NCBI RefSeq assembly: GCF_008087665.1
Contig: NZ_CP042912.1
Location: forward strand, 3,596,001 to 3,660,000
Reading direction: 5' to 3'
Source: Mariniblastus fucicola
Lineage (GTDB): Bacteria > Planctomycetota > Planctomycetia > Pirellulales > Pirellulaceae
Length of the DNA stretch: 64,000 nt
The notes beneath the pieces were generated by a model, which saw only the letters and a list, made by a program, of their open reading frames with translations, was not told the origin of the DNA and did not search any database. The position numbers and the translations under genes are program-made. Shown one piece after another: positions 1-64,000 of the stretch (within the stretch, counting starts at the first letter, position 1; every line of letters begins with the position of its first letter).

Positions 1-123
1 GTCATTGGATAGTCTAGTTCCATTATTTCAGTGCGATGCGGCACTGGACGTTCAAAGGCCAAAACGGCAATATCTCTGAGACCGGTTCCTGGAACGCCCA
101 TCGCTCCGAGGCTACTTCTCTGC

Positions 124-208
124 CGGATCTATCGAATAGGCGGATCTATCGAATAGGCGGATCTATCGAATAGGCGGATCTATCGAATAGGCGGATCTAT
201 CGATTGAG
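124..208. repeat. 17-bp tandem repeat, about five copies
   Basis: The unit CGGATCTATCGAATAGG is repeated head to tail four times without change, and a fifth copy diverges at its end. It lies in non-coding sequence upstream of the first sulfatase gene. It has no spacers, so it is not a CRISPR array. A similar 18-bp array occurs at 16861-16932. Confidence 0.9.
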
Positions 209-532
209 CCTCGGCTTGGGGCTGGCGTTGTGAGAAGTTGCGGAACCGGCTTGCCGGGAACTTCTTATTATTCAACCAGGATCGCAATGCTGAGTCTCGT
301 TTTTTCGATTAACAATGCCAGTAGCAGAAAAGGCTCGCCATCATCAGTCGCGAGAGCCGGTGCACTTTGAAGCCGAGACACAGGCGAGTCGGGCCCTCTG
401 CCGAGTGCACTTTTTCAGACGCCAGAGATGTGTGCTGGACATGGTGATTGCTTCAATCGTTCCTTGTCGCGGTACCGTGCCTGAAAACGTCGGGCACGGG
501 GGTAAGGAGCTTTGCCGCCTTACGCGTTTAAC

Positions 533-690
533 GGCAGGTAGAGCCTTGCGCTTTCAACGGCGGCTAGCGCCTTGCCGCTCATGTTTGCAATAACGGCCGC
601 CCGCGCCATGCGCAATTAACGGCGGCTCGCGCCTCGCCGCTGATGTTTACCAAGCGTGCCTGGAACGGCGAACTTGAGGTTCGAAACTGG
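533..690. repeat. degenerate palindromic dispersed repeat
   Basis: Contains two arms related to CGGCGGCTAGCGCCTTGCCG and a right end resembling TTTACCAA-GCGTGCC. Better-preserved copies of the same element lie at 36677-36813 and 47753-47891. This copy is eroded, and its left terminal repeat is not recognisable. I see no convincing gene in bases 1-719; an open frame at 315-593 has no signal peptide, ribosome binding site or family resemblance. Confidence 0.55.
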
Positions 691-719
691 CTGTGGTCAA
701 TCTGGACTGTTTCAGATTG

Positions 720-2312
720 CTATTGGTCGACTTTCGCGCCGGTGGCTTTCTGATCGCCAATCGTCGAATCGTCCAAGCCCGGAAGTTGCCAACGCTTGAA
801 CGGATGAGTCTCATGTTCATCAAGCATGATTTTCTCGATTCGCTGAACTACTTCCGGGAAATCTGCGGCAACATCCTTCTCTTCGGCAACATCCGTGCTC
901 AAGTCGTAAAGCTCGACTTTCCCTTTCAAGCCGTTGACTCGATAGCCCTTCCATTTTTCAAGGTGAACCGCCTGTTGATTTGCTCGCTCGTAGAACTCCC
1001 AATAGAGATACTCTCGCGGTTCCTGTTGGTCAGGTTGGTTGCGCAACGTTGGAAGTATCGAAATGCCGTCCATCTGATCGGACTTGGCCAACCCGCCTGC
1101 ATCGGCGATCGTCGGCATCAAATCGTATTGCGTGGTCCACTGGTCGGTCGTTGAACCCGCCGGGATCGTGCCGGGCCAACTGGCAATCAGGGGAACACGA
1201 ATCCCGCCTTCGTAAAGGTAACGTTTGTACATTCGAAACGGACCATTGCCGTCCCACGTTTTCGTTCGCCCGTAATAGCTGTCTTCATCGCCATTGTCGG
1301 AGGTCCAGATCACGATGGTATTTTCAGCAAGCTCAAGCTCTTGCAAGGCTTCCACAATGCGTCCAACATTTCGATCGTGTCGCGTCATCAGCGCGGCGTA
1401 AAGCTGCTCAAGTTTCGTGAGTTCGTGGCCGTCGAGTTGGTCGTAGCCTTCGAGTGACGGCGTCCACAGCCCCTGAAAGGGAACGGTCTTCGCGTCTCCA
1501 TGCGGCACGGTGCTGGCGAAGTAAACGAAAAAGGGCTTCCCTTTGTTCTCCGTCATGAAATCGATGATCTTGTCGGTGTAGAGATCTTCGGTAAAGACAC
1601 CGTGTTCGCCCAGCACCGGAACGTGTTCGCGGATTTTGTTGCGCGCGTTTTCGGGAATCGGTTTCTTGACGCCGTTTTCCCAAATGTGGGTTCCGTAAAA
1701 ACTGCGGCAATCTACGTGACCGAGGTAGCCCAGCCAGTAATCCCATCCCGTGTGCGTGATCGTTTCTGGCTTGCATGCTCCTCCGACACTAAGTTTGCCA
1801 AAGCCCGCGGTCGTGTAGCCCGCAGCCTTCGCGACTTCTCCAAGCAACGGGTAACTTGGCGGCCAGTCCGGGACCGGAGCCGTACCGAAATTGGCTCGCC
1901 ACGCCGCGTGACCACCGTGTTTGCCGGTCAGCAGACTACAACGAGACGGACCGCAAACGGCATTGCCGGCATAGGCTCGCGTGAATCTCATTCCGTTTGC
2001 CGCCAGACGGTCCAGATTCGGCGTCTTGATGATTTTCATACTGGCGTCATCAAGCTTGTAGCAGGGAACTTTGCCGATCCCCCAATCATCGGTGTTGATG
2101 TAGATGATGTTGGGCTGACGCGACTTTGTTTTGCCCACCAGCGGATCGGCGTTCGCGACCACTCCAGTTTCGCGGACTTGCGTGATCGGCTCGTTTTCAT
2201 CTTCGTTGAACGGCTGTTTCGTCGGGGCGGCGTTGAGGCTGAGCGCGGCGATGCCTGCAAAGAGCAGGGCGAAGACAATGGCCGAAATGTTTGCTGATCG
2301 TCTATTCGTCAT
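720..2312 (-). CDS. secreted type I sulfatase
   Basis: A 530-residue arylsulfatase-family protein that should hydrolyse sulfate esters, probably on sulfated polysaccharides, outside the cytoplasm. The start chosen at 2312 gives a hydrophobic N-terminal signal of about 25 residues (MTNRRSANISAIVFALLF). The longer open frame to 2609 adds a low-complexity, non-conserved extension and overlaps the upstream region of the next gene. The metal-binding motif NIIYINTDDWG lies near residue 70. The formylglycine motif C-G-P-S-R starts at Cys120, which the maturation enzyme would convert, followed by SLLTGKHG. HGDAK and WTSDNGDED further along match the usual active-site blocks. It is divergently transcribed from the amidohydrolase gene at 2629. 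The substrate cannot be told from sequence. Confidence 0.93.
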   Translation of the reverse strand: MTNRRSANISAIVFALLFAGIAALSLNAAPTKQPFNEDENEPITQVRETGVVANADPLVGKTKSRQPNIIYINTDDWGIGKVPCYKLDDASMKIIKTPNLDRLAANGMRFTRAYAGNAVCGPSRCSLLTGKHGGHAAWRANFGTAPVPDWPPSYPLLGEVAKAAGYTTAGFGKLSVGGACKPETITHTGWDYWLGYLGHVDCRSFYGTHIWENGVKKPIPENARNKIREHVPVLGEHGVFTEDLYTDKIIDFMTENKGKPFFVYFASTVPHGDAKTVPFQGLWTPSLEGYDQLDGHELTKLEQLYAALMTRHDRNVGRIVEALQELELAENTIVIWTSDNGDEDSYYGRTKTWDGNGPFRMYKRYLYEGGIRVPLIASWPGTIPAGSTTDQWTTQYDLMPTIADAGGLAKSDQMDGISILPTLRNQPDQQEPREYLYWEFYERANQQAVHLEKWKGYRVNGLKGKVELYDLSTDVAEEKDVAADFPEVVQRIEKIMLDEHETHPFKRWQLPGLDDSTIGDQKATGAKVDQ

Positions 2313-2628
2313 TCTGTTGCTCGTACTAAAAATGTGTCGTGAACGATGCGTGGTCTGTGCGCTCAAATTCCTCAGCGGCACCGTCGCCCAGAATCTGCTG
2401 CACTGGGCGGCGTCGTCAGGAACCGCGATTCTGAACTCTCCCTGGCAGATAGTAAAGCACCGTCGAGCCTGACGCCGGGGGGGGGCGTGCACGCTATTTT
2501 CAATCTCGCGATACCCGATAGCTGCAAAGCGGCTTACACTGTTCCGCTGGAGAGCTTCTGCAACGTTGCAAAACAAAAGTCCGCGATGCCGGACGGGAGT
2601 TCTCGACACTGCTTGAGGTTGATGACAA

Positions 2629-3705
2629 ATGCCAGTTGAACGACAAACGATTGATGACTGGAATGGTCAACGCGTGCTTCCGGGAGAATCGAAAGACATT
2701 TTCCTCGCAGTCAGCGAAAGCTATAGCGGGATGACTGTCAAAATTCCTGTTCACGTCCGACGTGCCAAAGCAGACGGGCCAACCATTTTTGTCACCGGTG
2801 CGTTGCACGGCGATGAGATTAACGGCACGGGTGCGATTCGCCAGCTGGTTCAGGACGAAGAACTGTCGTTGGTAAGAGGTTCGGTGATCCTCGTTCCCGT
2901 GCTCAACATTCTCGCGTTTGATCGTCATTCGCGATATCTGCCGGACCGACGCGATTTGAATCGTGCGTTTCCGGGATCAGAAACTGGAAGCTTGGCAGGT
3001 CGAATGGCTCGGACCATTTTCGACGAAATCGTGATGCGTTGCGACTATGGCATCGACCTTCATAGCGCTTCGGTTCGCCGCACGAACTATCCGAACGTGA
3101 GAGGCGATTTGCAGAACCCGGAAGTCAAACGGATCGCGGAAGCTTTCGGTTGCGAGATCATTATGGACGGCAAAGGGCCCAAGAAAGCACTGCGGCGAGA
3201 GGCCTGCGAGGCCGGTTGTCACACCATTGTCATGGAAGCCGGAGAGGTCTTTAAAGTGGAACCCGGGATCGTCGAATCTTCGGTACGCGGGGTTAAAAAC
3301 GTGCTGGTAGAGTTAAACATGCTGGACCAGGAACCTGAGAGCCCTGACTATCAGGTCACGGTCAAGAAATCGAAATGGATTCGCGCGGAAAAAGGTGGCT
3401 TTCTGGAGTTTCATGTGAAGCCCGGTGAGGTGATCGAAAAAGGCCAACCGATTTCAACTAACACGAACTTGCTGGGCCGCGACCGTCACACCGTTTCTGC
3501 GCCTTTCGACGCAGTGGTGATCGGCATGACGACTTTACCAGCGATCAGCCCAGGCGAACCGATTTGCAATCTGGGTATGCTACCCAAATCCGTGAAACCG
3601 GCTGAGCTAAGAAAGCTGCGAAGAAAAGAGCAGGGCCTGGAAGGCCGCGTCGTTGAAGAACTCGCATCAAACCTTCTGGTGGTCAAGCCAGAGCTGGATG
3701 ACTGA
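2629..3705 (+). CDS. succinylglutamate desuccinylase/aspartoacylase family zinc amidohydrolase
   Basis: A 358-residue M14-like metalloenzyme. The Zn-ligand motif HGDE sits at about residues 64-67 in GALHGDEING. RRDLNRAFPG (about 107-116) and the second Zn ligand in GIDLHSAS (about 143-150) follow, the standard order for the aspartoacylase/AstE family. The C-terminal third is a biotinyl/lipoyl-like beta segment (residues about 255-320) also common in this family. No signal peptide is seen, so it is probably cytoplasmic. The family removes an acyl group from an N-acylated amino acid; which one cannot be assigned here. The nearest neighbour is a divergent sulfatase with no obvious pathway link. 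Confidence 0.88.
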   Translation: MPVERQTIDDWNGQRVLPGESKDIFLAVSESYSGMTVKIPVHVRRAKADGPTIFVTGALHGDEINGTGAIRQLVQDEELSLVRGSVILVPVLNILAFDRHSRYLPDRRDLNRAFPGSETGSLAGRMARTIFDEIVMRCDYGIDLHSASVRRTNYPNVRGDLQNPEVKRIAEAFGCEIIMDGKGPKKALRREACEAGCHTIVMEAGEVFKVEPGIVESSVRGVKNVLVELNMLDQEPESPDYQVTVKKSKWIRAEKGGFLEFHVKPGEVIEKGQPISTNTNLLGRDRHTVSAPFDAVVIGMTTLPAISPGEPICNLGMLPKSVKPAELRKLRRKEQGLEGRVVEELASNLLVVKPELDD

Positions 3706-3719
3706 CAAAGCGCAACGAA

Positions 3720-3768
3720 CCGGCAGCTAACGCCTTGCCGCTCACATATACCAAAACCAAACAGTGCC
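3720..3768. repeat. half copy of the palindromic dispersed repeat
   Basis: CGGCAGCTAACGCCTTGCCG followed by ACCAAACAGTGC-CCAG matches the right half of the element at 36677-36813, including the terminal repeat and a CTAG-like flank. The left half is missing. Confidence 0.6.
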
Positions 3769-3772
3769 CAGA

Positions 3773-4248
3773 CTGTTCATCAAAGGTTAGCTGTCCAAGT
3801 ATCGAAATTTGATTGGATCATCGTCGTATGTTGCGGCGGAATAATATCGCTTCTCGAAATCTATTTTCTATCGCACCAAGTCGCAGCCATTCGTGAGCGG
3901 TTTCTAACACCAACGGTTTGAGACGGAACCGTTTTCAGATCGCCGTTAACTGAGTCGACGCATTCGAGGCATTGCTAATAGGCGGACAATGCATGCCTTC
4001 AGCCGTGACCCCGTACATCAAACGCGGATCTTGAAACCGACTCCCAATCGCAATGTGAGGCACCGACTGTGGCCGAACGTCCGGTCAATATCGATTCACG
4101 TACCACTATCCAAACTTAACAACTGCCTAGCCTCCATTGCCTTGATTCAGGCAACGATCATTGATACGATCCATTTCAGAATCTCTTCCCTCGATGTTAA
4201 CTGCCCTCATCTCTGCGACTTTTTTGGTCCATTGGAAAAGGAAGAAAC
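3773..4248. other. intergenic region without a recognised gene
   Basis: About 475 bases between the amidohydrolase and the DUF1559 gene. One open frame (3989-4252) has no plausible features. The promoter of the DUF1559 gene should lie here. GGAAAAGGAAGAA just before the ATG at 4249 is a probable ribosome binding site. Confidence 0.5.
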
Positions 4249-5271
4249 ATGAGATCCCCTTCGAAGAGAATCCGTAAAGGATTTACGCTTGTTGAACTGC
4301 TGGTCGTGATCGCAATCATTGGCATCCTTGTCGGATTGCTGTTGCCCGCAGTACAAGCCGCACGGGAAGCTGCCCGGCGAGCAGGTTGCCAGAACAATTT
4401 GCGGCAATTGATTTTGGCTTCGACGAATTACATCTCCGCCTACGATCGGTTTCCGCCTGGTTCCGGGCCGATGACTTTGCAAGGCGGAGGCATGGCTCAG
4501 TTTGGCGGCAGTTGGATCGGAGAGATTCTGCCGCAAATGGATATGCAGACGCTGGCCAATCAGTTGGCCGCTGGTGAGGGAGCCTGTCCAACCAATGAGG
4601 ACATGCAGCATAAGTGTGCTCAAATGGCGATCCCGGTCGCGGCTCTCTATTGCCCGTCATCAAAACAGAAGGACTACGAGGCGACCGATACATTGCTGGC
4701 GGGCGCGACGACACACTACATCGGTTGTTCGGGGCCGGTCTCGACTGATTCGAGCGGATCTTACCCTTCATACGATGCGGGAACTGGATACGGTCCGATC
4801 GGAGTTGGCGGAGTGTTTTCACCGTTTCTCAAGCGGGGCGCGACCTATCCTACGTACTCGAAGAAAACAGCGATCGGAACGCAAGACATCGGCGATGGAA
4901 TGTCAAACACGATCGCCTATGGAGAAACTTCACGCTCAAGCGTAAACGGTGGATTCCTTGCCCATCGAGCGGGCTGGACTTTCGGCGCAACGGGAACTCC
5001 AACGACGATCGGCGGCCGCGTTGTGTTTGTTCCAAGTCGAACGCTGACGGTGAAGAGCGTCGGCGTCGATGGGATCAATGCGAATCGGGACTACTTCGCA
5101 GAACCGGAGTTCGAGAACACGCATTGCTTCAACAGTGCGCATCCTGGCGGAGCCCAATTTGCGTTTGCTGACGGCTCGGTGCATTTTGTTGATGACGGAA
5201 TCGAGATCAACATTCTGCGTTCGCTTTCCAGCATCGATGGTGCAGAAGTCGTATCAGCAGGCGATTTTTAG
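4249..5271 (+). CDS. DUF1559 pseudopilin-like protein
   Basis: 340 residues. The N-terminus has a type IV pilin/pseudopilin prepilin motif, [18 protein letters not shown], followed by LLPAVQAAREAARR, the hallmark of the large planctomycete DUF1559 family. The leader would be cleaved before Phe by a prepilin peptidase and the helix inserted in the membrane. The C-terminal signature HPGGAQFAFADGSVHF (about residues 298-313) is the family H-x9-DG block. The globular middle has DIGDGMSNTIAYGETS, also typical. The role is unknown; a pseudopilin-type secretion or surface-assembly function is usually proposed. It appears monocistronic. A good purine-rich ribosome binding site precedes the ATG. Confidence 0.95.
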   Translation: MRSPSKRIRKGFTLVELLVVIAIIGILVGLLLPAVQAAREAARRAGCQNNLRQLILASTNYISAYDRFPPGSGPMTLQGGGMAQFGGSWIGEILPQMDMQTLANQLAAGEGACPTNEDMQHKCAQMAIPVAALYCPSSKQKDYEATDTLLAGATTHYIGCSGPVSTDSSGSYPSYDAGTGYGPIGVGGVFSPFLKRGATYPTYSKKTAIGTQDIGDGMSNTIAYGETSRSSVNGGFLAHRAGWTFGATGTPTTIGGRVVFVPSRTLTVKSVGVDGINANRDYFAEPEFENTHCFNSAHPGGAQFAFADGSVHFVDDGIEINILRSLSSIDGAEVVSAGDF

Positions 5272-5284
5272 CACGCAGGAATAG

Positions 5285-5665
5285 TTGGATTGGCAGGACG
5301 AAACGGCTCTGCTTGGAGATAGGTTGGAGCCGTAGGAACTCGTTTAACGGCAAGCCGCAGGCGACGGTGTCTGCAGCGAGCGCTCGCGGTCGCCTACGGC
5401 TTGCCGTTAAACAAACGCGATTGCACGCCGCGGTGGCGTAGAGCCGCGCATTTCGCGTTTTTCGCACGCGGGGATTGCTGGATTGGCAGGACGAAACGGT
5501 TCTGCTCGGAATTGAGTCGGGGCCGCAAGAATTCGTTTAACGGCAAGCCGAAGGCGACGGTGTCTGCAGCGAGCGCTCGCGGTCGCCTACGGCTTGCCGT
5601 TAAACAAACGCGATTGCACGCCGCGGTGGCGTAGAGCTGCGCATTTCGCGTTTTTCGCTCGGTTG
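5285..5665. repeat. 193-bp direct duplication carrying a long palindrome
   Basis: Two head-to-tail copies at a period of 193 bases: TTGGCAGGACGAAACGG occurs near 5290 and again near 5483. Each unit holds an inverted repeat whose arms are GTTTAACGGCAAGCCG and CGGCTTGCCGTTAAAC around a GC-rich core (CTGCAGCGAGCGCTCGCGG). Each is followed by the same tail CGCATTTCGCGTTTTTCGC. The copies are almost identical, so the duplication is recent or maintained. It fills the gap between the DUF1559 gene and the next secreted protein. Short open frames across it are incidental. Confidence 0.85.
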
Positions 5666-5768
5666 TGAACTATGTGAGAAAAGATTGCGTTCTGTTACAA
5701 TGGGAATCCACGAAGTGAGGCAACTGCCTCTCTCACTTTGCTCGTCCACTTCCCAAAAAGGGCTTCTT

Positions 5769-6542
5769 ATGCGATCCGTTCTCAGCTTGGCAATTGCGGT
5801 TTGTATCTTGAGCGCGTCCAGCGTTTCTTTCGCTCAACTTTCAAAGAAAAATGGCTTTGGCCAATCCAAGATGCCGCCCACGGTAAAGAAGGACCCGGCG
5901 GAAAAAAAAGAGAAACCGCCAGGGGAAGATTCAGCTGACGAGGACACGGATGCTGCTGCGAACAACAACGCGGGTCCTGCCAAAAACAACGCGGCCAAAA
6001 AGCCTGATGTTCCGGCTGAGAAAAAACTGACTCCGGCGGAACGAAAAGAGAAACTGCGGCTTGAAGTAAAAAAGCAGTACGAGGATCTCTTTTCTTCTAC
6101 GGAGAAATACGAAGTTCGGCTCAGCAACAAAGCACTGGCGTTGAAGAGAGGTCGGCTGATGGCGACGACGAAGAAGAACGGCTTCGTCGTTTTTGAATCG
6201 TCACGAATGATCGTGGCCGTACCAACGAAGTCGCTTCACAAGAAACTGGCGGCCGAAGTAAAAGATCGTCTGGATAAAGCGAAAGAAATTTACGCGAAGA
6301 CTCGTATCGCCTGTGAGGACGTTCTTGAGATCCCAGAAACAGGCGAGGAAAAGCTAGTCGGTCTCGCTGGCCGACAGAAGTTCAAGATGTTCATTCATCG
6401 CAAGCCGAAACCAGACCCGAAAAAGAAATCTTCAAACGCCGACGAAAATGCTGCTGCGAAAACGGATTCAGATTCGAAAGAGAAAGAAGCTGACGAGCCT
6501 TCGGCAGACGAAAAAGACGCTGACAAACTCCAGGCGAATTGA
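5769..6542 (+). CDS. secreted lysine-rich hypothetical protein
   Basis: 257 residues. The ATG at 5769 is chosen because it begins a clear signal peptide, MRSVLSLAIAVCILSASSVSFAQ; AAAAAGGG about 9 bases upstream can serve as ribosome binding site. The longer frame from 5685 adds 28 non-conserved residues. The mature N-terminus (about residues 25-100) is a charged low-complexity Lys/Pro/Glu/Ala stretch. A folded segment follows (about 100-210, containing YEDLFSSTEKYEVRLSNKALALKRG). The tail is again acidic and lysine-rich. I recognise no family. The composition suggests a periplasmic or surface protein with a flexible linker. Confidence 0.75.
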   Translation: MRSVLSLAIAVCILSASSVSFAQLSKKNGFGQSKMPPTVKKDPAEKKEKPPGEDSADEDTDAAANNNAGPAKNNAAKKPDVPAEKKLTPAERKEKLRLEVKKQYEDLFSSTEKYEVRLSNKALALKRGRLMATTKKNGFVVFESSRMIVAVPTKSLHKKLAAEVKDRLDKAKEIYAKTRIACEDVLEIPETGEEKLVGLAGRQKFKMFIHRKPKPDPKKKSSNADENAAAKTDSDSKEKEADEPSADEKDADKLQAN

Positions 6543-6627
6543 CTCACGCTTTCGCCGATCCGCGCGTTTGTAATACGCCAAAGTGATCGGCCAAGGCAAT
6601 TTCTGACTCGATAGACATCCTTTGGAT

Positions 6628-8118
6628 ATGACTGAATTGCCCTTCAAGACTTTCTTGCGCCGCATCGTTCTTGTGGCCATGCTGACTTCCGTTTTTGTAA
6701 ACTTCGCCGCAGCTCAGGACAGGAAAAACGTGCTGTTTATCGCTGTCGATGACCTGCGGCCGGAACTTGGCTGCTACGGCAAGCAGTACATGACGACACC
6801 CAATATCGACGCGCTTGCTTCGAGAGGCGTGTTGTTTGAAAGTGCCTACTGCATGGTGCCAACCTGCGGGGCAAGCCGTGCCGCTGTTATGAGCGGACGG
6901 CGTCCGGCTCCGACTCGGTTTCGAAACTACCTGACGTGGTTGAGCAAAGAAGTTCCTGACGCGATGCCGCTGCATGCCCAGTTCAAGAACGACGGCTACA
7001 CGGCGATCAGCATTGGAAAAATCTTTCACCACATGGATGATCACGCGGACGACTGGTCAGAGCCGCCGGTCCGTCACCAGAGAATCCGGTACTTCAATGA
7101 ACCTGCGAGACAGGCGTCGATCGCGGAACACAAACGGAAGTATCCCAACTCCAATCGCGAACGGCGTGGCCCGGCGTCGGAGTCCGCGGATGTCGCTGAT
7201 GAGGAGTACGGCGATGGCCAGTCGGCGACGGTGGCGATTGAAAAGCTGGAACAGTTTTCGAAAAATCCAGAGCAACCTTTCTTTCTGGCGGTTGGCTTTA
7301 ACAAGCCGCATCTTCCGTTCATCGCGCCGAAGAAGTATTGGGACATGTACGATCGAAGCGAAATCAAAATCGCTGAAAACCATCAAACGCCTGACGATGT
7401 TCCCAAGGTTGCTCTGCACCAATCTGGCGAACTGAGAGCGTACTCGGATATTCCGCCGCGAGGACCGATGGACGAGTCAAAAGCAATCGATTTGATCCAC
7501 GGCTACCGCGCATCGATCAGCTTTATCGACGCTCAAATTGGGCGGATCATCGAAACGCTTGACCGAACGGGCCTGGCGGAAGACACAATTATTGTCCTGT
7601 GGAGCGACCACGGTTGGCAGCTTGGCGAACACGGTTTGTGGAACAAGCACAGCTGTTTTGAAACTTCGATGTGGACGCCGCTGATCATTTCGGTTCCCGG
7701 TGATGATGCGATCAAAGCAGGCCAGCGTGCGACCGGAATCGTGGAATTGATCGATCTTTATCCGACGATCTGCGAGCTGTCCGGCGTCGCTGCACCGGAA
7801 AACCTGGACGGCAATAGCTTGGTTCCAGCGTTGCAGGATCCCGCCGTGGAATTGAAACCTTACGCCATCGGTCGCTATCAATTCGGCGACACGATCCGGA
7901 CCAAGGACTTTCGCTATACCGAGTTTCGCGGCAAAGCCGGCGGCAGTTCCGGCAAAGGCCCCGTTGGAATGGGCAAGATCATGGGCCGCATGATGTTCAG
8001 CCACGCTTCGGACCCCAACGAAAATGAAAACGTCGCGAACAAGGATCGTTTTCAGGACGCAATGCAACAACTTTCCGCAGAGCTGAACGCCAACAAAGGC
8101 CAGCCCTACGAAAAGTAA
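6628..8118 (+). CDS. secreted sulfatase, iduronate-2-sulfatase-like
   Basis: 496 residues from the ATG at 6628; a TTG two codons earlier is an alternative. The signal peptide spans about residues 10-29 and ends in NFAAAQ. NVLFIAVDDLRPELGCYG (about 34-51) and the formylglycine motif C-G-A-S-R at Cys80 (PTCGASRAAVMSGRRP) are the pattern of the iduronate-2-sulfatase/choline-sulfatase branch, with Ala replacing Pro in CxPSR. FNKPHLPFIAPKKYWDMY and WSDHGWQLGEHGLWNKHSCF are further family blocks. Expected to desulfate polysaccharides in the periplasm or outside. It stands alone between two repeat elements. Confidence 0.94.
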   Translation: MTELPFKTFLRRIVLVAMLTSVFVNFAAAQDRKNVLFIAVDDLRPELGCYGKQYMTTPNIDALASRGVLFESAYCMVPTCGASRAAVMSGRRPAPTRFRNYLTWLSKEVPDAMPLHAQFKNDGYTAISIGKIFHHMDDHADDWSEPPVRHQRIRYFNEPARQASIAEHKRKYPNSNRERRGPASESADVADEEYGDGQSATVAIEKLEQFSKNPEQPFFLAVGFNKPHLPFIAPKKYWDMYDRSEIKIAENHQTPDDVPKVALHQSGELRAYSDIPPRGPMDESKAIDLIHGYRASISFIDAQIGRIIETLDRTGLAEDTIIVLWSDHGWQLGEHGLWNKHSCFETSMWTPLIISVPGDDAIKAGQRATGIVELIDLYPTICELSGVAAPENLDGNSLVPALQDPAVELKPYAIGRYQFGDTIRTKDFRYTEFRGKAGGSSGKGPVGMGKIMGRMMFSHASDPNENENVANKDRFQDAMQQLSAELNANKGQPYEK

Positions 8119-8136
8119 ACGGAGCGCGGCGTTGCT

Positions 8137-8251
8137 CTAGAGGCAGTTTCAAAACCTTGTGGCTGCGGCGTCTCGCCGCAGTTAATACCAGAAATACTGC
8201 GGCGAGACGCCGCAGCCACTACCAGGTGATCCGTTTTGAAACTGGCTCTAG
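8137..8251. repeat. palindromic miniature element flanked by CTAG (family 2)
   Basis: The flanks are CTAG at 8137-8140 and CTAG at 8248-8251, which look like a 4-bp target duplication. The terminal inverted repeats are AGGCAGTTTCAAAAC and GTTTTGAAACTGGCT, with one difference. The interior is a near-perfect palindrome with arms GTGGCTGCGGCGTCTCGCCG and its complement around TTAATACCAGAAATA. The right CTAG supplies the TAG stop codon (minus strand) of the acyl-CoA dehydrogenase gene. It has no coding capacity. The hairpin may also act as a bidirectional terminator between two convergent genes. Confidence 0.8.
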
Positions 8252-10359
8252 ATAAACCGATCGATGAAGCGCGGATCGAGTGGAATCGGCTGAACATCGA
8301 TGTCGGCAATCAGGTCTTTATGCAGCGTCGAATCCCGATCCATCATCAACTGACCGATCTCGGCCCAGAGCTTTTGCAGATACGGTGAACTCTCCTGGCC
8401 ATTGAGTCGAATGCTGGCTTCAAGATCGAGGGCAGCGGCGACTTTCAGATACTCCGGATCACGTTTTTCCATCGACAATGCGAAACACAGCGAAGCCAGG
8501 TTGTGGCAAAGCTGATCGAAAACTCCACCTTCGTCGCCCAGCAAAAAGCTCTGATCCATGAAGCTCTTTTGATACTTGGCGATGATCATCAAAATGCGGC
8601 GTCCCAAAACACGATTCCGTTTCATGGCTTTGCGAACGTAGGTGTCTTTTTCCTCAAAGCGATTTTGCACCCCCGACATATCGCAGGAACCAAACACCGA
8701 ACCCACCATGGACTTGGCGATGAAGGCTCCGAATTTCGCTTTCGGCATGAATCCAAACTTGCCTTCGACTTCCGCGATTCCGATCGGCTCCAAATACTTA
8801 CCGCGGATATTTCGCGTCATCGCATTGGGAGCACCGACGTCCGAAAGCACCGGGTTGGGGCCTTCGTACACAGTCGCAATCGTGAACTCGTGCATGTTCT
8901 CGCCGATGTAGTTCTCAATCGCGTGATCGGGCATCGAAGCGTTGTGACCTGTTGGCGATTTGTCCGCGGACGGGTCTGTCGCACCGGCGGCTTTCATCCG
9001 CGTAAACTTGCGTTTCTCATCGGTATGCACCGAACGGCCGCCCTGAATCTGGTAACAGTTGATCGCTGTTTGAAGCAGACATTTCGTAGCGTAAACCTTC
9101 GCGATCATGCCCTGAGTTTCGTCACGGACTCCGTTGGCTGCCAATCGAAAGCACAGGTCGCCGAGGACGCGGGCCGCCAAACCGTGGGCCGTCGCGCGGC
9201 CGATCCATGTCTGAATTCGCGGTGCAGCACCGATCGGTTTGCCAAACGTGCTGCGAAAGCTGGTCCAACCGCCGCCGTTGGGAGCGTCACCATGAGCCTT
9301 CGATTCCGCGCCTTCGAGTTCCGGGTCAAGAATCACGTGAGCCAGCAACTTGAACGTCTTTGCCGCGCTGTTAACACCAATTCCACCACGGCCTTTGGCC
9401 AGCGAACTGAACGCCTGAGCCAAACCGCGTCCGGGCGGGCCAAGCAAACTTGATTTCGGGATCTTGCAATCGGTCAGTCGAAATCTCGCGTTCCAAAGAT
9501 AGTCGAACGCCGTCAAATCGTTTCGCTTCATCGCGAAATTCGCGTTGTCCGACTTTGGCACTTCGAACACGATCATGCCAGAATCGCGACCCGGTTTCAG
9601 GTCGTGGCCTTCGAGCTTCACAATCAAAATGCAAACGCCGCCGTAGATCACATTCGTAATCGGCCACTTCACTCCGCTGACAATGTAGTGGTCTCCTTCC
9701 AGCCGCGCGGTCATCGAAAGCTTGCTTGGATCGGCGCCGACTCCAGGTTCGGTCAAAGCAAACGATCCAAGCAGTTCGCCCTTGGCCATCTTCGGCAGAA
9801 AATATTCTTTTTGCTCGTCGGTTCCGAAATCCAGAATCGGCGTGACGGGGCCGAGAAAGTTATGGACTTCGAACATGACGGCGAGGTCAGGATGGACGAA
9901 CGTCAACGCGCGGAGCAGGGGACCGAGGTCACCAAGTTTGGCTCCGCTGCCGCCGTATTGTTCCGGGATCGCGAGCCCGAAGAAGCCACGTTCCGCCAGA
10001 CCGGTGATGATGTCTTCGCGAAACAGCATTTTCTCGTGATTGCAGAGCGTGTTCTCTTTCTTCCGCTGCATCAGAAACTCAAGACACTCGCCCATGACTT
10101 TCGCGACATTCGCCGACGGAGCAAAATCTCCGGCGAAGAACTCGCGGGCCTTGCCTTTGCCGAAAAGCGCCGTGATCGTGGGAGCTTCGCCAGAGAATTG
10201 ACTTTCGGCGCTGCGATCCGCGTCATCCAAAGTCGAAAGCGCGGCCACCTCGTCCGCAGACTTACCAGCCTGCTGCAGGATCAAAGCCATCGCGTCGTCG
10301 CTGTCTTTCGCGGACGGATTTCCAATCGATTCATCGTTTGATTCTGGCGTCTTCAACAT
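8248..10359 (-). CDS. acyl-CoA dehydrogenase, long form (FadE-like)
   Basis: 703 residues, well above the roughly 380-400 of a standard acyl-CoA dehydrogenase. The ATG at 10359 is preceded by CTGGAG at about 8 bases, a good ribosome binding site, and is preferred to an upstream TTG. Residues about 1-90 are a variable extension. The N-terminal helical domain follows (GLAERGFFGLAIPEQYGGSG). The beta domain carries GSFALTEPGVGADPSKL, the FAD/substrate-contact signature. The C-terminal helical half includes YQIQGGRSVHTDEKR and extends to residue 703 with an extra helical domain. It oxidises an acyl-CoA to the trans-2-enoyl-CoA with FAD. It is probably for fatty-acid breakdown, but no other beta-oxidation gene is adjacent. 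Confidence 0.9.
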   Translation of the reverse strand: MLKTPESNDESIGNPSAKDSDDAMALILQQAGKSADEVAALSTLDDADRSAESQFSGEAPTITALFGKGKAREFFAGDFAPSANVAKVMGECLEFLMQRKKENTLCNHEKMLFREDIITGLAERGFFGLAIPEQYGGSGAKLGDLGPLLRALTFVHPDLAVMFEVHNFLGPVTPILDFGTDEQKEYFLPKMAKGELLGSFALTEPGVGADPSKLSMTARLEGDHYIVSGVKWPITNVIYGGVCILIVKLEGHDLKPGRDSGMIVFEVPKSDNANFAMKRNDLTAFDYLWNARFRLTDCKIPKSSLLGPPGRGLAQAFSSLAKGRGGIGVNSAAKTFKLLAHVILDPELEGAESKAHGDAPNGGGWTSFRSTFGKPIGAAPRIQTWIGRATAHGLAARVLGDLCFRLAANGVRDETQGMIAKVYATKCLLQTAINCYQIQGGRSVHTDEKRKFTRMKAAGATDPSADKSPTGHNASMPDHAIENYIGENMHEFTIATVYEGPNPVLSDVGAPNAMTRNIRGKYLEPIGIAEVEGKFGFMPKAKFGAFIAKSMVGSVFGSCDMSGVQNRFEEKDTYVRKAMKRNRVLGRRILMIIAKYQKSFMDQSFLLGDEGGVFDQLCHNLASLCFALSMEKRDPEYLKVAAALDLEASIRLNGQESSPYLQKLWAEIGQLMMDRDSTLHKDLIADIDVQPIPLDPRFIDRFI

Positions 10360-10758
10360 CGTGTGCTCCAGCAATTCGGTCGCAATAAAGGCTCTTAAGT
10401 ATAGATAGCGGAAAAATCGAAAACATAACAGCGGTCAGCCCAAATTCGCGGACAATTCCCCAAATGGTGGGCCAGATTGGCTCATCACGCCCATTTTACA
10501 TCGTAAACGTCGCCGATCGACATCTCGATCGACATCTCGATCGCAGCCGTCGAATCCGAGCGGACAGTTCATTTTCGCAATCGCAAACTCTGGGTCAGCC
10601 CCGCCAACGGGTTGCCGGAGGTCTGACTCCCTGGTTCAGCGTCACTCTTCGCTAATCGTGAATCAGGTCGTTGAGTGCGTGAACGTTGATGAACAAACAC
10701 TCGTGATTACGGCTGCAGCATTAATAGTACCGTGGTTTTCCGACAACCGGTTCGGCTT
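10360..10758. other. intergenic region with a short tandem repeat
   Basis: About 400 bases between two minus-strand genes. CGATCGACATCT is repeated near 10515-10550 with a partial third copy. No gene is recognisable. The promoter of the acyl-CoA dehydrogenase gene would be in the left part. Confidence 0.5.
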
Positions 10759-12054
10759 TCACGTCCAGGACTCAAAAACATCGCGAGACGCCGCAATCGT
10801 TTGGTCGATATGTTCTTCCGTATGAGTCGCTGAAACGAAAAGAGCTTCGAATTGGCTGCAGGGCATGTAGACACCACGGTGGATCAACCCCCAGAACCAT
10901 TTCGAAAATTTCTCGGTGTCGCATTTCGCGGCGGAGGTCCAATCAGTGACCGGGCCGGGATGGAAAAACAGGGTCATCATGCTGCCGACTCGATTGACAC
11001 AGTGCTCGATTCCCGCATCGGCCGCCGATTTTGACAGGCCTTGCGCCAGTCGATCTGAAATTTTCTCAAGGTAATCGTACGGCGGATCGTCACGCAGTGA
11101 CTTGAGCATCGCGATTCCAGCTGCGGTGGCGATTGGATTTCCAGAAAGCGTCCCTGCCTGGAAAACTTTGCCCGCGGGAAGCACGTGTTGCATGATTTCG
11201 CGTTTGCCGCCGAACGCACCGAGAGGCAGTCCACCACCGACGATCTTGCCCATCGTCGTCATGTCAGGAATCACGCCGAATAGTGATTGAGCACCCGATC
11301 GTGCGACCCGGAAACCACACATGACTTCGTCGAAGATCAAAACGCTGCCATGCTGTTCCGTCAGCGAACGAAGCGCCGCCAGAAACTCGCCGCTGGGAGT
11401 CACACAGCCCATGTTGCCGCAAACGGGCTCCAGAATCACTGCCGCGATCCTGTCTCCGTGTTCAGCAAACGCTTGGCCCAAACCTTCGACGCAATTGTAT
11501 TCCAGAACCATCGTGTCCTGAGTCGTCCCTTGGGTAACGCCCGGGGAGTTCGGGACGCCCAACGTGGCTGCGGCACTTCCTGCGGAAACCAACAGGCTGT
11601 CGACGTGGCCGTGGTAGTTGCCAGCGAACTTGATCACCACATCGCGTCCGGTGTAGCCGCGAGCGACGCGAATCGCGCTCATCGTGGCTTCGGTCCCCGA
11701 GTTCACCAAGCGTACCATTTCGACCGAAGGAACGGCTTCGATGATCAGCTCCGCCAGCTCATTTTCGGCGACTGTTGGAGCACCGAAGCTGGTCCCGCGA
11801 TCAACCGCCGCATGAACGGCGTCGCAAACGGCTGGAAACTGATGCCCAAGAATCATCGGGCCCCATGACCCGATGTAGTCCAGATATTTGTTGCCGTCGA
11901 TATCGAACAACCACGGCCCTTCGCCGCGTTCGAACACAATGGGCTCGCCACCGACGGCTCCGAAAGCACGTGCCGCACTGTTGACGCCTCCCGGCATCAG
12001 AGATTTTGCTCGGGCGTATTCACGATGGCTGTTTTCAAGATTTAGTTTTGTCAC
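10759..12054 (-). CDS. hemL: glutamate-1-semialdehyde 2,1-aminomutase
   Basis: PLP enzyme converting glutamate-1-semialdehyde to 5-aminolevulinate, the C5 route to tetrapyrroles. The GTG at 12054 gives 431 residues, close to the family norm of about 430, and begins VTKLNLENSHREYARAKSLM. The open frame continues 46 codons upstream with no conserved sequence. Visible blocks are PGGVNSAARAF, FDIDGNKYLDYIGSWGPMILGH, VNSGTEATMSAIRVARG, IFDEVMCGFR, and the PLP lysine at about residue 270 in TTMGKIVGGGLPLGAFGG. Cytoplasmic. No other heme gene lies beside it. Confidence 0.96.
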   Translation of the reverse strand: MTKLNLENSHREYARAKSLMPGGVNSAARAFGAVGGEPIVFERGEGPWLFDIDGNKYLDYIGSWGPMILGHQFPAVCDAVHAAVDRGTSFGAPTVAENELAELIIEAVPSVEMVRLVNSGTEATMSAIRVARGYTGRDVVIKFAGNYHGHVDSLLVSAGSAAATLGVPNSPGVTQGTTQDTMVLEYNCVEGLGQAFAEHGDRIAAVILEPVCGNMGCVTPSGEFLAALRSLTEQHGSVLIFDEVMCGFRVARSGAQSLFGVIPDMTTMGKIVGGGLPLGAFGGKREIMQHVLPAGKVFQAGTLSGNPIATAAGIAMLKSLRDDPPYDYLEKISDRLAQGLSKSAADAGIEHCVNRVGSMMTLFFHPGPVTDWTSAAKCDTEKFSKWFWGLIHRGVYMPCSQFEALFVSATHTEEHIDQTIAASRDVFESWT

Positions 12055-12285
12055 GGCGTTTTCGATGTAAACATGCGATTTTTCAACGGTAATTTTTAAG
12101 CGCAATCGAACGGCCAGGCAATTAGCCAGATTTTCGCAGCCATCGATCGGCCACGACGGCTGAAAAACGGGAATAACCGGAGCGACGTACAATCATTGCG
12201 ATTGAGCAGTCGATAGCTAACATATTAAGAAGCCCTGCCATTTGTTCCGCACCTTCAACCTACCGCATCCAGAACCGCTTCGAAC

Positions 12286-13824
12286 ATGAATAACGAACTG
12301 ACACTTGGCGAAAAAGCAGTTCAGTTTCTTTACTCGATCGGTTTGCCGCCGATGCGAATCCTGATGGGGTTGATCGCTTTATTGGTGATCGGCGCGATTT
12401 TTGGCGTTCTGTACTTCACGCAATTCGCTGACGACGGATCGGCGACGGAGCGCTCGGAAGATTCTGGCAATAGCGAACGTGCCACGCAATCTGAGCGAAC
12501 GACGCACCAGTTCGACCTTACACTCGATCAGGAAATCGACAATCTGGAATTCTTTGGCGGATCCAACGCCGGGTACATCATCGTCGCAACGGCCCAGCAG
12601 CGACAAACCGAAGAAATCGAAAAGCTGCTCCAGCGGAGTGATTTGACGGCGGAGCAAAAAGTCAAAATTGATCGAATGCAATTGCGAAACTATCAGGCCC
12701 TTGTGGAACTTTGCCTCAACAGCGGCGTTTCACCTGAAATGGACTTACAAAGCTTCAGCGAATTTGCCGCGACAGTTGAATCCAGCGACAACGAAGAACT
12801 GAAGGATCTCGCCAGCTACGCGATCGTGAAGGTTGCCGCCATCGCGTTTGCAAAGCTGCCGACGAAAGCCAACGCAGACGCAGCGATCGAGGCGTTGCGT
12901 GCCCAGAGATCCTGCTTTCTCGAGAACGAGCAACGAGCAAAAATACTGTTAGCAATTTTCCTCAAAGCGCAGGACGCCAAGCCCGGCGACGTCAACGCGA
13001 ACCGGTGCCTTGAATCGATCGGAGAGGTTTTTGCCGAAAGCAATCTGGCAGTGGTTCAGAAACTTTCGCGGCAAGTCGATGAGTTCACGCTGTTCACGAA
13101 ATTTCAGGTTTCCACGCTCGAGAGACGGATTCGATATCGGGACCGAAAAGCGTTACTGGATCTCGACGGCGCCTTGCGTGTAATCGAGGCTCATCCGGAA
13201 GTTGAAATTTCCAAATGGAGAGCGCTGATCCGAGCCTACGAAGCTTCTATCTCGACCGGTCGTTTTCAGGATCTGGAAACGGCGCGACGGATTGTCGGCG
13301 ATTTGGTCGTCAAGCTTCCAGATTCGGATCCGAAAAAACTGGAACTGATTGAGCTGTTGGACAATCAGAAACGCCGAGTTTCTCAAATCGGCAAAGTCAT
13401 GGACGTGTCCGGGAATACGGTCGACGGCAAGGCCATTGAGAAAACGACCGGCGAGTTCACGGTGCTTGTTTTTGCGGACACGAGGCCGCAGTCCACTTCG
13501 ATTTTGAGAGAATTGACGACCAGTCGAATGGACGTCAGTTCCAACTTTCGGCCAATGGTCTCCTACAAAGACAGTTTCACGAAAGCGGATATGCGAAAGG
13601 TCGCTTCAATTCCATCGTGGATTTTTATGGCTGATGATGCAACGTCGCAAAAATACACTGAGTCGTTCCCGGTCGATTTCTATCCGTACATATTGCTGCT
13701 GGACAAGGAAGGAGTCGTGGTTGCCGCCGATGTTTCGCTGGTTCAGGCTGCCAACCGAATCGCAAAACTTGAAAAAGCAAGCCGCGACAAGTCATCAAAC
13801 TCAGACGCACTCAACTCGCAATGA
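12286..13824 (+). CDS. membrane-anchored protein with thioredoxin-like C-terminal region
   Basis: 512 residues. One transmembrane helix at about 24-46 (MRILMGLIALLVIGAIFGVLYF) is followed by a mostly helical region of about 330 residues resembling tetratricopeptide/solenoid structure. A C-terminal part (about 375-495) has the strand pattern of a redoxin fold (GEFTVLVFADTRPQ, IPSWIFMADD, PYILLLDKEGVVVAADV) but no CxxC. This suggests a catalytically inactive thioredoxin-like module; the fold is inferred from pattern only. The stop overlaps the start of the next gene (ATGA at 13821), so the two are translationally coupled. Divergent from hemL. Confidence 0.75.
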   Translation: MNNELTLGEKAVQFLYSIGLPPMRILMGLIALLVIGAIFGVLYFTQFADDGSATERSEDSGNSERATQSERTTHQFDLTLDQEIDNLEFFGGSNAGYIIVATAQQRQTEEIEKLLQRSDLTAEQKVKIDRMQLRNYQALVELCLNSGVSPEMDLQSFSEFAATVESSDNEELKDLASYAIVKVAAIAFAKLPTKANADAAIEALRAQRSCFLENEQRAKILLAIFLKAQDAKPGDVNANRCLESIGEVFAESNLAVVQKLSRQVDEFTLFTKFQVSTLERRIRYRDRKALLDLDGALRVIEAHPEVEISKWRALIRAYEASISTGRFQDLETARRIVGDLVVKLPDSDPKKLELIELLDNQKRRVSQIGKVMDVSGNTVDGKAIEKTTGEFTVLVFADTRPQSTSILRELTTSRMDVSSNFRPMVSYKDSFTKADMRKVASIPSWIFMADDATSQKYTESFPVDFYPYILLLDKEGVVVAADVSLVQAANRIAKLEKASRDKSSNSDALNSQ

Positions 13825-14345
13825 TTATCCGGCAACAGTTGCTTAAAACACACTCGCGCGAGAATGCGGACTTCATCGAAGACTACGTTGCTCGAACGCC
13901 AGGAGCAGCTATTGAGTTGATGGCCTGTTTTCTGAGTGACGAAACGAAGGTTGCCCAGCGATCGTCGCAGGTCGTTGGAAATCTTGGCCGTCACCACCCT
14001 GAAATGCTCGAGCCATGGTGGGATGAAATGATAACTGCCGGAGACCAACCGACTCACATCGCCATTCGCCGCAACGTCACAAGGTATTTTTCGGAACTTG
14101 AGCTGCCGATCCCAAATTGCCTGGAAAAAAGGATCGCCGAATCGTTCACTGATTGGGCAGTAGACGTCAACTCGCCGGTCGCGGTTGCCGTTTTCGCGAT
14201 GCAGTTCGTCGCTGACCGGCATCAGAAATTCCCAAAGCTGGCCGAATCAATCAAGAATGAAATTGAATCGAGAATGGAATCAGACTCGGCAACTCCTGGC
14301 TTTTGCAACCGAGGCAGAAAAATTCTTCAACAGCTGGCGTCATAG
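13821..14345 (+). CDS. HEAT-repeat-like protein coupled to the upstream membrane protein
   Basis: 174 residues, starting inside the stop codon of the preceding gene (ATGA). The helical sequence, with segments such as AAIELMACFLSDETKVAQRSSQ and PTHIAIRRNVTRYF, is reminiscent of HEAT/ARM-type repeats, as in DNA-alkylation-repair-like or adaptor proteins. No catalytic motif or signal peptide is present. Likely a cytoplasmic partner of the upstream product; the function is unknown. Confidence 0.75.
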   Translation: MIIRQQLLKTHSRENADFIEDYVARTPGAAIELMACFLSDETKVAQRSSQVVGNLGRHHPEMLEPWWDEMITAGDQPTHIAIRRNVTRYFSELELPIPNCLEKRIAESFTDWAVDVNSPVAVAVFAMQFVADRHQKFPKLAESIKNEIESRMESDSATPGFCNRGRKILQQLAS

Positions 14346-14352
14346 AACGAGC

Positions 14353-15579
14353 TCATGCCCCATTCTCTGCCGTAGATTTGGGCAGAACGAGGAAGTCGCA
14401 AACTTTGTCGAACTTATGCCGTGCCCAAGCCTCGGCGCTGATTCCAGCAGAAAGTGCGTTGGCGAGAACGTCCGGCGAAGACGAAGCGACAGAACAGGCC
14501 GAATCGATTCCCCGCTTTAGCATCGAGAAACCTGATCCGTATTGCCCGGGAGAAACGGACTCCATCCCTCCGGCGACAAGGCTCATTAGCTGCAATGAAG
14601 CACGCAGTGGAACTACTGCAAGGTCAAGTGCTTCCGTCGTGGCGGAAGAAATTAGCTGACGACTCAATTGTCTTTCGATCGCATTGGTATCGAACGAAAC
14701 ATGCCGCCTAATCGCACGCAATGTCGATTCTGTTTCGCCACGGCGGGTTTCATCGTCCAGACCCACGATATTTCGCTGCAACATTTCAAGTAGATCCAGC
14801 CGGTCGCAAACGTCTGACAATCCTAGCGCAATCGCTGCATGAGCAGCAACAGCTGCCGTCGCCTCAGAAGCTCCCATGCATGCCAGACCTTCCAATTGAC
14901 GACTGTTCAATAAGAACAGCGAAAAGATTTGCGCATCCAATCGCGTCACTAACGCGTCAACCAATGCTTTGTCGCCGTCAACTCTGGTAATTACGTTTCG
15001 AGTTTGGCAACACTGAAGAAAAACAAGGATTGGCTCGATATCGAAATCGGAGCGTTTCACAGGCGTCCCGGGTTCACCGAATCGTTTTGTGATCTTTGAT
15101 TCGAAAGCTTGAGACAACCCAAACATTGCTGACTCAGCAACAACGCTGCCCGCGATCACCGGCGCGGCCATTGTGTCTTCCCAAAAAAACAACTCCCAAG
15201 TCAGAGCAATTCCAGCGACGCCGACTGCCACGTTACTGATGGTGTTCGCTGTCCTGTCCAGAAATCCAATCTGCGAAAGAAAGCCTATGCAATTCTGGAT
15301 CTCCACAGAATAGGCGACGACATGACCGAGTTTGTGATTGCGACCTTTCAGCCAGGCGAATGCAAACGATCGGATTAACTCTGCGTCTTTGGATCCCGCT
15401 GTTTTCTGATTCAAGGCGGCACGCAGGGCGACAACAAGTTCGTCATCGGCAGTCGTATGGCCAGCGTACTTGTCTGAGAATCCAACTGCCCCAAAGACGC
15501 CTCCGGAAGTTATGGCTGCGGCGGAGTGATCGACCAGCGGAAACTTAAAACTGATTTTTGACTCATTCATGAAAGGCAT
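14353..15579 (-). CDS. hypothetical protein with hydrophobic central helices
   Basis: About 408 residues if translation begins at the ATG at 15579 (MPFMNESKISF); the frame is open 16 codons further. The middle (about residues 110-160) has hydrophobic stretches, SNVAVGVAGIALTWELFFW and MAAPVIAGSVVAESAMFGLS, that could be membrane segments or a buried helical hairpin. The rest is helical and alanine-rich. I recognise no family or catalytic motif. It is convergent with the HEAT-like gene, with only 7 bases between the stops. The start is uncertain because no clear ribosome binding site is seen. Confidence 0.65.
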   Translation of the reverse strand: MPFMNESKISFKFPLVDHSAAAITSGGVFGAVGFSDKYAGHTTADDELVVALRAALNQKTAGSKDAELIRSFAFAWLKGRNHKLGHVVAYSVEIQNCIGFLSQIGFLDRTANTISNVAVGVAGIALTWELFFWEDTMAAPVIAGSVVAESAMFGLSQAFESKITKRFGEPGTPVKRSDFDIEPILVFLQCCQTRNVITRVDGDKALVDALVTRLDAQIFSLFLLNSRQLEGLACMGASEATAAVAAHAAIALGLSDVCDRLDLLEMLQRNIVGLDDETRRGETESTLRAIRRHVSFDTNAIERQLSRQLISSATTEALDLAVVPLRASLQLMSLVAGGMESVSPGQYGSGFSMLKRGIDSACSVASSSPDVLANALSAGISAEAWARHKFDKVCDFLVLPKSTAENGA

Positions 15580-15731
15580 TTCGTTGGTCTGGCAACAATC
15601 TTGATTTTGCCGAGCAAGATCAAGCAATTTAAAGCTGGATCACGCGAATATTGCGAAATCTGGTTGAGACAGTTGCTGCCTTCCTTGAATTTTTGCTGGT
15701 TTATCGGGCTGTTTCAGCATACAGTCAACGC

Positions 15732-16724
15732 ATGGCAACGAAAAAGATCATGAATTCGAGGCGGCGTTTAGGATTCACTTTGGTCGAGCTTCTCGTTGTG
15801 ATCGCCATCATCGGGATTTTGATCGCGATGTTGTTGCCGGCCGTCCAGTCGGTCAGAGAAGCAGCACGTCGCGTCGAGTGTGCGAACAAGATTCGCCAGC
15901 TCGCTCTCGCGTTCCACTTGCATCACGACAGCCACAACATCTTTCCATCCGGTGGTTGGGGATGGTACTGGGTTGGTGACGCCAACTTACGAAAAGGAAA
16001 ACACCAACCCGGAAGTTGGGCTTTCTCGCTGTTGCCTTACGTTGAGCAAAACAACCTCTATCAGAGCATTCAGGACGGCGACGCCAGAAATTTCTCGGCC
16101 CTGCAACTTGATCGCGCCAAAGAAGCCTGCCGCACGCCGCTGGAGATTCTGTTTTGTCCTTCCCGACGCAAACCAGGCAATCGGCCTCGCGTCATGTCCT
16201 CCGGAACTCCAAACGGTTTTGCCTACAACGCAGATCCGACCGAAGTCGAAGCTCGCAACGACTACGTTGCTAACGCGGGCGACGAAATAATCAACTGGGG
16301 CGGAGGTCCTGAGCCCGATTTGGCATTCGAAGGACTCGGGTTCAGCGGCATGCGAAACTCGACCGGGATCTCGTTCCAACGCAGCCATATTGGTTTCGTT
16401 CACGTCACCGATGGGACGTCGAACACTTTCCTGCTGGGCGAGAAGCATCTGAGAGTCGCGAACTACGAAAACGGATTGGATTTTGGCGACGACCAGAACT
16501 TCCTCACCGGCGACGACTATGACTTGCATCGCTGGACCGCCGATCCGCCTCGCAAAGACAGTCGTGACGTCGACGACTACACCTCGTTTGGAAGTGCTCA
16601 TTCGTCAGGATTGAATATGTCTCATGTCGACGGCAGCGTGCGGCATCTGAGTTTTGACGTTTCTGCTGAAGTTTTCCGACTGTACGGCAATCGGGCCGAC
16701 GGACAGGTCAACGAGGAACTTTAA
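15732..16724 (+). CDS. DUF1559 pseudopilin-like protein
   Basis: 330 residues from the ATG at 15732. The upstream open frame (from 15651) is ignored because the prepilin motif [20 protein letters not shown] then sits only about 13 residues from the start, as in other family members. [20 protein letters not shown] follows the transmembrane helix. [16 protein letters not shown] and [17 protein letters not shown] near the C-terminus are the DUF1559 blocks. The stop codon TAA touches the left terminal repeat of a palindromic element (TAAGGCACTGTTTG). Confidence 0.94.
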
Positions 16725-16820
16725 GGCACTGTTTGATAAATGTGAGCGGCAAGCAAGGCTAGCCGCCGGTCCGTTTCGCTTTTTACGGCGACTGGGCCTT
16801 GCCGCTCATGTTTGGCCGCG
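16722..16820. repeat. partial copy of the palindromic dispersed repeat (family 1)
   Basis: Left end GGCACTGTTTGATAAATG, then arms GAGCGGCAAG-CAAGGCTAGCCGCCGG and GCCTTGCCGCTCATGTTTGG. The right terminal repeat is missing. It starts at the stop codon of the preceding DUF1559 gene. Confidence 0.65.
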
Positions 16821-16860
16821 CCATCCTGACGAGTGAAAAAGGGTAGACTGGACGTTTTTG

Positions 16861-16932
16861 CACAACGTTCGAATTGCCCACAACGTTCGAATTGCCCACA
16901 ACGTTCGAATTGCCCACAACGTTCGAATTGCG
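16861..16932. repeat. 18-bp tandem repeat, four copies
   Basis: CACAACGTTCGAATTGCC is repeated four times, the last copy ending in G. Because the unit is divisible by three it stays open in frame with the following gene and would encode HNVRIA repeats. Conserved ketosynthase sequence starts only at 16960, so the array is more likely leader DNA than protein. Confidence 0.9.
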
Positions 16933-16959
16933 TTTTGGGGAACGCGGCGTCCACGCGAC

Positions 16960-17937
16960 ATGTCAAAACTGACCCATCACTTCCAAATCTCGGCAGCCCA
17001 TTTTGCTGTCCCGCCAGATTTTCAAACGGCGGAAGAACTGGCAAAGGATCTCGATTGCGAAGCGTCATGGATTCACGAAAACGTCGGCGTTTCCAATCGT
17101 CACGTCTGCCAACCAGGCGACGATCCGGCAAAGCTTGCCGCCACCGCGGCTCGGCCGGCTATTGAGAACCTCGGAACGCCGGATTTATTGATTTACTCGA
17201 GCGCGACCGTTCGGCAATGCATTCCAGACACCTCAGTCTTTGTCGCTCGCGAACTCGGCATCAGCGGCGTGCCGACTTACAGCGTCAACGCGACCTGCCT
17301 GTCGTTTCTGGTTGCTCTTCGACACGCCGCGGCGATGATCTCGGATAAAAGCTACAGCAAAATCCTGATCGTCACCGCGGAACTGCCAACTCTCAGCAGA
17401 AATTTCTCCGATCCAAAATCTGCGGCACTGCTCGGTGACGGAGCTGCCGCGGTAATGGTCGAATCGACGACTCGCGACGCCGGAGCATTTTGCTTTCGCC
17501 AAAAAACATGGCCAGAATTTGCAGAGCTGACTCAAATCCGCGGCGGTGGACTGCTGAATCACCCGATGCTGTCCTCGACCAAAGACACGGACTACCTCTT
17601 TGAAATGAGCGGTGAAGTTTTGTTGCGGGCCGCGATCCCGAAACTAAAACGGTTTCTGTCCACGCTGTTGTCCGACGCAGAACTTTCGGTGAAAGATCTC
17701 GATCTGATCGTGCCACATCAGGCCTCCGCCGCCGGAATGAGGTTGCTGGAACGGCTTGGACTTCCGAAAAATCGAACCGTCGACATCCTCGGCGACTACG
17801 GAAACTGTGTCTCAGCTTCGATGCCGATGGCTTTGGCGATTGCCCAGCGGGACGGAAGAATCAAGCCGGGTGACAAAATCCTTTTCCTGGGAACGGCTGC
17901 TGGATTGTCGATCGGAGCGACCGTTCTTCAATGGTAG
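16960..17937 (+). CDS. 3-oxoacyl-ACP synthase III-like (KASIII/OleA-like) condensing enzyme
   Basis: 325 residues of thiolase fold. The ATG at 16960 begins MSKLTHHFQISAAHFAV; an upstream in-frame extension consists of the 18-bp repeat and is rejected. The catalytic triad is visible: Cys113 in SVNATCLSFLVAL, His253 in IVPHQASAAGM and Asn282 in GDYGNCVSASMPMAL. The mid-protein block SAALLGDGAAAVMVE matches KASIII. It should condense acyl thioesters. Being outside any fatty-acid-synthesis cluster and coupled to a short-chain dehydrogenase, it resembles OleA-type or secondary-metabolite condensing enzymes more than housekeeping FabH. The stop overlaps the next start by 7 bases. Confidence 0.88.
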   Translation: MSKLTHHFQISAAHFAVPPDFQTAEELAKDLDCEASWIHENVGVSNRHVCQPGDDPAKLAATAARPAIENLGTPDLLIYSSATVRQCIPDTSVFVARELGISGVPTYSVNATCLSFLVALRHAAAMISDKSYSKILIVTAELPTLSRNFSDPKSAALLGDGAAAVMVESTTRDAGAFCFRQKTWPEFAELTQIRGGGLLNHPMLSSTKDTDYLFEMSGEVLLRAAIPKLKRFLSTLLSDAELSVKDLDLIVPHQASAAGMRLLERLGLPKNRTVDILGDYGNCVSASMPMALAIAQRDGRIKPGDKILFLGTAAGLSIGATVLQW

Positions 17938-19823
17938 TCGGCGAACAGTTGTTAACGTTGGCCCATGAGAGCCTTGGGCAGACCCCGAAGCGAATTTTGG
18001 TCACCGGAGCGACGGGTTTTGTCGGATCGCGAGTCGCCCAAGTGCTTGTCGAGGCCGGACATGACGTCACGATCACCGGTCGCAGCAAGTATCGGATCAG
18101 AAGCGGCGGAAAATGGCGGAAAGCCGACCTGACGTCGAAAGAGGAAGTCTTCGAAATTTGCGAAGGCCAGCAAATCGTCATCCACAGCGGAGCCTTGACG
18201 TCGCCTTGGGGCTCGCTGGAAACGCATCGCCGTGTAAACGTCGCGGGAACGCAAAACGTGCTGGACGCGTGTCGCAAGTTCGACGTTGATCGATTGGTGC
18301 ACGTCTCGTCGACCGCGATCTTTTTTCAGTTTCGCGACCGGGATCGCGTGACCGATCGGACGGAATTTCCGCGAGAATTTTGCTGTCCTTACGCACAATC
18401 CAAAGCGGAATCCGAAAAATTGGTGTCAGACGCGATGGCGGCAGGGCTGAATGCCTATATTGTCCGCGCCAGAGCTGTTTTTGGACCCGGCGACAACGCG
18501 TTGCTGCCCCGTCTGATCGCGGCGTCGAAAGCCGGGCGACTTCGGCAGATCGGAAACGGCGAAAACCTTTGCGATCTGACCTACATCGACAACCTTGTCG
18601 CCGGGCTGATCCTCGCGGCGCGACCGACTGCTCCCAACGGAGTCTGCACGATCACCAACGAAGATCCGGTTCGACTTTGGGACGTCCTGAAAAATGTTCT
18701 GCTGGAGACAACCGGAAAATTTCCGACGAAGAAAGTCCCATATTGGTTGGCGTTGCGGGCCGCCCATTGGGCTGAGTTAAAGCACAGAGTTCTGCGGACG
18801 CCAGGAGAACCGCCGATCACGAGATACGGAGTCGGTTTGCTGGCCAAACAGCAGACTTTCGTTTCCGAAGCCGCAAAACGCGACCTCAGATATCAGCCGC
18901 TGGTTCCGCTCAAAGAAGGAATCCGCCGGACCGTCTCGGATTTGCGACGGCGCCACGAAAGCCCGGACGCGAATCAAGCCTCGGTTGAGGTCAGCTTTTT
19001 TTCAACGGGCTATGTCGAATTCAAACGCAACATCGCAGAACGCGGCGCGAGCGGGGATCTAACGCGGTTTCATGCAACCGTGGCGTTAATCAAACATCCG
19101 ATTCACGGGCTGACGCTGTTTGATACCGGCTACAGCAAGGATTTTTTCGAGGCGACGGCCCGGATGCCGTATCGGCTTTATCGCATGGCGACCAAAGTCG
19201 TGACTCACGAGCAGTGGTCGATCGAAAACTGGCTGAAGAGGGCCGGAATCGAGCCCGATGACATCCGTCGAATCATCATCTCTCATTTCCACGCCGATCA
19301 TATCGGGGCGTTGAGGCGATTTCCCAACGCCGAGCTAATCGCATCGCAGAAAGCCTGGCAGTTCGCGAAAATTCGCAAAGGTTTCGGAGCGGTCAAACGC
19401 GGCATCCTGCCAGATCTCATTCCGCCGGATTGCGATCAACGGCTGCATACGATCAACGAAATGCATGATCCTGGCTTGGGTCCGATTGCGAAATGCAAAG
19501 ACCTGTTTAACGACGGCAGCGTGCGGCTGTTCGATCTCGACGGGCACGCCGACGGACAAATGGGGGCTCTGTTGAATCTGGATGGCTCCCAATGTTTCCT
19601 GTTGGCTGACACGTTTTGGTCGCGAACGGAAATCCAGGCCCGACGTGCGCCGACGTTTGCGTATCGGATGATTGCCGACAACTACAAAGCAGCATTGGCT
19701 TCGCGAAAATCGATCTTTGAGATCCATGAGACAGACCCCGAAATCGAATTTGTGTGTGCTCACTGTCCCGAGTTCGCTCGCGAGCAGCGTTTCGATGCCT
19801 TGCTGGAGCAGGTTCGCGAGTGA
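17931..19823 (+). CDS. fusion of NAD(P)-dependent epimerase/SDR and metallo-beta-lactamase-fold hydrolase
   Basis: 630 residues. Residues about 19-335 are an extended SDR: RILVTGATGFVGSRVAQVL binds the dinucleotide, and Tyr154/Lys158 in CPYAQSKAESEKL are the catalytic pair, similar to 3-beta-hydroxysteroid dehydrogenase/OleD proteins. Residues about 350-628 are a metallo-beta-lactamase fold: the Zn motif HFHADH starts at about His452 (IIISHFHADHIGALRRF), with further ligands near His539 (DLDGHADGQMG) and in the C-terminal CAHCPE. The second half is closest in look to N-acyl-homoserine-lactonase-type lactone hydrolases. It starts within the end of the condensing-enzyme gene, so the two are co-translated. 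I do not know this domain combination from a described pathway. No frameshift separates the halves. Confidence 0.87.
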   Translation: MVVGEQLLTLAHESLGQTPKRILVTGATGFVGSRVAQVLVEAGHDVTITGRSKYRIRSGGKWRKADLTSKEEVFEICEGQQIVIHSGALTSPWGSLETHRRVNVAGTQNVLDACRKFDVDRLVHVSSTAIFFQFRDRDRVTDRTEFPREFCCPYAQSKAESEKLVSDAMAAGLNAYIVRARAVFGPGDNALLPRLIAASKAGRLRQIGNGENLCDLTYIDNLVAGLILAARPTAPNGVCTITNEDPVRLWDVLKNVLLETTGKFPTKKVPYWLALRAAHWAELKHRVLRTPGEPPITRYGVGLLAKQQTFVSEAAKRDLRYQPLVPLKEGIRRTVSDLRRRHESPDANQASVEVSFFSTGYVEFKRNIAERGASGDLTRFHATVALIKHPIHGLTLFDTGYSKDFFEATARMPYRLYRMATKVVTHEQWSIENWLKRAGIEPDDIRRIIISHFHADHIGALRRFPNAELIASQKAWQFAKIRKGFGAVKRGILPDLIPPDCDQRLHTINEMHDPGLGPIAKCKDLFNDGSVRLFDLDGHADGQMGALLNLDGSQCFLLADTFWSRTEIQARRAPTFAYRMIADNYKAALASRKSIFEIHETDPEIEFVCAHCPEFAREQRFDALLEQVRE

Positions 19824-19855
19824 AAGTCTTGCCGTCTGGCGATCCGCACGCTGGC

Positions 19856-20947
19856 TCAATCCTCGGAAATAAATCCGGCGCGAAATGAGTACAGGCATGT
19901 GTGGTCGATCTCGGCAAGTTCCTCTTCCAACCGTTTGTTGCTGCGAATTCTGCGATGGAAGGCTCCGAAGCTTTCCTGCTGATCCAATTTCACCAGAAAG
20001 AATCTTTCGCAGAATCTGGCTTTGGGCGCCGCTGATCGAAGCACGGACTCCCAGATTCGCGCGTAGGTTTCTGGCGGAGCATACGACGAGAAATCCGACA
20101 ACGAGAACGCATCAAATTTTTCCAACGATCGGTTCAAAAATTCGTCGATCGGCATCGAAACGATTTCGACTCGGTCGGCAAATCGCTTGAGCTGCTCAAA
20201 ATTTTCTTCTCGCAAGTGCAGCGGCAGAACGCACTGGCCCGTGTATCGCCCGCGGAACAGCAAATTGGCATAAGGATTTTCGCGAATCAGAGAATGGAAA
20301 GCCATTTTCTCAATGCAGGAACTCAAATAGCCGCCGACATCGAAATCTTTGGGAATCAATTTGGCTCCGGGCTCGCGGATGACTCTGGTCCACAGAAAAC
20401 GATTGGACAACAAACGAAGGAATCGCTTCAGGAAGGGGCCCGACCAATGTTGAAGCCAAAATTCTTTCTGCGATTCCAAATCTTTTGCGTTCCACAGCCC
20501 GTCGATTTTTCGTTGCCGCAGAAAAGTGGTCTTCGACATGTATCGCAGCAACTTTTCCCAGGTCCCGCAATAAAGCACACCACGCTCGATCGTTTTAACG
20601 TGCTTTCGCCACCAGATTTCGCTGTCATTCGGAAGCAGCGGCAGCAATTCTGGTAGTAGTCCAAGCCGCTGATTCGATTTGCGGACTCCAAGGAAGCCCA
20701 GGAAATCCGCATAGTCCAGCGTTTTGTAGGCCGCCAGTTTGAGGGCCAACAGGTGATTTTGAGTCGGATTGAAATCAACGCTGACGATCTTTTTCGGAGC
20801 CGCCGTCAAAAGATCCAGCGTGCGAGCCCCACTTCCGGTGATACAAACCACGCGATCCGCGCTCGACAAACTGAGCACCCGCAACTCGGCTTCGCTGTCT
20901 TCGTTGCTGGAAGAGTAGTTGATTTGATTAAAAAATTGGCGGGTCAT
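19856..20947 (-). CDS. DUF3419 family, BtaA-like SAM-dependent transferase
   Basis: 363 residues from the ATG at 20947 (MTRQFFNQINYSSSNEDSEAE). A longer frame to 21043 would overlap the divergent Rieske gene. The SAM-binding core is ADRVVCITGSGARTLDLL, then IVSVDFNPTQNHLLALKLAA and LDYADFLGFLG, the characteristic start of DUF3419. Founding members (BtaA) transfer a 3-amino-3-carboxypropyl group from SAM to diacylglycerol in betaine-lipid synthesis; no btaB-like methyltransferase is seen here. LSDFSSYAPPETYARIWESVLR is the conserved C-terminal region. It converges on the SDR-MBL fusion. With its neighbours it suggests a modified lipid product, but the real acceptor is unknown. Confidence 0.82.
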   Translation of the reverse strand: MTRQFFNQINYSSSNEDSEAELRVLSLSSADRVVCITGSGARTLDLLTAAPKKIVSVDFNPTQNHLLALKLAAYKTLDYADFLGFLGVRKSNQRLGLLPELLPLLPNDSEIWWRKHVKTIERGVLYCGTWEKLLRYMSKTTFLRQRKIDGLWNAKDLESQKEFWLQHWSGPFLKRFLRLLSNRFLWTRVIREPGAKLIPKDFDVGGYLSSCIEKMAFHSLIRENPYANLLFRGRYTGQCVLPLHLREENFEQLKRFADRVEIVSMPIDEFLNRSLEKFDAFSLSDFSSYAPPETYARIWESVLRSAAPKARFCERFFLVKLDQQESFGAFHRRIRSNKRLEEELAEIDHTCLYSFRAGFISED

Positions 20948-21023
20948 CTGATGCTCGCATCCGTGTATCCTTGACGACTCAGCATGGCAGAATTGGAACG
21001 GCGGCACACCTGTTAGAGCTAAA

Positions 21024-22064
21024 GTGTTTTCATCAATCGGCAACTTATCACAGCACTGGCACGTGGTCGCGACCGCGTCTGAAATTGGGACCGGTCGCTC
21101 GTTGAAGCGAAAAATCTACGGTCAACCGCTGCTGATTTGGCGGGACGAAAGCCGGAAACTTCATGTGCTTTTGGATTGCTGTGCCCACAAGCGAGCTCCG
21201 CTCGAAGTCAAAGATTTTCACCAGAATCAAATCGTCTGCCCCTATCACGGCTGGGAATATGACGCCGAAGGAGCCCTGACGAAAGTTCCCAGCTCGCCCG
21301 ATGCCTGCGATAAGCTGAAATGCTCGCTCCCGTCGTTCCCTGTTGTTGAGTCCGCTGGATTTGTCTGGGTTTACCTCGGTGATGGGACGCCCGAAAACGA
21401 AATACCGGACATCGAAGAGTTTATCGGAAGCGGCTGGGGCTCGAAATTCAAAACGATGAGCTTTGAGACGACGGAAGAGCTGTTGATTGACAACTTCATG
21501 GATCCGACGCATACGGCGCTGGTGCACGACGGATTGATACGGAGCAGCCAAAATTCCACATGGCATGAGATGTCGATCACGACGCATTCGCACGGAGTCC
21601 GAGTCGACTATGCGGAACAGGAAGAATCGGTTGGCATTGGACTGAGGATGCTGTTCGGCCGGTCGATGAAAGTCCGACACGCGGACGAGTTTTTGATGCC
21701 GAATCTGGTCAAAGTCACTTACTGGTTCAACGGCGAACCACGGTTTCTGGCTCTGATTGCGTGCACACCACTGGAAGGGCTCGACGCCGCTCCAACAAGG
21801 GCTTTTGTGCAGCTGCGTTATCGATTTGGAGCCTTGAACTACGCCATCAAGCCGTTTCTCGGCGTGTTGGCCAACAAAGTGCTCAAGCAGGACTTCGAAA
21901 TCACCCGCGACCAATTTCGCAACATGCAGGATTGCCCGGAGCAAAAGGAGCACCTCGTGGCTGCCGACGCGGTTGCCGCAAGAGTCTCAGTCTTTCGACA
22001 GAACGCTGTGCAGAAGCTTGCCCCGCCGGATCAGAGCACGCAAACGCTGAGATTGCAGTTCTGA
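21024..22064 (+). CDS. Rieske non-heme iron oxygenase
   Basis: 346 residues, GTG start at 21024. The Rieske 2Fe-2S ligands are Cys53-x-His55 (CCAHKRAP) and Cys72-x-x-His75 (VCPYHGWEYD). The mononuclear iron site is DNFMDPTHTALVH, with His163, His168 and a nearby Asp. The layout matches the oxygenase subunits of the vanillate demethylase/pheophorbide oxygenase/KshA group, which hydroxylate or desaturate hydrophobic ring substrates. It would need a separate ferredoxin or reductase, not present here. It is transcribed divergently from the DUF3419 gene; the starts are 76 bases apart, so the two probably share a control region. Confidence 0.9.
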   Translation: MFSSIGNLSQHWHVVATASEIGTGRSLKRKIYGQPLLIWRDESRKLHVLLDCCAHKRAPLEVKDFHQNQIVCPYHGWEYDAEGALTKVPSSPDACDKLKCSLPSFPVVESAGFVWVYLGDGTPENEIPDIEEFIGSGWGSKFKTMSFETTEELLIDNFMDPTHTALVHDGLIRSSQNSTWHEMSITTHSHGVRVDYAEQEESVGIGLRMLFGRSMKVRHADEFLMPNLVKVTYWFNGEPRFLALIACTPLEGLDAAPTRAFVQLRYRFGALNYAIKPFLGVLANKVLKQDFEITRDQFRNMQDCPEQKEHLVAADAVAARVSVFRQNAVQKLAPPDQSTQTLRLQF

Positions 22065-22073
22065 AACCGCGAA

Positions 22074-22106
22074 CGAAAAAAAGACGCCGCGAAATTCGCA
22101 GGCGTC
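22074..22106 (-). terminator. rho-independent terminator after the PDZ gene
   Basis: Read on the minus strand, GACGCC...GGCGTC forms a hairpin followed directly by a run of T (AAAAAAA at 22076-22082 on the plus strand). It lies about 60 bases beyond the stop of the PDZ gene. Confidence 0.7.
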
Positions 22107-22167
22107 AGTTCGTTTCTCATCTTATGTGTCGCTGTCTCTGATGACGCGGTGGCGTCTTCGCAACAGA

Positions 22168-22764
22168 CTACCCGCCAGCCGACATCGCAGCAGCTGCAGG
22201 TGCTCCGCCGCCACCGCCGCCGATTCGAGTTGGGTAAACGTTTACGACTACGTCATGACCGGTCCGGACGTTTCTCACCACCATCCGAGCCACCTTGGTT
22301 GGTGACGGAAGTGGAGAAACCATGACCGCCATCGCCGGAGCCCCTGGTCCTGCCGGACCGCCGATGCCAGAGTTCGCAACGTACTGGTTGATCATGCGAA
22401 CCGCGTCGAAGCTATTGTTTGCGAACTTGAATCCCCGTCCGTTGACGCGTCGAATTTCATCGCCAAACTCAAGTCCAGCCCGCTGAGCTGGGCTACCTGG
22501 AGTCACGTCGACGACTCGCAAGGAGGTGCGTCCCCAACCGTCTCGCTTCAGCACCACTCGCATCCCAAAGTAGAACTGATTCTGCTGCATCGGCGGCTGA
22601 ACGTAAGGCAGAACTCGCGGCTGAACAAACGCCTGAGCTTGCCCGCCCTCGACTTGGACGGCTGGCTGTTGAACCGTCATTTGCTGGGCGAAACCAGCTG
22701 AAGAAAGGACACAAGTAACAACGATTGCCGAGATCAGGTTTTTGATTTGAGTCTTCATTTTCAT
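22168..22764 (-). CDS. secreted PDZ-domain protein
   Basis: 198 residues. A signal peptide (about 1-27, ending SSAGFAQ) is followed by a Gln/Pro/Val-rich linker. A PDZ domain occupies about residues 65-175: the carboxylate-binding region FGMRVVLKRD, then VVDVTPGSPAQRAGLEFGDEIRRVNGRGF, the typical PDZ core. The C-terminus is glycine/alanine-rich. There is no protease domain, so it is probably a stand-alone periplasmic peptide-binding module. AAGGGAATG precedes the start region on the minus strand. Confidence 0.85.
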   Translation of the reverse strand: MKMKTQIKNLISAIVVTCVLSSAGFAQQMTVQQPAVQVEGGQAQAFVQPRVLPYVQPPMQQNQFYFGMRVVLKRDGWGRTSLRVVDVTPGSPAQRAGLEFGDEIRRVNGRGFKFANNSFDAVRMINQYVANSGIGGPAGPGAPAMAVMVSPLPSPTKVARMVVRNVRTGHDVVVNVYPTRIGGGGGGAPAAAAMSAGG

Positions 22765-23620
22765 TCCCTTTACTTTTGAAATTCGCAGCCACCATTGGCC
22801 GTTCTGATGACAATCCGATAGTTCAAGACCCGTGCCAAACGCGAAACACAGCGGCTTCGCAAACCGAAAAAGACTGGCAACACGCGGTAAAACGCGACTC
22901 AGAGAAACAAATCAAAACCATTCACCAAGGGTGCTTTCTACTCGAAGCCACGAATTGAAAGGCGCCCACAAAGCGACACAGCGCGATCAATTCGATGACA
23001 TCTTCCGCCCGTATCACACCCACAACCCCTGCCTCGAAACGAAACCAGAAGCGGCATTGCATTTTGACGTTGCGGAAAAGGGCCTGACCAAACGCTGCAA
23101 CAAACGAATCTCCTTTTTACGACCAGAGCAAACACTTCGGGCACCGAACTCAAGAACATGCGGAACGTGACGGCTTCAAAAAGAAAATGGGGACGCTACT
23201 TCGGAAAAACAGAAGAGGTTTTGTAGGCTTGGAATCGAATCGGCCATCATTCGGCAACTGCAATCGAGTGGCATCTCCCACCTCACAAGCAAGTCCATCA
23301 TGGCAATTTTGCCGTCCCACAACGTGAAACGTGATCTCATCGAGAAGAAAACTTAAACATCGCCATTCGTACTGCCTCAATATGGACTCGGAAAACACCG
23401 CATCAAAATTGCAAGGACTCAACAAAGACCAACTCTCTTCAGAAAATCTTCAGAAATAACTGATTAGCCCTTGAGAGGTTTCCGATGATTCGTATACTTC
23501 TGCTCCACCGCTGAGAAGCGAAGCATGGAAGATGCAAAAGGGTGTTGCTGGTTGGCCAAGTTAGACCAATCAAACGCACTGCCCAAATTTTTGCCTTTCT
23601 TTTGAAATCGGGTTTACTTA
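22765..23620. other. long non-coding stretch before the rRNA operon
   Basis: About 850 bases with no convincing gene. Small open frames at 22776-23170 on both strands lack any recognisable feature. The left end should contain the PDZ gene promoter. No 16S rRNA or tRNA is seen. Confidence 0.5.
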
Positions 23621-23623
23621 CGG

Positions 23624-23651
23624 TTGACACCAACCGAAAAAGTCATAGAAT
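23624..23651 (+). promoter_or_regulatory. sigma-70-type promoter of the 23S-5S operon
   Basis: TTGACA (23624-23629), a 16-base spacer, then TAGAAT (23646-23651). This is the best consensus match upstream of the 23S gene and would give a leader of about 490 bases. A search for conserved rRNA promoters in relatives would test it. Confidence 0.6.
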
Positions 23652-23822
23652 CCCGGACCCACACAGGGAAGCATCCTTGATGGGGACTACCTTTGAGTTG
23701 AAATTGCTCTATCCGTTTGCCGACGAGTCGGAAACAGATTGAGAGCAATTCTTCAGCTCAAAGGCACTCTCCAGCAGAAATGCAACACGAGAGTTGGTCA
23801 TCGTATATCGATGGCTCGTAGT

Positions 23823-23864
23823 GGTTCATTCACTTGAACCATTGCAATTGATCTTTGACAATTT
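23823..23864 (+). promoter_or_regulatory. boxB/boxA-like rRNA antitermination signal
   Basis: The hairpin GGTTCA-TTCACT-TGAACC (23823-23840) resembles a boxB stem-loop. GATCTTTGACAATTTG follows closely (about 23850-23865) and strongly resembles the bacterial rrn boxA (TGCTCTTTAACA). This order in the transcribed leader of an rRNA operon indicates Nus-factor-dependent antitermination. Confidence 0.6.
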
Positions 23865-24151
23865 GTTTGTGAAGTAGATGGCATCTATATGATGACTCAT
23901 CAACGTTGAGGCTTCGGCTTCTTCGGAAATGTGTCACCATAAAAACCACTCTTGAGTAGCGCTGCCGAAGGTAATCGAGCAATCGAAAACCTGAAGCACG
24001 TGTCGAAAGATTGAATTAAGAAGAATATCGTTATATGTGGTTTGAACACAGTGTGAAATGTTCCTTGAACGTTTTGCATTATAGCTATAAATAGTCGGTT
24101 CTCTTCAGGCTTGTTAACCTTCGGGTTGGTGACTTGGAAAGAATTGGATAT

Positions 24152-27548
<3,397 letters not shown>

Positions 27549-27749
27549 ATATCCATTTCTCTCAGTTCAATCTGAGAAAGACACGATAATGTGCTGCTCA
27601 AGTCGCCAGATTTTTTCTGGCAAGGGTAATGCGACGCAAGTCGTGACGCATCATTTGCCGTCTACAACACAAACAAACAAATTGACAAGCTGGACTCCCG
27701 TCCAGTTACGGATCAAGGTCACGCCGGGTGAATAAGTCGGCGTGATCTC

Positions 27750-27858
<109 letters not shown>

Positions 27859-27866
27859 TTATTTAT

Positions 27867-27904
27867 AAAAGCCCGTCTCGTGAGAACGAGACGGGCTTTT
27901 TTTG
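27867..27904 (+). terminator. terminator of the rRNA operon
   Basis: Stem AAAAGCCCGTCTCGT / ACGAGACGGGCTTTT with loop GAGA, ending in a run of seven T. It lies immediately after 5S, a textbook intrinsic terminator. Confidence 0.95.
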
Positions 27905-28347
27905 TATTGTATGTAGACTTATGTAATGAACGCGACCTATTGCCTTGATCTTCCCGTGAACTGCAAACCGCTGGATAGCGATGGCATACCCGCCCGATTG
28001 GTTTGAGGATAACTTAAGGCCTGAGTAAACATGGTGCAGCCGTTGATGCTCTGATTTTGAGCGGTAACAACTGTGCTACTCTGCGAGCCATAGATCAACT
28101 TTTCAAGCGCGAGTGGTCGGCCGGTCTTAGAATTCAGAATAGGATTTGAAATCTACCCACCGCGTGTCAGCGTGCTTCGAAGTTGACGGAAGGGTGTTAC
28201 TTCGGGCGATTGCCGACCAAGTTGATTCGCGTAGCCCGCCCAAATATCAGACCAATGAAGGGTTCAACTCGCACAAAGATCTCCCCTGACAACACCGTGC
28301 AGTTGATTTCCTCAATGAAGACACCTCCTGGATCATTTCCCCGTGAC
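27905..28347. other. intergenic region between the rRNA operon and the IS remnant
   Basis: About 440 bases without a supported gene. An open frame at 28183-28395 runs into the IS end and shows no features. The stretch may be debris of earlier insertions. Confidence 0.45.
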
Positions 28348-29252
28348 TGTGGCCTGCTCCCCAAAGTTGTTCCATGTGAAATGAGAGTCTGCTGAGCCTA
28401 ATTGGCAAGGAGACTTTTTTGACGAAGAAGAGACGAAAACGGCATACGCCGGAGCAGATCGTGAAGAAGCTTCGGGATGCCGATGCGATGCTTAACAGCG
28501 GCAAGGAACTTGCTGCTGTTTTGCAGGCCTTTGAGATTAGCGAGGCGACTTATCAACGCTGGCGGAACCAGTACGGCGGCATGAAGGCCAGTGAGGCGAA
28601 GCGGCTGAAGGAACTTGAGGACGAAAACCGCAAGCTGAAAGAGATCGTTGCTGTTAACAGCTTGACATCAAGATGCTCAAACATCTTCAAGAGGGAAACT
28701 GGTAAGCCCTGAGCGGAGACGCGCCGCGGTGAACGAATTGCAAAGCACGTTCGCCGTTTCTCAGCGCAGGGCCTGTCGAGCGGTCGACCAACCGCGGCAA
28801 ACGCAACGCTACCAAGCGAAAGTTCGCGACGACGAACCAGCCTTGGTGGAAGACATCCTGAAACTCGTAGGTGAGTACCCTCGCTACGGATACCGTTTGA
28901 TCTGTGGCAAGCTTCGTCAGCTTGGCTGGACGATCAATCCGAAACGAGTGTATCGAATCTGGAAACAGGAAGGACTGAAAGTACCCGTGAAAAAGCGAAA
29001 GAAACGCCGCCTCGGCAACAAAAACAATTCGGCCCAACGGCATGCAGCGGAACACATCAATCACGTCTGGAGCTGGGATTTCATCTTCGACCGCACCGCT
29101 TCGGGTAAGCAACTCAAATGGCTGGTGATTATCGACGAGTTCACCCGCGAGAATCTTTGTCTGGAAATAGGCTACGGCTTCAAAAGTGAAGATGTGATTG
29201 ACTGCCTCGTCGCGCTCTCCGCTGAGCGTGGCAGACCCGGGGCCATCCGAAA
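28348..29252 (+). mobile_element. truncated IS3-family insertion sequence
   Basis: The left end begins TGTGGCCTGCTCCCCAAAGT, a plausible IS3-type terminal repeat starting with TG. OrfA-like and orfB-like reading frames follow. The conserved orfB sequence stops at about 29252, after GRPGAIR, where the catalytic core normally continues with a SDNGPEF-like block; the right end is lost. What follows is the 3' flank of the sulfatase gene. The element is therefore immobile. Confidence 0.8.
28419..28705 (+). pseudogene. IS3-family transposase OrfA, frameshifted
   Basis: Starts KKRRKRHTPEQIVKKLRDADAML and contains the helix-turn-helix region ISEATYQRWRNQYGGMK and the coiled-coil ELEDENRKLKEIVA. After that a one-base loss near 28655 shifts the frame. 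The expected end, QLDIKMLKHLQEGNW and a stop at 28703-28705, is read in a different frame from the start. As written the frame would run on to 28712 with unrelated residues. Confidence 0.8.
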
Positions 29253-29283
29253 TCCGTCCCTATCTCCCACTGATCACTGGTAA
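28729..29283 (+). pseudogene. IS3-family transposase OrfB (DDE integrase), 3'-truncated
   Basis: The reading frame is open from about 28699 (VSPERRRAAVNELQSTF...). It shows the HTH_21-like region YPRYGYRLICGKLRQLGWTINPKRVYRIW and the rve core: first Asp in VWSWDFIFDRT and second Asp in LVIIDEFTRENL. The third acidic residue of the DDE triad is missing because homology ends at GRPGAIR (about 29252). About 185 residues remain of a usual 270-280. Inactive. Confidence 0.82.
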
Positions 29284-29354
29284 AAAACAGCGTCGACCTC
29301 TACCCAAGGAACATGGGCCCCCGACAAATCGCACAATTGATACTTCGAGGCGAA

Positions 29355-30869
29355 CTATTCTTCCTGATCCCTGCCAGATTTCCATAGTTGAATTTCATCC
29401 GTATCGTTGGGTGAAAAAGGACCGGGAGTCGTGCGACCGTTGGCCACATCCCTTTCGAGCATGGCAAGAAGTCTTGCAGCGATATCAGGTCGGGATTCAT
29501 AGACGTTCCGTGACTCATCCTGATCGGATCGCATATCATAGAGTTGAGCCTCTGGCTGATCTTTCGAATTGTTTTCATTCGGACCACTCCACCCGCCCGA
29601 ACCTCGAGCCAGTACCAGTTTCCATTCGGGAGTCCGATAGGCGAAATGGCCATTGATGGCATGATGGACAATTCCATCCCGTTTGGATTCGAACTCTTCT
29701 CCCATCATCGCGGCAAGAAAACTGACGCTGTCCTCGCAACTCTTGGCTGGTGGCTTCAAGCTCAGACAATCCGCGACCGTTGCAAAAATGTCCGTCAACC
29801 CAACCAGTTCGCCGCAACGTGAGTCGTCTTCCACAACTCCAGGCCAACGAATCACCAAGGGTACGCGATGTCCTCCATCCCAAATGTCAGATTTGGACCC
29901 GCGAAACCCAGCACTAACCGAGTGCCCCTGTTTGGCGAGTTGACCAATTTTCGCTTGTCTTGAGCAACCGTTGTCGCTGCTGAAAATTACAATCGTGTTG
30001 TCTCTAAATCCGCGTGCATCAAGCTGTTTCAACACCGTACCGATCACATGATCCGTTTGCATCACAAAATCGGCGTAAGCACCCAATCCACTGGCTCCCT
30101 GCCACGCTTTGGTGGGCACGATCGGAGTGTGCGGCGAGCCCAACGGTAAAAACAGGAAAAAAGGCTGATCTGATTCTGCTTGTTGGTTGATAAATTCGAC
30201 CGCTTTCGACTCCAACGTAGGCAGAAAACTGATGACGTCCTCATGACGCACAACGGTATCCTGCTCAATGATTGCCTTCATGCTCCTCGCGTGATGGATT
30301 CCAAAAAAGACATCAAACCCACGCGAGATAGGACCATCGGGAGACGTTGAATTGACGGGCGGAGTATATTTGAATTTCTTGCCAACAAGTTCAATCCCGG
30401 GATTCTGGGGATCCGTGAACTTCATATTCAAGTGCCATTTGCCGAGCAGCGCAGTCCTGTACCCGTTATCTCCGAGAAAATTTCCAATCGTTGGCCGATC
30501 GGGAGCAATGAGGCAGTCCTCAAAACCTTGAGCGACTCCGTTTTGAAGTTTTGTTCGCCAAGCGTACCGTCCCGTGAGCAGACCATATCGGGTCGGGGTA
30601 CAGACAGAGGATCCAGAATGGGCGTCAGTGAAGGACATTCCTTCTTTCGCCAACTGGTCAATGAAAGGAGTCTTGATTTTTCCGTTTTCAGGATTGAAGC
30701 ATTGGACATCACCGATGCCAAGATCATCGCAAAGAATTAGAACGACGTTCGGTTTCTGAACGTCCAGTGTCCTGGAAGGCCCCAAAGCCTCATTGCTCGA
30801 TCCACACGTCACCGCGACCATTACGGAAAGCGAAATAAGAAAAGCAAAAATTGCTGACTGTCGGGTCAT
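29355..30869 (-). CDS. arylsulfatase, probable lipoprotein
   Basis: 504 residues. The N-terminal hydrophobic segment ends VMVAVTCGSS; Cys22 fits a lipobox, so membrane anchoring on the periplasmic side is likely. PNVVLILCDDLGIGDVQCF binds metal. The formylglycine motif is C-T-P-T-R at Cys90 (SVCTPTRYGLLTGRYAW). LLGKWHLN, GSPHTPIVP and IFSSDNGCSRQ complete the active site. It belongs to the arylsulfatase A-like branch. Its 3' end is about 100 bases from the truncated IS but the gene itself is intact. It is possibly co-oriented with the PEP-CTERM gene at 31119 on the same strand, 250 bases upstream. Confidence 0.94.
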   Translation of the reverse strand: MTRQSAIFAFLISLSVMVAVTCGSSNEALGPSRTLDVQKPNVVLILCDDLGIGDVQCFNPENGKIKTPFIDQLAKEGMSFTDAHSGSSVCTPTRYGLLTGRYAWRTKLQNGVAQGFEDCLIAPDRPTIGNFLGDNGYRTALLGKWHLNMKFTDPQNPGIELVGKKFKYTPPVNSTSPDGPISRGFDVFFGIHHARSMKAIIEQDTVVRHEDVISFLPTLESKAVEFINQQAESDQPFFLFLPLGSPHTPIVPTKAWQGASGLGAYADFVMQTDHVIGTVLKQLDARGFRDNTIVIFSSDNGCSRQAKIGQLAKQGHSVSAGFRGSKSDIWDGGHRVPLVIRWPGVVEDDSRCGELVGLTDIFATVADCLSLKPPAKSCEDSVSFLAAMMGEEFESKRDGIVHHAINGHFAYRTPEWKLVLARGSGGWSGPNENNSKDQPEAQLYDMRSDQDESRNVYESRPDIAARLLAMLERDVANGRTTPGPFSPNDTDEIQLWKSGRDQEE

Positions 30870-31118
30870 CGGCGTTCTATTCTATTGGTCACAAATCAAC
30901 CCCGGAGATAAAACGCGCCACAACACCAAATCCTGACTTCACGGTCTTCCTTCTCTGTCGTGTTGATGGCACATTTGAGGCCAGAACCAGTCTAGCAGTC
31001 CTGACAACCTGGATTCAGGGGTGGGCAAATTCGATCCCAAAAAAAGCCGCGATGAGTCTTCTCACCACGGCTCCCAAGTTAACTTTTTGACGCGTCTCGG
31101 CTTTGACCAAAACTACGC

Positions 31119-31919
31119 TTATCGACGACGTCGCATGAAAGCGGCAATGCCGAACATCCCCATCAACACGACGCTACTTGGCTCAGGAACGGCCTCTGTG
31201 AAAAATGTAATGTTTGTAAGTGAGCTCGCCGCGTTTACTGCGTTGTCGTTTGATAGAAAATTAAAACGACCGTTACCGTTACCCCCGTCTTCGGCGGTCA
31301 ACGCAAGCCCGGCCAAACCGTTGTCGATCCAGCCCTGTGCTGTTGCGGCATCGATGGTGAACGTAATATTGGTTGGCGCAGGAGTCCCGAAGCCAGCTTG
31401 TGAACCGATTTCAGAAAAAGCACCCAAAACGTTAGCAACATCGGTGCCAGAGCTGTCAACCCAGCTAATGTTTGATGCGGGATCATTGAATTCAGCTCGG
31501 TGAAGGAAACTCACTGATCCGTCCGTTGCCGGCGTGTCAGCGCCCGTGATGGTGTCAGATCCAGGATCCCAACCCGCGTTTCCAATCGCGATTTCGTGCA
31601 ATCGGATCGTATCTTCAGCAGAACCAACGTTCCCCGGTTGTCCGTTGGCAACTGCAATCGTGACTTCCGCACCGGTCGTTGTTATTCCGCTCGCGGAGTT
31701 AACGTCGAAAAAGTACAGCATAAAATTGTCGACTCCGCCGGAGTTGACGCCAATCAATGCGCCAGTAGCTGTATTGCCGCCATTGTTGTCATTCCGAAGC
31801 GTGTCCGGAGTTGAGATAAGACGAGCGTCATGATCCCAAGCAACAATTTCGTCGCCATAAGATTCTGCCGTGAGCATAAACATCAAAGCGATGCATGTGA
31901 CATTTGCGATAAATTTCAT
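31119..31919 (-). CDS. PEP-CTERM exported protein
   Basis: 266 residues from the ATG at 31919; the frame is open further but residue 74 of that frame begins the signal peptide MKFIANVTCIALMFMLTAES. The mature part is a beta-rich region resembling DNRLRE/carbohydrate-binding-type modules (AWDHDARLISTPDTLRNDN). The C-terminus is the sorting tag VPEPSSVVLMGMFGIAAFMRRRR: PEP motif, transmembrane helix and Arg cluster, which an exosortase-type enzyme would process. The protein is likely displayed in the exopolysaccharide layer. Divergent from the dockerin-sulfatase gene. Confidence 0.9.
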   Translation of the reverse strand: MKFIANVTCIALMFMLTAESYGDEIVAWDHDARLISTPDTLRNDNNGGNTATGALIGVNSGGVDNFMLYFFDVNSASGITTTGAEVTIAVANGQPGNVGSAEDTIRLHEIAIGNAGWDPGSDTITGADTPATDGSVSFLHRAEFNDPASNISWVDSSGTDVANVLGAFSEIGSQAGFGTPAPTNITFTIDAATAQGWIDNGLAGLALTAEDGGNGNGRFNFLSNDNAVNAASSLTNITFFTEAVPEPSSVVLMGMFGIAAFMRRRR

Positions 31920-32266
31920 TGAAAATCCTGAAGCAGAGGTGAAAGTGGAAAGCTGAACCCCGCGAAGGGGTCTTATGATAATATATGCAAACGGTTTCAC
32001 CGCCAAGCTTTTAGCGTGGCGGATGTGCTTTTTTCCGCAACTCACCAACCAACGGATGTCGCCTGCTGGGACTAACTGCGTGAAATTTTGAACTCTGTGA
32101 TCCCGAATTTTTAATGGTATTGAACCAACTAAGGACAAGTCCTACTGATTGACGTCCTTTAAGAGCAACCTTTCCAACATTACTGCTTTTACTTCACACA
32201 GCGCTTCAGATTCAATCTGGCGATCTCGCCCCTTTTCCCTTTATCCCTTCTAGCGTACTTAAATAA

Positions 32267-34852
32267 ATGAGCTCCAACATGCAACTGTGTCTGCTACGCG
32301 TTGGCCAATTCATCATAGCCCTGACGCTATTTGCGTTCGTCTCGGAATGTGAAAACGAATCGCAGGCACAAGAAACTCGCCCCAACGTAATTTTGATGAT
32401 GGCCGACGACATGGGTTGGGGCGATGTGTCGTTTTCCGTTCGCCTTGGCGAAGACCTTTCTGGCACCGACATCAACTACGGTGGCACACCGCATTGGAGC
32501 ATGCCCCACCTTGAGACGATGGCCTCCAATGGTTTGAAGTTCAGCAGGATGTACAGTCAGCACACGGTTTGCAGTCCAACCCGTGCGAGCGTTTTGACCG
32601 GTCGTGCTCCCCAGCGACAAAGCATCACGTTTGCGAACACCGGAAAAATGCAAAACCGTGAAATTACCGTCGGCGAGTATGCTAAATCATTGGGTTACAC
32701 GACGGGGCTGTTTGGAAAATGGCACTTGGGTTCATTGACTCGTGATGTCAGTGACGCCAATCGCGGCGGTCCGGGTTCGTTTAGTGTTTACTCGACGCCA
32801 TTGAACAACGGATTTGACGTGGAGTACGTCACAGAATCCAAAGTTTCAACTTACAACCCAACGACAAGTGGGATGACAACAACGACCCGCTATTGGACAG
32901 GTCCCGGACAATCCGTACCGCTAAATTCTCCGAACATGCAGGGCGACGACAGCGCAATCATCGCTCGCGAAACAAACGACTTCATCACCAACGCTGTTAA
33001 TGACAGTCAACCTTTCCTTGCAATTGTCTGGTTCCATACACCCCACAAACCGGTCAATGATCCCAACGGAAATCGTGACAACATCGCAGCGTACACCTAT
33101 GCGATGCAGGATCTCGACTCAGCCATCGGCCAGATTCGAACTCATGTTGAGTCGCTCGGAATCGCCAATGATACGATCCTGATGTTCACCTCAGACAACG
33201 GCGCCGAAGACGGGCAAAATTACAATCCGGCAGGACTTCGAAACAACAAACGGGAACTGCATGAGGGTGGTGTTCGCGTTCCCGGAATCATCGAATGGCC
33301 CAATACGATCTCAGCGGGAACCACTCATACGCCGATGGTGACATCGGACTATCTGCCAACACTGCTGGATATATGGGAAATCGAACCGGTCGATAGTCGT
33401 CCAATCGATGGCGTCAGCATGGCGAATACGATCTTCCTTGATCGGGATGCAACGCGAGATCAATCGATCGTTTTCAAATCGACCAATGGACATCAATCGG
33501 TCATTGGAGTCGACGGTCGGTACAAATTGATCTCGACCAACAACGGAGACAACTGGGAGCTCTACGACCTGGTTCTGGACTTTGGAGAACAAAATGCTGT
33601 GGCAAATTCAGCATCGATTGGTTCTGCCGACGTGGCAACACAGACGATCTTCAACAGTCTATTGAACGACTACAGTCTATGGGAGACCTCCGTCGCGGCC
33701 AGCTCGCAAAGTGAATTCACAGGCGACTACAGCAACCGCGTTGCGTCGAATTTCGGAGGCACTGTCAGTGTTGAGCCTCCTGAGAATCTTGGTAACGGAA
33801 ATGTTGCGACGGGCGGAACACCAATTCTGTACCTCGAGCGACAACATGCAACTTTACGGGCCGACGTCGAAGTTAACTCTTTGGGTGAAGAGGGCACGTA
33901 TTCGATCGGCGACTCTGGCATGCTCGGGGAAGGATTGGTTGTCAACAGCTACCTGATGCACTTCAACCCGACCAGTTCCAATCAGGTGAATGCAACTGCC
34001 AAATTCACTTTTGAAGACAAAATCGCCGGAGTGATCGGAGGCTACGACCTATTGGTCGCCACGGACGAATTAAGTTACGCTGACCCAAACTTTGAATCTT
34101 CACTCAATCGGCGAATGGATACTGCTGACGGATGGGAAATTCTTGACGACGGCTACACAATTGAGTTCGATTTGCGTGCAACGAACTTTGTTGACGAGGC
34201 TCGCATTTTGACCGCTTCGTCACTGAACCAGGTGCCTGATCCAATTACGATTGAAACCGTTATCGGCGATGGCGTTGTTCAACGTTCAATGGTGACCAGC
34301 GTCAACGTGATGTTTAGCGCGGCAGTCAGTATCGGCCCCGAAGCCTTTGAACTTGAGAAACGAGGTACTGACGGCGGTGACGTCGAGTTGAGCTCAGCGA
34401 TTGACAATTCCGGTCAGGGTCCGAGCGTAGTCCTCACATTCTCTGGTCCGTTCGCCGAAGCTTCTGGATCTCTGATTGACGGTAACTATCAATTGACGGT
34501 CCATGGAGACCAGATTACTGACGGTCAAGGCGTCGCACTCGACGTCGATGGAGACGGCAATCCTGGCGGAGTGCTTGTGATTGGCGATGAAGAATCCGAA
34601 GCATTCTTTCGTCTATTTGGTGACTCCGATCAGAATCGAATCGTTAATGTTGTCGACCTGTTGGGATTTCGCCAAGCCTACCAGTTGATGTCTGGTGATG
34701 CGTCTTTTGACGCCAGCTTTGATTCGAACGTAGACGAGACGATCGATATTTTTGACTTACTCCGCTTTCGGCAAAACTACCTGGAAACGATGCCGTTCAA
34801 TGAGCCCCCACCCCCTCGTTCGTTTCGAAAAACTCCGGTTCGATCCAAATAG
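32267..34852 (+). CDS. multidomain secreted sulfatase with C-terminal dockerin-like repeats
   Basis: 861 residues. Signal peptide at about 1-35. The sulfatase domain spans about 38-480: NVILMMADDMGWGDVSF, formylglycine motif C-S-P-T-R at Cys102, LFGKWHLGS, WFHTPHKPV and FTSDNGAEDGQNY. The middle (about 490-780) is beta-rich, including a possible LamG-like or Ig-like segment. The tail carries two dockerin-type calcium-binding repeats, GDSDQNRIVNVVDLLGFRQ and FDSNVDETIDIFDLLRFRQ (about 786-850), so the enzyme may dock to a cohesin-bearing partner. Together with the divergent PEP-CTERM gene it suggests a cell-surface polysaccharide-degrading system. Confidence 0.92.
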   Translation: MSSNMQLCLLRVGQFIIALTLFAFVSECENESQAQETRPNVILMMADDMGWGDVSFSVRLGEDLSGTDINYGGTPHWSMPHLETMASNGLKFSRMYSQHTVCSPTRASVLTGRAPQRQSITFANTGKMQNREITVGEYAKSLGYTTGLFGKWHLGSLTRDVSDANRGGPGSFSVYSTPLNNGFDVEYVTESKVSTYNPTTSGMTTTTRYWTGPGQSVPLNSPNMQGDDSAIIARETNDFITNAVNDSQPFLAIVWFHTPHKPVNDPNGNRDNIAAYTYAMQDLDSAIGQIRTHVESLGIANDTILMFTSDNGAEDGQNYNPAGLRNNKRELHEGGVRVPGIIEWPNTISAGTTHTPMVTSDYLPTLLDIWEIEPVDSRPIDGVSMANTIFLDRDATRDQSIVFKSTNGHQSVIGVDGRYKLISTNNGDNWELYDLVLDFGEQNAVANSASIGSADVATQTIFNSLLNDYSLWETSVAASSQSEFTGDYSNRVASNFGGTVSVEPPENLGNGNVATGGTPILYLERQHATLRADVEVNSLGEEGTYSIGDSGMLGEGLVVNSYLMHFNPTSSNQVNATAKFTFEDKIAGVIGGYDLLVATDELSYADPNFESSLNRRMDTADGWEILDDGYTIEFDLRATNFVDEARILTASSLNQVPDPITIETVIGDGVVQRSMVTSVNVMFSAAVSIGPEAFELEKRGTDGGDVELSSAIDNSGQGPSVVLTFSGPFAEASGSLIDGNYQLTVHGDQITDGQGVALDVDGDGNPGGVLVIGDEESEAFFRLFGDSDQNRIVNVVDLLGFRQAYQLMSGDASFDASFDSNVDETIDIFDLLRFRQNYLETMPFNEPPPPRSFRKTPVRSK

Positions 34853-35150
34853 CAGTGTCAATCGACGATACCGTGACTCAGCACTCGCGAGTGGCTTGCA
34901 GATAATTGAACGACCGAACCCAAGGCAATCTGATGTTACATAAACATACTTGAAACCGTTTGCAACACGTGCTAAGGTCGAAAGTCCTGCCATGACACAA
35001 TCTGTAAACTAAGGCTGCAAACCAGGATTTTTCTGGCAGCCATCAAACCTCGACCACAAATATTCACTGCAGTTTTAATACTTCCAGCGTCAGCTGTTCA
35101 CTTGGAAAGAACACGACACTGCTGTCATCTATTCACTCATTGGAGCCCGA

Positions 35151-36179
35151 ATGATTATTTCCCCCCCCGGTCGGGACAAGTCTCGATCTGCGTTCACGCT
35201 TGTTGAACTTCTGGTCGTTATTGCAATTATTGGAATCCTGATTGGCATGCTGCTTCCAGCCGTCCAACAGGTTCGCGAAGCCGCTCGCCGCACTCAGTGC
35301 ATGAACAACATGAGGCAGCTTGGCCTCGCGTGCCTCAACTTCGAAAGTGCCCATATGGAATTTCCCTATGGTGCAAAAGGAGAACCCCTTTGGGATACCT
35401 CCTGGCTCGGCTTTACTTTGCCGTTCATGGAGCAAACCAACATGGGCAATAACCTGGATTACTCACAGAGCTTTCACCCCAACACCGGCAATGGGACGAA
35501 TGACATGTGGCTCAGCGACGGCTATTTACCTCAGTACATGATTTGCCCGTCCAGTAATCTGCCAAAGGACAACACTGAGATTCCCGGATTTACCGGTCAG
35601 TTTGCACCGCCGAACCACACACGCGGTATGGGTCACTACGTCGGAATTGCCGGCGCCTACTACGAAGGTCTTGAAGATACGTCCAGCGAAGTCGTTTTGC
35701 TTAGCTTTCAAGATGAAGGATTTAACTCCTGCAACGGTGTTTTGTTTGCCAACTCCAAGATTGGATTTGGAGAAATCACCGACGGCAGCTCAAACGTATT
35801 GTTGATTAGCGAGCAAAGCGAGTACATCGAAGATGCTTCTACCGGAGAACTGCTCGACTATCGGAGTTGCCTGAAGTTCGGTTCGTTCATGGGTGCCAAC
35901 CGAGCTGACGTTCCCCAACGACAGTCTTCATGGACTGAAATTAACAACGCCAGGTCGTACAACGTGACGACAGTTCGACACGCATTCAATCCTCCGTTTG
36001 TTCCGGGTGAGGGCATCACGGTTCGTGGTGGCCCGAACAACCCTCTGACCTCCGCTCACCCGGGCACAGGTGGAGCGGTTCGTTGTGATGGCAGTACACA
36101 TTCTATGTCCGTTGACACTTCTGTTGATACTCTCCAGCAGATGGCGATGCGAGCAGACGGCTCGGTAGTTAGCGAATGA
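35151..36179 (+). CDS. DUF1559 pseudopilin-like protein
   Basis: 342 residues. Prepilin motif [20 protein letters not shown] at about 12-31, then [38 protein letters not shown] and [17 protein letters not shown] are the later family blocks. The stop overlaps the ATG of the lipoprotein gene (ATGA at 36176), so the two are co-translated. In planctomycetes such a DUF1559-lipoprotein pair commonly follows sulfatase genes, and the dockerin-sulfatase is upstream here. Confidence 0.94.
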
Positions 36180-36610
36180 GTAATCGCCTATTGAGTCTCA
36201 CCGCGGTTTTGACCGTGACCTGCTTCGGCGTTTTGTTGACAGCGGGTTGCGGCGTAGGCAGTGATGGCGCCTCGATTTCTGGTACCGTAGCCAGCAACGG
36301 GGTTCCGTTGCCTGCCGGACGTGTCGTATTTTCGTCTGATACAGCGACTTGTTCAGGTGAAATTGTGGACGGAAAGTACCAGCTTTTGCACAAGGGTTAT
36401 CGCAAAATACCCCTGACCGAATACACAATAACTGTGTTTCCACCGGCCGACGACCTTGTCTACAATCCGGAAACCGGCGAAGAAGAGCCGGTCGCCGACA
36501 GATTGGACCCAAAATTGTTCCCAAAGCGGTATCAAAGAAAGGGAACTTCTGATTTGAAGTTTTCTCCTGAACCTGGGCACAATGAATATGAGATCGTGTT
36601 AGAGAAATAG
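36176..36610 (+). CDS. small lipoprotein with transthyretin-like/carboxypeptidase-regulatory-like fold
   Basis: 144 residues. The lipobox is LLTAGC with lipidated Cys25. The mature part, [21 protein letters not shown] followed by [23 protein letters not shown], has the strand pattern of the carboxypeptidase-regulatory-like domain found in many planctomycete lipoproteins. Coupled to the DUF1559 gene by a 4-base overlap. Probably outer-membrane or periplasmic; the function is unknown. Confidence 0.88.
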
Positions 36611-36676
36611 CTGACCTTTGCCGCTGCCCTCCATGGTGCAGCGGCACGCGTCAGACGGGCTTGTCAGCAGTTCGTT

Positions 36677-36813
36677 CTAGACACTGTTTGACAAATCGAT
36701 TTTCATGTCGTCAACGCGGCCAAACATGAGCGGCAAGGCGCTAGCCGCCGGTAAAAAGCGTAACGGACCGGCGGCTAGCGCCTTGCCGCTCACTTTTACC
36801 AAACAGTGCCTAG
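36677..36813. repeat. palindromic miniature element, full copy A (family 1)
   Basis: Flanked by CTAG on both sides (36677-36680 and 36810-36813). The terminal inverted repeats are ACACTGTTTGACAAA and TTTACCAAACAGTGC. The interior arms GAGCGGCAAGGCGCTAGCCG and CGGCTAGCGCCTTGCCGCTC form a long hairpin. There is no coding capacity. It is nearly identical to the copy at 47753-47891, which implies recent movement or a functional hairpin. Confidence 0.88.
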
Positions 36814-36913
36814 AATACGATTCTCACGGTCTTCTCTATTGCTTGTCCACATCGTCCCATAGGTGATGCTGGTGAAGTCGAGGCGGTCTGCTCCGCCTCT
36901 TTTCTTTGGTTCG

Positions 36914-37645
36914 ATGATTCCTGACGATACAAAACCAAACCAATGCCTCAATTGCCAAGCCGATCTGGGTGGCGATTTTTGCAGTCAGTGCGGGCAAGCC
37001 AAAAGCGCTCGACTGCTCCCCGCGCGAGAATGGGCAAGCGAGTTCTTCGCAACCTTCCTGAAGCTGGACTCAAAGCTGCTGCGAACGACACAGCAAATTC
37101 TGTTTCAGCCAGGGCAGGCGACGGTGAGTTTTGGAAAAGGTCATCGTGTTGCTTTCAGCAGCCCGGCAAGAGTCTATATCATCGTCAGCGCTATTTCGAT
37201 TGCAGTGATGAGTTTGCAAGGCGTCTTTTCCCAGCCGGTCGTGGTTCCAGGACTGGACGCCGCCGACGGCTTTCAAAGAAGAGTCCAGCTTCTGTTTCCG
37301 TTCGTCAACTTGCTTTCACCCTTCGTAACAGCAGGCATTCTGGCGATATGCCAGCCAAGGTTTTACTTTCAGCTTCACTTGGCGTTCTCGCTTCACCTAT
37401 GGACTTTTCTTGTTGCTATCGGGACGCCGCTGGTTTTCATTCCGCCAACGAGCATTTGGAGCCTGGTTGCGTTGGCTGTTCTTTCCCTTATTACGACCGT
37501 CTATCTTTTTCTGGCTCACCGACGCGTGTACGTCATGCAGACGCCCAATCGAATCATCGTCTGCGGAATTGTGCTCGCCAGCGTTCCGATTGCCAGCTTT
37601 GTCTTCATCGCCATCCTTTTCGCAGCCGCGGCCTGGACATCGTAG
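36914..37645 (+). CDS. DUF3667-like membrane protein with N-terminal zinc ribbon
   Basis: 243 residues from the ATG at 36914 (MIPDDTKPNQCLNC); a start at 36863 would add 17 residues and cannot be excluded. The zinc-ribbon cysteines are 11, 14, 23 and 26 (CLNCQADLGGDFCSQCGQ). A soluble stretch and then four or five hydrophobic segments follow (about 85-105, 125-150, 160-180, 185-205, 220-240). This layout is that of DUF3667 proteins, whose role is unknown. Confidence 0.78.
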   Translation: MIPDDTKPNQCLNCQADLGGDFCSQCGQAKSARLLPAREWASEFFATFLKLDSKLLRTTQQILFQPGQATVSFGKGHRVAFSSPARVYIIVSAISIAVMSLQGVFSQPVVVPGLDAADGFQRRVQLLFPFVNLLSPFVTAGILAICQPRFYFQLHLAFSLHLWTFLVAIGTPLVFIPPTSIWSLVALAVLSLITTVYLFLAHRRVYVMQTPNRIIVCGIVLASVPIASFVFIAILFAAAAWTS

Positions 37646-37740
37646 ACTAACGCAGAATTGGTCGGAACTCAGGACTAAATATGCCGTTCCCCAACTGACA
37701 CAACGGTAGACGATCGAAATTCTTCTGCGATCATGCTTCA

Positions 37741-39255
37741 ATGCATCAAAAACTTTCCATCGAATCAACCCCACGGACCGGCGACATCTCTGCGACGCGG
37801 AGTTGGTGTGTTGCGGCAGTCGGCATTATTGCGCTGGCAATCGTGGTCCGCCTTCTGTTGAATTTTCGACACGCGATGGCCCCCGGAATGGATGCGGCTT
37901 ACTACCCGATGCAAACGCAGTGGCTAATCGAAAACGGCGAACTGCAGTTGTCGGCAACTCCGCTAACATTTTGGCTGCATGCCATTCTCACCAAAGTTAT
38001 CATTGCTGTTTCCAGTTTGTCATTGAATAGTGCCGCAGCATTGTCGGCGAGATTGTTCGATTGCTTCATTCCCCCATTGATCGCGATACCGATCATGCGA
38101 CTGGGTTTCCATTGGTCAGAAGGACGTCGCTCGGCCTTGTTGGTTTGTGTTGCAGCGGCTGCTCTGGTGGTTTTGTCACCGCCAATCATGCGAATGGCTG
38201 GCGATTTGCAAAAAAACACACTTGGCATGCTGTGGATGGGATTTGCAATCTGGGCGATGCGCAACTCGTTGGCAGCTCCCAAGGTTTGGTGGCGTTGGCT
38301 GATGCCATGTTTCATTTTCGTGCTGGCCGGACTTACGCACATTGGGGCTTTCGGAGCAACCGTGGCTGTACTGGCTGGATGTCTGTTTTGTTACGCGGTA
38401 TTGGACAAAGAACTGTGGCAAACTCGCAAGATTGCGGCTTCGGTCGCCATGCTCTTACTCGGAGTCGCCATCTCGACCTTCTTGATCGCGTGGCTGACTC
38501 CATCGCAGTTTAGACGAATGGGTAGTTTGCTAAGTCAGATATTTGGCTTCTCCCCGACCGGACTGGCGATGTCTGCGATTATTTATCCGGTGTTGTTTTG
38601 GCTAATGCGAAAACTGATGTCATCAAAAACGTCGCTGCCCAAGGGTGACAAAGCGATCGCTCTTGGAACAGCCTTCGGCGTTGGATTGTTGATCGCGCCA
38701 ATTTTCGATGGCGCTTTTGCCATGCGTTTTCAACTGATGGCAATCGTGCCAGCGGCGTTTCTTCTGGCCCTGTCCGCCACCGCGCTCGAGTGGGATCGCC
38801 ATCAGACATGGCATCAAAAAGGCATCGTCGTTGTAGCGGGTTTGCTCGCACTGGCGTCGCTGTTTTCCACGCAAGGTCCCGTTATAACGCAAGAGGCGGC
38901 GACCGAATTGAAGCAGATCGCCACGACGTTATCCGATCCGTCGAATACGATCGTGGTGGCTCCTCATGGCATGGAGTTTTGGGCAGGGCATCTGATGAGT
39001 TGCCGAGTAAAACATACTTCCGCGCCGGATGACTTGAGCATCTATCGTCGCGTGCTGTTCCTACAGCCGACGGAAAAAACCAAAAGTCATGGAAGGCGAC
39101 GAAGACCTCCTCCAAATCGCGACCGCTGGACGCCTCATCGGCCTGACGAACACGGTCCTTCACAACAACGAATGACGATCCCCAAAGACACTGCGAAAGT
39201 CTGGAGCGGTGAGTATTTCACGCTCTACGAATTGAATCATTCAGCTCACGAATAG
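37741..39255 (+). CDS. multi-pass membrane protein, GT-C glycosyltransferase-like, with a doubly frameshifted segment
   Basis: 504 residues as written, with about ten transmembrane segments between residues 20 and 390. A first periplasmic loop carries acidic residues (MAPGMDAAYYPMQTQWL), the general architecture of GT-C/PMT-type transferases acting on lipid-linked sugars; the assignment is tentative. Residues about 448-477 are suspicious: in this frame they read as an Arg/Pro/His-rich run. The next frame in the same bases gives MEGDEDLLQIATAGRLIGLT, which looks like real protein. A gain near the A-run at 39073-39085 and a compensating change near 39161-39172 would explain this. The C-terminus VWSGEYFTLYELNH is back in frame. 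Confidence 0.75.
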   Translation: MHQKLSIESTPRTGDISATRSWCVAAVGIIALAIVVRLLLNFRHAMAPGMDAAYYPMQTQWLIENGELQLSATPLTFWLHAILTKVIIAVSSLSLNSAAALSARLFDCFIPPLIAIPIMRLGFHWSEGRRSALLVCVAAAALVVLSPPIMRMAGDLQKNTLGMLWMGFAIWAMRNSLAAPKVWWRWLMPCFIFVLAGLTHIGAFGATVAVLAGCLFCYAVLDKELWQTRKIAASVAMLLLGVAISTFLIAWLTPSQFRRMGSLLSQIFGFSPTGLAMSAIIYPVLFWLMRKLMSSKTSLPKGDKAIALGTAFGVGLLIAPIFDGAFAMRFQLMAIVPAAFLLALSATALEWDRHQTWHQKGIVVVAGLLALASLFSTQGPVITQEAATELKQIATTLSDPSNTIVVAPHGMEFWAGHLMSCRVKHTSAPDDLSIYRRVLFLQPTEKTKSHGRRRRPPPNRDRWTPHRPDEHGPSQQRMTIPKDTAKVWSGEYFTLYELNHSAHE

Positions 39256-39452
39256 CGTGGCAATGTCTGAAAAATGTGACTGTAATTTCTACTGTCGACA
39301 GTAAGAAAAGATGGAAGCAATTACTGCCCCAGTCCAAATGCACCCGCTTTTCTCCATATTTCAGGAGTGATCACCGGCGAAAAGGCTTTGGCACGGAGGC
39401 TGCCTAGTGATTGGAAGACTCAATTCCTCTCTTTTCACAATGGCCCCGCATC

Positions 39453-42400
39453 ATGCCTTCCAAAAAACGGAAAAACCTGTTTTCTCGATGGACGAAATAT
39501 TTTGATCACGAGGTCTCGCCGGATCGTCGCAAACGCACTCAACAGCGAATCGATGCTCAGTCTTACGCGAGCCTCGAACCGCGACAGGTTTTGACTTCTC
39601 CACTCCCGAGTTTCCCGGTCGACAGTGGACTGTTGTATCAGATTCACGGCGTCGAAGGTAATCAGGGCCAGCTATCTGAAATTGATCTAACATCTCGTGC
39701 ACTGAACGACGTCGGTGACAATGCCGGATTCCAAATCAATGCAACAGCTTTTCGATCCGACGATGGATTCATTTACGGACTTCGACGTGATTCCAACGAA
39801 CTAGTTCGTATTGGAGCCAACGGAGCAAGTGAAACGCTCGGAAACATTTCCGGATTCCCAAGCAGCGGATCGTACTCAGGTGATTTCGCTGAAGACGGTT
39901 TGCTTTATATGCGGAACGGTTCAAGCTTCTATGGCATCAACGTCGAAACGCTTTCCGTCGACAACGTCGTCACTGCAAATGAAAACGTGAGCCGGACTTA
40001 CGACATCGCCTACAACCCGAAGACCGGATTGCACTATTCGATCCGCAAGGCAGGAACGCGATCCGAATTCATTTCGATTGACTTGCGATCCGGCGAAAAC
40101 GAAGGCCAGGTTATCGTCATCAACGACAACCTCGAGCCTGCTGGAACGTACGGTGCACTGTTTTCGGACGCAAGCGGTCGAGTCGTTGCTGGCAACAATC
40201 GAGGCGGCCTTTATGAAATCGACCTTGAAACCGGTGCCGCAACATTCGCTGGCTACTCACCTCGAGCGTCTTCGAATGATGGAGCCTTCTCTGCATTGGG
40301 TAGCTTGAACTTGCCGCCCGTGGTCACCGACGCGTGGATGAGCATCCTCGAAAGTGACTCGCAGCGACAGATTCCGATCGAGACTCCGTATGACCTGGAA
40401 GGTCAAGAATTAAAGGTTACCGTTACGCGTTTACCAAGTATCGGCACAATCGTTGACGGCGCTGGAACCGAGATTGCTACGGGTCAGACGATGACTGTCG
40501 ATCAGCTGACGAGCTTGACGTTCAAAACGCCTGACCAATTTGATTCTGCCGCTGATCCAGTTAGCTTCGAGTACGAAGTCTCGGACGGAAGCTTGACCAG
40601 CACCGGAAAAGTCGACATCAATTTTGCAGGCCTTTCGCGAGTTGAAGGCAGCGTTGTGGTCCTCGACAACAGCGAAGAAAGTTCTTACGCAGGCTACGTT
40701 TACAACAACGAGATCACACTGACCGGCGAAGATTTTCGTGGAAACCAAGTCAAGCAAACTGTGCTGACGGACGTCAACGGAAACTTCAGCTTTGAAGATC
40801 TGGCTCCAGGCAAGTATCAGATTCAGCAAGATCAGCCATACGTGGTTTTTGATAGTCATGTGGTTGCCGAAGCCGAAAACGTGACTCTGGGCGAGAACCT
40901 TGTTTCGGGTTTGATTGTGAGCGAAATGCCTCAGTCGATTTCGGGCATTACTTTCTACGAACATGCTCCGTCCTTGATCTCTGGTTTCACATACGTCGAT
41001 GCCGACGGGAATGGGTCCGTTGGTTTCACCGAAACCGGTGTGGCTGCAGTAGCGATCAAGCTTGAAGGAAAGAATTTTGAAGGTGCCAAGGTCGAGCTGA
41101 AAACGACGACTGACTCGTATGGATTTTACGAGTTTCGCGGTTTGGCTTCGGGAACTTACACCGTGACGCAATCTCAACCCAATGACTACATCAGTGGCGA
41201 AAGCAACGCTGGTGAGTACGGTGGCAAGACTGCCGACAATATGATTGCCAGCATCGAACTCGGCAGCGGCGAGAAGGGACTGGGGTACAACTTCGGCGAA
41301 TACGAAAACAGCTCACTTTCTGGTTCCGTGTTCATCGACAACGACCTCGACGCCGCCAACGACATGGGCGACACGCCACTCGAGGGCGTGACGGTTCGGC
41401 TGAGCGGAACGGATTTTCGAGGAATCGAGGTCAGTGAAGTGACGACGACAGATGCAAACGGCAACTATCGCTTCGACAGACTTCTTGCGGGAACCTACAG
41501 CCTTACCCAAGATCAACCCGAGGGGCTTGAAGAGGGCTTCAGTCACGTTGGAATCTTCAACGATGACGAGACTGTTCTATCGACCAACGGAACACGCAGC
41601 AAGAACCGGATCGACGGCATCGAAGTCGGATTTGGTCGCGACGGACGAAGCTTCGATTTCTCAGAACGGACCGACTACAATTTCGTTGGCGAATTCGAAC
41701 AGACGATCGTCTTTACAGGCACCGACGAATCCGACGTGTTCGTCTTCAACGCCGGCACGACCCATCACTACGCTGAACTCAACGGCGAGTCGCACTACAT
41801 CGACGCCTCGAAAAACACAAACATTGTGTTCGAAGGAAAGCTTGGCGACGACCGGGTTTACATGACGGGTTCGACGAAAGTCGAGCGGGTGATCACGACT
41901 GAAACTTCTGCGGTGATGCGGAGCGAGACGTTTCGTGTGCAAGCCATCGATACATCATGGTTCGTGATTGACTCCGGCGGCGGATTCGACAAAGTCATCA
42001 TGTACGATACGCCGGAAGTCGATCGCATCAAAATGACTCAGGACTACTCTCGACTGTGGAATTCAGAAGGCTATTTTGCGGAAACGCGCGGTTACCATCG
42101 TTCGTACTTCTTTGCCGACAACGGCGGTGACGATCGAGCCTACCTCTACGATTCCAAGTACGAAGACACGATCAAGATGACGCCTTCGAACGCCAGAATG
42201 ATCAGCCGCAAATACTACAGCTTTGCTCGGAACGTGGAGCGAGTTTACGCTTACTCAGTCAATGGAGGCTCTGATCGGTCTCAATTCTGGGACTCACATC
42301 AGGATCAGGACGTTTTCCAAGCCAAGCCTGAGTACGCGAGAATGTACAACGACGGTTTCTACAACATCGCTCAGGGATTCGCGCAATCGGATGCGTTCGC

Positions 42401-43160
42401 TCACAATACCGGCGAGAATGATCGTGCCTACCTGTTCGGTTCCGAAGGCGATGACATGCTCGTTAGCAGCCCGGCCAAAACCGGGATCACGGGCGAAGGA
42501 TTCGCGATCGATGTTCATGGATTCGAGCGGACCTACGGCATCAGCAACGGTGGAAACGACAGGGCTCTATTGATCGATTCAAAAATGGACGATCGATTCG
42601 TCGCTCGGCCTGATGAAGCGACGCTCTACAATGAGGACTACTTCCTCAAAGCCAGCGGGTTCGCGAAAGTGGATGCGTGGTCGTCGCAGGGCGGCAACGA
42701 CAGAGCTTACTTCTACGACTCTGCGGGCGACGAAACATTAGTCGCACTGGACAATGAAGTTCGCATGTACGGGGAACGCTTCGACAACAATAGCCACGGA
42801 TTCGCCAGAGCCTACTCTCACTCGACCGCGGGTGGCAACGATTCTGCGATTCTTTTTGATACCGCTCAGGCGGACACGATCAAACTGGGTGACGACGTTT
42901 CTAAAATGTATGGTGAGACATACTACACGTGGCTGAATCAGTTTGAGAACGTCAAGACCAAGTTCACGAGCGCGAACCGCCACGACCGAGCCATCGTGTT
43001 TGGCTCGATCGACACTGATGCTTTGGCGGCGTCGGGAGAACTCGGCGAGCTGATTCAGGATCACGCGATGGACTTCATTTACGATCCGAACGCTGATGCG
43101 TCTGGCGATAGCGACGATTCCGATCTGGCAGCAATCTTCGCTGAACTGACTGGCGCGTAA
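39453..43160 (+). CDS. giant LEPR-motif extracellular protein with SdrD_B-like domains and novel 47-residue repeats
   Basis: 1235 residues from the ATG at 39453. The N-terminus holds the planctomycete LEPR motif (SLEPRQVLTS, residues 40-49) after a basic region, a presumed export or anchoring signal. Residues about 55-290 resemble a beta-propeller or quinoprotein-like fold (GLLYQIHGVEGNQGQL...). Three Cna-B/SdrD_B-like domains lie at about 396-464, 507-577 and 621-689, each ending in a GxYxxxQxQP block. Residues about 841-1175 are seven tandem repeats of 47-48 residues, each with a core like GGNDRAYLYDS followed by a MYNE-YF-like segment. I do not recognise this repeat. Probably a surface or matrix protein. 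A strong terminator follows. Confidence 0.88.
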   Translation: MPSKKRKNLFSRWTKYFDHEVSPDRRKRTQQRIDAQSYASLEPRQVLTSPLPSFPVDSGLLYQIHGVEGNQGQLSEIDLTSRALNDVGDNAGFQINATAFRSDDGFIYGLRRDSNELVRIGANGASETLGNISGFPSSGSYSGDFAEDGLLYMRNGSSFYGINVETLSVDNVVTANENVSRTYDIAYNPKTGLHYSIRKAGTRSEFISIDLRSGENEGQVIVINDNLEPAGTYGALFSDASGRVVAGNNRGGLYEIDLETGAATFAGYSPRASSNDGAFSALGSLNLPPVVTDAWMSILESDSQRQIPIETPYDLEGQELKVTVTRLPSIGTIVDGAGTEIATGQTMTVDQLTSLTFKTPDQFDSAADPVSFEYEVSDGSLTSTGKVDINFAGLSRVEGSVVVLDNSEESSYAGYVYNNEITLTGEDFRGNQVKQTVLTDVNGNFSFEDLAPGKYQIQQDQPYVVFDSHVVAEAENVTLGENLVSGLIVSEMPQSISGITFYEHAPSLISGFTYVDADGNGSVGFTETGVAAVAIKLEGKNFEGAKVELKTTTDSYGFYEFRGLASGTYTVTQSQPNDYISGESNAGEYGGKTADNMIASIELGSGEKGLGYNFGEYENSSLSGSVFIDNDLDAANDMGDTPLEGVTVRLSGTDFRGIEVSEVTTTDANGNYRFDRLLAGTYSLTQDQPEGLEEGFSHVGIFNDDETVLSTNGTRSKNRIDGIEVGFGRDGRSFDFSERTDYNFVGEFEQTIVFTGTDESDVFVFNAGTTHHYAELNGESHYIDASKNTNIVFEGKLGDDRVYMTGSTKVERVITTETSAVMRSETFRVQAIDTSWFVIDSGGGFDKVIMYDTPEVDRIKMTQDYSRLWNSEGYFAETRGYHRSYFFADNGGDDRAYLYDSKYEDTIKMTPSNARMISRKYYSFARNVERVYAYSVNGGSDRSQFWDSHQDQDVFQAKPEYARMYNDGFYNIAQGFAQSDAFAHNTGENDRAYLFGSEGDDMLVSSPAKTGITGEGFAIDVHGFERTYGISNGGNDRALLIDSKMDDRFVARPDEATLYNEDYFLKASGFAKVDAWSSQGGNDRAYFYDSAGDETLVALDNEVRMYGERFDNNSHGFARAYSHSTAGGNDSAILFDTAQADTIKLGDDVSKMYGETYYTWLNQFENVKTKFTSANRHDRAIVFGSIDTDALAASGELGELIQDHAMDFIYDPNADASGDSDDSDLAAIFAELTGA

Positions 43161-43184
43161 GGAGTACGCAATTGGAATTTAGCG

Positions 43185-43216
43185 GCCTCGCGAGCATGAT
43201 TCGCGAGGCTTTTTTT
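43185..43216 (+). terminator. terminator after the LEPR protein gene
   Basis: Stem GCCTCGCGA / TCGCGAGGC with loop GCATGAT, followed by seven T. It lies 25 bases after the stop codon. Confidence 0.92.
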
Positions 43217-43304
43217 GTTGGGCAACTATGGTAGGTTCATGTCCGAGGGACGTTCTGCGCTCGTTTGCGAACCGACCGATGCCACTGAACTGACTCTGCC
43301 ATTC

Positions 43305-45680
43305 ATGTCCGACCCAACCAAAACTCTGACGCTTGTCGCCGCTTGCGCGTTCGGACTCGAAGCCATCGTAAAACGTGAGCTGATTGCGATGGGCTACGAT
43401 GCTCGGGGATCGCAACCGGGACGAGTCGAGTTTCATGGCAACTGGAGCGACGTTTGCAAAACGAACCAGTGGCTCAGGACGGCCGATCGGGTTTTGGTGA
43501 AAGTCATCGAGTTCGATTCTGCGGACTTTGACTCGTTGTTCGAGACGGTTCGTGATCACGACTGGTCGTCCACGATTCCGGTCGATGCGCAGTTCCCGGT
43601 AACTGGTCGATCGAGGCTTTCTCAGCTCTCCAGCGTTCCCGCAGTGCAGCGAACGGTCAAGAAAGCTATCGTTGAAAGTCTTCAGCGCGAACACAATACC
43701 AATGAGCTTCCAGAAACCGGAGCGGTTTACAAAATCGATGTCGCGTTGCTGAACGACACAGCCACGTTGACGCTCGATACAACTGGCGACAGCTTGCACA
43801 AACGCGGATATCGAAAGCTGACGGGCAGGGCACCGATCAAGGAAACCCTGGCGGCGGCTTTGGTTGATTTGAGTGTTTGGAAGCCGGAACGCATGTTGGT
43901 TGATCCGTTTTGCGGCACGGGAACGATCCCGATCGAAGCCGCGATGATTGGCATGAATATCGCCCCGGGGCTCAATCGAAAGTTTTCCTGTTCGGACTGG
44001 CCGCAGCTACCGGCAGAGATGTGGCAGGAATCGATCGATGATGCCAAATCAAAAATTCGGCGCGATGTTGATCTGCAGATCATCGGGTCCGACATCGATG
44101 AAGATGCACTTGAGATGGCGATGTACCACGCTCGCCAGGCTGGCGTCGACAATCAAATTCATTTTCGCAAGAAACGGTTTGAGGAATTTTCCAGCCAACA
44201 GAAATACGGCTGTATCGTCACCAATCCACCTTATGGCGAACGACTGCAGGACATTCGCGAAGTCCAAACGCTGTACGAAAGCTTTCCTGCTGTATTGCAG
44301 AAACTGGAAACGTGGTCGTTGTTTGTGATCACTAACGTTCTCGCAGTCGAGAAGATTTTTCAGAAGAGCGCAACGCGTCGACGAAAGCTGTTCAACGGTC
44401 GCATTGAATGCACTTACTATCAGTATCTGGGGCCGCGACCACCGAAGGGGTACTTTGATGACGACTACATCGAACCGGATAATGCCCACCACCAGTCGCC
44501 GGAACCATTTGAAAAAGTGACCCCAATCGTAACGACCTTGCCAGCGTCAGAAACCGTTTGCGATACAAATGAATCCACGGCCAACACTGGCGAACGCGAA
44601 GAGTCCAGCGGTGCAGAGCTCAACGTCGAGCAGTCTGTCAATGTTTGGGAGGCGGCGAAACAAAAGCGGACTGCCAAGTCAAAGCCGAAACCGGAAGTCG
44701 CTCCTCTCTTTGGCGGATTGCAGGCGAAAGATCACGAACAGGCCGATCTGTTTCGCAGTCGACTGGTGAAACGTGCTCGTCACCTTCGCCGATGGCCGAC
44801 CAAACGGGGCATCACTTGCTTCCGACTTTACGAGCGGGACATTCCAGAAATTCCTCTGGTCGTCGATCGCTATGAAAACCACTTGCACATCACCGAATAC
44901 GAACGCCCGCACGAACGCGACTTGGGGCGGCACGCGTCGTGGTTGGAACTGATGCGAACGACCGCGGCAGAAGCCTTGGGCATCGATCCAGAAAACGCGC
45001 ATCTGAAATCCAGAAACCATGACTCGCGACAATACGAAAAAGTTGACAACCAGCAAGGTCGAATCGAAGTCCAAGAGGCCGGTTTAACGTTTCTTGTGAA
45101 CCTGACCGACTATGTCGACACCGGCCTGTTCCTGGATCATCGAACCACGCGACTGATGGTGCATAGTGAAGCCAACGGAACTCGATTTCTGAACCTGTTT
45201 GCCTATACAGGTTCGTTTACAGTTTTCGCCGCCGATGCCGACGCAGATTCGACTGTCACAGTTGACCTGTCCAAGAACTATTTGCAGTGGGCCGAAGACA
45301 ATCTGAAAGCAAACAAATTGGCTGGCCCAGAACACAAGTTCGTTGCAATGGACTGTATGGAGTACCTGAAGCGATGCGTTTCCAAAAAGAAGAAATTTGA
45401 CCTGATCGTTGTCGATCCACCAACCTATTCGAACAGCAAACGTACCGACGATGACTGGGACGTGCAGCAGCGGCATGTCGAGATGCTGAACATGATCGCT
45501 CAAATCCTGACTCCCGGAGGCGTCGTCTTTTTTTCCACGAACTTCAGACGGTTCAAGTTTCAGGAAGAACTACTCGTTGGCTTCAATGAGATCCTTGAGA
45601 TTAGCAAGCAAACCGTTCCGGACGACTTTCGCAACAAGCGGATCCATCGTTGCTGGCGGATGGAGAAAGCAAGTTCTTAA
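43305..45680 (+). CDS. rlmL: bifunctional 23S rRNA guanine methyltransferase RlmKL
   Basis: 791 residues from the ATG at 43305 (MSDPTKTLTLVAACAFGLEA); two earlier ATGs in frame are less likely. The N-terminal THUMP domain (about 1-160) binds RNA. The RlmL domain has DPFCGTGTIPIEAAMIGMNI and the catalytic NPPYGERL near residue 307 and makes m2G2445. After a variable linker (about 430-520), the RlmK domain has FLNLFAYTGSFTVFAADADA and VDPPTYSNSKRT near residue 703 and makes m7G2069. It acts on free 23S rRNA during 50S assembly. The fused K+L form matches E. coli RlmKL. Confidence 0.95.
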   Translation: MSDPTKTLTLVAACAFGLEAIVKRELIAMGYDARGSQPGRVEFHGNWSDVCKTNQWLRTADRVLVKVIEFDSADFDSLFETVRDHDWSSTIPVDAQFPVTGRSRLSQLSSVPAVQRTVKKAIVESLQREHNTNELPETGAVYKIDVALLNDTATLTLDTTGDSLHKRGYRKLTGRAPIKETLAAALVDLSVWKPERMLVDPFCGTGTIPIEAAMIGMNIAPGLNRKFSCSDWPQLPAEMWQESIDDAKSKIRRDVDLQIIGSDIDEDALEMAMYHARQAGVDNQIHFRKKRFEEFSSQQKYGCIVTNPPYGERLQDIREVQTLYESFPAVLQKLETWSLFVITNVLAVEKIFQKSATRRRKLFNGRIECTYYQYLGPRPPKGYFDDDYIEPDNAHHQSPEPFEKVTPIVTTLPASETVCDTNESTANTGEREESSGAELNVEQSVNVWEAAKQKRTAKSKPKPEVAPLFGGLQAKDHEQADLFRSRLVKRARHLRRWPTKRGITCFRLYERDIPEIPLVVDRYENHLHITEYERPHERDLGRHASWLELMRTTAAEALGIDPENAHLKSRNHDSRQYEKVDNQQGRIEVQEAGLTFLVNLTDYVDTGLFLDHRTTRLMVHSEANGTRFLNLFAYTGSFTVFAADADADSTVTVDLSKNYLQWAEDNLKANKLAGPEHKFVAMDCMEYLKRCVSKKKKFDLIVVDPPTYSNSKRTDDDWDVQQRHVEMLNMIAQILTPGGVVFFSTNFRRFKFQEELLVGFNEILEISKQTVPDDFRNKRIHRCWRMEKASS

Positions 45681-45845
45681 TCCGGCCAATAGCGGGGCAA
45701 ACCGCGGCGGTTCTTACGTCGCGGTGTGGCGAATGCAGAGACTGATCATCCACAAATGTTTCACTTGGCGAGTCAGCGCCGCTTCGGGTTTTGATCAGCG
45801 GCGAAATCTTGTATAACGCAGCGAAAAGCCTTGCTGGAATGAACC

Positions 45846-46409
45846 TTGAAACAGATCCTGACACTTATCATCCTCGCCGTGATTCTGTGGGTCGGATTTA
45901 CGCAACTCAGGCAACAGATACTTCCCGGCGGCGCGAGACCGGTTGCCACCAATCCAGATCTGACGATCGATGGCCTTCCGGTGACGGAAATTTTCGCGTT
46001 TTCCTATGGCAACGTGATTGATGGCGATTCAGTTCGACTGACGGATGAATCCGGCGCCGAGTTTGACATTCGACTCGCCGCCCTCGATGCACCGGAATCG
46101 CAGCAGCCTTACGGCCCCGAGGCCAAACAGCATTTACAGAACTTGCTTGGCAGCAACGAAATTCTGGCGTGGCAAACTGGAGTCGATCAGTACTCTCGAA
46201 AAATTGCCTATCTGTTTATTGAGCAAGCGAATGGTCAGCTGTTCGAAGTCAACACCCAGATGATTCGCGACGGATACGCCTGGCACTACACGCAGCACAG
46301 CTCCAATCCCGTTCTGCAGTCGATCGAGCAACAGGCTCGCCAGTCAAGGCTTGGGCTTTGGGCCGACATGCAGCAACCGATTCCCCCTTGGGATTACCGA
46401 AAGCAATAG
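45846..46409 (+). CDS. staphylococcal-nuclease-like (thermonuclease) protein
   Basis: 187 residues with a TTG start at 45846; an overlapping ATG seven bases earlier is out of frame. An N-terminal hydrophobic helix (ILTLIILAVILWVGF) acts as signal anchor. The SNase core has the calcium site VIDGDSVRL, catalytic Arg and Glu in IRLAALDAPESQQPYG, and the second Arg in DQYSRKIAYLFI. The order and spacing fit a functional phosphodiesterase acting outside the cytoplasmic membrane on DNA or RNA. It is transcribed with rlmKL on the same strand after a gap of about 165 bases. Confidence 0.88.
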   Translation: MKQILTLIILAVILWVGFTQLRQQILPGGARPVATNPDLTIDGLPVTEIFAFSYGNVIDGDSVRLTDESGAEFDIRLAALDAPESQQPYGPEAKQHLQNLLGSNEILAWQTGVDQYSRKIAYLFIEQANGQLFEVNTQMIRDGYAWHYTQHSSNPVLQSIEQQARQSRLGLWADMQQPIPPWDYRKQ

Positions 46410-46548
46410 TCCAAACTTTGTGATCCCGCAGGCTTTTGAGACCTATCCAAGGACTGTGAACCGACGGTGTCGTCCCGTTTCAAGTTTTGACTCATGACTG
46501 CCGAAATCATTACTTTGATCGGCAAACCGGGTTTTGAATTGGAACGTT

Positions 46549-47727
46549 ATGGGTTTTCTTCAGGGAAGTGTCACGTTTGAGCGATTTCGTGTGACGGAAG
46601 ATCCAACCGGGGCGTTCTCCGATTCTCACATCGAAAAACTCAAGAAGTTCAAGATCGGTAAATCGAAGTCCAATCTGCACGAACAACCAGCGACAGGTTT
46701 CGCTGGCGGAGCTCATCTGCTGGACACCGATTTCGACGCCACGAAGAACATCATCGGCGAAGCCATGCACTTCGGTATCCGCGTCGACTCATGTCAAATT
46801 CCTGGCGGGATCAAGCGAGCCTGGACTGCGATCGAATTGGCGGGAATCATGAAAGACAACGAAGGCGGTCGTCCTTCGAAGAAACAACGTGAAGAAGCGG
46901 TCGAAGCAGTGGACGCACGCTGTGCCGCGGAAGCAGAAAAGGGCAACTTTTTACGGATGAGCGAGACTTCGGTTCTTTGGGACGCTGCAACCGAAACGGT
47001 TTACCTTGGCAGCACCAGCGAGAAAGCCAACGACAATTGCCTGGAGTTGCTCGATCGCGCGTTTGGTATCAAGTTCCGCCGCGTGACTTCGGGATCACTG
47101 GCAGTCGAGTACGCGGACCGTTCTGATCTGACCGCTGAGATGTTCAATACTTCTGCGACCGCGTTTCACCCGGAAGGCTCCAACCAGGTTGTGTGGTGGA
47201 ACGGGATGAACGACAACTATGATTACCTTGGCAATGAATTTTTGCTTTGGCTGTGGTGGCACTGGGAGACGAAATCAAACGTCATCACGCTATCCGACGA
47301 ATCTGAAGTATCCGGCATGTTCGCGCGAACGCTGAGCCTGGATTGCCCAATCGGCGAACATGGCAAGGAATCCATTTCAGCGGACTCGCCCGTCGCACTT
47401 CCGGAAGCCATCCTTGCGATTGGGATGGGCAAGTTGCCTCGCAAAGCCGGCCTGACTCTGGTGCGCGAGGATCAGCAGTACGATTTCACGTTGCAAGCGG
47501 AAACGCTTTCGATCGGCAGTGCTCGTATCAGTCAGATTGGCAACGACGATGTGACACGTGATTCAATCGATCGAATTGAGAGCATCCGACAGCTTTGCGA
47601 GACGCTTGATTTGTTATTCGAGGCATTTTGCGAACGCCGAATCGGCAAGAAATGGAAAGCTGAACAGCAAAAGCTGACGCAATGGTTGCGATCTGAAAAG
47701 CCCGTCCGTCAGAAGCGCGCGGCGTAG
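46549..47727 (+). CDS. RdgC-like recombination-associated protein (tentative)
   Basis: 392 residues from the ATG at 46549 (MGFLQGSVTFERFRV). The overall plan resembles RdgC: a starting beta strand, an early lysine-rich helix, the conserved middle PSKKQREEAVEAVDARCAAEA with a following VLWDAATETVYLGSTS, and a dimer-fold-like second half containing GNEFLLWLWWHWET. RdgC forms rings on DNA and modulates RecA. The match is by pattern, not alignment, so the name is tentative. No signal peptide. The 3' end is next to a palindromic miniature element. Confidence 0.65.
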   Translation: MGFLQGSVTFERFRVTEDPTGAFSDSHIEKLKKFKIGKSKSNLHEQPATGFAGGAHLLDTDFDATKNIIGEAMHFGIRVDSCQIPGGIKRAWTAIELAGIMKDNEGGRPSKKQREEAVEAVDARCAAEAEKGNFLRMSETSVLWDAATETVYLGSTSEKANDNCLELLDRAFGIKFRRVTSGSLAVEYADRSDLTAEMFNTSATAFHPEGSNQVVWWNGMNDNYDYLGNEFLLWLWWHWETKSNVITLSDESEVSGMFARTLSLDCPIGEHGKESISADSPVALPEAILAIGMGKLPRKAGLTLVREDQQYDFTLQAETLSIGSARISQIGNDDVTRDSIDRIESIRQLCETLDLLFEAFCERRIGKKWKAEQQKLTQWLRSEKPVRQKRAA

Positions 47728-47752
47728 TTGACGGTTGCTATCTACAGGCTAC

Positions 47753-47891
47753 TACCAGGCACTGTTTGACAAATTGACTTTCATGTCATCAACGCGGCCA
47801 AACATGAGCGGCAAGGCGCTAGCCGCCGTTAAAAAGCGCAATGGAACGGCGGCTAGCGCCTTGCCGCTCACATTTACCAAACAGTGCCTAG
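47753..47891. repeat. palindromic miniature element, full copy B (family 1)
   Basis: Left flank CCAG then GCACTGTTTGACAAATTG; right end TTTACCAAACAGTGC then CTAG. The interior arms GAGCGGCAAGGCGCTAGCCG and its complement form the same hairpin as copy A. The right CTAG contains the TAG stop (minus strand, 47888-47890) of the polysaccharide-export gene. Convergent genes flank it, so the hairpin may also terminate both. Confidence 0.88.
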
Positions 47892-49090
47892 TCGCGGAAA
47901 AGTTCGCGAACTCCGTAAGTATTAAACACTCCGATGCCCACGTTTTTCACTCGCTGAGGCGGACTGTAGTCGAGGATCAGATAGTCTCCTGAACGCACAT
48001 GAGTCTGACTTGCCTGCTGTGAGAAGCCATTGCCCAGGTCAAACTGCCACGAAATTTGCTGACCTCCCACGTTTCGCACCAGCGTCAGCAATCGCGGCTC
48101 CTGCAGCGGAATCGCCCCAAGACCACGACGAGATTGTGGAATGCCCCCTGCTTGAGCAATCGCCTCCATGACCGACATTGGACGGTCACGCGGAATCACA
48201 AACTCGCCGCCTCCCAATTGACCACCGGTGTAAAAAACCTCGGTCGGCTTTCCCGAAATTGCAACGATGTCACCATCCCCGAGCCGCGTTTGAGTCCGCG
48301 TGAAAGGCTCCGACGGAAAATTTGCGTCACTGCGAAGCGGAAAATATTGCGAATGACCTCGATCGGATTCTGGGTGGCCAACTCTGTCACCAGTGCGCGG
48401 GAATGGAGCACGTCTGTTGCCGACTTTCGCATTTGCGACGTTCCGCAGAACCTGCATTTGTTCCTCTGCGTTGACTCCAGGCAATCCGCCCGATTGCATC
48501 ATGGCGTTTAGCAGATCGTTGTCGCCGGCTGGCAAGTTCAAGTTGTAGATGCGTCCACTACCGTCAGTCCGGGCTGAAACCGGAGAGCTCTGGTTCGTCC
48601 GAAGTCCGGGACGAGCCATTGAGTCCGACTGATCGCCACGAACAACCATCACGTTGACCGTCCGTTTCCGAATCAGGGAAACGATCACCCGATTGCGATC
48701 CGTGATAATCGGGTTCTTCCCCTCGCGGTAAGTTTTTTTCAATAGCGATTCGACTTGGAGAACTGTCAGGCCACGAACGGAAATGGGCTCGACCAATGGC
48801 ATGCGAATCGTGCCGTCGTGCAGCACCAGCGTCGGAAACCCCATCGCGGGAGGCAGATCACTTCCGGCAACAGGCTGATGCACCGGAGGCATGGAGCGAA
48901 ACTCGCCGATCACGCCTTCGACGAATACGCCCAGCGTATCTCCATCATCAAGCGAATACTTTTCCTGCCGGGGCTGTTGAAACAGGGAAGGGTCGACCAT
49001 CGTCTGAGCCACTGTTTTGCTGCCGGCCAGGCATATAGCGAACGCGATCAAAATCAGCCGGGCAACGATTCTTTGACGTTGAATTTTCAT
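47888..49090 (-). CDS. polysaccharide biosynthesis/export protein (Wza-like, SLBB)
   Basis: 400 residues. Signal peptide at 1-28 (LILIAFAICLAGSKTVAQ). The polysaccharide-export domain starts at about 43 with YSLDDGDTLGVFVEGVIGEF and continues LHDGTIRMPLVEPISVRGLTV. NPIITDRNRVIVSLIRKRTVNVMVV leads into SLBB-like regions (DRPMSVMEAIAQAGGIPQ). The protein should sit in the outer membrane as part of an exopolysaccharide channel. No polysaccharide synthesis genes are adjacent. The stop codon lies in the terminal flank of the miniature element, so the last residues may have been set by its insertion. Confidence 0.88.
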   Translation of the reverse strand: MKIQRQRIVARLILIAFAICLAGSKTVAQTMVDPSLFQQPRQEKYSLDDGDTLGVFVEGVIGEFRSMPPVHQPVAGSDLPPAMGFPTLVLHDGTIRMPLVEPISVRGLTVLQVESLLKKTYREGKNPIITDRNRVIVSLIRKRTVNVMVVRGDQSDSMARPGLRTNQSSPVSARTDGSGRIYNLNLPAGDNDLLNAMMQSGGLPGVNAEEQMQVLRNVANAKVGNRRAPFPRTGDRVGHPESDRGHSQYFPLRSDANFPSEPFTRTQTRLGDGDIVAISGKPTEVFYTGGQLGGGEFVIPRDRPMSVMEAIAQAGGIPQSRRGLGAIPLQEPRLLTLVRNVGGQQISWQFDLGNGFSQQASQTHVRSGDYLILDYSPPQRVKNVGIGVFNTYGVRELFRD

Positions 49091-49342
49091 GGTGACATTG
49101 TAATCGGAACTGTGCTTTTACGAATTTCGCTGGCGTCGCCAACTTACGACAGGCCTTCGCCGCGTTCATCATCCTGTCATCAAACAGATCGCCAGGAATC
49201 AGTTTGACGTCGCAAGCAAACCAGTGCCAGCACTCCGATTCGTCGTATTTTCACGTGTTCGATCGGATATTTCGGTTTGGCACGTCGCGTGCAATCTGGG
49301 GAACGTAACTTCCAGTCGAATCATTCCAGAAAAGGATTTCTG

Positions 49343-50332
49343 ATGAACCGAACGCAACAAACTGTTTACATCGTTGTCCTCTTGCTTCTGCTTTCGTCGG
49401 CTCACGCGAATTTCGCCTGGGGTCAGGGAAAGTTGGGTCGAGTCCGCGACGCTGTAAGGCATAGTAAACCCGCCAAACCGGTTCAGAACAATTCTCGTCC
49501 CAGCGACAAGCATCGGGACGAAGATCGACATTCGCGTCGACAGGAAGATCGCCGCAAGGGGCAGGATCGAGCACGCAAACAGGATCGCCACCAGGATTAT
49601 CATCGTCAACGCAACAAGCAATCCAGGCGACGAGATTGCGATTCAGGATTTCAGTTTCGAATCGGACGATCGTTCGCGCCAGCAGTTCGAGAAGTTCATG
49701 TGATCCATCACGATCCTGCTCCGATTATTCCGACACCGGTCGTCGTCCAGACGCCAGAGCCCGTCTACCAACCGGTGGTCGCGTCAGTGATCGAACAGCC
49801 GATTGTGGAAGGCGACTGGTTTGTTGAATCAGCCGATTCGTTTGCCTGGGGAGTCCGTTTGACTGCCGTCGGAGGCACCGACTTTGACAACATCGCTCAC
49901 GGTAGTTTTGGTCTACTCCTACAAGCTCCTGGTGGTCCCGGCCTCGACACCAGCGTTACGATGCTTCGGGAGTCAGGCATGAGCTTTCGTGACCACCTGT
50001 TCCTTGGCGACGTCAACGTCGTCTACGAACCCATCGTTACCGAAAACTTTCGCATGCGACTTGGCCTTGGTATCAACTGGTTAGGCGACAGCTACGGCGG
50101 GGATGCTGGTTTCAACATGACCAGCGGATTCGATTTACGACTGACGGACAGAATTATGGCGACTGGCGAAATCGATTTCGGTTCGGTCGGAGACACTGAC
50201 ATCACGCACGCCCAAATTAGCCTTGGGCGTGCATTGAACCAGACGACCGAGTGGACTGTCGGCTACGACCACCTTGACATCGGTGGGGTGACGATCGGAT
50301 CGGCGTTTACTGGATTGCGATTCCGATTCTGA
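49343..50332 (+). CDS. secreted outer-membrane beta-barrel-like protein
   Basis: 329 residues from the ATG at 49343, preceded by AAAAGGA at about 8 bases. Signal peptide TVYIVVLLLLLSSAHANFAWG. The mature N-terminus (about 30-115) is extremely basic and His/Arg/Asp-rich (KHRDEDRHSRRQEDRRKGQ). A Pro/Val linker follows. From about residue 165 to the end there are alternating amphipathic strands (WGVRLTAVGG, MRLGLGINWLG, FDLRLTDRIMATGEIDF) closing with GSAFTGLRFRF. A terminal Phe suits BAM insertion. It may be a barrel with a polyanion-binding tail; no specific family is recognised. Confidence 0.78.
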   Translation: MNRTQQTVYIVVLLLLLSSAHANFAWGQGKLGRVRDAVRHSKPAKPVQNNSRPSDKHRDEDRHSRRQEDRRKGQDRARKQDRHQDYHRQRNKQSRRRDCDSGFQFRIGRSFAPAVREVHVIHHDPAPIIPTPVVVQTPEPVYQPVVASVIEQPIVEGDWFVESADSFAWGVRLTAVGGTDFDNIAHGSFGLLLQAPGGPGLDTSVTMLRESGMSFRDHLFLGDVNVVYEPIVTENFRMRLGLGINWLGDSYGGDAGFNMTSGFDLRLTDRIMATGEIDFGSVGDTDITHAQISLGRALNQTTEWTVGYDHLDIGGVTIGSAFTGLRFRF

Positions 50333-50340
50333 GCGCGGCG

Positions 50341-51891
50341 TTATTCCGTATGGTCGACTGCCATTTCAGCGGCTTCGATTTTGTCTTCATCATCGCCGAG
50401 GGTATCCAGATGCATGAGCCATTTCACCAACGGAGAAATCAGGATCACGACAACGCCGACGATTACCGCCGTCCAACCGACGGTCGAGTAAACCTCGGTC
50501 ACGCGTTCCGGACCTGCGTCTTCAGCACCAACGGCTGAAGCAATCAATCCTGCCGCGAAGTTTCCTGCGGCAGAAGCGAAGAACCATGTTCCCATAATCA
50601 GACCCGCCAGGTGAGCCGGAGCCAGCCGGTTCATTGCACTCAGGCCGACCGGAGAAAGGCAAAGCTCGCCTGTCGTGTGAAGCAGGTAGATCAGGAAAAT
50701 GTAAATCACCGGAGTCAGATTTCCAGTCCCCGCCGCGTAGGCACCAGCGACGAGAACGAGAAAGCCAAAACCGAGCTGAATCAGTCCCAAACCGAACTTG
50801 GCCGGAGCCGATGGTTCGAGCCCCTTGTTTCCAAGCCACGTCCACAGGGCGGCGAAAACGGGAGCCAACAAAACGATGTAAATCGCATTGATAGACTGGA
50901 ACAGAGCAGCTGGAACGTCCCAACCGAAAATCGATCGATCAACGGACTTGTCGGTGTAAAGGTTCAGCGATGAACCGGCTTGTTCGAACAAAGCCCAGAA
51001 CAAAATGGAGCCAAAGATCAGGAACACTGCGGCAAAGATTCGATCACGATCATGCGGCTTGAGCTTTGCGACTGCGGTGTACAGCACGTATATCACCAGC
51101 AGCAAACCCGCCGCACCGAGCAACCAACCGACCAGGGACTGATACTGAATCAATAGCCAGACAAGACCAACGCCCAGGACGCTGCCGAGGTAAATCAACC
51201 ATTCGAATTTGATGCCGCCAACGGTTTCGTTGAGCCTTTCAGGATTTGTCGATTCGCCTCGACCACAGAGCAACGGAGTACCAATGATAAATACGACCAA
51301 GCCCAGCAACATTCCGACGCCGGCAGCACCGAAACCCCAAGCCCAACCATAGGTTTGCCCAAGCCAGCCTGCGACGATTGCTCCGAGAGCCGCGCCGAGA
51401 TTAATACCCATGTAGAAAATTGTGTAGGCTGGGTCACGACGAGGGTCCGTCCGCGTGTACAGCTGGCCAACGATCACGGAGATATTGGCTTTCAGGAAAC
51501 CGGAACCGACAATAATGAATGCCAGTGCCAGCCAGAAAATCTGAACGGCCATCCCTTCGTGGCCTCCATCGCCTTCGAATGCCATCAAGAAGTGCCCGAA
51601 CGTAAGCAGAACAGCTCCGAAGAGCACCGCCTTTCGTTGCCCCAGAAAACGGTCAGCCAAATATCCGCCGATGACCGGCGTGATGTAAACCAAAGCGGTG
51701 TAGGCACCGTATATAATTCCGGACTCAGCTTCCGAGAACAGCCAGTGCTGTACCAGATAGAAAATCAGCAACGCACGCATTCCGTAGTAGGAGAAACGCT
51801 CCCACATTTCCGCAAAGAACAGGACAAACAATCCTTTGGGATGTCCTAAAAAAGTGCCTTTGGAGTCTCCCGAAATTTCACTCGACGACAT
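50341..51891 (-). CDS. POT-family proton-dependent oligopeptide transporter
   Basis: 516 residues. The ATG at 51891 has AGGAGA about nine bases upstream; a longer frame to 51960 is not needed. HPKGLFVLFFAEMWERFSYYGMRALL is the POT signature, with the ExxER-like motif in helix 1. Twelve to fourteen transmembrane helices follow, with YIGMNLGA-like FYMGINLGAALGAI and HTTGELCLSPVGLSAMNRLAP as later signatures. It imports di- and tripeptides with protons across the inner membrane. It converges on the barrel-protein gene. Confidence 0.93.
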   Translation of the reverse strand: MSSSEISGDSKGTFLGHPKGLFVLFFAEMWERFSYYGMRALLIFYLVQHWLFSEAESGIIYGAYTALVYITPVIGGYLADRFLGQRKAVLFGAVLLTFGHFLMAFEGDGGHEGMAVQIFWLALAFIIVGSGFLKANISVIVGQLYTRTDPRRDPAYTIFYMGINLGAALGAIVAGWLGQTYGWAWGFGAAGVGMLLGLVVFIIGTPLLCGRGESTNPERLNETVGGIKFEWLIYLGSVLGVGLVWLLIQYQSLVGWLLGAAGLLLVIYVLYTAVAKLKPHDRDRIFAAVFLIFGSILFWALFEQAGSSLNLYTDKSVDRSIFGWDVPAALFQSINAIYIVLLAPVFAALWTWLGNKGLEPSAPAKFGLGLIQLGFGFLVLVAGAYAAGTGNLTPVIYIFLIYLLHTTGELCLSPVGLSAMNRLAPAHLAGLIMGTWFFASAAGNFAAGLIASAVGAEDAGPERVTEVYSTVGWTAVIVGVVVILISPLVKWLMHLDTLGDDEDKIEAAEMAVDHTE

Positions 51892-52060
51892 GCGTGTCTT
51901 CTCCTGGTACCAATTGCAATCGCGGAATTCGGAACTCACATCGTGTGAATTGAACTCCATGAAGAAGTCCTAACTTTAAATCAGAGTTTGTATGCTGGCA
52001 AGTTGGCTATGCTTCGCAAACCCACAAATTACCGACGCAAACCTTCAACCGGGGCATACG

Positions 52061-52969
52061 ATGTGCATCTTCTCCTTACCGATTCTGTCCGTTGGCGACA
52101 CGCGAATTTTTGCACGGTTCTCTGGAAAGGGGACGCAGTTTCTGGTCTATCAAATGACTTACGAGTCCGAAAACGAGAACGCAATGATCCTGCCGATTCC
52201 GGTTAGGCAACCTGCGGAAGAGAAGAGCGTTCGGTTCATCAACCTGGAAGACTACGAAGGCTTTTTCGATACGCTCAACGTCGGATTCCCAATCAAGCCC
52301 AGAATCCAATTGGGTTGTGGTGAGTTTTCGCTTTCCGCGAGCAAAGATTCGCTTTCGGTCGTCGAAGTCGGCAGCTATGTCGCCTCGTTCGTTCCGACGA
52401 TGGAGGATTTCGATCGACTGGACGAACGCTTCGTTCTGCCAAAAGAAGTCTGGAATCAATTGCCGCAATACGCAGATTATGGGTTTGCCGTTTTCCAGTT
52501 GAAGGACGGAAATCGAAAGCCGCATCCGATGGCGTTCGAATTCGAGACTCGCGACGAGAGCGAATTGTTTTTTCCAACCGTGCACATTCACGATGGAGAA
52601 GTGCACGAGAAAGAATTCTTTCAGCATTTGCTGTACATGCAGCACGCCGGATTCGACAGTCGCGTCGGCGGGTATGTGAACGCAGATATCAAGGATGTAG
52701 CGACCGGAGTAATTCGCTCTGATTCGGTTGCTGGAGAGTTTTGCGATATCGACCGAGCGGAGGGTGTGTTGAAAAATGACTTGTTGTTGCACCGAAAAAT
52801 CGTGATGGGCGAATATGAAAACGTCGACTTTACGATCCCGGCAATCGGCCATCCAACCGAAAAGTCGTTCAATTGGCGACGCATTCAATGGATGTGGCCT
52901 TGGGTTGCCGTCGCGGGTTGTATCGCGTGGTTCTTTGCTCGTCGAAGCCGATTGAAGCGTAAGCAATAG
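52061..52969 (+). CDS. membrane-anchored hypothetical protein
   Basis: 302 residues from the ATG at 52061 (MCIFSLPILSVGDTRIFARF). The initial segment plus FLVYQMTYESENENAMILPIPV is a pattern I associate with an uncharacterised bacterial family, but I cannot name it. The centre is soluble. A C-terminal transmembrane helix (WMWPWVAVAGCIAWFFARR) ends with a basic tail. The upstream in-frame codons from 51992 look non-conserved. The function is unknown. Confidence 0.72.
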   Translation: MCIFSLPILSVGDTRIFARFSGKGTQFLVYQMTYESENENAMILPIPVRQPAEEKSVRFINLEDYEGFFDTLNVGFPIKPRIQLGCGEFSLSASKDSLSVVEVGSYVASFVPTMEDFDRLDERFVLPKEVWNQLPQYADYGFAVFQLKDGNRKPHPMAFEFETRDESELFFPTVHIHDGEVHEKEFFQHLLYMQHAGFDSRVGGYVNADIKDVATGVIRSDSVAGEFCDIDRAEGVLKNDLLLHRKIVMGEYENVDFTIPAIGHPTEKSFNWRRIQWMWPWVAVAGCIAWFFARRSRLKRKQ

Positions 52970-53256
52970 GCGCGGCAGCGGAAATGGTTTGGCATACTGG
53001 AACGTGGCAGCCATGTTTAGCTCCAAACTCATTTCAAATTCAAAACGACTTGCGCTTTTTCTGCGAACCGGCGCCGCCTATCTACTCTGGCAAAGCGACG
53101 ATCGGCTATAACACAGCTTTGAAAAACATGGAGCCGGTTTCACAACTGACCTGAGCAATTCATATGTCTCAGTTCAGTCGGATTCGCCAGCCTTCCGGCC
53201 AGGACCGCCAGTTCCGCTTTCCCATCCGCCCTGCGCTCACCCTCCCAAACAGCTTC

Positions 53257-54645
53257 ATGCTTCAATCGATAGAACAGCGTCTCATTGGAGACATGACGGA
53301 CTACGAACGTTCCATCCTGCGACACGGCGCGGTCTGGTTTTTCCTGATCCTGTTCAGCTACTACATTCTCCGTCCGATCCGTGAGCAAATCGGTTCGACG
53401 TACGGGATTGAAAATCTGTCGTGGTTGTTCTGGGCGACGTTCGTCGTGATGCTGATCGCAATTCCGCTGTACTCTCTACTGGTCGGCAAATTTCATCGGC
53501 GAATTCTCGTACCGAGCATTTACGCGATCTTCATTGGGTGCCTGATCGTGTTTTGGCTGGCAATGCGAAGTTTGCCGGAGTCGTACCAAATTTGGGTCGC
53601 GCGAGCGTTCTTTGTATGGATCAGCGTTTACGGGCTGTTCATCGTTTCATTTTTCTGGAGCGTGGCCGGAGACATGCTTTCGACTGCTCAGGGTCGACGC
53701 ATTTTCGGCATCATGGCGGGAGGAGGAACAATTGGTGGACTGGTCGGATCTCAGGTCGCGGCGACTCTCGTTGGTCGAATCGGCGTCGCCAATCTGTTGC
53801 TGATTCCTGTCATCCTGTTGGTCGCCGCCCTGTTCATCTACTTTTCGATGGAACGTTCGTTCAAACGCGCCGGCGATTCGAAAAAGAAAGATCTTGGCAG
53901 CGGAAACGCAACCGGAGGGAATCCGTTTGCGGGTTTTACGGCAGTGTTCAAGTCGAGATATCTGTTCGCGATCTGCATGTTCGGAATTTTCCTGGCGACC
54001 TGTGGAACTGCCGTCTATTTTCAGCAAGCCGAAATCGTGAAGGCAGCTTTCGAGGACATTGAATTCGACGCTTCGACAATCGCAAATGCGGACTCGTTGT
54101 CAGCCGAGTCACTCGAAGCCGAAAAATCCAAATTGCAGCAGGAAGTAGCCAAAGCAGCGCGAACGCAGTACTTCGCAAATGTCAATTTCGCCGTTTCTAT
54201 CGTGACTTTGATCTTCCAGTTCTTCCTTGTCGGATGGCTGATGAAGAAAGTCGGATTGGGCATGACACTGTCCGCCTTGCCGCTGGCCTATGTCGTTGGC
54301 ATTTCGGCGTTGGCGTTTTCACCAACGATCGGGGTGCTCGCCGTGGTCTCTGTGATCGGTCGGTCGGCTGAGTACGGGATCAGTAACCCGGCTCGCGAAG
54401 TTCTCTTCACGGCGGTGAATCGAGAGGATCGCTACAAGGCGAAAAGCTTCATCGACACGGTCGTCCGACGAGGCGGAGATTCTTCGGTCGGAGGTGTCTA
54501 CAAGTATGCGAGAGAGTCAATCGGTCTGGCGATGACCACGCTTTCTCTGATCATGATCCCAATCGGAATCGCATGGATCGGACTGTCACTGTTCATTGGA
54601 TTCGAAAACCGTAGAATCGTCGCGTCCAGGTCGTCTGACGAGTGA
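53257..54645 (+). CDS. MFS/NTP-NDP-exchange-like transporter
   Basis: About 462 residues from the ATG at 53257; ATGs at 53164 and 53293 are alternatives. There are twelve predicted transmembrane helices. VWFFLILFSYYILRPIREQIG near the start and RRIFGIMAGGGTIGGLVGSQ are typical of the Tlc/NTP-NDP-exchange-related MFS group in free-living bacteria. A soluble coiled segment (about 290-320, SADSLSAESLEAEKSKLQQE) separates the halves. KSFIDTVVRRGGDSSVGGVYKY near the C-terminus is conserved in the group. The substrate is unknown; in free-living bacteria it need not be nucleotides. Confidence 0.8.
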   Translation: MLQSIEQRLIGDMTDYERSILRHGAVWFFLILFSYYILRPIREQIGSTYGIENLSWLFWATFVVMLIAIPLYSLLVGKFHRRILVPSIYAIFIGCLIVFWLAMRSLPESYQIWVARAFFVWISVYGLFIVSFFWSVAGDMLSTAQGRRIFGIMAGGGTIGGLVGSQVAATLVGRIGVANLLLIPVILLVAALFIYFSMERSFKRAGDSKKKDLGSGNATGGNPFAGFTAVFKSRYLFAICMFGIFLATCGTAVYFQQAEIVKAAFEDIEFDASTIANADSLSAESLEAEKSKLQQEVAKAARTQYFANVNFAVSIVTLIFQFFLVGWLMKKVGLGMTLSALPLAYVVGISALAFSPTIGVLAVVSVIGRSAEYGISNPAREVLFTAVNREDRYKAKSFIDTVVRRGGDSSVGGVYKYARESIGLAMTTLSLIMIPIGIAWIGLSLFIGFENRRIVASRSSDE

Positions 54646-54756
54646 TGTGCGTCTTCGTTCGGCGACTTTGAGTTTTTACGCTTCGTGCATTGACCGAAAC
54701 AATCAGTTTCATTCGCGTGGCGTGCGCAATCTTGCATCAGCTAATGGAGATATCTA

Positions 54757-55080
54757 ATGGCGACAGAATTCACTTCCGAAGCTTTCTATTCCGAAGTGCT
54801 TGGATCCGAAACACCGGTATTGATCGATTTTTATTCCGATTCCTGAGGCCCTTGCAAAAGACTGGGTCCAGTCATTGAAGAGTTGGCATCCGAAAACAAG
54901 GACAACGCAAAAGTTGGAAAAATGGACGTCATGGAGAACATGGATCTCGCGGTGAAGTACGGCATTGCGGCCGTCCCAACGCTTCTGCTTTTCAAGGATG
55001 GAGAAGTCGTTGAAAGACTTCAGGGATACCAGGACAAAGCCAAGCTTCAGCAACTGATCGACGGACACGTCTCGGCATAG
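54757..55080 (+). CDS. trxA: thioredoxin-family selenoprotein (UGPC active site), read through in-frame TGA
   Basis: A 107-residue thioredoxin if the TGA at 54844-54846 (codon 30) is decoded as selenocysteine. The ATG at 54757 has GGAGA six bases upstream. The N-terminal half reads TPVLIDFYSDS-U-GPCKRLGPVIEELA, aligning with the canonical DFWAxWCGPCK: U takes the place of the nucleophilic first Cys, and Trp is replaced by Ser. The rest is intact: VGKMDVMENMDLAVKYGI, the cis-Pro loop AAVPTLLLFKDG and the C-terminal helix. Codon use and frame are preserved on both sides of the TGA. A SECIS-like hairpin follows at the right distance. A pseudogene with a nonsense mutation is the alternative, but no other damage is seen. 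It is monocistronic, with a strong terminator 26 bases after the stop. The visible frame after the TGA alone would be miscalled as a 65-residue protein starting at 54883. Confidence 0.82.
54844..54873 (+). promoter_or_regulatory. putative bacterial SECIS element
   Basis: UGA at 54844-54846, then 18 bases, then the loop GGUC (54865-54868) closed by the stem GACUG / CAGUC (54860-54864 with 54869-54873). The apical GGUC on a short stem about 18 bases after UGA is the arrangement I recall for the E. coli fdhF SECIS, which SelB recognises. Two further A-U pairs below one mismatch extend the stem. A bulged U as in fdhF is not evident. Confidence 0.7.
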
Positions 55081-55105
55081 CTTTCACCGAACGGCGTACA
55101 CATCG

Positions 55106-55139
55106 AAACGGCAAGCCCGAACTGGCTTGCCGTTTTTTC
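55106..55139 (+). terminator. terminator after the thioredoxin gene
   Basis: Stem AACGGCAAGCC / GGCTTGCCGTT with loop CGAACT, followed by six T. Confidence 0.92.
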
Positions 55140-55190
55140 TTTACGCGGTCTCAATCGGCTGGCTCAAATCGCTTGACTCAAATTGGCCGC

Positions 55191-56387
55191 CTAGCGGAAC
55201 GGATACTCTTTGGCTCCGATATCGATGGCATCGCCACTGATGCGAAACTTTCCATCAACGTCGAGTCCGAATCTGCCGAACTGGGTCAAGCCGGAATCGA
55301 TAGCAGGACTGGATCTTTTCGGCGCGAAGAACCCGGCTGGATCGAAATCGGGTGCAGCGAAAATCGTGTCGCGTCCGTTGTTGACGCCTGGCGTAAAACC
55401 ATTGTGAATCAGGTTGAAGTTGAACCACACAAATCCGCCTTCGAATTTGAGCGCCGCATTCCGATTGTCACTCGCACAAAGGATGTTGTTGTAAACCAAC
55501 ACACTGTCTCCGCGAACGACGGCAACTTCTCCGCCGAATTCAAAGCTACGCATATTGCGATAGAGCGTGTTATTGCGAATCGTCACATTTTCAGATTGAT
55601 AGCAATGAACGCCCTGGCCTCCGTTGTTGTAGCAAAGATTGTTTTCGACCAGAATTGAGCCCGAGTAGTTTTCGCCGTTGCCCGTCGGGGCGGTCAAGTT
55701 CTGGCTATCGTCGATGACGATTCCGTTTCCGTCAGTCGGTCTGCCAAAAAGGACATTGTCCAACTTGTTCTCATTCGCAAAGCTTGTGTTGTTGCGAACG
55801 ATGATGTCATAGCCCGGCGCGTCGTTCGTGCGACGCTGCGGCTGATAGATGCTGATACCGCTGTGTTGGCCCGGATCCCAAAACGCGTTCCGGTAGACGA
55901 TGTTCCATTCACAAAGAAGCTGATCCGATTGGTCGAAAGCAATTCCGCCGCCGCGGCAATCGTGGACTCGACAATCTCGAACCACCACGTCGTGGCATCG
56001 AACAAAAGAAAGCCCCTTTGATCGCGGCGCATCGGGACGACGATTGGCAATCTCAAAACCGTCGACACGGAGAAAGGAAAGGTCCGAAGCGAAAATCGAT
56101 CCGACAATAAACGCTCCTTCTTTTCGCTCTGCCTCCAACGTTACGTTCGAACGCACAAAATTAAACTGCCCCCAATATGTTCCATCGAGAACGACAATGG
56201 TCGAACCTTCCCGGGCACGGTTAAGAGCTGTCTGAATCGTTCGAAATGGCGTGTTGCGATTCTGCGCCTGAGCATTCGTGCGATTGTTGTTTCCATTTGG
56301 AGCAACATAATAGGTTTGCGCGTTGAGCGTTTCGCAAAACCAGAGGCTAAACAGCAGCAAGGCGGCGAGTGGAATTCGGTGGGTCAT
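55191..56387 (-). CDS. secreted right-handed parallel beta-helix protein
   Basis: 398 residues. Signal peptide at 1-23 (LAALLLFSLWFCETLNAQ). TYYVAPNGNNN...PFRTIQTALNRAREGSTIVVLDGTY is the start of the DUF1565/pectate-lyase-like beta-helix family. Repeated short strand-turn units follow (VVRDCRVHDCRGGGIAF, NVTIRNNTLYRN, SILVENNLCYNNGGQGVH). The C-terminus has SSPAIDSGL and GDAIDIGAKEYPFR, the common choice-of-anchor-type end of this family. Likely polysaccharide-binding or -cleaving; catalytic residues are not evident. Confidence 0.86.
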   Translation of the reverse strand: MTHRIPLAALLLFSLWFCETLNAQTYYVAPNGNNNRTNAQAQNRNTPFRTIQTALNRAREGSTIVVLDGTYWGQFNFVRSNVTLEAERKEGAFIVGSIFASDLSFLRVDGFEIANRRPDAPRSKGLSFVRCHDVVVRDCRVHDCRGGGIAFDQSDQLLCEWNIVYRNAFWDPGQHSGISIYQPQRRTNDAPGYDIIVRNNTSFANENKLDNVLFGRPTDGNGIVIDDSQNLTAPTGNGENYSGSILVENNLCYNNGGQGVHCYQSENVTIRNNTLYRNMRSFEFGGEVAVVRGDSVLVYNNILCASDNRNAALKFEGGFVWFNFNLIHNGFTPGVNNGRDTIFAAPDFDPAGFFAPKRSSPAIDSGLTQFGRFGLDVDGKFRISGDAIDIGAKEYPFR

Positions 56388-56460
56388 GTTGGGTTCTCGT
56401 GAGGACTGATGCCACGTTGTTATACAGGCATGTGATCACGATGCAACGATTCGACGCCAT

Positions 56461-57333
56461 TTATACATCCATAATCAACCGCGATGAATGCGAGTAGATA
56501 TTGAACCGGTTTTTTGATGCGAATCCGACCAGGGTGACTCCAAACTCATCAGCCAATTCGGCCGCAAGCGAAGAAGGTGCGCCTACCGCGACCAGGATTG
56601 GAATCCCGGCAGAGATGACTTTCTGGACCAATTCAAAACTCGCCCGCCCGCTCACCAAAGCCAAACTTTCAGACTCACGCAAACGCCCCGCAAGACACTG
56701 GAATCCAACAAGTTTGTCCAATGCGTTGTGTCGGCCAACGTCTTCATAACAGGCCACCAGTTTGCCGTCGGTCGCAAACAGTCCAGCCGCGTGCAGCCCT
56801 CCGGTTTCGTCGAACGTGGACTGACGCTCTCGCATCGTCGATGGAAGCGACGCAATCAAGCTCGCCGAAACCTTCATCGACGGAAAGCCTACCGAGTGAG
56901 TCAATTGTGCACGAACGGCATCCAATGACGCTTTGCCGCAGATCCCGCAACTTGATGTCGTATAGAAGTTTCGTTGCAAAGAACCGAAATCGAAACTCAC
57001 GCCTTCAGCGACATGGACACAAAGTTGATTGGTCAGTCCAGTGCATTCGTCTTTCGGCCCTGTCAGTTCGAACTGGGTAATCTGATCTGCTGAGGTGACG
57101 ATGCCTTCTCCCAATAAAAATCCGGCAGCCAACTCGCGGTCATGGCCAGGCGTTCGCATCGTGATCGAAAGCGAACGGTTTCTTTGATTCCCCGGCGATC
57201 CATAGACGATCCGAATCTCCAACGGCTCCTCGACAGCCAGAAAATCGGCTTTCTCAGTGAACGCACCGTTCTCAAATCGAATGATGCTTTTGGACTTTCG
57301 TCGCAGCTCCGGATTGGAATTCGATTCCGTCAT
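56461..57333 (-). CDS. fdhD: formate dehydrogenase accessory sulfurtransferase
   Basis: 290 residues. The start at 57333 overlaps the stop of the upstream gene by ATGA, so the two are translationally coupled; a longer frame to 57435 lies inside that gene. EEPLEIRIVYG, ITMRTPGHDRELAAGFLLGEGI and YTTSSCGICGK (Cys129, Cys132) are the FdhD signatures, and CYEDVGRHNALDKLVG and SGRASFELVQKVISAGIPI follow. FdhD moves sulfur from IscS to the molybdenum cofactor of formate dehydrogenases. No fdh structural gene lies in the window. Its nearness to a putative selenoprotein is of interest because many formate dehydrogenases contain selenocysteine. Confidence 0.95.
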   Translation of the reverse strand: MTESNSNPELRRKSKSIIRFENGAFTEKADFLAVEEPLEIRIVYGSPGNQRNRSLSITMRTPGHDRELAAGFLLGEGIVTSADQITQFELTGPKDECTGLTNQLCVHVAEGVSFDFGSLQRNFYTTSSCGICGKASLDAVRAQLTHSVGFPSMKVSASLIASLPSTMRERQSTFDETGGLHAAGLFATDGKLVACYEDVGRHNALDKLVGFQCLAGRLRESESLALVSGRASFELVQKVISAGIPILVAVGAPSSLAAELADEFGVTLVGFASKNRFNIYSHSSRLIMDV

Positions 57334-59480
57334 TTGTTGTTCGCGTTCTGCTCGGCTTTCTGAATCATCCTGTCCCAGGACACATAGAAAGACCAGTTTA
57401 TCACCGGAGCCAGACTCGCAAAATCGTCGCTCCATCGCGGGGCATCAACTGGCAAATCGTAAGGTTCGGCGGCAGACCGAATTCGCTGATGGTTGGCAAC
57501 TTTCTCGTTGGTTACCAAAACCCAGTGGCTTACCCTGGTTGATGTCGCGTCGCTGTTGACGTGCCTGACGTAGGTCGCTGCCAGCCCTCGGTCTGCTGCT
57601 GTCGCGAACAGGACTGGTTTCAGGTCGATAAATCGATTGGAAACATGGAACAACAGGATACCATCGTGCCGCAAGTGCTTTTCATAAACGTCAAAGCATT
57701 CATCCGTTAGCAGGTGAACCGGGATGGAGTCACTTGAGAACGCGTCGATGGCAAGAAGATCGAATTGCCGATCGATGCCACGACTGGTTTCCTTTTCCAG
57801 CCTGATTCGCCCGTCGCCAATCACGACCTCGCATTGCGATTCGTATGTCGGTAGAAAAGTAAACCACTCTCTGGCGATTGATTCGACTCGCGGATTGATT
57901 TCGTAGAACACAAATTCGTCGTCGGCCTCAGCCCAGGACAGCATCGAGCCAATTCCCAGCCCAAGCACACCTATTTTCAAGCCCGATCTCTTCGGAGATT
58001 CGTCGCTTGCGAGATCGCGTTGAGTTTTGACACAGATTGAGAATCCACTTCCGTCCGAGTAGTAACTGTGAGGCTCAAGACTGGGCTGCGGCATAACGAT
58101 TTGGCTGCCATGGTCAATCGTTCCGCTAATGAAAACACGTCGGTCACCATCCTTTTCGACCGAGAAAATGCCGTACTCGTTTCGACCATCCAGCAACACG
58201 CGGTCGATTCCGGAACGATTCAACGTTCCGAGAAAGCTGGACAGCGCCAGACCGCCAATGATCAAACTGGCGAATCCGATGCCAATTTTGCGCCCGCCGG
58301 AGATCGATTTTGAGAAACAGGGGACCGCAATGCCCAGCAAGAGAGCACCCATCAGAGCAAGCTGAAACTCTGCGAACCCATTGAATATTCTGGGCGCGAT
58401 GAGGACCACAAAAATCCCACCCAGCGATCCGCCCAACGACACGAACAGATAGAACAGCGTCAAGCTACTCACATGTGGCTTCATGCGTTCAAGCTCGCCA
58501 TGGCAGGTCATGCCACAAGCGAACAAACTGAAACTGAGCAGCAGGACCTGAAGGCCAGCCGACGCGTACGCGTTGAGCATCGCCACAGCAACTCCGGCGA
58601 TGACTCCGAAAAGCAACAGCGGGACGAACAGGCCGCGATGATACCAGCCTGGTTTTTCGAAGCAGATGATGAACGAGATCAGATACAGAGCCAGTGGCAG
58701 AATCCACAGGAATGGCACCGATGCGATTTCCTGGCACATCAAGTTGGTCGTCGCCAACAACATGACGGACGGAATCATGGCAAGCAGCAACCACAGCAGC
58801 ATTCGTCCGACACTGATGGACGGGACTGGCGATGCATCGGCGCGCGGGTTGTCTTTCGCGGCAGGCGCTTGCCACGAAGAGAAACCGCGGACTTGCGCGC
58901 CACCAAAAATGCACATCACGACGAATAGCGTGAACAGCCCTGACCAGATCCACGATTGATTCTGCAATCGCAAGTTCGGCTCAACCAGAAACGGATAGCT
59001 GATTAACGCGAGCAACGAGCCGATGTTCGACAATGCGTACAAACGGTAGGGCGAATCGGAAACTTCTGCCTTTGTCTCATTGCCGTGTGAAACGCTTTGC
59101 CACGCTTGAATCAGCGGTCCAGTGGTGGCGAGTATGAAGAACGGGATCCCGACCGACAGGGCCAGCACCTTCACGATCTCACCGGACAACGATTCGTACG
59201 AATCTGGCTTGAGCGACTCGGACGGAAGAACGGGGAGCGCGAACAAGGCCAACAACAAAACGACGCTGTGAACGATCCATGAGTTCCGTGGCGTCGTGAA
59301 CATTCGCAGGCCGTGCGAATACAAATAGCCAAGCAGCAGGACGATCTGAAAGAACATCATGCAAGTGTTCCAGACCGCTGCGGTTCCGCCGAACCACGGC
59401 AGGATGACTTTCGCAATCAGCGGCTGTACCTGAAACAGCAGGAACGCGCCAAGGAAAACTACGATGCTGTATCGGTGCAT
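57330..59480 (-). CDS. membrane protein with C-terminal spermidine-synthase-like domain
   Basis: 716 residues. The N-terminal about 420 residues have some ten or more transmembrane helices, starting YSIVVFLGAFLLFQVQPLIAKVILPWFGGTAAVWNTCMMFF cut here as a conserved opening of this family (QVQPLIAKVILPWFGGTAAV). The C-terminal about 270 residues form a class I methyltransferase-like domain: IGVLGLGIGSMLSWA, FYEINPRV, VVIGDGRIRLE and DLLAIDAFSSDSIPVHLLT. This fusion is common among uncharacterised bacterial spermine/spermidine synthase-like proteins. Whether it transfers aminopropyl groups is not known. Co-translated with fdhD. Confidence 0.87.
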   Translation of the reverse strand: MHRYSIVVFLGAFLLFQVQPLIAKVILPWFGGTAAVWNTCMMFFQIVLLLGYLYSHGLRMFTTPRNSWIVHSVVLLLALFALPVLPSESLKPDSYESLSGEIVKVLALSVGIPFFILATTGPLIQAWQSVSHGNETKAEVSDSPYRLYALSNIGSLLALISYPFLVEPNLRLQNQSWIWSGLFTLFVVMCIFGGAQVRGFSSWQAPAAKDNPRADASPVPSISVGRMLLWLLLAMIPSVMLLATTNLMCQEIASVPFLWILPLALYLISFIICFEKPGWYHRGLFVPLLLFGVIAGVAVAMLNAYASAGLQVLLLSFSLFACGMTCHGELERMKPHVSSLTLFYLFVSLGGSLGGIFVVLIAPRIFNGFAEFQLALMGALLLGIAVPCFSKSISGGRKIGIGFASLIIGGLALSSFLGTLNRSGIDRVLLDGRNEYGIFSVEKDGDRRVFISGTIDHGSQIVMPQPSLEPHSYYSDGSGFSICVKTQRDLASDESPKRSGLKIGVLGLGIGSMLSWAEADDEFVFYEINPRVESIAREWFTFLPTYESQCEVVIGDGRIRLEKETSRGIDRQFDLLAIDAFSSDSIPVHLLTDECFDVYEKHLRHDGILLFHVSNRFIDLKPVLFATAADRGLAATYVRHVNSDATSTRVSHWVLVTNEKVANHQRIRSAAEPYDLPVDAPRWSDDFASLAPVINWSFYVSWDRMIQKAEQNANNK

Positions 59481-59650
59481 GTCGGCAAACCGGACTTACT
59501 TGACGATCACGGTGAATCCGTGCATGCGACCGGCGGCGATTCCGCTGCAGGAACGCGTGTTACCGGTCGTGCGACAGCAATGACACGGTGGGGCGTTCGA
59601 GGCATGACTTCCACGCCGCTTCGAAGAACGAGCCAAAGAAAAAGTTGAAT

Positions 59651-59757
59651 CTGCCCAAAAGAGGACTCCGCACAAGAGTACCCCGCTTATGGCTGCTCCG
59701 GTTAAGGCCTGACCAGGTTCACGGCTCCCCCTCGCGGAGCCCACTTTTGGGCAGCAG
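59651..59757 (-). ncRNA. ffs: signal recognition particle RNA (4.5S type)
   Basis: On the minus strand the ends TGCCCAAAAG and CTTTTGGGCA pair perfectly. The apical domain reads CCTGGTCAGGCC-TTAACC-GGAGCAGCC, matching the Ffh-binding helix 8 (GUCAGG...AGCAGC asymmetric/symmetric loops). The tip is UUAACC rather than the usual GGAA-type tetraloop. The length of about 107 bases fits the short bacterial SRP RNA. It lies between two minus-strand protein genes in an otherwise gene-free 410-base gap. Confidence 0.88.
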
Positions 59758-59890
59758 TTCAACTTCATATCGCTGTGGACGCCAAGTTGTAAGCCATGAC
59801 GTTGTTTTCGTCAAACCAAAATGTCACCGCGGGAATACGAAGGCATCGAGGATGCCGAAATCGCCTTGAAACAACGTCAATCCGTCAGCG

Positions 59891-60853
59891 CTACCCGGAC
59901 GAGGACTCTTCAGAGAAAATGGCACTAATTGATTTGTGCTGGTGGATCCGACGAATCGCTTCGCCCATCATCGGAGCAATAGAGAGCACGTTGAGGTTTG
60001 GAAGCTGTTCGGCTTTCTCCTCCGACACCGGAATGCTGTCCGTGACAACGATCGAATCGATAGGAGCATTTTTCAGACGCTCAACCGCTTTGCCGGCGAA
60101 CACGCCGTGACTGGCCGCCACGTGAATCTCTTTGGCACCCTTCCGCTTGACCAGCTCAGCGGCTCCGCAGATTGAACCGGCGGTGCTGATCATGTCATCA
60201 AACATCAACGCAATCTTGCCTTCGACAGGACCGCCGATAATGTTCTCCTGAACAATCGTGTCGGCCGAGAGTCGGCGTTTGTCCAAAATCGCAATCTGAC
60301 CGCCGAGACGTTTTGCGTGCCCAACCGCTCGCTTGATCGAGCCTTCATCGGGCGAAACGATCACGATGTCTTCTTTGGGAATGTTCAGCGACAAAAAGTG
60401 TTCATTAAGCACGCTGCCGGCATACAGGTGATCGACCGGCACGTCAAAAAACCCCTGAATCTGAGCTGCATGCAAGTCCATCGCCAGCACACGATCCGCC
60501 CCGGCACGGGTGATCATGTTGGCAACCAGCTTGGCCGTGATCGGAACGCGGCCTTCATCTTTGCGATCCTGGCGAGCGTAACCGTAGTAAGGAATGACCG
60601 CCGTGATCCGCTCCGCACTTGCTCTCAGGCAAGTGTCGATCATGATCAACAGCTCCATCAGATTGTCGTTCACCGGAGGGCAGGTTGGCTGAACAATGAA
60701 AACGTCCCGACCGCGGACGTCTTCGATTTTGCAGTGGAACTCTCCGTCCGGAAAAGTCGAAAATCGGCACTCGGCGAGCCCGATGTTCATCGAAGAGCAA
60801 ATATTCCGCGCCAGCATCGGGTTGGCACGTCCACTGAAGACCTGAAGATTCAT
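59891..60853 (-). CDS. prs: ribose-phosphate pyrophosphokinase
   Basis: 320 residues from the ATG at 60853 (MNLQVFSGRANP); an ATG eight codons earlier is less typical. FPDGEFHCKIEDVRGRDVFIVQ, PYYGYARQDRK (ATP site), VLAMDLHAAQIQGFFDVPVDHL (Mg/ribose phosphate) and LMFDDMISTAGSI (PRPP loop) are all present. It makes PRPP from ribose 5-phosphate and ATP for nucleotide, His and Trp synthesis. It is downstream of the GlmU-like gene on the same strand, an arrangement also known in other bacteria (gcaD-prs of Bacillus). Confidence 0.96.
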   Translation of the reverse strand: MNLQVFSGRANPMLARNICSSMNIGLAECRFSTFPDGEFHCKIEDVRGRDVFIVQPTCPPVNDNLMELLIMIDTCLRASAERITAVIPYYGYARQDRKDEGRVPITAKLVANMITRAGADRVLAMDLHAAQIQGFFDVPVDHLYAGSVLNEHFLSLNIPKEDIVIVSPDEGSIKRAVGHAKRLGGQIAILDKRRLSADTIVQENIIGGPVEGKIALMFDDMISTAGSICGAAELVKRKGAKEIHVAASHGVFAGKAVERLKNAPIDSIVVTDSIPVSEEKAEQLPNLNVLSIAPMMGEAIRRIHQHKSISAIFSEESSSG

Positions 60854-60908
60854 GTTTGTCGCTCGACTGAGTAACATTGACGTAGGTGGCAGGCTAGGTG
60901 ACGACTTC

Positions 60909-61658
60909 TTATTGTTGTTTCAGCAAAGCTTCTTCGACGGCTTGAAGATGCTCAACCGTGTTGACGCTGAGTGCTTCGATCGGCTTGAGCACCGGCAATG
61001 CACGCACGTCCTCGCCATCGGCCAGCATAATGCCCGGCACGTCGGTAATGTAGTATTCCTTCTGACGGTTGTCATCGGTCAACCGATCGAGTGCTCCCAG
61101 CATTTTTTGGCAATCGAACACATAAGTGCTCATATTGACTTCGCTGATCGCTTTCTCGTCTTCTGAAGCGTCTTTCTCTTCGACGATCCCGGTAAACTTT
61201 CCGTCGCCATCGCGAACAATGCGGCCAAGCCCCGTTGGATCCTCGTGAATCAGCGTGCCGAGAATACAGGCCGGATTGGTGTCGGCAAAATCTTTCAAGA
61301 GAGCTGCGATTGAATCGGATTGCAGCATTGGAGAATCTCCAGCCACGACCACGACCGGGCCGTTATGGTTGGCGATGGCTTCACGGCACATCATCACCGC
61401 GTGTCCGGTTCCAAGCTGCTCTTCCTGTAAAGCGAAATCGATGTCGTTGTCGCTGGCCAATGTCTCTTTTACGAGGTCGGCCCGATATCCAACGACGGCA
61501 ACGATTTTCCCAACTCCAGCCGTACGGAGCGAGTCAATGACGTAGCTGACCAGTGGTCGCCCAGCAGCTTCGCAGAGCACTTTCGGCAACTCGGATTTCA
61601 TACGAGTGCCTTTTCCGGCAGCAAGAACAATGGCAATGGGAGCGTCTGGGGTACTCAT
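60909..61658 (-). CDS. nucleotidyltransferase, GlmU N-terminal (pyrophosphorylase) domain only
   Basis: 249 residues. AIVLAAGKGTRMKSELPKVL is the sugar-nucleotide pyrophosphorylase signature. LQEEQLGTGHAVMM and VVVVAGDSPML match GlmU, as does GLGRIVRDGDGKFTGIVEEKDA. The left-handed beta-helix acetyltransferase half of bifunctional GlmU is absent; the gene ends cleanly after LKPIEALSVNTVEHLQAVEE. It probably makes UDP-GlcNAc from UTP and GlcNAc-1-phosphate, with acetylation done by another protein, but the sugar cannot be proved. Pairs with prs. Confidence 0.9.
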   Translation of the reverse strand: MSTPDAPIAIVLAAGKGTRMKSELPKVLCEAAGRPLVSYVIDSLRTAGVGKIVAVVGYRADLVKETLASDNDIDFALQEEQLGTGHAVMMCREAIANHNGPVVVVAGDSPMLQSDSIAALLKDFADTNPACILGTLIHEDPTGLGRIVRDGDGKFTGIVEEKDASEDEKAISEVNMSTYVFDCQKMLGALDRLTDDNRQKEYYITDVPGIMLADGEDVRALPVLKPIEALSVNTVEHLQAVEEALLKQQ

Positions 61659-61746
61659 GTTTTCAATGAATCGGGCAGGGCATGGATTGGGAGCAATCAG
61701 TATCTTTCGACGACGAAATATCGCAAGCCTCGTTCAACCCCGGCGG

Positions 61747-62406
61747 TCAGTTTCGAATCAATTCAAGCACTCGAGCATCGTCCAGGCGGTCGCAAATCGC
61801 GTAAACAGATCCAAACTGAGCCCGATCGACTCTGCGAGAGGGAACTCCGATCGTCGTTGCGCCGGCAGCAAGCGCGGCGTTACTGCCATGAATACTGTCT
61901 TCGAGCACCAACATTTCCGCCGGATCGACACTGTGTTTTTCGGCGGCACTCAAATAAATCTCAGGATGCGGTTTCCCCTGAGTCACGCTTTCGGCCGTCA
62001 GCACAAATTCAAAACGCGGCTGAAGATCGAACATTTCCAAAGCGGTTGTGGCGAAACGGGCGTGCGAACTGGTGGCGATGGCTTTGGGGATGCCAGAAGT
62101 TTCAAGCAACCCCAGCAGCACATCCAGTCCAGGCATTTTTTGAATTCGCTTTGGCAACAGGTCCGCAAACAGAGCTTCGCATTCTTCCGCCAATGCTTCG
62201 ACTGAATCATCCAGCGAGCAAAGCTCTTTCATAACGCCGAACGCCACGACACCCGGCAAACCCATCATCGCCATTTTGATTTCCGGCGTGAAACTCTGAC
62301 CGCGGCGATTGAGCAACTGCTCTCCGACGATGTCGTAGAGGTCTTCGGTGTTGAACATCAGGCCGTCCATGTCAAAGGTCACGGCCCGGATTTTCGGACG
62401 ATCCAC
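61747..62406 (-). CDS. HAD-superfamily hydrolase, beta-phosphoglucomutase-like
   Basis: 219 residues. Motif I is VTFDMDGLMFNTEDLY with nucleophile Asp12. Motif II is the Ser/Thr in AIATSSHARF. Motif III is Lys in TQGKPHPEIYL, and motif IV is LVLEDSIHGSNAALAAG. A helical cap (subfamily C1) lies between motifs I and II. It should dephosphorylate or isomerise a small sugar phosphate in the cytoplasm. Ten bases separate it from the lipoprotein gene's stop at 62416, suggesting one transcript. Confidence 0.92.
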   Translation of the reverse strand: MDRPKIRAVTFDMDGLMFNTEDLYDIVGEQLLNRRGQSFTPEIKMAMMGLPGVVAFGVMKELCSLDDSVEALAEECEALFADLLPKRIQKMPGLDVLLGLLETSGIPKAIATSSHARFATTALEMFDLQPRFEFVLTAESVTQGKPHPEIYLSAAEKHSVDPAEMLVLEDSIHGSNAALAAGATTIGVPSRRVDRAQFGSVYAICDRLDDARVLELIRN

Positions 62407-62415
62407 AGAACCGAC

Positions 62416-63228
62416 TTAAAGTCCTCTGGCTTCGTCGTTGATTTCAAGACTCTCAACAAATGCCTTGAAAGCAGCTTCGTTGTCCGAGATCGTTTTTCCT
62501 GGCCCGTAAAGCTTGATGAAGTACTGACCGTGTTCTCCGGCCTGAACGATCGCAGCCAACGTCCGGTAGTTTTCACGTTCCACGACTTTACCGCCCGCCA
62601 TCGGTCCGCCTGGAGTATCCATCAACGTGCCGGTGATATCGACCCACGTCACCTTGGTTTCCCCGATCATCGTTTCGGTGACCTTTGACGCGTCCTTCGT
62701 CTCACCGCCATCAGGTTGAGTGTACTGGCCGTACCATCGATCGATATTGGCTTGCACGCTTCCGCCCGCGCCCATGATGGTCAGTCGTCCGTCGGCAGCA
62801 TCTTCGGCTTCGCCTTCCGACTTCGGCACGGCAATCTCGTACTCGACAACGAACGACCGCGGTTTGACTTTCTTCCACGAAGCTGGAGCCTTGAATGTCA
62901 GTGCGCCGCCTTCCGCGACAGAGACGTCGAAACCAGCTTCTCCCTCAGCCGCATCTTCGGTCGGCTCTGCATTTGTCGCATCGCTGGCAGCAGTTTCGGG
63001 TGCCGCATCTTCCGGTTCCGCGGACTCGTTGGAGTTCGTTTCACTGTCTGCCCCGTCATCCTTAGGAGTCGATGTTTCCGCATCTGGCTCCGAAGTTTCG
63101 GTGGAAGACACGGTTGCCTCGTCGACTTTTTTGACATCCGTATCGGTCGCGGAATCGCAGCCAACCATCACGCCAACCGACAACAAACCGAGCAAAACAG
63201 AAGATTTGAATTTCGTCTTGAACAACAT
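62416..63228 (-). CDS. lipoprotein with acidic linker
   Basis: 270 residues. Lipobox GVMVGC with lipidated Cys24. Residues about 30-100 are a disordered acidic Ser/Thr/Glu/Ala-rich linker. The folded part from about 105 to the end begins LTFKAPASWKKVKPRSFVVEYE and ends FVESLEINDEAR, a layout seen in periplasmic PsbP/MOG1-like lipoproteins. I cannot name it with confidence. It lies in a minus-strand series with the HAD and GYF_2 genes. Confidence 0.8.
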   Translation of the reverse strand: MLFKTKFKSSVLLGLLSVGVMVGCDSATDTDVKKVDEATVSSTETSEPDAETSTPKDDGADSETNSNESAEPEDAAPETAASDATNAEPTEDAAEGEAGFDVSVAEGGALTFKAPASWKKVKPRSFVVEYEIAVPKSEGEAEDAADGRLTIMGAGGSVQANIDRWYGQYTQPDGGETKDASKVTETMIGETKVTWVDITGTLMDTPGGPMAGGKVVERENYRTLAAIVQAGEHGQYFIKLYGPGKTISDNEAAFKAFVESLEINDEARGL

Positions 63229-63244
63229 TTTTCTACCTGAATCG

Positions 63245-64000
63245 TTACCAACCGAACTGAGTCAACCAGTAGACCAAAACCAGGACCAGAAGAAAAGCAG
63301 CGACACTGAAACACCACCAAAAACGCTTCTGAGCTCGACGCTTTCGATTCGCTTCCGAATGCGGGTTGAGTTCGTCAGGTATCTCGTACGCGGCATTTTG
63401 ATTCTGATCTGCAGCCAACTCAGGAAAAATTTCCGCGGCCGGGAGCCAGTCATTCCAATCTTCCCGCCACACGATGTGGTCCTCACGAATCTGTCCGGAC
63501 TCCAGCATCGATTCAATTTGCTGAGCCTTCAACGGGCCTTTCTCACCAAGACGCTTGTGTCGCAGATACCAGACCAAATTCGGGTTCGCTTTTAAAGGAT
63601 GCTCCTCCACCTTCACGACTGGCTTGGCGAGCAAAAATGACTCAGCGTTTTCCGCTTCTTCACCGACGATTTTTCGCTCGTCGGAGGACAGCAAATCATC
63701 CAAAGCCGAGGCTGAATCGAAATCTTCATTGTCGTCGAAAGCCGACTCAGGCATCTCGTCGACAGATTCCTCAACAGGCTCGATCGAAGCAGCATTTTTT
63801 ACAGTCGGGACGACGGGCGCGACCGGAAGCCGACCCATCTCCGAATCCGAACTTGAATTCGCGTCCTTCCCGGAAGCAACATCGACGCCAACCGATAACT
63901 CTGTTGGCAGAACGGATCGCTGCGTCATCGGAGAACGATCGTGCAGCGTTTTCTGAGAGGAAAATTCGTCGATTGGTTCGAGGGAAACTTCGCTTGATGG
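63245..64000 (-). CDS. GYF_2-domain membrane protein, 5'-truncated by the window edge
   Basis: At least 251 residues. The frame stays open to the last base of the window and looks coding there (SLEPIDEFSSQKTLHDRSP), so an ATG at 63928 is probably internal. There is an acidic, low-complexity N-terminal half. A GYF_2 (DUF4339) domain follows: VWYLRHKRLGEKGPLKAQQI then HIVWREDWNDWLPAAEIF. A C-terminal transmembrane helix (WWCFSVAAFLLVLVLVYWL) tail-anchors it. Such domains usually mediate protein contacts. It is 16 bases upstream of the lipoprotein gene. Confidence 0.82.
   Translation of the reverse strand, partial: PSSEVSLEPIDEFSSQKTLHDRSPMTQRSVLPTELSVGVDVASGKDANSSSDSEMGRLPVAPVVPTVKNAASIEPVEESVDEMPESAFDDNEDFDSASALDDLLSSDERKIVGEEAENAESFLLAKPVVKVEEHPLKANPNLVWYLRHKRLGEKGPLKAQQIESMLESGQIREDHIVWREDWNDWLPAAEIFPELAADQNQNAAYEIPDELNPHSEANRKRRAQKRFWWCFSVAAFLLVLVLVYWLTQFGW

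Follow-up and report, generated by a model that had tools for sequence, protein, structure and literature searches.

Within the window (the whole 64,000-nucleotide stretch of Mariniblastus fucicola DNA analysed here), we evaluated a four-gene locus encoding a ketosynthase (KS), a fusion of an OleD-like SDR with a metallo-beta-lactamase (MBL) domain, a DUF3419 protein and a Rieske oxygenase. All four genes lie at the coordinates and on the strands originally predicted, with intact frames and with active sites, metal sites or family domains present in each, and together they are split over both strands (Table 1). The ATG of the fusion lies within the end of the KS gene, the two genes sharing 7 bases, while the Rieske gene diverges from the DUF3419 gene on the opposite strand, both as had been described. 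The DUF3419 frame is open to 21043, and since homology in our alignment begins only at an ATG with its first base at 20947, the gene proper is probably the shorter interval given in Table 1. A promoter scan of the locus found no promoter-like site.

Table 1. Features of the locus, in window positions
Feature	Position	Strand	Family match or remark
KS, KASIII-fold ketosynthase, MxnB/CorB-related family	16960..17937	+	Pfam PF08541/PF08545; closest NCBIfam PRK07204
SDR/MBL fusion	17931..19823	+	Epimerase/3Beta_HSD then Lactamase_B (Pfam)
OleD-like SDR half of fusion	about 17931-18989	+	
AttM-like MBL domain of fusion	about 18990-19820	+	
DUF3419 protein, divergent clade of BtaA-type SAM 3-amino-3-carboxypropyl transferases	19856..20947	-	PF11899, 217 bits
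Divergent intergenic region DUF3419/Rieske, 76 bp	20948..21023	.	presumes inferred DUF3419 start at 20947
Rieske non-haem iron oxygenase, VanA/KshA-type C-terminal domain	21024..22064	+	PF00355 + PF19112

Family placement of the four enzymes

The KS carries the ACP_syn_III and ACP_syn_III_C domains (Pfam) and retains the complete Cys-His-Asn triad that had been noted (Cys113, His253 and Asn282). The original prediction also called it OleA-like, and this assignment is overturned by family score, tree and active-site residue. Against the OleA family (PRK09258, cutoff 285) the KS reaches only 99.6 bits, while a separate, true OleA in the same genome scores 446.5 bits. Among solved structures the closest are MxnB (166 bits) and CorB (157), followed by FabH (124) and OleA (47), and in our tree MxnB and CorB nest within the KS family of the cross-phylum cassette described below. 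The glutamate of OleA (E117) is catalytic and extends into the partner subunit. The genome's own OleA retains Glu at this position, where the window KS has Ile and all 40 cassette KS (40/40) have I, L or V, in keeping with the rule that MxnB and CorB are without the OleA/PpyS glutamate (PMC4578411). On these sequence grounds we place the KS in the MxnB/CorB chain-joining family rather than with OleA.

Turning to the fusion, its SDR half has the YxxxK motif and its hydrolase half is an MBL with all metal ligands present (HFHADH, GH, AD, H). OleD (NF042422) is the best-matching named family for the SDR half, which at 212.8 bits falls short of the equivalog cutoff of 580, and a better OleD match lies elsewhere in the genome. 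The MBL half scores 67 and 42 bits against the AHL lactonase (AttM/AiiA) models NF045700 and NF045699, below their cutoffs of 390 and 375. In most other phyla the SDR and the MBL are separate, adjacent genes.

For the third gene, the PF11899 match upholds membership in the family to which BtaA belongs, and the description as BtaA-like stands no further than that. The protein falls in a clade apart from canonical BtaA (tree support 100/99), it has no adjacent N-methyltransferase, and a BtaA + methyltransferase pair lies away from the cluster in the same genome (about C1:4923.6-4925.6 kb), such that the tree and this pair rule out canonical BtaA. Few members of the phylum carry window-type DUF3419, and we know of no characterised member of its clade, which in two genomes (G145 and G234) adjoins serine-palmitoyltransferase-like enzymes. 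A predicted structure built from a two-sequence alignment had a pLDDT of 40 and was left out of the evidence.

The fourth protein has Rieske and VanA_C domains, with its CxH-x16-CxxH cluster and its 2-His-1-carboxylate (H/H/D) iron site intact, and its closest solved structure is SxtT (92 bits). Our tree sets the Rieskes of the window and of genome G731 outside the clade of Rieskes from cassettes with an ATP-grasp gene, with SxtT between them, so their role may differ. A single common Rieske for all cassettes is thus unsupported.

Conservation of the set and a cross-phylum cassette

Comparing gene neighbourhoods, we found all four genes (4/4) in G731, which belongs to another family of the same class, at identities of 57% (KS), 60-61% (fusion), 56% (DUF3419) and 51% (Rieske). 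The order there is rearranged, with the divergent Rieske/DUF3419 pair kept together and shifted to the opposite side of the KS-fusion pair, and genome G329 retains three of the four (KS, fusion and DUF3419). Because the set is kept to this extent in both genomes, its clustering exceeds chance, and we regard the four genes, as judged from their sequences, as a real and conserved biosynthetic cluster, in line with the original prediction of a single cluster. The refuting outcome named with that prediction, neighbours that do not stay together in relatives, is not what the genomes show. That the cluster might be planctomycete-specific is borne out only for its four-gene form, so far seen only in planctomycetes; the core (KS, SDR and MBL) is not, since it is also present in Bacillota, Bacteroidota, Chloroflexota, Cyanobacteriota, Legionella and others.

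This core belongs to a cassette, spread over at least eight phyla, whose parts are a KS, an ATP-grasp protein, an OleD-like SDR, an MBL, an F390-synthetase-like ligase and a FemX/MprF-like protein. With the MBL domain as bait, we recovered 80 loci covering at least eight phyla, in which the SDR (74/80), the KS (67/80) and the F390-like ligase (61/80) were the commonest partners; ATP-grasp occurred in 43/80 and the FemX/MprF-like protein in 39/80, and neither these two nor the ligase is universal. At the window, a PRK07204-type KS stands beside an OleD-like SDR and an AttM-like MBL, and by this gene content we identify the KS and the fusion as the planctomycete version of the cassette. ATP-grasp (PRK06849-like), the F390-like ligase (TIGR02304) and the FemX/MprF-like protein have no match anywhere in the window genome. 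We found no description of the cassette in the open-access literature searched. Other cassettes include lipid-type tailoring genes (fatty-acid-hydroxylase family, HpnI-like glycosyltransferase, ketosphinganine-reductase-like SDR).

We compared 11 fusion-carrying planctomycete genomes, of which several are incompletely assembled and mutually related: three carry window-type DUF3419 without ATP-grasp and eight carry ATP-grasp without window-type DUF3419. The FemX/MprF-like gene is also absent genome-wide from G329, and the DUF3419 state requires two changes on the KS + fusion tree. DUF3419 thus appears to replace an ATP-grasp + FemX/MprF-like module, the gene families being unrelated. The FemX/MprF-like protein of the sister cassettes shares just 10-13% sequence identity with FemX/MprF, and its model (pLDDT 85) aligns with Sbb17 (Z 17.2, 3.5 A over 256 residues), FemX (Z 16.8, 4.2 A over 284 residues) and MprF (Z 15.7, 3.4 A over 248 residues), a fold family that serves lipid aminoacylation (PMC2922099). 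The modelled partner thus has the fold of aminoacyl-tRNA-dependent transferases, which by itself is no proof that it uses tRNA; on this basis each of the two modules probably adds a head group of the amino-acid type.

Proposed pathway, alternatives and known systems

From the genes observed, their intact active sites and family placement, the conservation of the set and the exclusion between DUF3419 and ATP-grasp, we infer the chemical steps of the locus, their order and the product. A modified acyl product, as originally suggested, is plausible, and the reading we tentatively favour, with confidence a little short of even, is that its product is a lipid or lipid-like signal with an amino-acid head group and a backbone other than glycerol. 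The MxnB/CorB-type KS would join acyl chains by Claisen condensation into a beta-keto, probably alpha-alkyl, product, whose ketone the OleD-like SDR half would reduce to a hydroxyl, before the fused MBL half would hydrolyse a thioester or lactone form to release the hydroxy acid. In a step like that of BtaA on diacylglycerol, DUF3419 would then move 3-amino-3-carboxypropyl from SAM onto the hydroxyl or carboxyl of this acid, and the Rieske oxygenase may hydroxylate or oxidise the chain or head group. The serine-palmitoyltransferase-like neighbours of the DUF3419 clade and the lipid-type tailoring genes of other cassettes also favour this reading; the split of the genes over both strands with no promoter-like site found, the separate clade of the Rieske and the small, partly incomplete genome set behind the exclusion count against it. 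A wider proposal, which we hold to be doubtful, is that the cassette represents a cross-phylum and apparently undescribed class of amino-acid-headed lipids, in which an MxnB/CorB-type KS replaces glycerol acylation or serine palmitoyltransferase and the head group is added by exchangeable modules: most lineages would use an aminoacyl-tRNA-dependent one (FemX/MprF-like + ATP-grasp), which in planctomycetes would have given way at least twice to a SAM-dependent aminocarboxypropyl transferase.

The same KS placement, with MxnB and CorB as closest solved relatives nested inside the cassette family and likewise without the glutamate, could instead indicate an alpha-pyrone or related ring, formed by the KS from two beta-ketoacyl chains and then modified by the SDR, MBL, DUF3419 and Rieske proteins into a signal or antibiotic. 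We consider this unlikely, as MxnB and CorB take PKS carrier-bound chains and none of the genes examined near the locus in the window encodes a PKS, and as the partners found most consistently, an OleD-like reductase and a lactonase-like MBL, suit a reduced or opened product better than a pyrone. It is improbable that the KS-fusion pair is a self-contained lipid pathway with DUF3419 (a betaine-lipid gene) and Rieske (a catabolic oxygenase) as passengers: these two do form a separate divergent unit, and neither accompanies the core in most genomes, yet they stay with the core in G731 even where the pair has moved, DUF3419 lies near KS-fusion in G329 too, its type is rare in the phylum, and the genome already has its BtaA + methyltransferase pair.

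Quite improbable, in turn, is a variant olefin/beta-lactone (ole) pathway with an MBL and an AMP ligase in place of OleB and OleC. The SDR is nearest to OleD among named families, and most non-planctomycete cassettes add the adenylating F390-like enzyme, so that KS/SDR/ligase/MBL mirrors OleA/D/C/B in class; the window KS, however, is outside the OleA family, the true OleA and the better OleD match lie elsewhere, and the ligase is absent from this genome. The original view that this is not a standard ole cluster therefore holds, the KS not being OleA and OleB and OleC both being missing. We give hardly any weight to a degradative or quorum-quenching island of lactonase, dehydrogenase and Rieske oxygenase, which the nearness of the MBL to AHL lactonases and the frequency of Rieske oxygenases in catabolism might suggest, but in which a condensing enzyme that ranks among the most constant partners and a SAM transferase, both biosynthetic, have no place.

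If the amino-acid-headed lipid reading is right, a lipid or signal pathway that is widely distributed yet undescribed would come to light, and with it a clear instance of one head-group enzyme giving way to an unrelated one that achieves a comparable result. The DUF3419 family would gain a second role besides betaine lipids, the ring-forming enzymes of myxopyronin and corallopyronin would fall within a far wider ketosynthase family associated with lipids, and the KS/SDR-dependent product would be predicted to carry a C4H7NO2 addition (+101.048 Da).

Several known systems resemble parts of this locus. MxnB and CorB (myxopyronin, corallopyronin) share the KS family, triad and hydrophobic residue, whereas around this locus no PKS was seen and the KS is accompanied by an OleD-like SDR and an MBL. 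OleABCD (olefin/beta-lactone) likewise combines a KASIII-fold KS with an OleD-like SDR, yet differs in its OleA with Glu and its OleB and OleC, and this genome's OleA and better OleD match sit outside the cluster. BtaA/BtaB (betaine lipid, DGTS) shares the aminocarboxypropyl transferase family, whereas window DUF3419 forms a separate clade, lacks the adjacent methyltransferase and neighbours KS-fusion. MprF and FemX, aminoacyl-tRNA-dependent, share their fold with the sister-cassette protein that DUF3419 appears to replace, the corresponding gene being absent here. Finally, the OlsH/OlsI ornithine-lipid pathway of Singulisphaera, with its GH3-like ligase and alpha/beta hydrolase, shows that a planctomycete can use an unrelated enzyme for the head-group step of an amino lipid (PMC12493201), and differs in that both of these families are absent from the window cluster.

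Gene content and conservation of the locus

All four genes of the original prediction were found where it had placed them in this single-contig planctomycete genome (6.57 Mb), clustered and with intact enzymes, including the predicted catalytic triad of the KASIII-fold ketosynthase (KS). The predicted SDR-hydrolase fusion was borne out as well, since the gene whose start overlaps the KS end by 7 bases (ATGGTAG) encodes one protein with two genuine domains, first an SDR (3-beta-HSD/Epimerase type) and then a metallo-beta-lactamase (MBL) with every metal ligand present. The DUF3419 gene lies on the strand opposite these two, with 76 bp between its start and the divergent Rieske gene, whose protein retains both iron sites.

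Features of the window, of its contig (C1) and of compared loci (L numbers)
Feature	Position	Detail
ORF, 424 residues	14353-15627	no Pfam match; weak antiporter-type NCBIfam match only
Perfect 18-bp tandem repeat	16861-16931	CACAACGTTCGAATTGCC; 3.9 copies; ends 28 bp before KS start codon
KS	16960-17937	KASIII domains; Cys113-His253-Asn282 intact
DUF3419 start	20947	ATG at which homology begins
23S rRNA gene	24156-27546	
Group I intron	26042-26341	within 23S rRNA gene; Rfam RF00028, 88 bits
5S gene	27751-27858	after 23S rRNA gene
Sulfatase genes	29355-30869 (-); 32267-34852 (+)	flank PEP-CTERM protein gene; span 29355-34852
OleA	C1:3313290	446 bits, cutoff 285
Better OleD match	C1:3683985	
Second DUF3419	C1:4924580	418 bits; then methyltransferase gene
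SDR/MBL fusion, then KS	L123 8921-11844	Lujinxingiaceae bacterium
Window-type DUF3419 + serine-palmitoyltransferase-like enzyme	L159 3455-5948; L160 7661-9991	other planctomycetes

The repeat ahead of the KS may serve as a regulatory site or be prone to slippage. The stretch from 10 to 32 kb of the window yielded no 16S gene.

Same-family relatives mostly lack the fusion, matches in the first sample being ordinary OleD-like SDRs only, and of the genomes searched with the MBL half, 4 of 199 in the phylum and 14 of 397 in the class carried it. The neighbours are conserved together in relatives, as the original prediction required: G731, a genome from a different family of the same class, has all four genes (51-61% identity), and genome G329 has KS, fusion and DUF3419 together. 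The G731 order is Rieske(-), DUF3419(+), KS(+), SDR/MBL(+), placing the divergent pair on the other side of the KS-fusion relative to the window; because the genes flanking the set differ between the two genomes, the unit that is conserved comprises just the four.

A cross-phylum cassette and its ketosynthase

Searching genome contigs with an MBL profile (alignment A3), with partners called by family models built here, revealed 80 loci across Bacillota, Bacteroidota, Chloroflexota, Cyanobacteriota, Planctomycetota, Verrucomicrobiota, Bdellovibrionota, Pseudomonadota (including Legionella) and Melainabacteria. Partners were an SDR (74/80), a KS (67), an F390-synthetase-related ligase (TIGR02304; 61), a PRK06849-like ATP-grasp protein (43), a ~390-residue protein that matches no Pfam family (39), an additional SDR resembling ketosphinganine reductase (15), a fatty-acid-hydroxylase-family protein (10) and a Rieske protein (6), counts that are conditioned on MBL presence and, several contigs being short, are lower bounds for its partners. 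We found no description of this cassette in the open-access PMC text searched. SDR and MBL are normally separate adjoining genes, fused in planctomycetes and in L123, where an independent fusion or transfer is probable. An unfused planctomycete variant (L227, L228, L230, L232, L234) combines SDR, HpnI-like glycosyltransferase, KS and MBL (that of L227 detected by genome search, not by the MBL family model), with no ATP-grasp or DUF3419 adjoining.

The KS had been called OleA-like, a label that does not hold: among solved structures it is closest to MxnB (166 bits) and CorB (157), followed by FabH (124), with OleA trailing far behind (47). A tree of 46 KS nests MxnB and CorB among the cassette enzymes, where they group with four cassette KS at SH-aLRT 99, and FabH and OleA branch separately. 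OleA and PpyS have a Glu at a position that MxnB/CorB fill with Val (PMC4578411); the window KS lacks this Glu, and 40 of 40 cassette KS carry Ile, Leu or Val there. An ole assignment for the locus was rejected, since an OleA and a better match to OleD both lie elsewhere in the genome, in keeping with the prediction that this is not a standard ole cluster. The myxopyronin/corallopyronin ketosynthases nest with the KS of L040, L070, L114 and L123, the last grouping with MxnB/CorB, and this nesting suggests that they originated in the cassette KS family.

SxtT is the nearest solved relative of the window Rieske protein (92 bits), for which no other match was found in its genome and which is 52% identical to that of G731 in the tree alignment (51% by BLAST). 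Because these two do not group with the Rieskes found in ATP-grasp cassettes, Rieske-type oxidation seems to have been recruited to the pathway more than once, a conclusion limited by long branches.

A proposed exchange of head-group modules

Among 11 planctomycete genomes with the fusion, an ATP-grasp gene lies beside the KS-fusion in 8 and DUF3419 takes its place in 3 (the window genome, G731 and G329), with both together in none. ATP-grasp is absent genome-wide from those three, window-type DUF3419 is absent from all 8 ATP-grasp genomes, and neither the window genome nor G329, the two of these three searched for it, has a FemX/MprF-like gene anywhere. Such perfect exclusion under a 3/8 split would arise by chance 1 time in 165, ignoring relatedness; in the KS+fusion tree the window genome pairs with G731 as its sister (100/100) and G329 falls in another group (92/94), which calls for two changes of DUF3419 state.

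BtaA-type enzymes transfer an amino-acid-like group from SAM. The FemX/MprF-like protein is encoded next to ATP-grasp in 6 of the 8 genomes and on another contig in a seventh (G395), with G394 having ATP-grasp only. Its AlphaFold2 model (pLDDT 85) predicts the tandem-GNAT fold of aminoacyl-tRNA-dependent transferases, resembling Sbb17 (Z 17.2, 3.5 A, 256 residues), FemX (Z 16.8, 4.2 A, 284 residues) and MprF (Z 15.7, 3.4 A, 248 residues), enzymes of a class that aminoacylates lipids, peptides and antibiotics (PMC2922099). Most parsimoniously, DUF3419 on the one hand and ATP-grasp with the FemX/MprF-like protein on the other would each install an amino-acid head group.

The window DUF3419 falls with those of G731, G329, G145 and G234 in a clade (support 100/99) other than that of the genome's second copy. 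In G145 and G234 it adjoins an enzyme resembling serine palmitoyltransferase, for which the best model, NF047600, scores 381 and 349 bits, under the 640 cutoff, and the L159 and L160 pairs are a possible second head-group system. Given these neighbours and the KS-fusion, we infer that this clade recurs beside builders of long-chain non-glycerol backbones. The best-supported product, which we propose tentatively, is an amino-acid-headed lipid with a non-glycerol backbone. Among known systems, the BtaA/BtaB arrangement is matched by the genome's second DUF3419 and its methyltransferase, and in planctomycetes the OlsH/OlsI ornithine-lipid pathway sets a precedent for carrying out the head-group step with an unrelated enzyme (PMC12493201).

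Follow-up and report, generated by a model that had tools for sequence, protein, structure and literature searches.

The window analysed here, a 64,000-nucleotide stretch (C1:3596001-3660000) of a genome assembled as a single 6.57 Mb contig, carries on its forward strand a gene (54757..55080) that almost certainly encodes a thioredoxin in which selenocysteine (Sec) replaces the attacking cysteine by means of an in-frame UGA. One frame runs from the ATG at 54757 to the TAG at 55078-55080; it comprises 107 codons, and its sole interruption is the TGA at codon 30 (54844..54846). We read this triplet as a Sec codon at the nucleophilic position, based on the TGA found in 14 other genomes of the genus, the TGC of sister genes and the Sec machinery of the genome. 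The predicted product is MATEFTSEAFYSEVLGSETPVLIDFYSDS-U-GPCKRLGPVIEELASENKDNAKVGKMDVMENMDLAVKYGIAAVPTLLLFKDGEVVERLQGYQDKAKLQQLIDGHVSA, U marking the one in-frame TGA, with the motif S-U-G-P-C-K. The ATG is preceded, at a distance of 7 nt, by a GGAG ribosome-binding site (54746..54749, forward strand), and downstream, on the same strand, a strong intrinsic terminator (55105..55136; -21.7 kcal/mol) consists of a 13-bp stem (55105-55117 / 55124-55136) followed by a T run. An earlier note, made from the sequence alone, had described an intact thioredoxin frame with one TGA at the nucleophilic Cys codon, together with an intact ribosome-binding site, terminator and cis-Pro loop, and all these points were borne out.

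When codon 30 is read as Cys, the product scores 106.1 bits against the NCBIfam thioredoxin model TIGR01068 and 98.9 bits against Pfam PF00085, above the respective cut-offs of 96.8 and 23.5. Its AlphaFold model has a mean pLDDT of 94 and adopts a thioredoxin fold, the best PDB matches being thioredoxins with a TM-score of about 0.93. The in-frame UGA aligns with the catalytic Cys of Cys homologues, as is characteristic of Sec-containing thioredoxins of the UxxC type. Compared with housekeeping TrxA (TIGR01068), the fold and the cis-Pro loop (VPT) are the same and the Sec form is syntenic in some relatives; the gene differs by Sec for Cys and by Ser for the Trp preceding the motif, a substitution already remarked upon in the earlier note, so that its active site is SUGPC and not the canonical WCGPC. 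Standard annotation ends the gene at codon 29, and a complete redox protein would thereby be missed or truncated.

Sec and Cys forms within one genus

We searched 100 related genomes for homologues and read the loci at codon 30. Fifteen genomes of one GTDB genus (relatives of Mariniblastus, Pirellulaceae), the window genome and the 14 others, each contribute a thioredoxin with TGA at this codon; sister genes within the clade have TGC. Neither TAA nor TAG was found there, and the TGA always stands at the catalytic Cys codon. In subgroup A, SUGPC is the Sec motif of the window gene and of G016, and the Sec genes of G003, G007, G008, G017-G020, G023 and G025 read GUPPC; G013 is a Cys member (GCPPC). 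Subgroup B contains four Sec members, all GUPPC (G001, G002, G006 and G015), and three Cys members, all GCPPC: those of G009 and G014 plus a paralogue in the window genome itself (C1:5439578-5439895). No member of the clade has the normally conserved Trp ahead of the motif; Ser or Gly stands in its place (S-UGPC in the window, G-UPPC in most relatives). The earlier note had expected a UGPC form in a planctomycete to be easily lost in annotation, which is reasonable, with the amendment that most relatives are UPPC.

In a tree computed with the Sec/Cys column masked, the selenothioredoxin clade stands apart from the ordinary WCGPC thioredoxins (support 95/98). The same tree calls for at least three, most simply four, changes between Sec and Cys within the genus. 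Across the phylum, the window gene is the only TGA form among the matches listed (the best ~150) from 392 planctomycetote genomes, so that the clade looks restricted to the genus; the contig scan used a single pattern with the motif spelled in Cys codons, which distant UGA forms elsewhere may escape.

The genomic context of these genes varies. Four genomes (G005, G011, G026 and G027) show the order rpsL-rpsG-fusA followed by an ordinary WCGPC thioredoxin and then a ptsI-like gene. The same fusA slot is filled, in the same orientation, by a GUPPC selenothioredoxin in G020 and G025 (genes of the fusA region were named by eye from their sequences). Thus, in part of the genus, the Sec gene holds the position of the ordinary thioredoxin. 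We rejected the placement of the window gene itself in this ancestral slot, as no thioredoxin lies near the window genome's own fusA. Among the regions compared, only that of G016 shares the surroundings of the window gene, which comprise genes for an MFS protein, a beta-helix protein and FdhD. The fdhD gene, coding for the formate dehydrogenase accessory sulfurtransferase (56461-57435, reverse strand), lies near the selenothioredoxin gene and far from the formate dehydrogenase gene.

The hairpin 3′ of the UGA

Downstream of the UGA, on the forward strand, we identified a candidate bacterial SECIS core hairpin, GACUG-GGUC-CAGUC (54860..54873), from its likeness to the SECIS of E. coli fdhF and to the hairpin of the genome's own formate dehydrogenase gene, and from its synonymous conservation. 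It is made of a 5′ arm (54860-54864), a GGTC loop (54865-54868) and a 3′ arm (54869-54873). The earlier note had placed a hairpin 18 bases past the TGA; the hairpin is real, and 18 nt is the distance to the start of the loop, the stem beginning at 13 nt. The resemblance to fdhF that it had pointed out also holds, since the GGUC loop is the same and starts exactly 18 nt past the UGA in both. The window hairpin differs from fdhF by a continuous 5-bp stem without bulged U, and it is less stable (-11.7 versus -14.9 kcal/mol over 46 nt).

A published model of the bacterial SECIS (PMC13188914) specifies an upper stem of 4-16 bp, a UGA-to-loop distance of 16-37 nt, a minimum free energy (MFE) of -7.5 kcal/mol or lower and conservation at the RNA level. 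The window hairpin falls within these bounds, with its 5 bp, its 18 nt to a GGUC loop and an MFE of -11.7 kcal/mol over 46-47 nt, or -8.4 kcal/mol over 40 nt from the UGA; some homologues reach -4.4 to -7.3 kcal/mol, short of the threshold. RNA-level conservation takes the form of synonymous conservation without two-sided covariation: no pair of the stem changed on both sides. A search of the region against Rfam matched no bacterial SECIS family.

Taken alone, the hairpin is weak evidence because other synonymous codings of the same peptide can fold likewise: about 2% match its folding over 24 nt, and a 5-bp core stem arises in about 20%. Its stability is also no better than that of shuffled sequences (z of -0.1 to -0.4 in context). 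The earlier note's caution that the hairpin could be due to chance was therefore fair for one sequence, and it is removed by the comparative data. Indeed, the hairpin is identical in all 11 Sec members of subgroup A, even though they share only 58-67% protein identity with the window copy. Among five divergent subgroup-A Sec genes, the synonymous codons 34-40 agree in 60/70 comparisons (86%), versus 284/637 (45%) elsewhere, and these codons form the peak of synonymous conservation in a sliding window over the whole gene. The corresponding values for WCGPC homologues of the genus are 54/137 (39%) versus 860/1929 (45%). In subgroup B, genes sharing the peptide RELSPVI can be compared directly: three Sec genes retain a stem of 4 bp whose loop lies at +18, and two Cys forms (L023 and L028) are without it. 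Judged from these codon patterns, the hairpin is conserved at the RNA level, and its conservation across Sec homologues is strong evidence.

It could still be argued that the gene encodes a selenoprotein and that another structure or context recruits SelB. The stem is without the U bulge of fdhF, covariation is absent, and the fourth subgroup-B Sec gene, the UGA-containing GUPPC thioredoxin of G015 (L094 / L040), shows no convincing hairpin at the usual place. Against this stands the freezing of codons, which peaks exactly over the hairpin and does so in Sec forms only, and the match of the loop and the 18-nt spacing to both E. coli fdhF and the genome's own formate dehydrogenase gene. We thus regard a SECIS other than 54860-54873 as improbable, and the hairpin itself as the likely element.

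Reading of the UGA

The codons located 3′ of the hairpin evolve under constraint. Indeed, dN/dS is 0.01-0.13 in six of the seven computable pairs and 0.36 in the remaining one, formed by close subgroup-B genes (all other pairs are saturated at synonymous sites). Such purifying selection on codons beyond the UGA indicates that the UGA is read through, and we infer from it that this codon is translated and is not a stop.

Readthrough as such leaves the identity of the inserted residue unproven, and a suppressor or a Trp code could in principle supply another amino acid. A general code change is unlikely since neighbouring genes, such as the MFS gene ending at 54645, use TGA as their normal stop. 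Moreover, the homologous residue is Cys, and the genome contains a complete Sec machinery: tRNA-Sec (UCA), SelA, SelB and SelD, for which the earlier note had proposed to search, were all found above curated cut-offs. The tRNA-Sec lies at C1:3476450-3476545 on the reverse strand (96 nt, 70.1 bits, above the covariance-model cut-off), and ARAGORN calls the same locus tRNA-SeC with anticodon tca. The covariance model also matches all 14 control genomes, including genomes without Sec, so only above-cut-off matches confirmed by ARAGORN were used. Scores are 555.4 bits for SelA (cut-off 268), 355.7 for SelB (cut-off 242) and 265.1 for SelD (cut-off 125). In addition, the formate dehydrogenase alpha gene of the same genome (L222; C1:3928447-3930459, reverse strand; 801.6 bits) likewise contains just one TGA in frame, and the loop of a SECIS-like hairpin downstream starts with GGTC exactly 18 nt past it; on these sequence features it is a further selenoprotein and an independent Sec control. 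Altogether, insertion of a residue other than Sec appears very unlikely.

A further rival reading is a pseudogene or sequencing error, in which the TGA would be a nonsense mutation or a miscall leaving only a 29-residue peptide: one in-frame stop in a single genome, with several paralogous thioredoxins able to cover the loss, would fit this, yet it is for practical purposes refuted and hardly credible given the strong selection downstream and a TGA, never TAA or TAG, shared at the same catalytic codon by 15 separately assembled genomes.

Two other loci of the genome deserve mention. The SelD match (L066; C1:4276027-4276941, forward strand) lies inside a far longer open frame of 767 aa, which suggests a fusion with an extra domain. 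A second thioredoxin with a lipoprotein-type signal (L179; C1:2030565-2030996, reverse strand) likewise has TGA as its catalytic codon (W-UGPC). Its homologue in G013 (L180, W-UPPC), 57% identical, keeps the hairpin-forming codons TTG AAG CCG GGG CTT. From this comparison, L179 is probably a second selenothioredoxin of the window genome.

Proposed function and known selenothioredoxins

Combining the frame, the homology, the machinery, the TGA/Cys exchange, the protein-level selection after the UGA and the RNA-level conservation of the hairpin, all established computationally, we infer that selenium is incorporated into the window protein. The explanation in which we place high confidence is a cytosolic thioredoxin with Sec in place of the N-terminal attacking Cys of CxxC, working by a selenolate redox cycle. 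In this scheme, SelB would bind the hairpin with its GGUC loop starting 18 nt 3′ of the UGA and deliver the Sec-tRNA(Sec) that decodes codon 30. The selenolate would then attack the substrate disulfide, Cys33 would resolve the mixed selenenylsulfide, and thioredoxin reductase TrxB, which was found in the window genome, would regenerate the protein. The likely selenothioredoxin put forward in the earlier note is thus supported, having survived both the search for the machinery and the comparison with relatives.

Selenothioredoxins are already known and form an established family, and selenoproteins are known in planctomycetes too. UxxC forms were reported in Treponema denticola, Geobacter, Anaeromyxobacter and Sargasso Sea data (PMC1794560, PMC1088965), and PMC13188914 lists selenothioredoxins as experimentally verified, citing Kim et al. 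2015 (its ref. 84). The window gene has in common with the published forms the thioredoxin family PF00085, the Sec at the first, attacking position and a bacterial-type SECIS in the coding region directly 3′ of the UGA. Going by their descriptions, it differs in that its clade is without Trp before the motif (S-UGPC / G-UPPC), is found in one planctomycete genus in our sampling and includes some copies linked to fusA. The Porphyra-associated planctomycetes P1 and P2 (PMC4807772) belong to the same phylum and are described as having a full Sec machinery and a Sec-type FdhA; in the main-text passages concerned, thioredoxin is not named among their selenoproteins. Our literature search found no paper naming both Mariniblastus and selenoproteins. 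What is unusual here is the loss of the conserved Trp before the motif and the repeated Sec/Cys exchange within one genus.

Closely related genes of the genus carry either Sec or Cys at a single codon, some of them at the same chromosomal slot, and retention of the SECIS largely follows that of Sec. This makes the genus well suited to measuring the benefit that a thioredoxin draws from selenium and to following how Cys and Sec replace one another. The selenolate has a low pKa, Sec being ionised at lower pH. We propose, as a hypothesis only because the Cys members of the clade are likewise without Trp, that Sec could make the Trp before the motif dispensable. In S. aureus thioredoxin, this Trp helps to form the Cys thiolate, and its replacement by Ala cuts activity about five- to tenfold (PMC4678829). 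More tentatively, and with considerable doubt, part of the genus might have turned its main cytosolic thioredoxin, encoded beside fusA, into a selenoprotein, the Trp having been lost as a low-pKa selenolate no longer needs it. If so, the genus would represent a natural series (WCGPC, GCPPC, GUPPC, SUGPC) of a thioredoxin moving to selenium and back.

Finally, the window contains several structured RNAs. A group I intron (RF00028, 88 bits; 26042-26341, forward strand) lies within the 23S rRNA gene (24156-27546), and a 5S rRNA is located at 27751-27858. No 16S rRNA was found within the window, so that the 16S gene appears unlinked. A small bacterial SRP RNA (RF00169) is encoded on the reverse strand at 59654-59748.
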